A stretch of 31,836 nt of DNA from positions 1-31,836 of IMG/VR virus record IMGVR_UViG_3300036852_000120. One strand, written 5' to 3'. Under the pieces are notes generated by a model. It was not told the origin of the DNA and searched no databases. It saw nothing but the letters and a program-made list of their open reading frames with translations. Below, piece by piece: positions 1-31,836 of the stretch. Position numbers and translations under genes: made by a program. Every line of letters starts with the position of its first letter. Within the stretch, counting starts at the first letter, position 1. The DNA comes from a virus.

Positions 1-96
1 GTGGGCGGAGAGCCGCGCCTCGATGTACTCACGCAGCGAGACCCGCGTATTCTGCTCGGGCGAATGGCCTGAGGAGGAGCGGCCGGAAGCCATCAT
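1..96 (-). CDS. Partial copy: 5' end of the coiled-coil/TM late protein
   Basis: The first 32 codons of the 158-residue gene at 31329-31805 appear again here because of the 127-bp terminal overlap. The frame opens at ATG 96 and runs off the left edge. It is not a separate gene. On the closed circle it is the gene directly downstream of the fibre gene ending at 120, with a 23-base gap. Confidence 0.9.
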   Translation of the reverse strand, partial: MMASGRSSSGHSPEQNTRVSLREYIEARLSAH

Positions 97-127
97 CAGG
101 GCGTCGGTCCGGGGAGCCGTCAGGCGA
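1..127. repeat. Terminal direct repeat, left copy (127 bp)
   Basis: Bases 1-127 are identical to 31710-31836. The exact match, ending abruptly at both window ends, shows that the sequence closes on itself into a 31,709-bp circle. 127 is a common maximum assembly k-mer length, so this is more likely an assembler overlap than a biological terminal repeat. Gene order supports closure: the tail gene ending at 120 continues into the minus-strand gene starting at 31805 (equivalent to 96). Confidence 0.95.
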
Positions 128-1460
128 CCCGAATCCGCGAGCGGATGAGCTTCAGCGTCTGGGTGGCGGTAGCCGCCGAGCTCTTGATGCGAAGCTGGGC
201 GGTCTTGTTGACGCCCGTCTGGTCGGAGGCGGATGTGTTCCAGATTTTCCGGAGGTTCGCGTTCGTCTGCGAGTTCGCGGTTGACGCGGCCAGGGGATCC
301 ATGCGCCGGAACTCCAGCGCCACGTAAGCCAGGCTGCTGGACACGATGCGAATGGAACCCTTCACGAACCAAGCCGCGCCGTTCGTCGCGTGCGTGCCTT
401 GGGTGGTGCCGTCGATGAGCTCGGTGGACAGGCTCGAGAGGGCAATCTCGACGGAGTAGGTCCGCGCGGCCGTGCTGTTGTTGAAGATGATGAATTCGGC
501 CTCGAACTCGACCAGCGTGCCGGCCGCGACGGTGAGCCCGGTCACGGAGTGGATGACCACCAGATTCGTGTCGTTGATGGCGATGGACGCGTAGTCGGCG
601 TTGTTCTCGCCGACCACCGCCCGAGCATCGGAAAGGCGAGCGTCATTCCCTGCCGCCGCCTGGTTGGCCCCCGTTCCGAGGGTGTGGTGGAGGGCCGTCG
701 TGGCGGTGTCCGTGTCGGGTGACTCGTGGGTGTTCGCCTGGGTGAGCTTCTGCGTCGGGGAACCGTCGTGGTCGTGGTCCTCGGTGTGCAGCTCAGAGTC
801 CCGCGCGATCGCCGAGGGGATGTCGGCGTCGACCAGCGCCCGGAACGCCGGATCGGCGTCCCCGCCCGAGGTCGGACCGGCGAGGACCTTGTTGGCGTTC
901 TGGACGTCGAGGTCGATCTGCTGCCCAGTCAGGCCGAGGATGGCGCCGGCGTCGGCGCCGAGCGTCACCGGGTCATGGCCACCCGGTAGCGCGTCGATCG
1001 TGGCGTCCAGCTCGTCGATGGCCTCCTGCACTTGGTCGGCGGTGAGGCCGGAGCCGGTGTTGTCGTATGAGACGGCCGAGGCATCGTGCGCGTCACTTGC
1101 ATCGGCGATGTGGGTGGCCGTCGTCCCAGCGACTTCCTTCTCGGTATCCAGCTCCTCGAGGGCTTCCTGGACATCATCGGCGGCCAGCCCCCCAGTGGGT
1201 GTGAACGAGATCGCCGAGGCGTCGTGGGCGTCCGTGGCGTCGCCGGTGTGCGCGCCCAGCTCCGCATCTGTCGCCAAGCCGAGGGCATCATGGGCGGCGA
1301 GATTAGGATGGGAGGCGGCGCCCGGAGCAATGGGGGCCCACTCTCCGGCTCCGTCGTCCCAAGAGAGAACATCGCCATCAGCCGCGCCGGCCTGGTCGAC
1401 GAGGTTGGGGTTGAGTCTCGCGTCCGAGTTCAGCGGCGCGTAACTGTTCTCGCGGCTCAT
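120..1460 (-). CDS. Tail fibre / receptor-binding-like protein with tandem repeats
   Basis: A 446-residue probable distal tail fibre. Two tandem repeats lie at about residues 74-108 and 115-152. Each carries DAHDASA, then a short beta-like stretch, then a helix of the type DVQEALEELD or QVQEAIDELD. Such repeats are common in siphophage fibres and side-tail proteins. The C-terminal 170 residues are rich in Ser, Thr, Ala and beta-branched residues, as in a trimeric head domain. The ATG start overlaps the stop of the upstream gene (ATGA), so the pair is probably translationally coupled. It is the last tail gene before the membrane protein that spans the circle junction. The family is inferred from composition, repeats and position, not from a catalytic motif. 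Confidence 0.65.
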   Translation of the reverse strand: MSRENSYAPLNSDARLNPNLVDQAGAADGDVLSWDDGAGEWAPIAPGAASHPNLAAHDALGLATDAELGAHTGDATDAHDASAISFTPTGGLAADDVQEALEELDTEKEVAGTTATHIADASDAHDASAVSYDNTGSGLTADQVQEAIDELDATIDALPGGHDPVTLGADAGAILGLTGQQIDLDVQNANKVLAGPTSGGDADPAFRALVDADIPSAIARDSELHTEDHDHDGSPTQKLTQANTHESPDTDTATTALHHTLGTGANQAAAGNDARLSDARAVVGENNADYASIAINDTNLVVIHSVTGLTVAAGTLVEFEAEFIIFNNSTAARTYSVEIALSSLSTELIDGTTQGTHATNGAAWFVKGSIRIVSSSLAYVALEFRRMDPLAASTANSQTNANLRKIWNTSASDQTGVNKTAQLRIKSSAATATQTLKLIRSRIRVA

Positions 1461-2275
1461 ACGCCGATCAGCGCGATAGCGAAGACGGGGCTGGCGTAGC
1501 TGGTCTGCGAGATGGTGATGGTGCTCGACTCGTTGTTGCCGAACTGGATGTCGAGGTAGTCACCTTCGGCGAGAAGGAACTGCTCGGCGACCTGGATGTC
1601 CTGGATGGTGCTGGTCGTGGGCGAGGTGAGGACGGTGGCGACCGAGATGATCGTCCCGCTGACGCGCGGGATCATCCTGTTCACCTTCGACGCCGTCACG
1701 GTCGTCCAGCGCGCGGCCGCAAAGATGGCGTAGTACCCACCCAGGCCGGACGGGATGGACATGAACTCGTTGCGCCGGGTAGCCGTCTGACCCGATGCGC
1801 TGTTCGCCATCGTCTGGTAGAGGGTCAGATTCGTGTTGTCGGTGATGACCGAGACGACGCCGATCTCGGTAGCCGTGCCCGGGATGGAGATGACCTGACC
1901 GACCGAAAGTTCGGTCGTGAAGAGGGTGCCCGACCCGACGATGTCCGCCGAGGCCGCTGTCTTGGTGACGGTCCCCGTCAGAGCAGCCGCAGATGTGAAG
2001 TGGTAGGCGTCCGTGTCATAGACCTCGGTGTTGAAGAGGAGCGAGGTCGTGGCTCCGTTGGCGACGGTCTGGGTCGTGCTGTGGCGGATGCGACAACCGT
2101 GGAAGCTCGGAGATGCCGCGCCCTCCAGATCGGTGACGGCTCCGGCATCGTTCTTGCGCTTGAGGTGACTGTCGGCCACGTCGATGTAGAGACGCTGCTG
2201 GCCGGTATCGGGAGTTGCCGGTGCCGAGCCCTCGACCACGAGGATGCTCGGATACGGGTTGTCGCTGCTCTTCAT
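1457..2275 (-). CDS. Minor tail / receptor-binding protein
   Basis: A 272-residue protein whose composition and layout resemble tail tip proteins ending in a jelly-roll (C1q/TNF-like) head domain. The N-terminus has a short LYIDVADSHLKRKND-type element followed by AAS, like the attachment motifs of many phage fibre proteins. The last 110 residues (FAAARWTTVTA, then YLDIQFGNNESSTI and FAIALIGV) look like the beta strands of a small trimeric head. It sits between two other fibre-like genes, with a 9-base gap upstream and a 4-base overlap downstream. No enzymatic motif was seen. The exact role in the tip complex is inference. Confidence 0.6.
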   Translation of the reverse strand: MKSSDNPYPSILVVEGSAPATPDTGQQRLYIDVADSHLKRKNDAGAVTDLEGAASPSFHGCRIRHSTTQTVANGATTSLLFNTEVYDTDAYHFTSAAALTGTVTKTAASADIVGSGTLFTTELSVGQVISIPGTATEIGVVSVITDNTNLTLYQTMANSASGQTATRRNEFMSIPSGLGGYYAIFAAARWTTVTASKVNRMIPRVSGTIISVATVLTSPTTSTIQDIQVAEQFLLAEGDYLDIQFGNNESSTITISQTSYASPVFAIALIGV

Positions 2276-2284
2276 GTCACATCC

Positions 2285-3046
2285 TCACGCTAACAAGCCA
2301 TAGAGCCAGTCATCCTCGTCCTCGTTCTGGATCGGGTCGGGAGGCGCGGTCACGCCGTCGGCCATGAGCACTTCCCAGTGGCCGATGTTCGCCTGGGGCT
2401 GCCACGTCGCCGAAGTCGCGCTCGTGGCGATGAGGATGTAACCGGCCACGGTGGTTCCATTGACCGAGATGCCGTTGACCTTGATGACGTTCGGGTCCGG
2501 GTAGAGGCCGGAGAGGTCACCCCCAGCCCCGCCGCCCGGCAATGCCCCGGTGGTCGAGGTGAGGGCCGTGCCGATCTCGCAGGGAACGAGCGTGTCCGTG
2601 CCGGTCGAGACGAAGCGGCCGAAGATGCCGTCCTCGAACGTGGCCGTGCTCGTGGCCTTGCCGTCGGTCGAGCTCGAAACGGCGTACTCCCCACGAGTGA
2701 CCGTCCCCGCAACCAGCACATCGCAGCGCCCCGTGCGCATGACCGCGAGCTGTTGCCCGTCGAGAACGTCGTCGAGCGTGATGGTCCCCAAGTCGTCCCA
2801 CAGCCCGTAGGCGACGCCGATGACGTTGGCGTCGTTCGCCCCATCGGTGAGCATGGCCCACGGCTCGTCGTCGGTCGCTTCGAGCTTCACCAGCGACCCG
2901 CGCGCGATGGTCGAGCCGGTCTTGTTCTGGAAGCGTTCGACCACACCCTGCGAGAACGTCGTCTGGGCGTCAGCGGAGCCCGTCCCGCCGGAGCTCTTGG
3001 GCAGCGTCCCGTAGACCTGCGAGGCGAGGTCGATCTGCGGGATCAT
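2285..3046 (-). CDS. Fibre-like structural protein with decoration-like N-terminal half
   Basis: A 253-residue structural protein. Residues about 34-165 (GVVERFQNKTGSTIARGSLV, then VIGVA, then a series of short strands) resemble small beta-barrel capsid-decoration or spike domains. At about 174-190 it has GGDLSGLYPDPNVIKVNG, the GDLSGxYPxPxV motif found repeatedly in phage tail fibres. The C-terminus is acidic. The ATG overlaps the 3' end of the hub gene by 4 bases. Taken together it is most likely a tail-tip fibre or fibre-attachment protein. Confidence 0.6.
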   Translation of the reverse strand: MIPQIDLASQVYGTLPKSSGGTGSADAQTTFSQGVVERFQNKTGSTIARGSLVKLEATDDEPWAMLTDGANDANVIGVAYGLWDDLGTITLDDVLDGQQLAVMRTGRCDVLVAGTVTRGEYAVSSSTDGKATSTATFEDGIFGRFVSTGTDTLVPCEIGTALTSTTGALPGGGAGGDLSGLYPDPNVIKVNGISVNGTTVAGYILIATSATSATWQPQANIGHWEVLMADGVTAPPDPIQNEDEDDWLYGLLA

Positions 3047-4968
3047 GACCCGACCCGGTAGCGCATCAGGAGCCAGCTTCCCAGAAGCGGCGGGAAGGCC
3101 AGCACGATCAGGTCTCCGACGATCTCATAGTCCGAGATCGGGACGCGCAGGCCGTTGATGTAGACATCGGGGGTACCGACGCCGTTCCAGCCGATCGGGG
3201 TAAAGCTGGTGTTGCTTCCGTCGGGCGTCTCGAAGGGTGCTACCAGTGGAGACCAGCCCTTCGTTCCCGAAGCGAACGTGATGGGATAGACGACGCCGTT
3301 GAATCCCCAGACTTCGCCCGCGTCGGGAATGGCCGCATCGTCGAGCGGATCAAAACCAACGAGACAGATCGGCCCGCCGCCTACCCGTTTCCTCGTGGAG
3401 AGGATGAGTTGGGTCGTTCCGACATCGTGGTAAGCGGGGAGATCGAAGTCGATGTCGCCAATCCCGATGCTCCCGGCGACGACCGGGAATTCCTCACCTG
3501 TGACCGGAGCAGCGCCCACCTTCTGCGAGAGCTGCCAATCAACATCGGCCCCATGCGCGAAGGCTGGTCCGAAGCCGGTGACTCGATAGAAGAGGATGTC
3601 ATCGTGCGTCGGTGAGCTGTTGTTCGGCCCGCTGCGGTACATACCCCCAGCAGCCCCGTATTGCATCGAACCGCTGCCGACCCCACAGGGTGTCGATGGC
3701 CAGGATTGGTTCTTCATCAGCCCTGACCCGACACCCACACCTTGGGAGTCCCACGGCCAATCTTCGTTCTCCAGCCAGATGTTCCAGGTAGAGACGAACG
3801 GGATGGTGAAGGAGGTTCCCTGCTCCAACTCGGCGTCCCCGAGGATCAGCGTGGAGATCGTGTTGACCAGTTCACCAACGGAAGGCGCGCGTCCCCCGAA
3901 GCGCGTGATCTTGACCGGCACTCTGAGAGACAGGGTCACGAGGTACTGGTCGGCGTGCTCCTCCCACGGCTCGACCGAGGCTCTGGCGATGCGGTACGAC
4001 TTCGTTCCCCCGAGGTGGGTGAAGTTGGTCGAGACCTTCATCCCAGCTCTGAAGAGCGTCACATAAGGTCGCTCCATGATGATCGGGACCTCGACCGTGT
4101 CCTCTTCGGTGGAGGCTTGGGTGAGGAACTGGTTGGCGATGATGGTGGCCTGACTCGCTGACTTCGCCGCGGAGTCGAAGAGGGTCGTCTCCCTCTGTCT
4201 GAAGGTACCGAGCGTGGTGAGGTTCTCGACGTAGACGTTCGCCCCGTCCCCGTACTCCAGACGTACTCCCGAGTACACCCGGGCGGGGTCCCGAGAAAGA
4301 GCCGGGGCGTCGCCCCACGCCGGAGCGAAGACGGTCGTCCCGTTCGCCTCGCCGGGAGCGTTGGAGATCGAAGCGGTTGAGAGGTAGGCCGAGCCCGTCT
4401 CGACGTCGTAGAAGATGAACGGCCCCGACCCGTCATCGCGCACCCAGAAGTTCTTGCCCGACTGCTCCGAACATTCGTCCAGGACATCTCTGGGATGTCT
4501 TCCCCGGTAGTCGGCCGCTTCCATCGGCGTCGGGTTGGCAGACGAGACAAGTGAGTCATCCAGTCCGAAAGGCGTCATGGTCCCGGTCGTCAGGAGCCAG
4601 TTGACTCTCTGGACATCCGTCTCGGCCGGCCGGTTTCCCGTGGAGGTGCGGATGATGATGTCGTCCAGGATCGCGTTGAGGTCGGTCAGGGAGACTTGCC
4701 ACTGTCTATCCGCGTCGGTCTTGTAGGGTCCTCTTCCTATCCCCCGGTCGTCGATGAAGCCCGTGAAGATCCTGGCTGGAGTTGCCTCGTCCTCTTCCGC
4801 CGTGAAGGACTTGAGCCCTACGAGGTCAGCCGAGGCTCCTTCATCATCGAAGTCAAACCCACCCTCACCCGTCTCTCCTCGATAGGCCGCTTCTGTGAAG
4901 CGGAACGAGGCGAGGCGAGTCTGTCCGGCGAGCTCGTCCGAGCCGTTATAGGTGAAGGAGCGGGTCAC
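3043..4968 (-). CDS. Tail hub / baseplate protein (tail-associated, gp27-like position)
   Basis: A 641-residue protein directly downstream of the tape measure, the usual place for the distal-tail/hub protein. The N-terminal third contains strand-rich segments with ARIFTGFIDDRG and WQVSLTDLNAILDD, typical of hub proteins that define a local ring. The middle holds ADYRGRHPRDVLDECSEQSG, similar to segments of baseplate hubs. The C-terminal 250 residues are Gly/Trp-rich and end with a VYINGLRVP-type strand, suggesting an added carbohydrate-binding or fibre-docking part. The GTG start overlaps the tape-measure stop by 4 bases. The structural role is well supported by context; the domain assignment is less certain. 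Confidence 0.7.
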   Translation of the reverse strand: MTRSFTYNGSDELAGQTRLASFRFTEAAYRGETGEGGFDFDDEGASADLVGLKSFTAEEDEATPARIFTGFIDDRGIGRGPYKTDADRQWQVSLTDLNAILDDIIIRTSTGNRPAETDVQRVNWLLTTGTMTPFGLDDSLVSSANPTPMEAADYRGRHPRDVLDECSEQSGKNFWVRDDGSGPFIFYDVETGSAYLSTASISNAPGEANGTTVFAPAWGDAPALSRDPARVYSGVRLEYGDGANVYVENLTTLGTFRQRETTLFDSAAKSASQATIIANQFLTQASTEEDTVEVPIIMERPYVTLFRAGMKVSTNFTHLGGTKSYRIARASVEPWEEHADQYLVTLSLRVPVKITRFGGRAPSVGELVNTISTLILGDAELEQGTSFTIPFVSTWNIWLENEDWPWDSQGVGVGSGLMKNQSWPSTPCGVGSGSMQYGAAGGMYRSGPNNSSPTHDDILFYRVTGFGPAFAHGADVDWQLSQKVGAAPVTGEEFPVVAGSIGIGDIDFDLPAYHDVGTTQLILSTRKRVGGGPICLVGFDPLDDAAIPDAGEVWGFNGVVYPITFASGTKGWSPLVAPFETPDGSNTSFTPIGWNGVGTPDVYINGLRVPISDYEIVGDLIVLAFPPLLGSWLLMRYRVGS

Positions 4969-7367
4969 TGCTCAACGACCGAGTGCCAGATGTCCTCGCG
5001 CCGCTGGGCCGTGGTGATGCGGCGGAGTCCGAAGTTGACGTAGACGTTGGTGACCGGCCGCCTATCGAGCCCATAGGCGTAGGCGTTACCGCCATGACTC
5101 CGCGCCGTGGCGATGCCGTTGGACACGACGTAGCCCGTCTCGTCCGGCACGAAGACCTCCGGGCCCTTCTCCCCGACGATGTAGGGATAGCCCTTCTGCG
5201 CCGGACCACCCGAAGCCAGGGCAGTCTGCGTACTGGTCGACTGGGCCTTGAAGATGGTCGAAGAGTCCAAGACCTTCTGAAGCGTCGGAGCCGTTCCTGC
5301 CTCGCTGAAGTAGGCCGCGACCTTGTTGAAGTTCTGGAGGGCGATGTAGTCCTTGAGCGTGAGCGAGAGCTTCTTGTTTTTGAGCGCGGTGATCAGTTCA
5401 CCGATCTTCGCTACCGCGTGAGTGTCGCCATGCGCCTTGAGGTCACGCTGGATCTTGGTGAGGTCGGCGATTTTGTCCTTCGTGGATTCGCTGCTCGCGG
5501 CGATCTTCTCGGCCTTCGCGTACTGCTGCTCGATGTACTTGTGGATCGGTGCCCAGTGGGCACTGGCCTTCAGGATCGCGTCGATAGCCGCCAGTTGCTT
5601 GGGGTCGGTCGTCGTGAGCCTAGCCTTCTGAAGGGCATCGATGAGAGTCTGGTAGCTCGCGGTCCCCTGACCCTTCTGAACCCCGGCGAGGATCGTCCCG
5701 AGATCAGCAAGCGTCGCCGTTCCAGAAGTCAGCTTCGCGGCGGCATCCTCGAATGCCTTGTGAAGAGGATTGGACTTGAGGCTCGCTTCCCATTCCTTCA
5801 GCCAGTCGGGATGAGAGAAGGCGGTCACGTTGCGCGCCATCGCATCGATCAGCGCCTTCGTATCGGTCGTTTCCTCGGCGCGGAAGCGGGCGTACTCCGA
5901 TGAGTTGAGGATCGGATCAAAGACGCTCTTGACGAGCGTCCCAACACTGACGATCTGGCGATCGATGAGGTTCGATCCGCCGGTACGCGGTGTCGTGTAT
6001 CCGCCCGTGTTGTAGCCTGCGGGCAGGATGGCGGGCCGACCAGCCAAGTATTTCTCACGGGCCGTCAGTCCGTTCTGGATGCCGAGGTTGATCGCCTCGG
6101 CCAATGCCGCGACAAATATGGTCCCGGCAACGAGGCCCAAGGGGCCACCAAGCGCACCAGCGCGGCCTCCGACTCCACCGACCTCAGCGACGTTCGCCCC
6201 GACGACCGTGACGTTTCCTGCCGTGATCGTCTTGAGGCTGCTCAAGCCGAGTTCCAGGATGCCCTTGACCACGGAGGTAGCTGCTCCGCCCGAGACCTTG
6301 TTGACCACGAGAGCCGCGATGGCGAGCTTCTGGAGGTCAGGTGGCAGGGACTTGAACAGATCGATCGCACCCTTCAGGACCTGACCGGAGATGACCGCCG
6401 CATCCTTCAGGGTCGGGAGAACGTCCTTCACTGTTTGGAAAGCGTCCTTCAGTAACCCGATGCCCTCGTCGATGTTCTCCTTCGTGAACAGCGAGGCGAT
6501 GCTCGAGCCGAAGTCCTTGATCCCCGACACCACAGCGGGATCACGGAGGAGCTTGGTCAGCCCCTCTCGGGCTGCGTCGACGGCCGGGGTCAGCCCTTCC
6601 GCAAAAGCCTTCTGGAAGTCCTCGATGGCATCCTGGAGCCGTCTCGCGCCGGCCGCCTTGCCAGTCCCGAAGACGCCAGCCTGTCCGCCGAACTCCTTGT
6701 TGAGTTCACCGAGGATGACCTGTTGCGCTCCAAACAGATCGTTCTGCTTGAGCAGTGAGGCGATCTGCTTCTTCTGGTCCTCGCTGAAGTTCACCCCGAC
6801 ACGTCGGAGGGCCGTCAATCCCCTGAGAGGGTCCTGGAGCGCCTTCCCGACGAGGATCGCCGTCCCCTGAAGCCCCTCGTCTCCACCTCCCAAGGCGGCG
6901 TTCATGTCCAGAACGGCCTGGAGGGTCGGCTCGAAGGCGTCCTTTCGGATATTCGTGAAGGTCAGCAGCAGGTTCTCGGCGTTCTGGATGACCTTGTCGT
7001 CGTTGGTCGTGAGGTCTTCGTAGCTCTCGGCCAAGTCCCTGACCTGGCTGGCTGTAATCCCGGCAATCCCGCCGGTCGACTGGATGACCGCGTTCGTCCG
7101 CAACCCGACTGCTTCGAGCTCCTCCAGGGATCGCTGGCCAGCCGTGAACGCTCCGGTCAGCCCGCGCATTCCAGCATTGACCGCCGTGACCAGACCGAAG
7201 CCGAGAGCGGTGGAGATGGCTCCGCCGAGGATCGAGGTCCGCCGACCGATCTTGCCGAGGCGTGAGTCGAGCCGGTCGAGACTCCCCATCACTCCCTTGA
7301 CGGCGGGGGTGAACTGGTCCCGCAGTTCCAGCGACGCGATGAGGCGCGCGGTGTCGGAGAGGGCCAT
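4965..7367 (-). CDS. Tail tape measure protein
   Basis: An 800-residue tape measure, which sets tail length and usually helps DNA pass the host envelope. It starts with a helical SLELRDQFTPAVKGV segment. Hydrophobic Gly/Ala stretches lie around residues 46-70 and 395-430. The C-terminus has YPYIVGEKGPEVFVPDETG, the YxVGExGPExFVP signature often found near the end of tape measures. It directly follows the frameshifted chaperone gene, with a TGATG overlap at the start, and precedes the hub. By the usual rule of about 0.15 nm per residue, the tail would be about 120 nm long (inference). Confidence 0.92.
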   Translation of the reverse strand: MALSDTARLIASLELRDQFTPAVKGVMGSLDRLDSRLGKIGRRTSILGGAISTALGFGLVTAVNAGMRGLTGAFTAGQRSLEELEAVGLRTNAVIQSTGGIAGITASQVRDLAESYEDLTTNDDKVIQNAENLLLTFTNIRKDAFEPTLQAVLDMNAALGGGDEGLQGTAILVGKALQDPLRGLTALRRVGVNFSEDQKKQIASLLKQNDLFGAQQVILGELNKEFGGQAGVFGTGKAAGARRLQDAIEDFQKAFAEGLTPAVDAAREGLTKLLRDPAVVSGIKDFGSSIASLFTKENIDEGIGLLKDAFQTVKDVLPTLKDAAVISGQVLKGAIDLFKSLPPDLQKLAIAALVVNKVSGGAATSVVKGILELGLSSLKTITAGNVTVVGANVAEVGGVGGRAGALGGPLGLVAGTIFVAALAEAINLGIQNGLTAREKYLAGRPAILPAGYNTGGYTTPRTGGSNLIDRQIVSVGTLVKSVFDPILNSSEYARFRAEETTDTKALIDAMARNVTAFSHPDWLKEWEASLKSNPLHKAFEDAAAKLTSGTATLADLGTILAGVQKGQGTASYQTLIDALQKARLTTTDPKQLAAIDAILKASAHWAPIHKYIEQQYAKAEKIAASSESTKDKIADLTKIQRDLKAHGDTHAVAKIGELITALKNKKLSLTLKDYIALQNFNKVAAYFSEAGTAPTLQKVLDSSTIFKAQSTSTQTALASGGPAQKGYPYIVGEKGPEVFVPDETGYVVSNGIATARSHGGNAYAYGLDRRPVTNVYVNFGLRRITTAQRREDIWHSVVEQ

Positions 7368-7627
7368 CAGCCGGCCCTCCTGGTGGCAGCCTTCAGCCTG
7401 GTCACCTTCTTGTCATCCACCCCAAGCACGGCCCTAGCCCTTGACCCGACCGACATCTCGGCGAGCAGTTGCAGCCTCCACCGGGCTACCTCGCTGTCGC
7501 TGCGATGGCGACCGTCGGGGTAATGGAGGTCGAGGATGGCCTCGAGGGCTTCCGGTGCTTCCGACCAGAGCCATTCGTCGGAGATGTCGAGCCGTTGGTC
7601 GGCGTAGGCGGCGAGGACCTGGACGCC
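7367..7627 (-). CDS. Tail assembly chaperone, -1 frameshift extension
   Basis: This open frame has no start of its own and is reached by a -1 shift from the chaperone gene at its ATGGGGGCG site. Read in this frame the protein continues GVQVLAAYADQRLDISDEW and ends LKAATRRAG. That composition is far more protein-like than the Ser/Thr/Pro/Arg-rich tail of the unshifted frame. The fused product would be about 207 residues (121 before and 86 after the shift). Its TGA overlaps the ATG of the tape measure. A short and a frameshifted long chaperone upstream of the tape measure is a highly conserved arrangement in long-tailed phages. Confidence 0.75.
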   Translation of the reverse strand, partial: GVQVLAAYADQRLDISDEWLWSEAPEALEAILDLHYPDGRHRSDSEVARWRLQLLAEMSVGSRARAVLGVDDKKVTRLKAATRRAG

Positions 7628-7989
7628 CCCATCACTAAAGGGAGCAGGACCGCCTCGGAATACAGGGCATCGGCTTCGTCTCCCAGCTGTGAGGCGACTT
7701 CATCGTTGGACAGGACTCGCTCTCGGATGGCTTCCTTCGAGACGGGGACGGGCTTGCCCTTCTCGTCGACCAGAGACCACGACTCGATGCAGTACAGGAG
7801 GTAGAACTCGGTCAGGGTGGCGAGGACTTCCGCCATCGGCGACCCGCCTTCCTGCATCCCGAGCAGGCCGATGGTCTTGCGCGCGATCGTCCTCGTCTTG
7901 AAGTCCAGCGTCTCCTTGAAGGTGACGGTGTCCTTCTCGTGTCTGGGCGTGCCGTCCTTCTTGGGTGGGCAGAGGCAGGGGATCTCCAT
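7486..7989 (-). CDS. Tail assembly chaperone (unshifted product)
   Basis: A 167-residue product of the frame starting at ATG 7989. It is the short tail assembly chaperone that coats the tape measure during tail growth. The region up to about residue 121 is helical and protein-like (KETLDFKTRTIARKTIGLL, MAEVLATLTEFYLLYCIESW). The remainder is a low-complexity Ser/Pro/Thr/Arg tail, the usual sign that the biologically selected frame has moved to -1. It lies between the tail tube and the tape measure, and its start abuts the tube stop. Confidence 0.8.
   Translation of the reverse strand: MEIPCLCPPKKDGTPRHEKDTVTFKETLDFKTRTIARKTIGLLGMQEGGSPMAEVLATLTEFYLLYCIESWSLVDEKGKPVPVSKEAIRERVLSNDEVASQLGDEADALYSEAVLLPLVMGASRSSPPTPTNGSTSPTNGSGRKHRKPSRPSSTSITPTVAIAATAR
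7624..7632 (-). other. Putative -1 ribosomal frameshift site
   Basis: The mRNA reads ATG GGG GCG here, with five G in a row (7630-7626). A P-site Gly tRNA on GGG can re-pair with GGG one base back, giving GGC GTC in the -1 frame. It is not a perfect X-XXY-YYZ heptamer, but G-runs at this point of the chaperone gene are typical of GC-rich phages. Good coding character switches from the 0 to the -1 frame at or near this place. Confidence 0.6.
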
Positions 7990-9050
7990 CAGATCGAGGC
8001 CTGGGTGTTGACGACGGTGCTCTTGAACACGCCGTCGAAGTCGGTGGCGGATCCGTTGGGGTCGTAGAAGGCATGACCCGTGAGAACGACCGTGCTGTTG
8101 CCGCCGATCTCACCCTCGGTCCGGGTGTAGTAGCGCATGGGCATCGAGAACACCCACGAGTAGGGCGTGGCGGTGTCAGCTTCCACGAGCGACTCGAAGC
8201 TGACCTGGACGAAGCGGTTGACGGCGCTCTCGCTGAACCACGCATCCGACTCCGATCCGGTCCCGACGATGTCGGAGGTCTTGGCGAAGGTGCACTCGAG
8301 CTCGATGCTTCGCGTTGCCCGGGAGTAGTCCTGGACGGCGAAGCTCTGCGTCCCGTTGGCCCATCGCTTCTGGTCCACGTCCGTGCTGAAACGAAGGACG
8401 AAGGAGTACAGCGCATCGGAGATGGTCGAGGTGGCGAAGTCGTCCGGGTCCGAGGCGATGGCGATCGAGGCGTCCTTGAGGTAGACGACCGCGGCGTTCT
8501 GCTCGAGGTTGAGGGCTGCCGTCGGGACCACCGGAGCATCGGGGAAGTCGGTGAAGCCTGACCCGAAGGCGGAACCGAAGCGCCACGACATCGACGCCTG
8601 CACCGCCGAGAGACCATCGGGCGCGGTGAACTCCAGGCTTTCCAGCAGTCCTCCGCCCAGCTGGTACCAGTCGCTCGTGACATCGTCACCGAACTCGTAG
8701 GTGAAGGTGTCCACGGCATCGACCGTGGCGGAGGCGGGGGCGTAGACCCAGTTCACGTCCGGGGTACCCGAACCCGTCACCCCATCTCCCAGCATGGCCG
8801 AGAGCATCAGGGGCAGGCAGTTGTACCAGAGGGCTGGATCAGTGAGGGAGGCGGTGTAGTCCCCCGGTCCGCGGTAGGGGGAAACGACGGGATCGAGTGA
8901 TCCCACGTCGATGTCGGGGTCGGTCCACGTCGGATCGACCGAGGGGACTCCTGAGAAGGGGTACGCCTTGACGGCGGCTACGGGAGTGTCGATCGCGCTC
9001 TGGCGACCGAACTGGTGCTTGCGAAGGCGGGTCAGGCCGGCGACTGCCAT
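7989..9050 (-). CDS. Major tail (tube) protein
   Basis: A 353-residue protein placed between the tail terminator and the chaperone pair, the standard position of the tail tube subunit. It begins AVAGLTRLRKHQFGRQSAID, a frequent N-terminus for this family, and is rich in beta-branched and aromatic residues. It has one of the strongest ribosome-binding sites in the window (AGGAG, 9 bases before ATG), which fits a highly expressed structural protein. At 353 residues it is longer than a minimal tube subunit and may carry an extra surface domain. Confidence 0.85.
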   Translation of the reverse strand: MAVAGLTRLRKHQFGRQSAIDTPVAAVKAYPFSGVPSVDPTWTDPDIDVGSLDPVVSPYRGPGDYTASLTDPALWYNCLPLMLSAMLGDGVTGSGTPDVNWVYAPASATVDAVDTFTYEFGDDVTSDWYQLGGGLLESLEFTAPDGLSAVQASMSWRFGSAFGSGFTDFPDAPVVPTAALNLEQNAAVVYLKDASIAIASDPDDFATSTISDALYSFVLRFSTDVDQKRWANGTQSFAVQDYSRATRSIELECTFAKTSDIVGTGSESDAWFSESAVNRFVQVSFESLVEADTATPYSWVFSMPMRYYTRTEGEIGGNSTVVLTGHAFYDPNGSATDFDGVFKSTVVNTQASI

Positions 9051-9059
9051 GTAACGTTT

Positions 9060-9064
9060 CTCCT
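9060..9064 (-). promoter_or_regulatory. Strong ribosome binding site of the tail tube gene
   Basis: AGGAG lies 9 bases upstream of ATG 9050. It is in one of the longer non-coding gaps of the late block (9051-9111) and marks this gene for strong independent translation. Most neighbours rely on overlapping stops and starts. Confidence 0.8.
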
Positions 9065-9111
9065 TTCGGGGGCTTGTGCGCCTACAGACCGGCGCGGGTC
9101 AATCGAACAGG

Positions 9112-9555
9112 TCAGTCAGCGGCAAACCCCTCCAGGCGCACCAGCGTCGCGTAGTACTGCTTCTGCTGGTCGGGGGGCATCCAGTCGGGGACGTAGTTCG
9201 GGTCGTCTTCGGTCGAGGCTGCGTGGATGAGCGTGTTCGCTCCGGCAGAGTGATATCGATCAAGGACCCAATCGAGGAACCCATCCACGAACGCGTCCTT
9301 GTTCTCGGCCGCTTCGGCCGAGTCGAAGAGGCCGTGGACGACGATCACGTCGGCGGTAGGGAAGCGATGTCGAGTAGTGGGACCCACGAGGCTGATGGAC
9401 TCGCGGAGACGGTCCACGAAGGCGCAGGGAGGGTAGATGCTCCGCGGTCTTCCGGGATAGACCTGGAGCCCGATGTTCGTGGCGGAGGCGTAGTCGGTGA
9501 GCAGCTCGACCGAAGCCGCTCTCATGGCCGACTGGAAGGCGATGCGGGTCGTCAC
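9112..9555 (-). CDS. Tail terminator / tail completion protein
   Basis: A 147-residue protein between the neck protein and the tail tube, the expected position and size for the protein that caps the tail tube and joins it to the head. Visible features are an N-terminal helix (AFQSAMRAASVELLTDYASA), then VYPGRPRSIYPPCAFVDRL, then a mixed alpha/beta region. This order is usual for the lambda gpU/HK97 gp10-downstream type. The GTG start overlaps the previous stop (GTGA). Assigned mainly from order and size. Confidence 0.65.
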   Translation of the reverse strand: MTTRIAFQSAMRAASVELLTDYASATNIGLQVYPGRPRSIYPPCAFVDRLRESISLVGPTTRHRFPTADVIVVHGLFDSAEAAENKDAFVDGFLDWVLDRYHSAGANTLIHAASTEDDPNYVPDWMPPDQQKQYYATLVRLEGFAAD

Positions 9556-10001
9556 TGTCCGGCCCGCAGGACGGCGCTACGCCCACCACCGGATGAGTTC
9601 CACGCCTTGATGAGTTCCTGGGCCAAGGGGGTCCGTTCCAGAGCCTCACGCGCGACCCTGGCGCGGAACGGTCGAGCCGCGGTCCGCGGATGGCGAACCT
9701 TCTTGGCGAAGACGGTCTGGCTGCCGATGTTGAACTTCAGGGTCTTGGCCTGGCGCGGAACGATGGTGTGTTCCATCGTCCCGGCATCCACGAAGGCCGC
9801 GGTGTAGTGAGCGGCCACCGTGGCCTTGCGCTGCGAGGCGTTACGGACGCGGATCGACCGCTGGAGCCGTCCTGTCTTGACCGGGACGGCTCCTCTTGCC
9901 CGGCGCACCGTCTCGTCAGCCCATGACTTGCCGATGGGCTTGAAGACCTGACGGAAGGCCCGCAGGCGAGAGCGGAGTTCCTTAGCCCCCTGAAGGCTCA
10001 C
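9552..10001 (-). CDS. HK97 gp10-like neck / tail-joining protein
   Basis: A 149-residue protein with the typical features of the HK97 gp10 family: a basic N-terminal helical region, then VRRARGAVPVKTGRLQRSIR, where VPVKTGRLxxSI is the family signature, then a C-terminal RPFRARVAREAL segment. It takes part in head-tail joining. GTG 10001 is chosen because it gives an N-terminus close to family length; it overlaps the small upstream gene by 20 bases. Downstream it overlaps the tail terminator by 4 bases. Confidence 0.85.
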   Translation of the reverse strand: MSLQGAKELRSRLRAFRQVFKPIGKSWADETVRRARGAVPVKTGRLQRSIRVRNASQRKATVAAHYTAAFVDAGTMEHTIVPRQAKTLKFNIGSQTVFAKKVRHPRTAARPFRARVAREALERTPLAQELIKAWNSSGGGRSAVLRAGQ

Positions 10002-10086
10002 TCGTCTCCTCGGCCTTCTTCTCCTTGACCTTGGGCTTCTTGGCGTTCTCACGCTTGGCGATCGCGTCTTCGACCTTCTTGCTCAT
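9982..10086 (-). CDS. Small highly charged protein in the connector region
   Basis: A 34-residue Lys/Glu-rich peptide (starts MSKKVEDAIAKRENAKKPKV) opening at an ATGA overlap with the connector gene and closing at TAA 9984. Its length is below usual gene-calling limits. The tight coupling and lack of internal stops argue for real translation. There is no recognisable domain; it would be a single charged helix. Confidence 0.5.
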   Translation of the reverse strand: MSKKVEDAIAKRENAKKPKVKEKKAEETSEPSGG

Positions 10087-10367
10087 GCGAACCCGAACCT
10101 CCGTCGATGTCCCTTGAGGAGAGACTGGTATCGGCCATCTGTGTCCAGCGCGGTCCCATCGCCGCCGTTGACTTGCATGACGATCGCCGCGCGCATCGCT
10201 GCCTTGGCGAGCAGCTCGTCCGGATCCTCGTCTTCGTCCCAGGAGCCGACATCGCTCTTCACCCGAGCGATGCCGGCGTCCATGAGACCCTCGAGGTGCT
10301 GATCGAAGTCAGCTGAGGTGACGTCGAGAAGCTGCTTCAGCTCATCGACGTCGGGCCAGTCAGCCAT
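10083..10367 (-). CDS. Head-tail connector protein (gp6-like)
   Basis: A 94-residue, mostly helical acidic protein: ADWPDVDELKQLLDVTSADF, then a DAGIARVKSDVG-type helix, then LLAKAAMRAAIVMQVNGGDG. Size, helix pattern and position between capsid and neck genes match the HK97 gp6/DUF3199-like head completion proteins that extend the portal. Its ATG 10367 directly follows the stop of the upstream gene. Confidence 0.7.
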   Translation of the reverse strand: MADWPDVDELKQLLDVTSADFDQHLEGLMDAGIARVKSDVGSWDEDEDPDELLAKAAMRAAIVMQVNGGDGTALDTDGRYQSLLKGHRRRFGFA

Positions 10368-10727
10368 CTACCGCTGCATGAACAGGTAGACGGTGCCGGA
10401 CTTGGTGGCGCCGCCTCCTGCGATCTCGACGAGGACGCGCTCCATGACGATCGGCGAGGCGTACACATCGCCGCCGCCGCCCACGGCGTCTCCACCGGTG
10501 GAGTCCTGGACCTTCGCTCCGAGCTGCCAGCGGCTGTCCGCGGCAACCCCGTTCACCGACAGGAGGGCGGTGTTGGCCTGGAACGTGTCGGTCACGTCGA
10601 GGTCGGGGGTCGAGAGGTCCCCGATATCGAGGCCTACGGCGAGCAGGACACCTCTTGCGTGGACGGTCGTGGAGAACGTTCCGTCAGCGGCCGTGGTGAC
10701 GGGGATGGTCTTCTTCCAGAACGACAC
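10368..10727 (-). CDS. Head-associated protein, possibly decoration protein
   Basis: A 119-residue, strand-rich, Gly/Val/Thr-rich protein without catalytic motifs, encoded just after the capsid and a basic protein. It begins SFWKKTIPVTTAADGTFSTT and ends VEIAGGGATKSGTVYLFMQR. This position often encodes a capsid decoration or head-fibre protein, but the family is not recognised. The GTG start directly abuts the previous stop. Confidence 0.5.
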   Translation of the reverse strand: MSFWKKTIPVTTAADGTFSTTVHARGVLLAVGLDIGDLSTPDLDVTDTFQANTALLSVNGVAADSRWQLGAKVQDSTGGDAVGGGGDVYASPIVMERVLVEIAGGGATKSGTVYLFMQR

Positions 10728-10931
10728 TTAGGACTCCTTTTCCGCGGCCTTGGCCGCTGGTTTCGTTTCGGCCTTGGTCACGGTCTTCTTGGCCGTGGAC
10801 CTGACCTGGGGAGGACGGGGAGGAGAAGGGGCTCGCATGGCGGCACGGGCCTCCCTGCGAGCTTCCTCCTTCTCCTTGGCTGAGAGGCGCAGCGCCCGGA
10901 TGGCGGCGATGCGTTCCTGGATCGTGCTCAT
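10728..10931 (-). CDS. Small basic head-region protein with Lys/Ala-rich tail
   Basis: A 67-residue protein. The N-terminal half is a helix (STIQERIAAIRALRLSAKEK) that continues into an Arg/Ala-rich stretch. The C-terminal half is a disordered histone-H1-like tail with AKKTVTKAETKPAAKAAEKE. It directly follows the capsid stop. The helical part could be a scaffold or connector helix, and the tail could bind DNA or the capsid interior. Function unknown; the composition is clearly seen. Confidence 0.6.
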   Translation of the reverse strand: MSTIQERIAAIRALRLSAKEKEEARREARAAMRAPSPPRPPQVRSTAKKTVTKAETKPAAKAAEKES

Positions 10932-10933
10932 GG

Positions 10934-12799
10934 CTAGACGGTGAACGTGGTGAAGGCGGCGGGGTAGAGGGGAGCGAAGAAGTACATCGACACGAGAGCC
11001 ACGTCGCGCCCGGCCTTCGCCGGCACGTCGACCTGGAGCGTGTACGAGCCGTCCTCGGCCCACGCGAAGCCGCGGGAGGGACCGGCGATGACGTCCACGC
11101 CCGAGCCATTGAGGGCCGGGACGTGCACGACCGTGAGACCAGAGACGGACCCGGTCACCCCGCCACCAGCGGTGGCGTTCGCGGTGATCGAGCTGTAGAG
11201 GGGCTGGTTGGTCGTGGTGGCCTTGGCGTCGATGAACGCGGCGATGGCGTCCGAGTTCATCCACAGGGTCGTCGGGGGGGCGATGATCGCGTCGAAGGCG
11301 TTGGACCACGCCACGCCGAGGCTGAGGTTCTCGGGATCGAGCGCGGTATGCGCCCCGCCGTTGTCGTTGATGTCGGGATCGGCGAGAAGGGTGGCGATGG
11401 CCTCGATCTCGGCATTGGCGGCAAGCGACTCGGCGAGCAGTTCGAGGTATAGGCCCAGGAACTCCGGGCTTGACCGCTTCAGGAGCTGGAGGCTGATGTC
11501 TCCGGCCCCGCCGATGGTGATCATCGGGAAGGTCGCCACTTCGATCTCGGTGATCGAGCTGGCCAGCTCGTCCTTCTCCTCGGCCTGCACGCCCGTCTCG
11601 GGTCGGGTGACGAGCTTGGGCATCTTGAGATCCGTCCCAGATGCGGGGGTGGCCAACTGCCTCGTGCTCGCCAGGAACGGGCGGATACGCTGGATGACCC
11701 CGATCAGCTCGGAGCTGTAGGTCGGGGGGACCACGCCGATATTGTCGGTCGTGATGAGGTCGTCCAAGTCACGCAGCTGCGTATCGGAGAGGTGTTCGCC
11801 GGACTTCAGGCGAAGCACGGCAGAGAGCCAGTCGCCCATCTGGAGGACGGGCTTCTCCGGCTCCTTGGAGGGGATGACGATGTTGGTGCGCTCGCGCTCT
11901 TCGAGCTTCTTGGTCAGTTCGTCGACCTTCGCGTCGAAGCTCGTGGACATGGTCGCGATCTGCGCGGTGATGGGGCTGAAGTCCACCGAGGGCGGCGTGG
12001 CCGTCGCGGTTGACTCGCTTCCTTCGGGCACGATCAGTTCTCCTTCGTTCTTGTCTCGGACATAGGTGACCGAAGCCCTCTCGTAGTAGGGCTTGTAGGT
12101 GGTTGCGACGGCTTTCAGGCCGACACGGGTGAGTTCGGTGGTGCGCTGGTTGTCCCGATAGACGGTCACGCCCTTGCTGTCGTGCGGGTCGTACTCGATC
12201 GAGACGTGAGGGGTGACGCCATCGGAGGCGAGGGTCAGCGCCTCGTCTCCTCTCGGTGTCTTGGAGACACGGAAGGCCATGTACGCCCCATCGGATCGCT
12301 CTTCCAGGGAGATGCCCTTGCCTACGGGTGGGCCCTCATGACCCAGCCGCAGGACGACCTTCTTGGGATCGACATGGGCGAACGAGCCGCGCCTGAACGA
12401 CTCCAGCCCGATCGGGGTGTCAACGACCATGTCCCACGGGGCGATAAGGGCCCCGAGCTCGCGCTGGTCGATGGAGCGGACCTCGAGCTCGCCGAGGGGC
12501 ATCTCGGTGGTAACGACCTCGGCCAAGCCTCGTTCGCTGGCTGCCGGCTCGCCGATGTCCAGGGCCTTGGCAGCGGCCCCTACCTTGGAGCGGGCGCAGT
12601 CGCCGAACTCGGACTGGCTGAGTCTCGCCAGGGCGTTGCGGACGTGGTCCGCGTCGTACTCGCCAGCTGAGTTGCGGATGGGGAAGTGGCGCTTGGAACG
12701 AGGGGTTGTCCTGCCATCCTCGTCCTTCTCACCGTCCTCGACGCAGCCGAAGGCGGAATCGGGAAGATCGTTGATGTAGGCGGTGTCCCATTCGGCCAA
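10934..12799 (-). CDS. Prohead protease - major capsid protein fusion
   Basis: A single 621-residue frame. Numbered from TTG 12799, residues 1-85 (WDTAYINDLPDSAF, then HFPIRNSAGEYDADHVRNAL) are a small domain often attached to phage capsid proteases. Residues about 100-240 form an HK97-type (S21/U35) prohead protease with the probable catalytic His in LGHEG (H154) and Ser in PHVSIEYDP (S200). A coiled coil (about 277-304) resembles the delta scaffold. From about 315 to the end is an HK97-fold major capsid protein (TDNIGVVPPTYSSELIGVIQ, then MPKLVTRPET). TTG 12799 has GGAGGT eight bases upstream. GTG 12823 is an alternative start, but it has no Shine-Dalgarno sequence and lies inside a hairpin. 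In many phages these are separate genes. Confidence 0.85.
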   Translation of the reverse strand: MAEWDTAYINDLPDSAFGCVEDGEKDEDGRTTPRSKRHFPIRNSAGEYDADHVRNALARLSQSEFGDCARSKVGAAAKALDIGEPAASERGLAEVVTTEMPLGELEVRSIDQRELGALIAPWDMVVDTPIGLESFRRGSFAHVDPKKVVLRLGHEGPPVGKGISLEERSDGAYMAFRVSKTPRGDEALTLASDGVTPHVSIEYDPHDSKGVTVYRDNQRTTELTRVGLKAVATTYKPYYERASVTYVRDKNEGELIVPEGSESTATATPPSVDFSPITAQIATMSTSFDAKVDELTKKLEERERTNIVIPSKEPEKPVLQMGDWLSAVLRLKSGEHLSDTQLRDLDDLITTDNIGVVPPTYSSELIGVIQRIRPFLASTRQLATPASGTDLKMPKLVTRPETGVQAEEKDELASSITEIEVATFPMITIGGAGDISLQLLKRSSPEFLGLYLELLAESLAANAEIEAIATLLADPDINDNGGAHTALDPENLSLGVAWSNAFDAIIAPPTTLWMNSDAIAAFIDAKATTTNQPLYSSITANATAGGGVTGSVSGLTVVHVPALNGSGVDVIAGPSRGFAWAEDGSYTLQVDVPAKAGRDVALVSMYFFAPLYPAAFTTFTV

Positions 12800-12854
12800 A
12801 GCAAAAGACCTCCACTCCCGCACTTTTGGGACACGGTCCGTGCGGTGGGAGGTC
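12783..12854 (-). promoter_or_regulatory. Alternative hairpins over the capsid gene ribosome-binding site
   Basis: Two competing RNA structures can be drawn. Structure A has a 7-bp outer stem (12848-12854 with 12807-12813), a small internal loop, a 6-bp inner stem (12840-12845 with 12818-12823) and a 16-base loop. It buries the GGAGGT Shine-Dalgarno and the GTG at 12823. Structure B pairs 12827-12834 with 12783-12790 (8 bp, GTGTCCCA/TGGGACAC). Its upstream arm is the loop of A, and A's downstream arm lies in the loop of B, so nested folding of both is impossible. This suggests translational control of capsid synthesis. Confidence 0.5.
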
Positions 12855-12920
12855 CACGATGGCTTCGGGAGCAGAGGTACGGAGACCTACGGCCCGAGAC
12901 GTATTCGGTTGAGGGTGAGT

Positions 12921-14303
12921 CTACGCTACGGCGTCAAGACTCGGATAGACCTTCTGGCACCTCGGACACTTGCCGATATACGAGCCGGTCTGGGAAAGGA
13001 GCTTGTTGCAGGGCTGAAGTCTCCCGTGGAGGACGCGGCGGCCGTCGCAGCGGACTTCTTCACGGGATCGCTGCTGGATGGGGAGGCTCGCCGGGATCGC
13101 TTGGGGAAGTGAGAGTGGAACCGGGGCGTTCTCGACGTCTCCGGGTTCGAGCCCTTCCTTGGCCCTGATCTCCTCGATCGTGAGTATGCCCTTGTCGACC
13201 GCGATGCCGTAGACGTCGTAGCGGGTCTTCACGTCAGCCCGGAGGAGAGCGTCGGTGTTGAAGCGGGAAACCGTTGCCCTTGTCAGGAGGTCGGACATGG
13301 ACTGCTCGATCGGCTCCAGGTAGTCGGGCAACAGGCACGCCCGAACGAACTTGTCGAACTCCGAGGCGACGTTCTGGTAGGTGATCGAGGAGCCTTCCAC
13401 AGCCGCCTCCAAGAGCGAGCCGGGGATGCCGAACATCCTCGCCACGTCGGAGTTCTGGTGGTTGCGGGCTTCGAGCATCTGGGCGCCCTGCGGGTTCCCG
13501 TCGACTTCCGTGACCGAGTCGATGCCGGGGTCGATGACCCGGGGCATGTTGTTCGGGACGGAGACCCAGTCGGCCTTGAACGCGGCGGCCTCGTCGTTCG
13601 AGAGAGGTACGGCCGACTTGACCAGGGTCGATGCCCTCCCTCCAGCGGCGAAGTAGTTGGCCGCCCATTCTTGGGATTCAACAGCTACCGAGATGGCGGC
13701 TCCGCAGACCTGGAGGGGACCAACTCCTCTCAATGAACCGGGCTCGAGCATGAAGGGGATCTGGATCATGTCCGCATTGGGCATCAAGCGTCCCCTCCAG
13801 CGGATGATCGGGTAACGGAGGTCCTTGACGTTCTCCTCCACGGAGACCTCGGCCGGGTTGACCGGGATGAGGGAAAGAGCAACGTCGTCACTGTCCCTCG
13901 CCGCGACCCACCACCACGCCTCTCCTCGAGACGCCATGCAGTAGGCGGTCATGCGGAAGAACTCCCGGGACGTGGTGAAGGGGTTGGGGCGGACGATCAG
14001 CCGCGGTCGGTCGGTATCGGGCAGCTCTGCGCCTTGCCGGAACGCTCGCAGGGTCAGGGAACCCGTGACGTTGGCGATCAGCGTGACTGCCCGGAAGATG
14101 GCCGGGACGCCGAGGGCTTCCCGGTGTCCCGCCACCCTCCACGGTCTCGGAGTCAAGCCCTGGACGGCCATAAGCTGTTCGGTCAGGCCGGGATGATCGA
14201 CGAACGAGTCGATCGCCCGGACCTGGAGGACGGGCTGGAGCTCTCTCGCCGCAGGAGCGTTCTCCAGGGCGAGGAACTGCGCCACGCGGTCCCACAGGGC
14301 CAT
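12921..14303 (-). CDS. Portal protein (HK97 type) with C-terminal Com-like zinc ribbon
   Basis: A 460-residue portal, the dodecameric ring through which DNA enters the head. It has typical HK97-portal segments: VPAIFRAVTLIANVTGSLTL, then RPNPFTTSREFFRMTAYCMA, then ARMFGIPGSLL and FDKFVRACLLPDYLEPIEQS. ATG 14303 overlaps the terminase stop (TAATG). Residues about 412-460 add four cysteines (419, 432, 446, 449) in a CNKLL...KCPRC layout. This resembles Com, the small RNA-binding zinc protein of phage Mu. Such a tail is not part of the standard portal fold. It is followed by a 97-base leader and the capsid fusion. Confidence 0.9.
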   Translation of the reverse strand: MALWDRVAQFLALENAPAARELQPVLQVRAIDSFVDHPGLTEQLMAVQGLTPRPWRVAGHREALGVPAIFRAVTLIANVTGSLTLRAFRQGAELPDTDRPRLIVRPNPFTTSREFFRMTAYCMASRGEAWWWVAARDSDDVALSLIPVNPAEVSVEENVKDLRYPIIRWRGRLMPNADMIQIPFMLEPGSLRGVGPLQVCGAAISVAVESQEWAANYFAAGGRASTLVKSAVPLSNDEAAAFKADWVSVPNNMPRVIDPGIDSVTEVDGNPQGAQMLEARNHQNSDVARMFGIPGSLLEAAVEGSSITYQNVASEFDKFVRACLLPDYLEPIEQSMSDLLTRATVSRFNTDALLRADVKTRYDVYGIAVDKGILTIEEIRAKEGLEPGDVENAPVPLSLPQAIPASLPIQQRSREEVRCDGRRVLHGRLQPCNKLLSQTGSYIGKCPRCQKVYPSLDAVA

Positions 14304-15688
14304 TACAGGACCCTCGGCGCGGCGGGCTTGGGCCCGGAGGCTAACCAGACCGCACGAATAGCAGCAAGAGAAGCGGTGATCGGATGCTCGGGCGAAGCCT
14401 TGACGGCCATCCACGCGCCCGACTCGTGGGGCTTGCGGGCGGTCCAGGCCAGATCCGCAGTAACAGCGTCAGCGACGTCCCACCGCAAGCGGCCGGCGTC
14501 GATGAGGCGCACGAAGTTCTCGGAGGCGTTGGCGAACTCTCGCCCGTTGATGGCCTTGGCGTCCTTGAGGTGCTTTGCCAGTTCCTTGTCGGTCCAGTCG
14601 TCAAAACCCTTCTTGGACACGCCGAGCTTCAACCCGAGTTGGCTGAGGTCCTTCCCGAGCTTGTCCACGTCGATGGGATCTCCATGAACCTCTGCAACCA
14701 CCCGTAAGCCGATGGAGCCGTCCGTCTGCTGCCAGGCGATGACCCCGGAAGCCCGCTTGCCGGAGGGGTCCATGCTGATCCCGAGCATCGGGCGGAGGGC
14801 GTTCTCCAGGGTAGACTGACCCCTCGACCAGGCGACCTCCGAGACGAGGTGGGGTTGGGTGGAGATGACCCATCGACAGAGGTGCTCGGTCTCCCAAACG
14901 TCGGGCTTCGATGACTTGAGGGACTCCCAGAAGCCTTCAAGGGTCTCCATCTGGATCGTGATACCCAGAGCCGGATTGGCTTCCGCCCAGCCTTCGTGGT
15001 CATCCAGCGTCCGTTCGGGACTCGCCGACCATTCGAGGTAGGCGAGCTGCTCCGAGTCCATTCGCCTTCGGAGGTCGTTCAGGACGACCGAGTCCTCGTC
15101 TCCCGCATTGGAGAGGTAGACGATCTGCGGATTCCGCGATGCCGTCAGGGTTGGCTTGATGGCTGCGAGTAGGTCGAAGGACCGCTGCTCACGGACTTCA
15201 TCGAGAAGTACCCGATCAACCCCATGCCCTCTCACCCCCGGTCTCGGGGCGACCAGGGTGTACTTGCCGCCGTTGGTGAAGCGGATGAGCTCCTGCCCGT
15301 TGGCGAAGCGGATCTCGACGACTTCGTCAGAGCCGTTCAGGAGCCTTGCCAGCTCGAGGAACGTCTCTCTCGGAAGGGCCCGGTTCTGGGCGGTGTGGAG
15401 GATCCGCTCTCCTCTCCGAAGGCACATCAGGATCAGGGGCATCAGCAGCTTCGTCTTGCCGTTCTGCCTCGCCACAACGATGACGACCTCGCGGTAGCGC
15501 CACTTCTTCCGGTCGAGAGCGGTGAGGTAGCGCGCCGCGACCTTCTGCCAGGGCATGAGCTTGATGCCGAGTTCCTTGGCTGCAGCACGGTACTCGGTCA
15601 GCAGGGAGCGAACCGGGATCGGCGGAGCGATGCGCGGCGTCGCATTCCCGTTCTCCACGCTTCGCGGGAGAGCGTCAGCCAGCGCCAT
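14303..15688 (-). CDS. terL: Terminase large subunit
   Basis: A 461-residue packaging motor ATPase/nuclease. It shows the adenine-contact region MPWQKVAARYL (about 45-55), Walker A in VVARQNGKTK (71-80), Walker B in DRVLLDEV (158-165), a coupling motif around IVYLSNAG, and the first nuclease aspartate in LGISMDPSGKRASGVIAW. The order ATPase then RNase-H-like nuclease and the length fit HK97/phiC31-like terminases. It overlaps the HNH gene upstream by 14 bases and the portal downstream. No small terminase was recognised next to it. Confidence 0.95.
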   Translation of the reverse strand: MALADALPRSVENGNATPRIAPPIPVRSLLTEYRAAAKELGIKLMPWQKVAARYLTALDRKKWRYREVVIVVARQNGKTKLLMPLILMCLRRGERILHTAQNRALPRETFLELARLLNGSDEVVEIRFANGQELIRFTNGGKYTLVAPRPGVRGHGVDRVLLDEVREQRSFDLLAAIKPTLTASRNPQIVYLSNAGDEDSVVLNDLRRRMDSEQLAYLEWSASPERTLDDHEGWAEANPALGITIQMETLEGFWESLKSSKPDVWETEHLCRWVISTQPHLVSEVAWSRGQSTLENALRPMLGISMDPSGKRASGVIAWQQTDGSIGLRVVAEVHGDPIDVDKLGKDLSQLGLKLGVSKKGFDDWTDKELAKHLKDAKAINGREFANASENFVRLIDAGRLRWDVADAVTADLAWTARKPHESGAWMAVKASPEHPITASLAAIRAVWLASGPKPAAPRVL

Positions 15689-16049
15689 CGTTCGGCTCGT
15701 TCCGGCTGTAGTCGCCGACTAGCGCGGGGGGAAGCGATTGGAGAGAGAGATTGGCGAGCGGCGCTGTCTTGGGCCCCGTGCCCCTAAAAAACCGCCCTCT
15801 CTCGCTGCGCCAGCGCGGGTTGTTGCGTCCGTTGTTGCACACCCCGCAGGCCGCTACGAGGTTGCTCTCGTCCCACTTCGCTCCGCCCTGACCGACCGGA
15901 ACGACGTGATCCGCTTCGTTCGCCGTCTCCCGGCAACCGGGTCCCTGCCAGTGGCAGCGCCACAGGTCCCTCTTGAGGATGCGCAGCCTTGTTTCCTTCC
16001 ACCTCCGAGTGGCCCGGAAGTCGTGCTTGCGCTGTACTCCGCCTCTCAT
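15675..16049 (-). CDS. HNH endonuclease of the packaging module
   Basis: A 124-residue HNH nuclease: a basic N-terminus (RATRRWKETRLRILKRDLW), a zinc-binding CHWQGPGC paired with CGVC, the HNH core EADHVVPVGQGG with a downstream DESNLVAAC, and NNGRN. HNH proteins encoded next to the large terminase assist cos-type DNA cleavage and packaging in several HK97-like phages. It overlaps the terminase start by 14 bases, a sign of co-expression. ATG 16049 is the only good start near family length, although no strong Shine-Dalgarno is visible. Confidence 0.9.
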   Translation of the reverse strand: MRGGVQRKHDFRATRRWKETRLRILKRDLWRCHWQGPGCRETANEADHVVPVGQGGAKWDESNLVAACGVCNNGRNNPRWRSERGRFFRGTGPKTAPLANLSLQSLPPALVGDYSRNEPNDGAG

Positions 16050-16076
16050 ACCGAGCCACGCACGCGGTAGGTCACG

Positions 16077-17495
16077 CTAGACCGTTCCTTGGACTGAGTA
16101 GTTCATGGTCACGGTGCCATCGCTGGCCGGGGCGAAGTCCAGAAGCGCGGTGGGTTGCAGGACCGCCAACCCAGCCGCCCCACTGGCCGGGAAGATGGCG
16201 TAGGGATAGGTGGACTGGAAGAGCATCCCGAGATCATCCAGCGTGGTCGTTATGTCACCGTTGGAGTCCGTGGCCAGGTTGACCGTGAACCGGTAGCCAT
16301 CCACAGAGGTAATGGAGAGCAGCGAGTCGTTCGCGCCCGGATCAACCAACTCCACCCCGAAGAGACCGACGACAGAACCGGAGATGCCAGCGAACCAGGT
16401 GACCCCGTTGGTCTCGTCCACGGCAGCTGTCCAGGTGTTGTCCGTCCCGAGCGGCCCGACGGCGATGATGGACTCGTCGAGCAATCCCCACACGGCGATC
16501 GCCGTCTCCGATGGGAGCGTCCCGCCCCCGGTAGCGACACGAGCCTGCATCCCGAAGCCGACCAGCATGGGCTCCGTCGAGTCGAATTCCAAGATCGGGC
16601 AGATCATCCAGGCCAAGCCAGTGATCCTCGTCAAGACCGTCACTTGGAGGTAGTCGGTAGCCGGCGTCGAGGTATCGAGGATGCGCAGAACCAGCCCCAG
16701 CGACTTCCCCCCTCTCGTGTCCAGCACATCGGAGAACTGCGCCTCGGTGGCGGCGGTGGCGGAGAGGTCGATGGGGATGTAGGGTCTTCCCCACGTCGCG
16801 TAGGTGCCATCCGAGGTCAGGGAGTCGCCGGGGGAGCCTGTGGTGCCGTCGGTGTAGACGGAAGCCTTGCCCTTGGTGCCGTCGCCCTGCCCGCCCTGAA
16901 CAGCGACAGCGGCACTGTCCACCGTTCCGCCGTCGCCCCACCCAGCCGCAAGTTGAGCATCCCCGCCCGCATTGGCGGCCGCTCCATCGTCAGCGGTGAG
17001 CGTCGCGGCCCCACCAACGCCCGCAGCTTGACTGGCCACCAGCGTCAGGTTCGCGCCGACACGACCGCCATCCGTTGCGGCGGCCATCGCCGGGTTGGTG
17101 TCCGTTCCGGGGTCATTCCCCTCTGCCAGCACTTCGGCGAGGGTGGGGATCGGAGCGACGTCTTCCGGCGCCCCGGCGAACGGTAATGGAGGCGTGAGGT
17201 CGGTCCCCGTGACCCTGGCATCGGCTACGGCGTAGAGCGTTGCCCCGCTCAGGTGACTCGCTGCGGTGGTACCGTCCTGACCTCTTTCCACGGCCCAGCG
17301 CGTCCGTTCTCCCGTCCACGGCCTGCGCTCGCTCCGGCGGACAAGAAGAGCATCTACCACCGAGTCGCGGTCGTAGCCGAAGAACGTGAGGATCTCGTCA
17401 TCGAGGCGGAACCTCTGCCCCGGATCGAGGGCGGCGTCCGAGTCGACAACGATCTCCCGATCAGAGGCTGAAGCGTTCTCGGCGAGCGTCGTCAT
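16077..17495 (-). CDS. Large fibre-like / minor structural protein upstream of packaging genes
   Basis: A 472-residue protein with structural composition. The N-terminal about 95 residues (NASASDREIVVDSDAALDPG, then DDEILTFFGYDRDS) look like an attachment domain. Residues about 130-215 are a Gly/Ala-rich low-complexity stretch. The rest is strand-rich with GDSLTSDGTYATWG, a motif often seen in fibre proteins. It lies between the holin genes and the HNH/terminase, away from the tail cluster. A stem-loop precedes it. It is probably a virion fibre or appendage, but this is inference. Confidence 0.6.
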   Translation of the reverse strand: MTTLAENASASDREIVVDSDAALDPGQRFRLDDEILTFFGYDRDSVVDALLVRRSERRPWTGERTRWAVERGQDGTTAASHLSGATLYAVADARVTGTDLTPPLPFAGAPEDVAPIPTLAEVLAEGNDPGTDTNPAMAAATDGGRVGANLTLVASQAAGVGGAATLTADDGAAANAGGDAQLAAGWGDGGTVDSAAVAVQGGQGDGTKGKASVYTDGTTGSPGDSLTSDGTYATWGRPYIPIDLSATAATEAQFSDVLDTRGGKSLGLVLRILDTSTPATDYLQVTVLTRITGLAWMICPILEFDSTEPMLVGFGMQARVATGGGTLPSETAIAVWGLLDESIIAVGPLGTDNTWTAAVDETNGVTWFAGISGSVVGLFGVELVDPGANDSLLSITSVDGYRFTVNLATDSNGDITTTLDDLGMLFQSTYPYAIFPASGAAGLAVLQPTALLDFAPASDGTVTMNYSVQGTV

Positions 17496-17506
17496 CGATC
17501 AGGAGA

Positions 17507-17541
17507 CCCGGCCAGCCCGACGGGGAGGCAGACTGGCCGGG
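17507..17541 (-). terminator. Perfect 9-bp stem-loop between lysis and fibre genes
   Basis: CCCGGCCAG (17507-17515) and CTGGCCGGG (17533-17541) form a perfect 9-bp GC-rich stem with a 17-base loop. It lies in the 74-base gap between the holin-like gene and the fibre-like gene and ends 11 bases before the fibre ATG. There is no U-run on the minus-strand transcript, so it may be a weak terminator, a processing site or a translation-modulating hairpin. Confidence 0.45.
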
Positions 17542-17569
17542 CGGGAGGGAGGAAGCGGGGACATTCGGT

Positions 17570-17827
17570 TCACTCGCCCGTGAGCCAGTCCTTGATTGCT
17601 GGCCATGCCCGCCGGGCGGCAGACAAGACGGCCGAGGCGAGGGGGATGCCGACGATGATGGCGAGCTTCTTCCAGTCTTCGGTGTTGCCGGGAACGAAGA
17701 GCACCACACCCGCAAGTGAGGGTGCGGCCGTCTCAATCACGTCCACGATGAACTTCCCGACGAAGAGACGCAGAGCTGACTTCTTGGAGACCGTGACGGA
17801 CTTGACCTCGGGGACGGTGACAGTCAT
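17570..17827 (-). CDS. Holin-like membrane protein 2
   Basis: An 85-residue protein with a basic N-terminal segment (KSVTVSKKSALRLFVGKFIV), a probable membrane helix at about 33-50, and a second one (KKLAIIVGIPLASAVLSAAR) at about 57-76. It ends in charged residues. Size, topology and position immediately after the candidate endolysin and another small membrane protein fit a two-helix holin of the r1t type. ATG 17827 overlaps the stop of the upstream membrane gene (TGATG). The assignment rests on topology and context. Confidence 0.6.
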   Translation of the reverse strand: MTVTVPEVKSVTVSKKSALRLFVGKFIVDVIETAAPSLAGVVLFVPGNTEDWKKLAIIVGIPLASAVLSAARRAWPAIKDWLTGE

Positions 17828-17961
17828 CAGAAGGCCCCCCGCAGATGGATGGCGGCCAGGGCCAGGACGGCCCAGGCGAGCCATGCCCTTCCCCGCGACT
17901 GGACGATCACGATGACCGCCACCACGGCTGCGAAGACGGCGAGGATGAGTCCGAGGTCCAT
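17827..17961 (-). CDS. Holin-like membrane protein 1
   Basis: A 44-residue, strongly hydrophobic protein (MDLGLILAVFAAVVAVIVIV, short basic turn, then AWLAWAVLALAAIH) with two predicted membrane helices and a very short loop. It directly follows the candidate endolysin and precedes a second two-helix protein, so the pair may act as holin and antiholin. It has the strongest Shine-Dalgarno in the window (AGGAGG), which overlaps the stop codon of the lysin gene. Function is inferred from topology and context. Confidence 0.65.
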   Translation of the reverse strand: MDLGLILAVFAAVVAVIVIVQSRGRAWLAWAVLALAAIHLRGAF

Positions 17962-17965
17962 GGGT

Positions 17966-17971
17966 CCTCCT
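17966..17971 (-). promoter_or_regulatory. Consensus Shine-Dalgarno of the small holin-like gene
   Basis: AGGAGG lies four bases before ATG 17961 and includes part of the stop codon of the preceding lysin gene. Such a perfect site for a 44-codon gene argues that this small protein is made in quantity. Confidence 0.8.
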
Positions 17972-18836
17972 AGACCGTTACGGTCGCCTGGACTGTCCCG
18001 TCCAGCGCGAGCGTGACTTCGTGGGTGACGTCTCCACCCGGGGGAGGAGGGCCCCACGCTGGGTTGGGGATGGTCTTGTCGGGCACCTTCACCAGGCCGC
18101 GGGTAGCTCGCTGCACTCCATCGCTGTAGGGCTTGGCCGTGCTGATCTCGACGATGTACTGGCCCGAGTGACCGTCCTGGAGGCCGAAGCAGGGCAGGTT
18201 CGCATCAGCTACCAGCGTGTCGATCGTGGAGCCGTCGAAGCCGATGACCGGCGTGCCCTTCTTGGCCGGGAGAAGCCTCGCTGCGATGGCCGGGAATGAC
18301 CCTGCCGAGATGAACTTCACGCCGTTCTCCCAGCCTCGTCCCGAGAGGGCCTTGTACGAGTTGGAGGCGCAGAAGGCTTTGAGGTCGGTGAGGGAGATGG
18401 GCTCGCCGCCGTAGCCGTCCGGCCCGAGAGGATCGACCATCCAGGGACCGGGGCCGACTGCGATAGCGTGATAGAAACTTGATCCTGATTGCCAGCGACG
18501 GTACCCAGCAGGAAGGGTTGCGTACCAGCCCGCGACAGCGACGTACTGCCCGGCAGCGAGCTCTCCGGCGATGTAGTCCCACGTCCCGCCGAAAGCTCGG
18601 GTCGTGTCCGCGATGTGTCCGTAGCGGACCTTCCAGCCGAGGGCGAGGGCGCCGTAGTTCGCTCCTGCGGTGTCGGATCCTCCGCCGTCCTCCCGAAGAC
18701 CCTCGCGTTCTCCGGGTGTGCTCGGGTACTGCCCTCCTGACGAGGCGATGGCGACGTTGAGTCCAGTCGCCCACACGCACTCGACATAGGGCGCGTTGTC
18801 ACTGGTTTCCCCGATCGTCCGGAACGGCCAGGCCAC
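17970..18836 (-). CDS. Cysteine-peptidase-like protein, candidate endolysin
   Basis: A 288-residue protein directly upstream of two holin-like genes. Residues about 14-140 look like a papain-fold C39/NlpC-type peptidase: Cys20 in NAPYVECVWATG, His123 in SSFYHAIAVGPG, and Asp135 in WMVDPLGPDGYGG give a Cys-His-Asp order. The C-terminal part (PCFGLQDGHSGQYIVEIS, then VTHEVTLALDGTVQATVTV) is strand-rich and could be a cell-wall binding or virion-binding domain. No classical binding repeat was seen. It is most likely the lysin that cuts peptidoglycan cross-links. Virion-associated processing is an alternative. Confidence 0.65.
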   Translation of the reverse strand: MAWPFRTIGETSDNAPYVECVWATGLNVAIASSGGQYPSTPGEREGLREDGGGSDTAGANYGALALGWKVRYGHIADTTRAFGGTWDYIAGELAAGQYVAVAGWYATLPAGYRRWQSGSSFYHAIAVGPGPWMVDPLGPDGYGGEPISLTDLKAFCASNSYKALSGRGWENGVKFISAGSFPAIAARLLPAKKGTPVIGFDGSTIDTLVADANLPCFGLQDGHSGQYIVEISTAKPYSDGVQRATRGLVKVPDKTIPNPAWGPPPPGGDVTHEVTLALDGTVQATVTV

Positions 18837-18837
18837 A

Positions 18838-18954
18838 TCAGGAGACCCGCAACCGCCGCTGGCCCTTGAGCGGCAGCGTGTACTCGACCCAGCGCATCTC
18901 GCTGGGCGACCACTTCCAGACCGTGTCGCGCGCCGTGCGCCAGAGCTGGTTCAC
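18838..18954 (-). CDS. Small basic Trp/Arg-rich protein
   Basis: A 38-residue peptide (starts MNQLWRTARDTVWKWSPSEM, ends QRRLRVS) opening at GTG 18954 inside a GTGA overlap with the DUF1508-like gene and ending two bases before the lysin start. Four tryptophans and many arginines make it unusual. No family is recognised. Coupling on both sides supports translation. Confidence 0.5.
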   Translation of the reverse strand: MNQLWRTARDTVWKWSPSEMRWVEYTLPLKGQRRLRVS

Positions 18955-19130
18955 GTCTCGACCTCGAAGACGATGCGCGCGCGCCAGACCTCGGTCTTCA
19001 GCCGACCGACCGCACGATAGGCGTCGGCCTTGCGCGAGTAGCCCTCACCCTGGGCTACGATCTCGTTATTGGCCGCCTTGAGATGCCAGTACCACAGGCC
19101 GTCAGTGCCCTGTTTGACCTCGAACCTCAT
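18951..19130 (-). CDS. DUF1508 (YegP-like) domain protein
   Basis: A 59-residue protein that is essentially one DUF1508 unit: MRFEVKQGTDGLWYWHLKAA, then NNEIVAQGEGYSRKADAYRA. The FEVxxGxDGxWYWHL and GEGYxxKxDA patterns are diagnostic of this small beta-hairpin domain. In bacteria YegP-like proteins are often duplicated and poorly understood; in phages a single copy is found among small accessory genes. ATG 19130 overlaps the upstream stop (TGATG), and the end overlaps the next gene by 4 bases. Confidence 0.8.
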   Translation of the reverse strand: MRFEVKQGTDGLWYWHLKAANNEIVAQGEGYSRKADAYRAVGRLKTEVWRARIVFEVET

Positions 19131-19321
19131 CAGCGCACCCGCTTCCGGCTGAACCCGAGCCGGTGGTTCTTAGCCTTGGCGTTTCTCTGGACGTGATAGA
19201 GGGACCAGCCCCGCTTGGTGTCGGGATCGGGCTCGGGCTCGCGGAGGTCGCTCACGTTACCCGGTCCACCTGGAGGCCAAGCGTTGCCCTCGGGGTCCTC
19301 GCCTCGCCAGCCCCTAGACAC
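19130..19321 (-). CDS. Hypothetical basic protein at the start of the late block
   Basis: A 63-residue protein without a recognised family. The N-terminal third is Gly/Pro/Trp-rich (GWRGEDPEGNAWPPGGPGN); the C-terminal half is basic (GWSLYHVQRNAKAKNHRLGF). GTG 19321 overlaps the stop of the zinc protein upstream. A second possible start is GTG 19255 (VSDLREPEP), but it has no better ribosome-binding site. Confidence 0.45.
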   Translation of the reverse strand: MSRGWRGEDPEGNAWPPGGPGNVSDLREPEPDPDTKRGWSLYHVQRNAKAKNHRLGFSRKRVR

Positions 19322-19457
19322 GCTTGATGTCGGCCAGGCGACGGATGAGGGTCAGGCATTCGGCGCACCAGCGGGTCCCGTCCCAGGTCTCGAAGGTCCG
19401 TTTCTTGGGCTCGCGGCACTCGACGCAGCGCACAGCGGGGCCAGCGTCTACGCTCAC
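19314..19457 (-). CDS. Zinc-finger microprotein, first gene of the late block
   Basis: A 47-residue protein with two CxxC pairs (VRCVECREPKKRTF and RWCAECLTLIRR) that should bind one zinc ion. It opens at GTG 19457, 6 bases after a possible -10 element, so the mRNA may be leaderless. It is followed by a short run of coupled genes leading to the lysin. A zinc-ribbon protein at the head of the late genes could be a late regulator, but this is inference. Confidence 0.6.
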   Translation of the reverse strand: MSVDAGPAVRCVECREPKKRTFETWDGTRWCAECLTLIRRLADIKRV

Positions 19458-19463
19458 GAGGCG

Positions 19464-19492
19464 AAGTGTGCGGTTCCCTGTCCCGGTGTCAA
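19464..19492 (-). promoter_or_regulatory. Candidate late-block promoter
   Basis: TTGACA at 19492-19487 is a perfect -35 box. With 17 bases of spacing the -10 hexamer is ACACTT; with 16 bases it is CACACT (three of six consensus bases). A transcript would start at or next to GTG 19457, giving a leaderless mRNA. It lies in the only long gap between the early and late blocks. The weak -10 means it may need an activator. Confidence 0.45.
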
Positions 19493-19493
19493 A

Positions 19494-19525
19494 GGCTCAA
19501 CTAGCCAATAGTCGGCCTATCGACT
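19494..19525. promoter_or_regulatory. Palindrome cluster between integrase stump and late block
   Basis: The gap 19458-19561 is less GC-rich than its surroundings and holds two inverted repeats: GGCT-N5-AGCC (19494-19506) and AGTCG-N6-CGACT (19510-19525). They lie just upstream of the candidate late promoter and next to the integrase remnant. They could be operators of the late promoter or what is left of an attachment-site arm region. Confidence 0.4.
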
Positions 19526-19561
19526 TACGCTGAGACTACTTGGAACCACCCCGAAACACGC

Positions 19562-19771
19562 TCAATCACCCGTGAAGGCAGGGACGTGAAATCGGCCCAA
19601 ACGCGCGGTCGGATAACTTCTAACTCTGAGCCTCTGCTCGACTTCCCTCCGCGTCTTTCCCACGAACGTCCGGCGTTTCCGGGATCCGGCGACGACGCCG
19701 AGCTCGAGCAGGCCGACCCACCGCCCGTCCCTTCGGCGGTAGAGGCTCCCCGTCCCCTTCGTCCTCCGCAC
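19562..19771 (-). pseudogene. Integrase remnant (N-terminal arm-binding domain only)
   Basis: A 69-residue frame starting at GTG 19771. Its first 45 residues, TKGTGSLYRRRDGRWVGLLE then KRRTFVGKTRREVEQRL, match the N-terminal AP2-like/arm-DNA-binding segment of tyrosine integrases. The frame then ends after about 20 unrelated residues. The core-binding and catalytic domains (Arg-His-Arg-Tyr) are absent here, and I saw no candidate elsewhere in the window. It overlaps an excisionase-like gene in a different frame, as in a xis-int pair. It may be a decayed integrase or a repurposed arm-site binding protein. Confidence 0.6.
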
Positions 19772-19949
19772 GGCCCGAAGGGTAGCGGGTTCGGTTGAGG
19801 ATGAACTCGTGCAGAGCATCGGCCGGGACGAGCTTCTTGCGCCCGAAGGACACCGTGGGGACCTGGCCCGAGCTGATGAGTCTTCGTGCTTTGTCGACCC
19901 CGACGTGGAGCCGCTGGGCGAGTTCGTCGGCATCGAGAAGTTCGGTCAC
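19620..19949 (-). CDS. Excisionase-like helix-turn-helix protein
   Basis: A 109-residue frame. Residues 1-55 are a MerR/HTH_17 excisionase-type domain: VTELLDADELAQRLHVGVDK, then ARRLISSGQVPTVSFGRKKL, then ALHEFILN. These proteins bend DNA at attachment sites or act as regulators. The remaining 54 residues are very rich in Arg, Pro, Glu and Gly and overlap the integrase-like frame, which suggests the extension is read by default rather than selected. The GTG start overlaps the upstream stop (GTGA). Confidence 0.7.
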   Translation of the reverse strand: MTELLDADELAQRLHVGVDKARRLISSGQVPTVSFGRKKLVPADALHEFILNRTRYPSGRAEDEGDGEPLPPKGRAVGRPARARRRRRIPETPDVRGKDAEGSRAEAQS

Positions 19950-20095
19950 TTCGCCGCTTTCTTGCCGGTCGTGGTAAGGGGACAGGTGAATCGGTGGAAG
20001 CCGTAGACCCCGCAGGCCGGGCACACCTCGGGCTTCTCGCGCTTGGTCGGGAGGTCTTCGATGGGGATGGGGGACCAGCCCTTGGAGGTCTTCAC
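19946..20095 (-). CDS. Zinc-knuckle microprotein
   Basis: A 49-residue protein with CPACGVYGFHRFTCP, a probable zinc knuckle, and a basic C-terminus (GKKAAK). It opens and closes in GTGA overlaps with its neighbours. Function unknown; one of several tiny cysteine-rich proteins in this operon. Confidence 0.6.
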   Translation of the reverse strand: MKTSKGWSPIPIEDLPTKREKPEVCPACGVYGFHRFTCPLTTTGKKAAK

Positions 20096-20535
20096 GGCCG
20101 ACGGTCTCTCGGCCAAGTGGCCCACAGGACCAGCCCGATCCAAATCGCGGCCAAGGCCATGCCGAAGTACCCAACCCGATCATGCGTCGTGGCAGCGAGC
20201 GTGAAAGACACCGCGAAGAAGAGGACACCCCATCCGATGCCCAGAACGGCTAGGACCCAATCGCTTGTCGGTCCAGCACCCTTGCGAGGCGATCCAGGCA
20301 GCACCCTTACAAGGCGGTTCAGGATCGGGAACATCAGGCCGCGGGCGATCTCGTGGACCCATAGGTCGTGCCAAGCGACCCAGAAGCGCAGGTATTCGGC
20401 CCGAGGTCGCCGCCGATAGCGGTAGCTGAGATCGACCGGGCCGACCTCATGGAGAACCCACGGTCCCGTATACCGGCGCTGCCAGCGAGCAGCCCGTTCC
20501 TTCACGGACACTCGATGATGGATCGGTTCGCTCAC
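20092..20535 (-). CDS. Two-helix membrane protein of the early operon
   Basis: A 147-residue protein. Residues 1-90 are basic and aromatic (SVKERAARWQRRYTGPWVLH, then WVAWHDLWVHEIARGLMFPI). Two membrane helices follow, at about 92-114 (VLAVLGIGWGVLFFAVSFTL) and 122-141 (GYFGMALAAIWIGLVLWATW). The end is basic. GTG 20535 is chosen for the GTGA overlap. A membrane protein between zinc microproteins could be involved in superinfection exclusion or host takeover, but no family is recognised. Confidence 0.6.
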   Translation of the reverse strand: MSEPIHHRVSVKERAARWQRRYTGPWVLHEVGPVDLSYRYRRRPRAEYLRFWVAWHDLWVHEIARGLMFPILNRLVRVLPGSPRKGAGPTSDWVLAVLGIGWGVLFFAVSFTLAATTHDRVGYFGMALAAIWIGLVLWATWPRDRRP

Positions 20536-20801
20536 TCGTCCAGCCCGAACCCTGTCTCGCGCTCGTAGGCCATGCGGCGGGTGGCGTAGTCGGCCACGTT
20601 CGTCCGAGACTGACGGGCCTGTGCTTGTCTCCACGCCTCGGCGACATTCCCCCCGCTGCCAACACCAGAGGAACCGATGAAGTAGCCGACCGGCTCTTCC
20701 AGCGTGCTTGATGCTTGCATTCCGCGGTCCCACCGCTCCTCCGCGCGCTGCCAGAGAGAGCGGAGGAGGAAGCCGGCGAGGAAGGCGAGGGCGAGCTTCA
20801 C
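20532..20801 (-). CDS. Membrane-anchored small protein
   Basis: An 89-residue protein with a short N-terminal hydrophobic helix (MKLALAFLAGFLLRSLWQRA). It could be a signal anchor or an uncleaved signal peptide. A Gly/Ser-rich linker and a helix (NVAEAWRQAQARQSRTNVAD) follow. GTG start in a GTGA overlap. Function unknown. Confidence 0.55.
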   Translation of the reverse strand: MKLALAFLAGFLLRSLWQRAEERWDRGMQASSTLEEPVGYFIGSSGVGSGGNVAEAWRQAQARQSRTNVADYATRRMAYERETGFGLDE

Positions 20802-21025
20802 AGGACTTTCAGACCGAGGGGCGGCCGGATCATTCGCGTCTCCGGTGGATCGTGCTCGTCGCAGTGGTAGAGCATCGAGCCGTCAGCGAGAACGGCGTCG
20901 AAGACCCAGCGATGCGCGTGATAGAGGGAGGTCATCGTCGCCACGACGCCCTGACTGTGCCGCCAGCACCCGCCCGCGCTGCTCGTCTGCCGACAGTCAT
21001 CGCAATCGGCCATCACCGGGCTCAC
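20798..21025 (-). CDS. Cysteine/histidine-rich hypothetical protein
   Basis: A 75-residue protein with an N-terminal CDDCRQTSSAGGCWRH segment and a later YHCDEHDPPE, a layout compatible with metal binding. GTG 21025 overlaps the upstream stop. The family is not recognised. It belongs to the run of small zinc-binding-like proteins in this part of the operon. Confidence 0.55.
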   Translation of the reverse strand: MSPVMADCDDCRQTSSAGGCWRHSQGVVATMTSLYHAHRWVFDAVLADGSMLYHCDEHDPPETRMIRPPLGLKVL

Positions 21026-21501
21026 GGCTCCGGGTCTCCCGAAGCGGAGCCACCGGCAGACGTTGACCCGCTTTCGCCCGGCTGACCCCGCTGAGGTTCA
21101 AGCGCCAAGAGAACATCACGGCGGAACCACCGTTCTTCCCGAACCGCTTCAGCGGCGATGCGCTCGCGCTCGGAGGCGGCGGCGTCAAGGTCCGTGAGCA
21201 ACCCGAGACACCAGAGGTAAGCGGCCTTCGCACCGGCATCGAACCGCAGGCGAGGTTCCCCATCCGGCAGGAGTGCAAGCTCGGCTTCGATCCCGTGTCG
21301 CAGCGCGGAGACAGCCCCTACCGTCCCATCGAAGGTCACGGATGCGCCCTCGGAGGCGAGCGCAGCAAGAACCACAGCACCACAGGCGAGGCTGCAATGC
21401 AGCGGGCCGTGGATGCCGCTCGTCTCGTGATCCTGAAGGACCGAGGCCAATACCTCTTCGTCGCGCTGAGTCACGAAAGCCTGCTCACTCGCCAAGTACA
21501 C
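21022..21501 (-). CDS. Hypothetical helical protein
   Basis: A 159-residue, mainly helical protein (FVTQRDEEVLASVLQDHETS, then AKAAYLWCLGLLTDLDAAAS, then a charged helix). The C-terminus is a Gly/Ser/Pro-rich disordered tail. The GTG 21501 start overlaps the previous gene by 31 bases; a later start would reduce the overlap. No motif allows a functional call. Confidence 0.5.
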   Translation of the reverse strand: MYLASEQAFVTQRDEEVLASVLQDHETSGIHGPLHCSLACGAVVLAALASEGASVTFDGTVGAVSALRHGIEAELALLPDGEPRLRFDAGAKAAYLWCLGLLTDLDAAASERERIAAEAVREERWFRRDVLLALEPQRGQPGESGSTSAGGSASGDPEP

Positions 21502-21758
21502 GGATCGTGATGACAGATGCCACAGGGCGCACCTATCTCGAACTCGTCAAGCACAGCTTGGATGTCAGCCGGACCGAAGCTAGCGAACCAGCCGCCCACC
21601 TCGATGACAGTCATGGGGTCGCCCAGTTCTGCTCCTGGGCGCTGATTGGGGCGTACACGGCTGAGCGAGGCCATCATGCGATCCATCTGGCGGTTGGCCG
21701 CTTCTGAAGAATCGAGCGCCTTCACCGCGTCGCGCGGCTCCTGGGGGTTGGGGGTCAT
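21471..21758 (-). CDS. Hypothetical protein with C-terminal CxxCHHDxC
   Basis: A 95-residue protein starting at ATG 21758 in an ATGA overlap. A helical N-terminal half is followed by VIEVGGWFASFGPADIQAVL and a C-terminal GAPCGICHHDPCTWRV, which could coordinate zinc. Function not recognised. Confidence 0.55.
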   Translation of the reverse strand: MTPNPQEPRDAVKALDSSEAANRQMDRMMASLSRVRPNQRPGAELGDPMTVIEVGGWFASFGPADIQAVLDEFEIGAPCGICHHDPCTWRVSRLS

Positions 21759-21889
21759 CGGTGTCGCCCCTCGCCCTTGCAGCAGCCGCAGTAGTGGGCC
21801 TTCACGCCCCGACGCGGGTAGACCAAGCCGGACCCATCGCAGAGCGTGCAAAGACCACCCTCGAACATCGCATTGCAGACGCGCTTCAC
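21755..21889 (-). CDS. DnaJ-type zinc-knuckle microprotein
   Basis: A 44-residue protein with two CxxCxGxG-like knuckles, CTLCDGSG and CGCCKGEG, as in the central zinc domain of DnaJ and of small phage anti-TRAP-like proteins. It starts at GTG 21889 in a GTGA overlap and ends in an ATGA overlap. With only one pair of knuckles it is likely a binding partner or RNA/protein-binding scaffold, not a chaperone. Confidence 0.65.
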   Translation of the reverse strand: MKRVCNAMFEGGLCTLCDGSGLVYPRRGVKAHYCGCCKGEGRHR

Positions 21890-22578
21890 GTCTCCTCCTG
21901 TGGCTCTACGGGTTCGGAGTTGGGGTCCGACTCGGCAGCGGCGAGAGGCTGTTCTGAGGCTTCGCACGGATACGGTTGTCCGCACGTCTTGCACAGTCCC
22001 GACACGACGAACCAATCGCCATGGGCCGCGCTGGTTCGCATCCGCTCGGCCCGGTTGGGGTCACCCCATAGGTCGGGTCGCTTCCTCTTCGGGCCGCCCT
22101 CGAACATCTCTCTGAGCGGCGTGACGGTGCCGCGCTCTACCTTCTCCTTCTTCTCCTCGGCAGCGGCGAGAGCGGCGCGGAGAGGGTGCGTGGCTTCCCA
22201 CACGGCCTTGGAGGCGTAGAACCAGCGTTCCCGGTCGGGCTTGCCCCTGTCGGCGTGGGTACCGCCTGCGAGGTTCAGTTCCTCGGCGGCTGCGAGTAAT
22301 GGTTTCGCCGCTTCCCTGACCGCTTCCAGCCGCTCGACTATTTTGGAGACGGTCCCAAGTAGGTTCTCGGCCCGCTCGGCCCGCTCGTTCGCAGCCCACT
22401 TGAACCGCTCCTGCTGGTCGCGTTCGAGTTGGAGCCGCTCCACTTCATCAGCGAGGGCGGCGAAGTCGGTGTCGCGGACGGCTGAGCCGTAGTCTTCGGC
22501 GGCTCCCTCGTCCTCAGTCCTGAGCCAGTCAACCTGTCGGCTAGCCAGCCCGCGGAGTCGAGCGGCGGCGTCAGCCAT
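21886..22578 (-). CDS. Coiled-coil protein with C-terminal zinc knuckle
   Basis: A 230-residue protein starting with MADAA at ATG 22578. A long charged coiled coil covers about residues 38-102 (ALADEVERLQLERDQQERFK and following heptads). A second helical part has the ALAAAEEKKEKVERG pattern. The C-terminal region has GLCKTCGQPYPCEA, a probable zinc site. Such Glu/Arg-rich coils with a zinc tail are common in actinophage accessory regions, but the function is unknown. Confidence 0.6.
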   Translation of the reverse strand: MADAAARLRGLASRQVDWLRTEDEGAAEDYGSAVRDTDFAALADEVERLQLERDQQERFKWAANERAERAENLLGTVSKIVERLEAVREAAKPLLAAAEELNLAGGTHADRGKPDRERWFYASKAVWEATHPLRAALAAAEEKKEKVERGTVTPLREMFEGGPKRKRPDLWGDPNRAERMRTSAAHGDWFVVSGLCKTCGQPYPCEASEQPLAAAESDPNSEPVEPQEET

Positions 22579-22820
22579 CACTGGACCCTTCGGAACTTCG
22601 CGGCGAGAGCAAGAAGGGCGGCCGTGGGCGTGTCTGCGACGACGGCTTGCACCATGAACTTCCCGTCGTTGGCCGAGGCTCGCCATCCAGCCAACCCGTG
22701 GCCGTCGTCGGTCCATTCCCGATTGACGTTGTGGAGATGCCACCCTTGCGGCAGGGCTGCCTCCGCCTCCGCCCATGCCTCATCCAAGGTGACCGTCTGA
22801 ACTGGGGCGGCGTCAGCCAT
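22578..22820 (-). CDS. Small hypothetical protein with MADAA start
   Basis: An 80-residue protein: a helix DEAWAEAEAALPQGWHLHNV, then WTDDGHGLAGWRASANDGKF, then a C-terminal helix. The layout (helix, LPxGW, strand pair, then LAxLAAKFRR) is that of a small alpha/beta protein recurrent in phage early regions. It starts with the same 15 bases (ATGGCTGACGCCGCC) as two neighbouring starts. Function unknown. Confidence 0.6.
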   Translation of the reverse strand: MADAAPVQTVTLDEAWAEAEAALPQGWHLHNVNREWTDDGHGLAGWRASANDGKFMVQAVVADTPTAALLALAAKFRRVQ

Positions 22821-23133
22821 CGGTGGGGTCCTCCAGGTGGGCGAGGAGATGGTCGCTCGGCTCCGCGCAAGCTCCGCAAGGACCGGGGCTCGCTAGGCCG
22901 TGGCAGTCACCGTTGCACTTCGACGGCGGATGTTCGGCCCGATAGGCCTCCACCACATCGATCAGACGCGGGAGGGCGTTGACAGCCGCCGCAATCAGCC
23001 GGGCATCCTGCTCGGTGAAGGTCTGCGCCACGTCACGCTTCCGCATCCCGGCTCCGACGTAAACGTGCCAGCCATCCGGTCGCAACTTTCCCGGCGTGCC
23101 CTCGGCCAGTAGACGGCGCAGGTGGGCGATCAC
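22813..23133 (-). CDS. MIAxLRRLLAEGT family protein, copy 2
   Basis: A 106-residue paralogue of the protein at 23786-24097: both begin MIA-LRRLLAEGT, share an AVNALPRLxDVVEA helix and end in an LEDPT motif. Between them this copy has a strand pair (DGWHVYVGAGMRKRDVAQTF) and a cysteine-rich insertion (KCNGDCHGLASPGPCGAC) that could bind zinc. The GTG start overlaps the upstream stop. It marks the second half of a duplicated cassette. Similar proteins recur in phage early operons without known function. Confidence 0.65.
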   Translation of the reverse strand: MIAHLRRLLAEGTPGKLRPDGWHVYVGAGMRKRDVAQTFTEQDARLIAAAVNALPRLIDVVEAYRAEHPPSKCNGDCHGLASPGPCGACAEPSDHLLAHLEDPTDG

Positions 23134-23447
23134 GCGACTTCCTCCAGTTTCTCGGGATGGTCTCTACCCCATCGATCGATCTCCTCATCGGTCGCATAGC
23201 TCACGCACTCGCTGTCACCTGCGGGGTTGTAGTCGGGATGCTCCCGGCGCTTGAGCTCGCAGCGAGCCTCGATGACCTTGCCTAGTACGTCCTCAAGTCT
23301 GTCCGTTGCGTGCCAAGTCGTCGAGAGGCCGAAGGGTCGGTTGGCTTCGCGCAGGGCGTCAAGACGCGGAATCAGACACTCCCGCAGAACCGCCATATCC
23401 AGCATGGTCAGATGGACCGATTGGGTCAGCTTGCGTCGCTTCACCAT
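23130..23447 (-). CDS. Hypothetical helical protein downstream of second DPBB copy
   Basis: A 105-residue protein opening at ATG 23447, whose ATGGTGA overlaps the stop of the second DPBB copy. It is basic at the start (MVKRRKLTQSVHLTMLDMAV) and helical in the middle (RLEDVLGKVIEARCELKRRE). The family is not recognised. It occupies the position that an unrelated 113-residue gene has in the first cassette copy. Confidence 0.55.
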   Translation of the reverse strand: MVKRRKLTQSVHLTMLDMAVLRECLIPRLDALREANRPFGLSTTWHATDRLEDVLGKVIEARCELKRREHPDYNPAGDSECVSYATDEEIDRWGRDHPEKLEEVA

Positions 23448-23793
23448 CGAACAGTTACCTCCACGACTCCCCGCGACAGCGGCGCGAGCTTCGAGAAGGG
23501 CAGGGCGTACAGATCGATCACTCGGCCCCGGCAGGCGCAGAAGTCGATCAGGGTCACCCGGACGCAAGTTTGTGCAATCTTGCGGTCACAAACCGTCACC
23601 ACCCTGCCGCGCCAGCCAACCGTGCGTAATGCAGGCCCAGCCGCAGCGTAGAAACCGCTCGGATAGTCCCGCGTGCAGACGGAGCCGCAGTACCAGGTGG
23701 CGATACCCCAGATCGAGTGGGCAGGGCCACTCCGGGAAGCGACCCTGCCCGAAGGTGACGCCGTAGCCGGGTGCAGCGGGCGGCGTCAGCCAT
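23441..23793 (-). pseudogene. Second RlpA-like DPBB copy without a usable start codon
   Basis: The frame ending at TGA 23441-23443 encodes a DPBB domain close to that of the 218-residue protein upstream: shared HPATASPSG, WYCG-VCTR-YPSG, CVRV-LID-CACRGR-IDLY and PFSKLAPLSRGV. All six key cysteines are kept. The frame is open only from 23785, directly after and in frame with the TGA of the previous gene, and has no ATG, GTG or TTG before the middle of the domain. ATG 23793 (MADAA) is in a different frame; a -1 shift would be needed to join it. It is either a recently disabled copy or one expressed by readthrough or frameshifting. Confidence 0.65.
23779..23793 (-). repeat. MADAA start module, one of three identical copies
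   Basis: The 15-base start ATGGCTGACGCCGCC at 23793-23779 is repeated exactly at 22820-22806 and 22578-22564. The three copies begin otherwise unrelated reading frames within 1.2 kb. This looks like a short homology used in gene shuffling or cassette duplication. Confidence 0.8.
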
Positions 23794-24097
23794 TGGTGTC
23801 ACCGTCGGCCTCTCCGAGGGAGACTCCAACGGTGGGGTCCTCCAGGGCGGCGAGGGCGCGGCTCGCTGCGACTTCGATTCGGCGCTGGGCTTCCTCGGAC
23901 CGGCTCGTCGGGGTCGTTCGGGCGATGTCCTTGATGCGCTCCAGCGCCTCCACCACGTCGAGCAGACGCGGGAGGGCGTTCACGGCTTCTTGTGCGAGGA
24001 CCGCATCTGCCACGGGCAAGCAATCCAGCATCAAGGCCGACCACGCTGGTTCAGGCATCGTTCCCTCGGCCAGTAGACGGCGCAGCTCGGCGATCAT
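23786..24097 (-). CDS. MIAxLRRLLAEGT family protein, copy 1
   Basis: A 103-residue helical protein starting at ATG 24097 (TGATG overlap), which gives the same N-terminus, MIAELRRLLAEGTMPEPAWS, as its paralogue at 22813-23133. GTG 24112 is possible and would add five residues. The centre has AQEAVNALPRLLDVVEALER and the end ALAALEDPTVGVSLGEADGD. The frame stays open after its TGA and encodes the second DPBB domain, so readthrough would make a fusion. Function unknown. Confidence 0.65.
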   Translation of the reverse strand: MIAELRRLLAEGTMPEPAWSALMLDCLPVADAVLAQEAVNALPRLLDVVEALERIKDIARTTPTSRSEEAQRRIEVAASRALAALEDPTVGVSLGEADGDTNG

Positions 24098-24438
24098 CAG
24101 TTCACCGGCCACCAGTCGAAGTCGAAGGGCTCAACGGGCTTGCCCGCATCGAACCGGCGGACGAACTGAATGGCCTTCCAGGGGAGCTTCCAGTTGTAAT
24201 CGGTCCCCACGACGCGGTAACCGCCGGGGATGACTTGGGGATCTTCCAGTCCAGCGTCTCGAGTCAGTGCCCGTGCGACTGGACACGCCCACACGGGGTC
24301 ATCCTCGGTCGATGCCTCTCGGGCCGCCAAGCCCGCTGCGATGTCGTCGCTCGTAACGTGAACGTGCAGGACAGTCGAAGATCGAGGCATCCAAGGAACA
24401 GGCTTGGGGAATCGGCGCTTACCAACTGACGCGGACAT
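24097..24438 (-). CDS. Hypothetical protein with CPVARAL motif
   Basis: A 113-residue protein with a good Shine-Dalgarno (GAGGAG before ATG 24438). The segment LHVHVTSDDIAAGLAAREAS followed by DPVWACPVARALTRDAG resembles a recurring phage/actinobacterial hypothetical family with a DI-AG then CP-A-AL pattern. The C-terminus is aromatic (VEPFDFDWWPVN). It overlaps the DPBB gene end by 20 bases. Function unknown. Confidence 0.6.
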   Translation of the reverse strand: MSASVGKRRFPKPVPWMPRSSTVLHVHVTSDDIAAGLAAREASTEDDPVWACPVARALTRDAGLEDPQVIPGGYRVVGTDYNWKLPWKAIQFVRRFDAGKPVEPFDFDWWPVN

Positions 24439-25075
24439 CGATTACTCCTCGGCTCAAGGGAGCCAGCTTCGAGAACGGGACCGAGTAGAGGTCGATCAAC
24501 CGGCCTCGGCACGCGCACCAGTCGATCAGGATCACCCGGACGCAGGAACCGGCGCAGACCGTCACGGTGCGTCCTCTCCAGTAACCCACCCGAAGAGCAT
24601 GACCGGCCGCCGCGTAGTACCCGCTCGGATAGCCCCGCGTGCAGACCTTTCCGCAGTACCAAGAAGCCGACCCAAAGAGGGAATGGGTGAGACCCGACCG
24701 GGATCGAGTCCCACCCGAAGGTGACGCCGTAGCCGGGTGCAGCGGCGTCTCGACGGTCGGCGCGGGCGATGGGGTCGGAGCGATCGTCTGTCTCTCGACA
24801 GGCTCCTGCCATCTGGACCCGCTGGGAACGGCCGTCGGGGGAACCGTGGATGGCGCCAAGGAAGGCGATAGGAGCGCCTCCCGAATGACCCTAGGACCCA
24901 CGGCTCCCCGGACAGTCGGGGACACCACGATCCCCACGATGAGGGCGGCGATGACAGCGACCACGACGAAAGCGGGCCGGAACCCCAGGATGCCCCAGGG
25001 CTCCGGCTCGCTGTACGGCTTGGGCCGGGGGCGGGCCTTGATGGTCCATTGGGTGACGCGGACGAGGCGGCTCAT
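24419..25075 (-). CDS. Membrane-anchored RlpA-like double-psi beta-barrel protein
   Basis: A 218-residue protein: a cytosolic basic N-terminus, one membrane helix at about 34-54 (PAFVVVAVIAALIVGIVVSP), a Pro/Thr/Ser-rich linker (about 68-125) and a C-terminal domain. The domain reads GSASWYCGKVCTRGYPSG, then GRTVTVCAGSCVRVILIDW, then CRGRLIDLYSVPFSKLAPL. This is the double-psi beta-barrel of RlpA, expansins and resuscitation-factor-like cell-wall proteins, with six cysteines likely forming disulphides outside the membrane. RlpA-type domains bind or cleave peptidoglycan. It is encoded between methyltransferase and hypothetical early genes, not in the lysis cassette. ATG start in an overlap with the MT-A70 gene. 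Confidence 0.8.
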   Translation of the reverse strand: MSRLVRVTQWTIKARPRPKPYSEPEPWGILGFRPAFVVVAVIAALIVGIVVSPTVRGAVGPRVIREALLSPSLAPSTVPPTAVPSGSRWQEPVERQTIAPTPSPAPTVETPLHPATASPSGGTRSRSGLTHSLFGSASWYCGKVCTRGYPSGYYAAAGHALRVGYWRGRTVTVCAGSCVRVILIDWCACRGRLIDLYSVPFSKLAPLSRGVIDVRVSW

Positions 25076-25635
25076 GCAGATAGCCCCATCTCGGCTTGGG
25101 ACTGGGCGAGTTCGGGAGCCTCGTCACCCCACACGTCCCAGCCGTAACGGCGACGGCGGGCGAACAACTCGAGGTAGGGGCCGGGACTAACCCGCTCGAC
25201 GATCTCGTAGAAGCGGTCAGGCTTGACCGAGTGCTCCCGGCGGGATGCCGCGAAGTGATTACTGACCCGGATCTCGGGCGGGATCGGAAGCTGGCCCCGG
25301 ATGCCGAAGAGAACGTGTTCGGTGTCGCCCCGGAAGTACCAGCCCATCCCCGGCGCGCCGAGCTTGTGCCACGTCAGCATCGTGGCGTAGCGGAAGCCCC
25401 AGGCAGCCATGATGTCGCGTGGGCCGAGCGCGTCCCCAGCCTCTTGGAACAGGCGTGGATTCGTCACCCAGAGGTAGAGATGAGCGTCTTCGGAGGCCAT
25501 GTCTGCGATCGGCAGGGCCGCGATGTCCGCGTTGCTCATGACGGGGTAGTTGTCGGCGGCCGCCCGCTTGCCCCCGAGCCCGCCTGCCCGCTCATAAAAC
25601 CACGGCGGATCGGCCACGATCGTCCGGTATCTCAC
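25072..25635 (-). CDS. MT-A70 family adenine-N6 DNA methyltransferase
   Basis: A 187-residue methyltransferase: VADPPW at residues 7-12 is the catalytic DPPW motif of the MT-A70 family. HLYLWVTNPRLFQEAGDAL, GWYFRGDTEHVLFGIRG and SVKPDRFYEIVERVSPGPYL are further family segments, the last holding the Lys-Pro motif near the AdoMet site. No partner restriction enzyme was seen, so it is orphan. Methylation of phage DNA would protect it from host restriction or mark it for replication. GTG 25635 overlaps the VRR-NUC stop. Confidence 0.9.
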   Translation of the reverse strand: MRYRTIVADPPWFYERAGGLGGKRAAADNYPVMSNADIAALPIADMASEDAHLYLWVTNPRLFQEAGDALGPRDIMAAWGFRYATMLTWHKLGAPGMGWYFRGDTEHVLFGIRGQLPIPPEIRVSNHFAASRREHSVKPDRFYEIVERVSPGPYLELFARRRRYGWDVWGDEAPELAQSQAEMGLSA

Positions 25636-25943
25636 CGGAGCGTCCTCTCAATGAGGCCCGAGTCCAGGTCGGAGGGCCGCCAGATCGCAGCCTCGACCCC
25701 CTCACATCTGCCGAGGTCGAACATCCACTCGGCCTGCGCTTGGGTGAGCTTCCCGGCCTCGCGCTTGAGCTCCACCATGAGCAGGCGGGGAGGACGGCAT
25801 AGCACGAGATCGGGGAAGCCGGCCGGGGAATGCACCGAGGTCCAGGAGTGGAAAAGACGCCACCTGAACAGGCGGGCAATGTCCTGAACGGCCCGGGAGA
25901 GGTCGGCTTCGCTCATGGGGCGCACGGCGGCGGCGAGGCTCAC
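25632..25943 (-). CDS. VRR-NUC domain nuclease
   Basis: A 103-residue minimal VRR-NUC protein. GFPDLVLCRPPRLLMVELK carries the PD...ExK active site (about 44-60), followed by LTQAQAEWM, the conserved QxxW-type helix. These standalone phage nucleases act on branched or structured DNA. GTG 25943 is chosen because it lies in a GTGA overlap; ATG at codon 10 (MSEADLSRAV) is an alternative start. Confidence 0.88.
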   Translation of the reverse strand: MSLAAAVRPMSEADLSRAVQDIARLFRWRLFHSWTSVHSPAGFPDLVLCRPPRLLMVELKREAGKLTQAQAEWMFDLGRCEGVEAAIWRPSDLDSGLIERTLR

Positions 25944-26281
25944 GCCGCACCTCCGCAGGAGCACGGAACCCAGTGCCCGCAAGCGGCCGAATCGAGCTTG
26001 TCTGTAGCCTCGGCGATGTCGGCGGCCTCAAGGAGGGCATGGCCGATGAGTCGGGCATCCTCGGCGAGCAGGGTCACGTCATCCGGCTCGTTGTCGCGCA
26101 TCCGGCCGGCGATCCAGAGGCGCACCATCGTCGGGTAGTAGCGGTTCCCGAACGACGGGAGTTCTACTCCGGTCTTCGTCACGGGCTGCTCACCGTGAAC
26201 CTCGATGAGGGCGGGATCGACCAGGCCATCCGTCTTCACGGAATGGACGAGCTTGTCCTTCCACTGCCAGACGTCGCTCAC
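25940..26281 (-). CDS. Hypothetical protein between replication and nuclease genes
   Basis: A 113-residue protein without a recognised family. It has SFGNRYYPTMVRLWIAGRM, then a helix ARLIGHALLEAADIAEATDK, and a C-terminal ACGHWVPCSCGG cysteine cluster. GTG start in a GTGA overlap. Position suggests a role in early DNA metabolism (inference). Confidence 0.55.
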   Translation of the reverse strand: MSDVWQWKDKLVHSVKTDGLVDPALIEVHGEQPVTKTGVELPSFGNRYYPTMVRLWIAGRMRDNEPDDVTLLAEDARLIGHALLEAADIAEATDKLDSAACGHWVPCSCGGAA

Positions 26282-26883
26282 GCCGTCTCCCCGCGCAACT
26301 CGACACGCCGAAGGTGGGCCGCGATCCGTTCCTTGGCTTCCTTCTCGTTCTTGACCTTCAGCCGTTCCTCATCCGCTTCAGAGAGGAAGGCGGCTCGCAC
26401 GTCTCTCTGGTAGCGCAGCTCCGGCGAAGCCTCCGTTGAAGGGGTAGGGGTAGACCTTGGATTCGGACTGGACGGGACTGGACTGGACGGGGTGCTCGTA
26501 CTCACGGTGGGAGTACGGCCGTTGTCACGCCCGGACTCCGCCCGTGACAGTGCCTCGGCTTCACGCCGTTTCCGCTGACGCTCGGCCTCGGCAGCTCGAC
26601 GTGCAAGGACCGTCGCCTTGCTCTCGTTGAAGTGCAGGAAGTCATGGACGAGATAGCCGTCCGGGGTGCGCTCCAACAGCCCAGCGACAACCAGCGCATC
26701 GGCCAGTCTTACCGTTCCACCGAGGCGCTTGATCTGCTCGAGCGGAACGTGTCCGTCAGTCAGTCGCCGGTTGCACCAGCTGATCGCCACGGACCACAGC
26801 CCGACTCCGGCCAGCCGGTTCCGCCCGAGCTTGTTCAGCTTCGGGTGGTCGTAGAGCGAGTCGTCCAGTTTCCCCCAGGGCAT
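26278..26883 (-). CDS. Replisome-organiser-like (DnaD-type) replication protein
   Basis: A 201-residue protein whose start, MPWGKLDDSLYDHPKLNKLG, is the classic N-terminus of phage replication/replisome organiser proteins (W-KLDD-FxxHPK). A winged-helix fold follows, ending in LLERTPDGYLVHDFLHFNES, then a basic helix and a Ser/Thr/Pro linker with a charged C-terminal helix. It would bind the phage origin and recruit the host helicase, since no helicase is encoded. ATG 26883 overlaps the upstream stop by one base. Confidence 0.8.
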   Translation of the reverse strand: MPWGKLDDSLYDHPKLNKLGRNRLAGVGLWSVAISWCNRRLTDGHVPLEQIKRLGGTVRLADALVVAGLLERTPDGYLVHDFLHFNESKATVLARRAAEAERQRKRREAEALSRAESGRDNGRTPTVSTSTPSSPVPSSPNPRSTPTPSTEASPELRYQRDVRAAFLSEADEERLKVKNEKEAKERIAAHLRRVELRGETA

Positions 26884-27110
26884 CAGCTCGCCCTCGCCAA
26901 CGGGGTTGACTCCCAGACTTCCCGGGCGTTTCTGTGGAGAACAGAAGCGTTATGCCGTGACACGGCGAGGGTTATCCCCTCGTCTCCACGCTTGGGGTCG
27001 ACCACGATCCTGCCTCCGCAGGCGCACTCCCCGACCAAGAGGCCGTTCGCGCGGACCTTGACCCCGGAGTTGCGGAGGCCGCTCATCAGTTCAGCCTCAT
27101 CCACCGTCAC
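26883..27110 (-). CDS. Small hypothetical protein with CACGG motif
   Basis: A 75-residue protein directly upstream of the replication gene. A helical start (TVDEAELMSGLRNSGVKVRA) is followed by GLLVGECACGGRIVVDPKRG and a basic C-terminal part with two histidines. GTG 27110 overlaps the upstream stop. The family is not recognised. Confidence 0.55.
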   Translation of the reverse strand: MTVDEAELMSGLRNSGVKVRANGLLVGECACGGRIVVDPKRGDEGITLAVSRHNASVLHRNAREVWESTPLARAS

Positions 27111-27490
27111 GCCCGCCCGTGCGGGTCAGCGAGGTCGTAGAGGACCCCGTCCTTGTAGCGGGCGATGAACAGTCCTTCCGGAAGGAAGCGGCCCGCGCCG
27201 GGACGTACCGGAGCTGAGCCGGACAGGTCAACGGCTCGGTGGTCCGGCGGCGTGGCAACGCGGGCCTCTGTCTCGGGCTCCCAAAGAAGCTCTTCCTCGA
27301 TGCGACGTTCCAGCTTCGCGCGGGCTAGCTCAGGAGTAATTCCTCCGGCCGTCATCCAACTGCGCTGACCATTGCGATACTCGATGTCGATCTGTGCTCG
27401 GTACAACATCGTCCGGCTCGGCCCGATCCACTGAGGTTCCGTCGAAACCCGAATCTCGCCGACAGCCCGGGCGACGATGCCGCCGCTCAC
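27107..27490 (-). CDS. Hypothetical early protein
   Basis: A 127-residue protein of mixed alpha/beta character (MLYRAQIDIEYRNGQRSWMT, then LARAKLERRIEEELLWEPET). It is coupled to both neighbours by GTGA overlaps. It has no motif from which to assign a function. It lies between a winged-helix protein and the replication protein. Confidence 0.55.
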   Translation of the reverse strand: MSGGIVARAVGEIRVSTEPQWIGPSRTMLYRAQIDIEYRNGQRSWMTAGGITPELARAKLERRIEEELLWEPETEARVATPPDHRAVDLSGSAPVRPGAGRFLPEGLFIARYKDGVLYDLADPHGRA

Positions 27491-27825
27491 GCTGCGTCCC
27501 AGATAGAGGGCGCGGTGACGTGCGCCTCGGCCCGCTTCATCTCCTCCAACGTCTTCCGAAGCGCTCGGTTCCCCTGGTAAATGGAGGCGAGGCGTCTGCG
27601 GCGGGCCTCGATGTAGCGGGCCAACTCGTTCGCGTCGTGCGCTAGGTGGAGGCCATCCTTGTCGGCCACGACAGGGACGCCCCGGAGCCGCAGTTCTTCT
27701 ATGAGGGCCTCGATCACCCGGCGAGGTTCATGGGTCCACTCGGCCAGCGAGCGGATAGTCATGCCGCTCGCCCAGATGCTTTCGTTCGCCTCTAGCGCGG
27801 CGAGGACGCGCTGCTCGGTGGTCAC
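27487..27825 (-). CDS. Winged-helix DNA-binding protein
   Basis: A 112-residue protein. Residues 3-68 look like a winged helix: TTEQRVLAALEANESIWASG, then RSLAEWTHEPRRVIEALIEE, a wing near VPVVADKDGLHLA. The remainder is a charged helix (ELARYIEARRRRLASIYQGN). It could be an early regulator. It follows the methyltransferase gene with a 28-base gap and begins at GTG 27825. Confidence 0.65.
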   Translation of the reverse strand: MTTEQRVLAALEANESIWASGMTIRSLAEWTHEPRRVIEALIEELRLRGVPVVADKDGLHLAHDANELARYIEARRRRLASIYQGNRALRKTLEEMKRAEAHVTAPSIWDAA

Positions 27826-27853
27826 CCCTCATACCCCACGAGACGGCGCGGGA

Positions 27854-28408
27854 TCACGGGGCGATCTCACGAGGAAGCTTCTCTTCGGCTACACAGATCG
27901 TGTCGTTGTGGGCCGCACCGTGGGCCACGAGCAGAATTTCACGGATGGCATAGCCGCGCGTGGTCCCGAACCCGGCGCTGTTCCAACCGAAGGACAGAGC
28001 AATCCCACCAGGCATGAGAAGGCGATCCAGTTCGTCACGCACCACCCGGTAGAGATGCGCATTCTGTGTGGTCTCGGACATGACCTGGATCGGGCCGATG
28101 GATTGGTAGACCTCAACGATCTGTCGCGGGGAATAGGGCGGATCGAAAAGGACGAGTTTCACGGATTTCGCGGGGAGTGATTTACAGAAGGCCAGGGCGT
28201 CCATATGGGAGTCCGCATTCGTATCGGGCGAGAGATCATTGCGATACGTAGCTCTCATCGAGTTCCGCGCAAAAGGGTCTACCGAAGGATCAGCCCACCA
28301 GCGGTCAATGAACGCGGAGATCGGGGCTATGTTGAATGTCGCGTAACTCGGCATGGCCCAGGCGCGCGAGATCGGGTAGTCGGGCCGCACCGCGCTCACG
28401 TCGCCCAT
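27854..28408 (-). CDS. DPPY-type adenine-N6 DNA methyltransferase
   Basis: A 184-residue methyltransferase. VKLVLFDPPYSPRQIVEVYQ contains the DPPY catalytic motif, and an N-terminal VDPFARN segment probably forms part of the cofactor site. LDRLLMPGGIALSFGWNSAG corresponds to a later strand of the fold. It is not related in sequence to the MT-A70 enzyme encoded 2.2 kb downstream. No cognate endonuclease was found. ATG 28408 is used; GTG at codon 4 is possible. Confidence 0.85.
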   Translation of the reverse strand: MGDVSAVRPDYPISRAWAMPSYATFNIAPISAFIDRWWADPSVDPFARNSMRATYRNDLSPDTNADSHMDALAFCKSLPAKSVKLVLFDPPYSPRQIVEVYQSIGPIQVMSETTQNAHLYRVVRDELDRLLMPGGIALSFGWNSAGFGTTRGYAIREILLVAHGAAHNDTICVAEEKLPREIAP

Positions 28409-28426
28409 CCCTCTCAGCCCCTCCGC

Positions 28427-28750
28427 TCAGGCCACGCCAGCGGGATACCAACGGGCGAGGTATTCAAGGAGGAGCGGGCGGGCTTCCTTGCCGTGCTCGG
28501 TCGCCCAGCGGTGGCACCACGGATCGAGCAACACGCCGTTGTCCTCGGTCGAACGGCTCTTCATGGAGGTGGCGTGGCTCGCCCTGACGTGGTGAAGCTC
28601 GAGACCTAGGAATGGGGCCGGGTAAGAAGGGTGAACCGGCCATCCGAGAATGCCGCCGACGCATCCACGGTCGCGCGCCCGGATGCCTTCTCTGACCTTC
28701 GGCGGCCACACCGTCCCGCGCGACGGCTTCAGCGGGGCGTAGCGCCTCAC
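28427..28750 (-). CDS. HNH-like endonuclease
   Basis: A 107-residue protein. After a basic start (WPPKVREGIRARDRGCVGGI), the core has GLELHHVRASHATS, then DNGVLLDPWCHRWATEHGKE. This gives the His-His, Asn and Cys-His pattern of the beta-beta-alpha-metal fold. The end is a helix (ARPLLLEYLARW). It differs from the packaging HNH at 15675 because the paired zinc cysteines are missing. It is probably an early recombination or host-DNA nuclease. GTG 28750 lies in a GTGA overlap. Confidence 0.75.
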   Translation of the reverse strand: MRRYAPLKPSRGTVWPPKVREGIRARDRGCVGGILGWPVHPSYPAPFLGLELHHVRASHATSMKSRSTEDNGVLLDPWCHRWATEHGKEARPLLLEYLARWYPAGVA

Positions 28751-29148
28751 GCGGCAGCCTTGAAGGGAGCCGTCCAACCCTTGCCGTTCTTGCCGGCGGT
28801 GCAGTCGCGTTCTTTGCAGGACCAGAAGGCGTCGAACGGGTTGCCCGCCTTCGAGGTTCCGGCCGGAACGAACTTCGAGTTGTGATGGACCGGGCACACG
28901 GGCGGCTGGTTCTTCGAGCCGATGGGCGGGAACACCACTTGGGTTGGTTCCGGGGCGCTGAGAGGCTCTACGGCCTCCACGGGGGCTTCCTCGGGCCACG
29001 GGATCTCATCTCGTTGCCTGAAGGCGACGTCGTCTGCCGTGGGTTCCTTGCCGAAGATCTCCGCGGCCGCCTGGACGACGGACTTCTGGGTGTCCACCGA
29101 GACCATGGCTCCTTCAGGAATGGTGATCCGGATGACGATGTCCCTCAC
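28747..29148 (-). CDS. Zinc-ribbon protein downstream of RecB-like nuclease
   Basis: A 133-residue protein with an N-terminal strand/helix domain (VRDIVIRITIPEGAMVSVDT, then AAAEIFGKEPT), an acidic Pro-rich linker and a C-terminal zinc ribbon (CPVHHNSKFVPAGTSKAG, then FWSCKERDC, then GKGW). Similar ribbons occur in phage proteins near recombination nucleases and single-strand binding proteins. It is coupled to the RecB-like gene by GTGA. A DNA-binding partner of that nuclease is plausible but unproven. Confidence 0.6.
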   Translation of the reverse strand: MRDIVIRITIPEGAMVSVDTQKSVVQAAAEIFGKEPTADDVAFRQRDEIPWPEEAPVEAVEPLSAPEPTQVVFPPIGSKNQPPVCPVHHNSKFVPAGTSKAGNPFDAFWSCKERDCTAGKNGKGWTAPFKAAA

Positions 29149-29918
29149 GCTGCCTGTACCTCCTTCACGAGCAGAGCCCGTCCGTTGACCCACTTGTGCA
29201 ATGCCCGACAGGCCAGGAACGCCGCCCACTCCTCTTCCCCGACGTGGTACTCGACCAGCTGCGCCCCTTCGGGCCTGACGTGGAGGACACCGAAGCGATC
29301 CACTTTCGGGACGCGGTACTTCTTGGGATCCCCCGGCCTTCCGCTCCACTCAGCCCCGTTGAGGCCGGCGAGCTGCAGGGCGGTCTCGGCGTAGACGTTC
29401 CGGCCGGTCTTCGTATCGACGAGCCAGCGTTCCCCACCGAGCTCGATCACCGCATCGCCGGTTCCCCCGTACTCGTGCGTGGCGCTGTAGACCATGAACT
29501 CGGCCGCGATGTACTTGGGCTTGGCACGCTTTTCCCAGGCCATGTAGGCGTTGATGAAGGGAGCCTCTTCGGGGGTCACGGTGACTTCCTGCTTCCGGGC
29601 GATGGCCTCGGCGAGGACGTGGACGCGCGAACCCAAGTCAGCCGAGACGTCCCTCTGGTAGTCCGGGATGTTCTTGAGCCACGCGATCGCGGCGATCTCG
29701 CCGCCCTCGGCGAGCATCTGCTGGATCATCGGGAGGTTCCGCACCGCGCTCGCGGCTGTTTCGCGTTTGGCCCAGCCGATGAGCGGCCCGGACTTGTCGA
29801 GCATCTTGATCACGCTCGTGACCCCGGGAACCTTCGGTCCGCCTTCCCACTGATAGAAGTGCTTGGCGTCGCGCGTCAGGCCCTGCGTGGCGACCGGAGC
29901 GACGGCGACCGCGCTCAC
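29145..29918 (-). CDS. RecB/Cas4-like PD-(D/E)XK exonuclease
   Basis: A 257-residue nuclease from GTG 29918. A GSRVH motif (about 97-100) precedes the catalytic region: Glu140, GGTGDAVIELGGERWLVDTK with Asp155, Asp168 and Lys170, and ETALQLAG with Gln182. This is the H...E...D...DxK...Q order of RecB/Cas4-like single-strand nucleases used in phage recombination. The start is set by the GTGA overlap with a short membrane gene. No Redbeta- or RecT-like annealing protein was recognised nearby. Confidence 0.88.
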   Translation of the reverse strand: MSAVAVAPVATQGLTRDAKHFYQWEGGPKVPGVTSVIKMLDKSGPLIGWAKRETAASAVRNLPMIQQMLAEGGEIAAIAWLKNIPDYQRDVSADLGSRVHVLAEAIARKQEVTVTPEEAPFINAYMAWEKRAKPKYIAAEFMVYSATHEYGGTGDAVIELGGERWLVDTKTGRNVYAETALQLAGLNGAEWSGRPGDPKKYRVPKVDRFGVLHVRPEGAQLVEYHVGEEEWAAFLACRALHKWVNGRALLVKEVQAA

Positions 29919-30061
29919 AACGGACTCGCCAGGAACACAGCGATCCCGATGAGCGCGAGGACGATGATTGCCCCCGCGATGGCATCCCAGGCTTCGAGCC
30001 AGTGGGCGTTTTGTCCTTCGATGGTGAGGCGGCGCACGGCTTGCGGGCGGCGAGTGGTCAC
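29915..30061 (-). CDS. Single-helix membrane microprotein
   Basis: A 48-residue protein: a basic N-terminus (TTRRPQAVRRLTIEGQNAHW), then LEAWDAIAGAIIVLALIGIA followed by VFLASPL. It has one strong membrane helix and inside-positive topology. It both starts and ends in GTGA overlaps, so it is embedded in the operon between the 116-residue protein and the RecB-like nuclease. Its function is unknown; superinfection exclusion or host-membrane interaction is possible. Confidence 0.65.
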   Translation of the reverse strand: MTTRRPQAVRRLTIEGQNAHWLEAWDAIAGAIIVLALIGIAVFLASPL

Positions 30062-30408
30062 AGTAATTCCAGCCAGTCGCAGACGGCATCGTCGGACCAG
30101 TCATGTTCGTCATAGAGGTGGAACGCGATACCCAAGTTGGTTGCGGCGTGCCCCCTGTCTGCAGGGCACTTGACCATCTCGACGGGAATACCGAACCGCT
30201 CGCAGAGCCAGTCGTAAGCCCCCGGCGATCCATCCTCGAATTCATCACCGCCGCCACCGAGATAGGCGGCACGAAGGACGCACGCTTTCCGTCCTGAACC
30301 CCAGCCGAAGTCAGTTCGTTCCGGCGCCATCAGCCGGCCCAACCTCACAGCCTCGCGGAAGGTGATGGGCGTCACCGTCTCGATGGGCTGGGTCTGGACT
30401 TCGATCAC
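30058..30408 (-). CDS. Hypothetical early protein
   Basis: A 116-residue protein with ITFREAVRLGRLMAPERTDF at the N-terminus and a helical acidic C-terminal half (GHAATNLGIAFHLYDEHDWS). It resembles recurring phage/prophage hypotheticals of the FREAVRLGxxL type, but no function is known. Start taken at GTG 30408, two bases after the stop of the preceding 42-residue gene. Confidence 0.6.
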   Translation of the reverse strand: MIEVQTQPIETVTPITFREAVRLGRLMAPERTDFGWGSGRKACVLRAAYLGGGGDEFEDGSPGAYDWLCERFGIPVEMVKCPADRGHAATNLGIAFHLYDEHDWSDDAVCDWLELL

Positions 30409-30410
30409 CT

Positions 30411-30539
30411 CTACCAGCCTTTCGTTACGTCGGGTTCGTCCCGGTCAAGGAAGCGCAGAGCAGTTCTCCAAGCCCGGCGCAAGCGGGCGCGCAGCGAGTC
30501 GGGGAGAGCGGATTGGAAGAGCCAGAGGTAGAACCTCAC
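30411..30539 (-). CDS. Small Arg/Trp-rich protein
   Basis: A 42-residue protein (starts MRFYLWLFQSALPDSLRARL, ends DVTKGW) opening at GTG 30539 in a GTGA overlap. It has an amphipathic, arginine-rich helix after a hydrophobic start. No domain is recognised. The tight overlap supports translation. Confidence 0.5.
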   Translation of the reverse strand: MRFYLWLFQSALPDSLRARLRRAWRTALRFLDRDEPDVTKGW

Positions 30540-30706
30540 GGGTAGGTCACCTTCGCCGGGAGCTGTCCCGCTCGGGCCTTGCGAACCCATTCCGGGATGT
30601 AGGTGGCCGGGCGCGGCTCAATCCGGGAGGGATCGGTCGGCGGCTCTTCTCTCCGGCCTTTAGCCACCGATGGACCGCGCGCGTTGAGACGAGACAGCAA
30701 GCTCAT
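30536..30706 (-). CDS. Small hypothetical protein coupled to the HTH gene
   Basis: A 56-residue protein starting at ATG 30706 in an ATGA overlap. It is basic and Pro-rich (LSRLNARGPSVAKGRREEPP) with a C-terminal TYIPEWVRKARAGQLPAKVT. It is likely mostly disordered. It is the second gene after the early promoter region. Function unknown. Confidence 0.55.
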   Translation of the reverse strand: MSLLSRLNARGPSVAKGRREEPPTDPSRIEPRPATYIPEWVRKARAGQLPAKVTYP

Positions 30707-30927
30707 GCCACGTCCCTTCCGTTGAAGAGGGTGGCCGGGGCGGGACGCGGTCCCTTGATGCCGAACTGGCGCCTCCACTTGTTGACCGTCGTCCGGCTCA
30801 CGTCGAGGGCGATGCCGATCTCTCGGTCCGAGTAGCCGCGCTCCAGGAACAGCTCGCGGAGGACTTCCTCCACCTCCCGCCCGGTGCGCAGCGTCACCAG
30901 CTCTTGCGTAGGCGACTTGTCAACCAT
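30703..30927 (-). CDS. Helix-turn-helix regulator, first major early gene
   Basis: A 74-residue protein with a helix-turn-helix at about residues 18-55: REVEEVLRELFLERGYSDRE, then IGIALDVSRTTVNKWRRQFG. The pattern is that of HTH_23/sigma-region-4-like or transposase-type domains. It has a short basic extension. ATG 30927 has no clear Shine-Dalgarno but lies at the predicted start of transcription. It may control the early operon, for example through the partial palindrome in the promoter spacer. Confidence 0.75.
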   Translation of the reverse strand: MVDKSPTQELVTLRTGREVEEVLRELFLERGYSDREIGIALDVSRTTVNKWRRQFGIKGPRPAPATLFNGRDVA

Positions 30928-30934
30928 GCCACGG

Positions 30935-30963
30935 AGCCTACACTTGTGCTAGTGCGATGTCAA
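30935..30963 (-). promoter_or_regulatory. Candidate early promoter, leaderless
   Basis: TTGACA (30963-30958), a 17-base spacer and TAGGCT (30940-30935) match a sigma-70/SigA-type promoter. Transcription would begin at about 30928, at the ATG of the HTH gene. The spacer holds CACT-N6-AGTG, a possible operator. The elements overlap the end of a small ORF (30938-31060), so they could be partly coincidental coding sequence. Confidence 0.5.
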
Positions 30964-31060
30964 CACTCAATCTTTGGGCGAGTTCCGACCACGACTGGCG
31001 CAAGGAGGTCGCGGCTGCGATCGTCTCGGTAAGTCGCTCGAGGACGGACTCGATGGTCAT
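30938..31060 (-). CDS. Small helical protein upstream of HTH gene
   Basis: A 40-residue ORF, MTIESVLERLTETIAAATSL then RQSWSELAQRLSVDIALAQV, with a good amphipathic heptad pattern. A GGGGA element lies eight bases before ATG 31060. Short proteins starting MTIExxLERLTxxI are frequent in phages. Its end lies 10 bases before the HTH ATG. If real, it would be the first gene of the early operon, and the promoter call at 30935-30963 would be internal. Confidence 0.45.
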   Translation of the reverse strand: MTIESVLERLTETIAAATSLRQSWSELAQRLSVDIALAQV

Positions 31061-31153
31061 CGCTGGTTCCCCGTTCGGTTACGCCCGTCCCGGTTCGGGC
31101 GAAGGATCGTCGCGGAGGACTGTGCCACCTAGGACTGCACGGAGGCTTCACTG
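31061..31153. promoter_or_regulatory. Divergent intergenic region with inverted repeat
   Basis: This 93-base region separates the only plus-strand gene from the early operon. It contains CGCCCG (31082-31087) and CGGGCG (31096-31101), a 6-bp stem with an 8-base loop, and GTGC-N11-GCAC (31122-31140). No convincing -10 for the plus-strand gene was found. It is a likely site for regulator binding. Confidence 0.35.
31141..31145 (+). promoter_or_regulatory. Ribosome binding site of the plus-strand gene
   Basis: GGAGG lies eight bases upstream of ATG 31154. It is an ideal Shine-Dalgarno and strongly supports the only plus-strand gene. Confidence 0.75.
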
Positions 31154-31336
31154 ATGGACTCCACCACGCTCCTGCTCGTCGCCATCTTCTACGTCCTTGA
31201 AGTCGGGGTGGCGGCGTTCATAGCCCAAGCCAGAGGACGGGCCATCGGGGATGCCGTGATCCTGGCCCTGTTCCTCGGGCCCTTGGGCTTGCTCATCGTG
31301 GCCTTCCAGACGGACGTGAAGCGGCCCTCTAGCTAG
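31154..31336 (+). CDS. Two-helix membrane protein, only plus-strand gene
   Basis: A 60-residue protein with two membrane helices (about 5-24, LLLVAIFYVLEVGVAAFIAQ, and 33-51, AVILALFLGPLGLLIVAFQ) joined by a basic ARGRAIG loop. It is transcribed against all other genes. Its end overlaps the end of the late block by 8 bases, tail to tail, so it needs its own promoter. Candidate roles are superinfection exclusion or another function expressed apart from the lytic operons. It could be one of the few genes made during a dormant state (inference). Confidence 0.7.
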   Translation: MDSTTLLLVAIFYVLEVGVAAFIAQARGRAIGDAVILALFLGPLGLLIVAFQTDVKRPSS

Positions 31337-31805
31337 ACGCCAGACGGATGACGAGGTTGACCAGGACCGCGACCCCGGCCGCCACGACTCCGACGATGAT
31401 CCCGATCTGCCATTGCGCGCGGGCGACGCGGCGCTCCGACTGGCGCGTCTCCTCGGCGGCGGTGATCAGCTGCAGGCGTTCCCGCTCCACGCGAACGAGG
31501 GCGGCGTCCTCGAGCTGATCGAGACGGTGGGCGAGAGCTGATATCTCCTCCTTCGTGGAGAAGCGCGCTTCCCGGTCGGTCATTGACGCGCGCCATTCGT
31601 TGGAGTCGGCCTTGTTCGAGCGGGCCAACTCGGCCGAGGTGTCGATGGCCTTCTGGCTGAACTCGTGCTCGCGCTCGTGGGCCTTCTCGTGGGCCTCGTG
31701 GAGTTCGCCGTGGGCGGAGAGCCGCGCCTCGATGTACTCACGCAGCGAGACCCGCGTATTCTGCTCGGGCGAATGGCCTGAGGAGGAGCGGCCGGAAGCC
31801 ATCAT
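31329..31805 (-). CDS. Coiled-coil protein with C-terminal membrane helix (last late gene)
   Basis: A 158-residue protein. A His/Glu-rich helix (AHGELHEAHEKAHEREHEFS) and further charged heptads cover about residues 25-125, followed by a single membrane helix at 132-153 (WQIGIIVGVVAAGVAVLVNL). The protein is tail-anchored. On the closed circle it directly follows the last fibre gene. Similar coiled-coil/TM proteins follow tail or lysis genes in many siphophages and have been proposed as holin- or spanin-like, but this is not established. Start at ATG 31805; a second ATG follows at once. Confidence 0.7.
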   Translation of the reverse strand: MMASGRSSSGHSPEQNTRVSLREYIEARLSAHGELHEAHEKAHEREHEFSQKAIDTSAELARSNKADSNEWRASMTDREARFSTKEEISALAHRLDQLEDAALVRVERERLQLITAAEETRQSERRVARAQWQIGIIVGVVAAGVAVLVNLVIRLASS

Positions 31806-31836
31806 CAGGGCGTCGGTCCGGGGAGCCGTCAGGCGA
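31710..31836. repeat. Terminal direct repeat, right copy (127 bp)
   Basis: Identical to bases 1-127. It contains the start of the coiled-coil/TM gene (31805) and the last eight bases of the fibre gene end (31829-31836). One copy should be removed when the genome is treated as a circle. Confidence 0.95.

Follow-up and report, generated by a model that had tools for sequence, protein, structure and literature searches.

Our analysis of a 31,836-nucleotide stretch of viral DNA (the window; IMG/VR record IMGVR_UViG_3300036852_000120) suggests that translation of the capsid mRNA is controlled through its 5' leader, which the portal protein of the same phage would recognize, most likely so as to activate capsid translation. 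From the sequence comparisons described below, we place the probability of this reading at about 0.7. The leader, of ~110 nt, comprises a 5' element, a covarying hairpin (P1) and a second hairpin (P2) that hides the Shine-Dalgarno sequence, and the portal ends in a zinc ribbon resembling the Com protein of phage Mu. An earlier note on this DNA had drawn attention to P2 and had overlooked hairpin P1 upstream of it, the conserved element at the 5' end and the portal ribbon, which is the probable partner acting in trans.

Both genes are encoded on the minus strand of the window. The portal gene (12921-14303; PF04860, E = 3.6e-55) was assigned an ATG start by homology, and the gene at 10934-12799 encodes a protease-major capsid fusion protein (phrog_2263, E = 2.3e-47). 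The start of the capsid gene was placed at the TTG at 12799, 8 nt past the GGAGGT, because relatives begin at the same residue (TTG-AEWDTAYINDL in L101, ATG-AEWD in L002 and L013, consensus (L/M)AEWDTAYIND) and because this spacing fits. The GTG at 12823, which the earlier note had pointed out, is not the start codon. The first ~60 residues of the capsid fusion (AEWDTAYINDLPDSAF..., 12620-12799 on the minus strand) form a separate domain that was also seen in other contexts, in L003, in L004 and in Thermoanaerobacterium phage THSA-485A. Elsewhere in the window, a guanidine-III riboswitch model gave a weak match at 9861-9925 on the minus strand (26.1 bits, below the gathering score of 36).

Some 85 related loci, designated here by L numbers, were collected by scanning IMG/VR with portals. 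No cultured relatives were found by blastn, and tblastn with the portal recovered distant portals only, the best matches listed ending at about residue 414, short of the ribbon. The capsid protein of one relative, used as a query, gave no cultured match, and two scans of bacterial genomes detected no relative with this system. The closest annotated capsid-fusion relatives found were Orlajensenviridae-type phages (Microbacterium phage BonaeVitae) and Curtobacterium phage Barebow, with a capsid identity of about 24-26%. In these, too, a protease-capsid fusion gene comes after the portal, but their portal is ribbonless, their capsid start overlaps the end of the preceding gene and the leader was not found.

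Hairpin P2 spans 12807-12854 on the minus strand and covers the Shine-Dalgarno sequence GGAGGT (12808-12813). The 7+6-bp stem over the GGAGGT and the upstream GTG, as described in the earlier note, was confirmed at its positions: a 7-bp helix (GACCTCC/GGAGGTC) pairs 12848-12854 with 12807-12813, a 6-bp helix (CCGCAC/GTGCGG) pairs 12840-12845 with 12818-12823, the latter arm containing the GTG, and GGAC/GTCC pairs at the apex. The predicted free energy of 12854-12807 was -26.3 kcal/mol vs a shuffled mean of -14.5 (z = -4.4), none of 500 dinucleotide shuffles being as low, and the GGAGG bases were paired more than 99% in the folded leader. For the wider region 12920-12770, whose folding the earlier note had proposed to compare with shuffled sequence, the excess of stability was moderate (z = -1.97), so the stability resides in the hairpin itself.

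This hairpin recurs before the next gene across the related loci, the Shine-Dalgarno sequence always forming its 3' arm, and, with few exceptions among 36 leaders, the start codon lies 6-9 nt past the GGAGGY. When all viral contigs were scanned with the DNA pattern of one hairpin type, 11 stretches were retrieved, every one on contigs of this group. Upstream of P2, hairpin P1 (12866-12896, minus strand), the proposed protein-binding hairpin, has in the window an outer stem (12896-12893 with 12866-12869) and an inner stem (AGGT 12888-12885 with ACCT 12878-12875) that closes the loop CTCCGT (12884-12879). Further 5' on the same strand lies the conserved element AACCGAATA (12902-12910), a probable transcript start, and a -10-like hexamer, TAGACT (12918-12923), overlaps the portal stop codon and suggests a promoter. 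A TAnnnT was present in about 16 of the 36 leaders, mostly 7-8 nt 5' of the AACYGAAUA element; a consistent -35 box was looked for in the leaders and was not found.

The pairing of the leader was supported by covariation. In a MAFFT alignment of 32 leaders, which was not fitted to structure, 88.7% of the cells were paired vs 41-50% when the partner was slid, and both sides had changed in 84 cells vs 12-23. An alignment of 49 leaders to the covariance model, one that leans toward that model, gave 92.1% paired vs 40-50% and 150 double changes vs 16-28. The outer helix of P2 is biased in such counts because the leaders were gathered by requiring it; P1 and the inner helix of P2, which were not selected for, covaried most, the inner helix of P1 being 98.6% paired with several pair types common. 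The window matched the leader covariance model over its full length (73.6 bits, E = 4e-18, the window being itself a training row), the capsid leader was the sole strong match within the window, and no family in Rfam 15 matched it. The check for compensatory changes in related phages that the earlier note had called for thus came out positive for the main hairpin, in dozens of uncultivated phages. Together with the fixed position and the constant place of the Shine-Dalgarno sequence in the 3' arm, these changes mark P2 as a probable translational control structure over the ribosome-binding site of the capsid gene. The idea of a translational switch before this gene is upheld to that extent, and not in the form of two mutually exclusive hairpins (see below).

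In the portals of this clade, a zinc ribbon is found at or near the C-terminal end. The ribbon of the window is encoded at 12924-13058 on the minus strand (EVRC...PCNKLL...KCPRC) and its cysteines are conserved. When compared with Mu Com (GenBank sequence) by hhalign, a profile led by the window tail scored 95.2% (E = 2.8e-8) and the class I tails, defined by CxxC...GRV.G.AEIKC..C and the most Com-like by Pfam, scored 90.8%. The window tail alone reached 10.4 bits against PF10122, under the cutoff of 22.9; the best of the single tails reached 20.8 bits against Pfam Com, also under the cutoff of 22.9 (E = 2.6e-4), and single tails matched the PHROG annotated as "translational regulator" at E = 4.3e-5. 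In the AlphaFold2 model of the portal, which was of moderate confidence as a whole, the ribbon had a pLDDT of about 80 and followed a low-confidence or disordered linker. Six portals (L040, L042, L043, L062, L084 and L085) continue past the ribbon with a C-terminal extension of 80-120 residues, which ends with a motif like VIRDExGRIxGxEEV.

The leader belongs to the capsid gene. Of 74 loci selected by their capsid protein alone, 54 carry it at E ≤ 0.01, immediately upstream of the protease-capsid fusion gene or of a small gene that precedes it, and it accompanies the capsid also in loci where the portal lies kilobases away (L008, L015, L061 and L084). The small gene, of ~70 residues (MAVxYEW...), lies between leader and capsid gene at 3514-3728 of L026, with similar genes in L014, L027-L029, L031-L033, L074, L075, L079, L082 and L083; in that position it would be the first gene under the control of the leader. 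In L059 and L069 the leader was first scored absent and divergent versions were then recognized by eye. A 16-bp perfect inverted repeat (GTTACGTCGCCTAGAG / CTCTAGGCGACGTAAC), unlike the other leaders, follows directly after the portal stop codon at ~2470-2550 of L107, and a near-repeat (GAGCGCCTAGAGCGCCGG / GAGCGTCTAGAACGCCGG) is found upstream of the capsid gene in L116 and L117, where the ribbon is of class I.

Within the capsid-chosen set, the portal lacks a ribbon in 13 loci, and none of these has the leader. The leader was missed in three ribbon loci, L111 (its partner L069 being one of those with a divergent form) and L116 and L117, in which none was recognized, and it was weakly scored in a few others. 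L107, seemingly a leader without a ribbon, was found to have a divergent ribbon when its portal tail was read. The ribbon changes once on the capsid tree, and ribbon and leader arose once; being a single evolutionary change, their association by presence counts as one test, and class switches inside the clade were therefore examined.

Class I ribbons pair with type C leaders, and other ribbons with types A and B. On the capsid tree, 11 loci have both a class I ribbon and a type C leader, 51 have neither, 2 have the ribbon only and none has the leader only. Five changes are implied, and 3.7 of 4 supported independent pairs agree with none opposite (median p = 0.125, where with fewer than six independent pairs a p of 0.05 is unreachable). 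A narrower rule joins a Glu three residues before the third Cys with GA in the P1 loop, and other residues with GU. On the portal tree we counted 14 cases of Glu with GA, 2 of Glu with another loop, 3 of GA without Glu and 41 with neither (Fisher 4e-9, kinship ignored); on the capsid tree, 5.2 of 6 supported pairs agree and none is opposite (median p = 0.0625). The loop calls of eight leaders were made on a second candidate hairpin, at the position given by the covariance model, and L044 was left out. The ribbon and leader classes and the Glu-GA rule were framed after viewing the same data, and these are supporting tests, not blind ones. Exceptions are L120 and L125, which have a class I ribbon and no type C P2, L145 and L147, whose loop is CCAGC, and L065, L077 and L002, with a GA loop and no Glu.

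The loci L084 and L085 have switched class in both ribbon and leader, which lie ~3.6 kb apart. Their portal DNA is mostly 92-100% identical up to the ribbon, with one or two comparison windows lower; identity is ~45% over the ribbon and the start of the extension and then 80-93% in blocks. It falls again over the leader, flanked by the end of the upstream gene at ~90% and by the capsid codons at ~97%. The two loci also differ in a cassette between ribbon and leader (3560-5230 of L084). Four leaders were read before their portals, namely L126, L135 and L145 (type C) and L122 (type B); the portals then proved to be of class I in the first three and to carry a non-class-I ribbon in L122. From a later scan, L224 has a class I ribbon with a P2 of GAGGACCTCTGAGCCCC and a P1 of GAGAGCCGGCGAGCTCC, each containing the full double Com motif described below, and L208 has a non-Glu ribbon with a P1 of GUCGC-CGCCGU-GCGAC. 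These portals and leaders seen later, few in number, agree with the ribbon-leader pairing.

In phage Mu, Com activates translation of mom via an mRNA hairpin beside a structure in which the start codon lies (PMC6483171). When a Mu-like Com was used for SELEX, GAGNNCC was recovered, mostly as GAGNNCC(N)2-3GAGNNCC, and RNA with CC(N)2-3GAG in a loop was bound by Com with the GA protected (PMC6483171). The full double motif was found 7 times in the 910 nt of ten type C leaders and was absent from 130,068 nt of background sequence in those loci, and half-sites numbered 25 in type C leaders vs 1.3 expected, counts to be read with the fact that the ten leaders are not independent because of shared ancestry. 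Of the 32 leaders of types A and B, two had a half-site and none had the double motif. The motif lies over the anti-Shine-Dalgarno strand in several type C leaders, and a protein bound there would therefore compete with the stem that hides the Shine-Dalgarno sequence. Most class I leaders have a P1 whose stem carries a C(N)2-3GA loop, as does the mom site of Mu. P1 of the window reads AGGU-CUCCGU-ACCU, and neither a GA loop nor a GAGNNCC target was found.

The system thus resembles Com/mom in its zinc ribbon, in a structure hiding the start region and in a separate small hairpin just upstream, and its class I members share the Mu loop form and the double motif as well. It differs in that the portal carries the ribbon as one of its domains whereas Mu Com is a free protein, in that the next gene and proposed target is the capsid gene instead of mom, in that the loop of the window class ends in GU where the Com target has GA, and in that a conserved 5' element and a probable promoter belong to the leader itself. 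By analogy, we regard it as a system that works like Com/mom, without strict membership, since there is no free Com, no mom and another loop in the window. A search of the open-access literature returned no paper describing this capsid leader or a Com domain carried by a portal.

From these patterns we infer that the portal ribbon binds P1 and probably also the 5' arm of P2. Such binding would open P2 and turn on capsid translation, in the way that Com acts on mom, and capsid would then be made in quantity only with free portal present. Incorporation into procapsids would take portal away from the leader, and this could help to keep the supplies of portal and capsid in step. The full model, with the portal as a sensor-regulator whose ribbon activates capsid translation through the two-hairpin leader, coupled to unassembled portal and with a diversifying Glu-GA/other-GU code across the clade, seems to us slightly better than an even bet. 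That binding would activate rather than repress is the less certain step, drawn from the Com analogy and the hiding of the Shine-Dalgarno sequence.

Structural proteins often repress their own operons, and the ribbon could bind the leader with the opposite effect, excess free portal stabilizing P2 or blocking ribosomes in a negative feedback on head-gene translation. The evidence related to binding (the class switches, L084/L085 and the Com motif) would fit repression in the same way. We nevertheless consider repression unlikely, as P2 alone hides the Shine-Dalgarno sequence almost completely and a repressor would add little, as a protein on the type C motif would compete with this hiding, and as Com of Mu is an activator (PMC6483171). 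Somewhat more doubtful still is a leader that serves another factor (a host protein, a small molecule, temperature or the capsid protein), the portal ribbon having an unrelated role such as contacts with DNA or in assembly. The single joint origin of leader and ribbon would allow this, being by itself no proof of a link, but the coordinated switching of the two, the L084/L085 pair and the presence of the Com SELEX motif in the leaders of Com-like ribbons all argue against it.

A reading of P2 as an intrinsic terminator or attenuator of transcription whose overlap with the Shine-Dalgarno sequence is secondary, as the TTTTGCTTT after the stem in the window might suggest, was rejected on the variation of the T-tract (2 to 7 T in the 8 positions past the stem, at least 6 in only 12 of 36 leaders) and is highly improbable, P2 being absent from the terminator scan list and its conserved 3' arm being GGAGG at a fixed distance to the start codon. 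Equally improbable is the version of the earlier note, in which the main stem and an 8-bp stem between the P2 loop and the capsid coding sequence exclude each other. The 8-bp stem exists as letters (12827-12834 with 12783-12790, minus strand), a perfect complement that was seen in the window only and would arise about 1 time in 100 by chance for that loop and ORF start. It was rejected as a switch, since forcing it costs 9.4 kcal/mol, its pairing probability is ~0 in pseudoknot-free folding and no counterpart was found in 35 homologous leaders. Across 36 leaders, the longest match of the hairpin interior to the complement of the first 45 bases of the coding sequence averaged 4.44 vs 4.35 expected, and L101, with identical N-terminal residues, has no complementary loop. 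The 3' half of the stem encodes part of the conserved EWDT and the 5' half belongs to the conserved apical element of P2; we judge the match coincidental. In principle, the 8-bp stem and the main stem might coexist as a pseudoknot. Silent changes in TGGGACAC are predicted to have no effect on expression.

How phages obtain one portal per procapsid, and no capsid without a portal, is a long-standing question that is usually answered by nucleation and not by gene control. If capsid translation is indeed controlled by the portal, this would be a direct genetic answer to that question. It would also extend Com-type RNA recognition past DNA modification and define a new structured RNA family, and the clade would offer many natural protein-RNA pairs with switched specificity from which to learn how a small zinc ribbon reads RNA.
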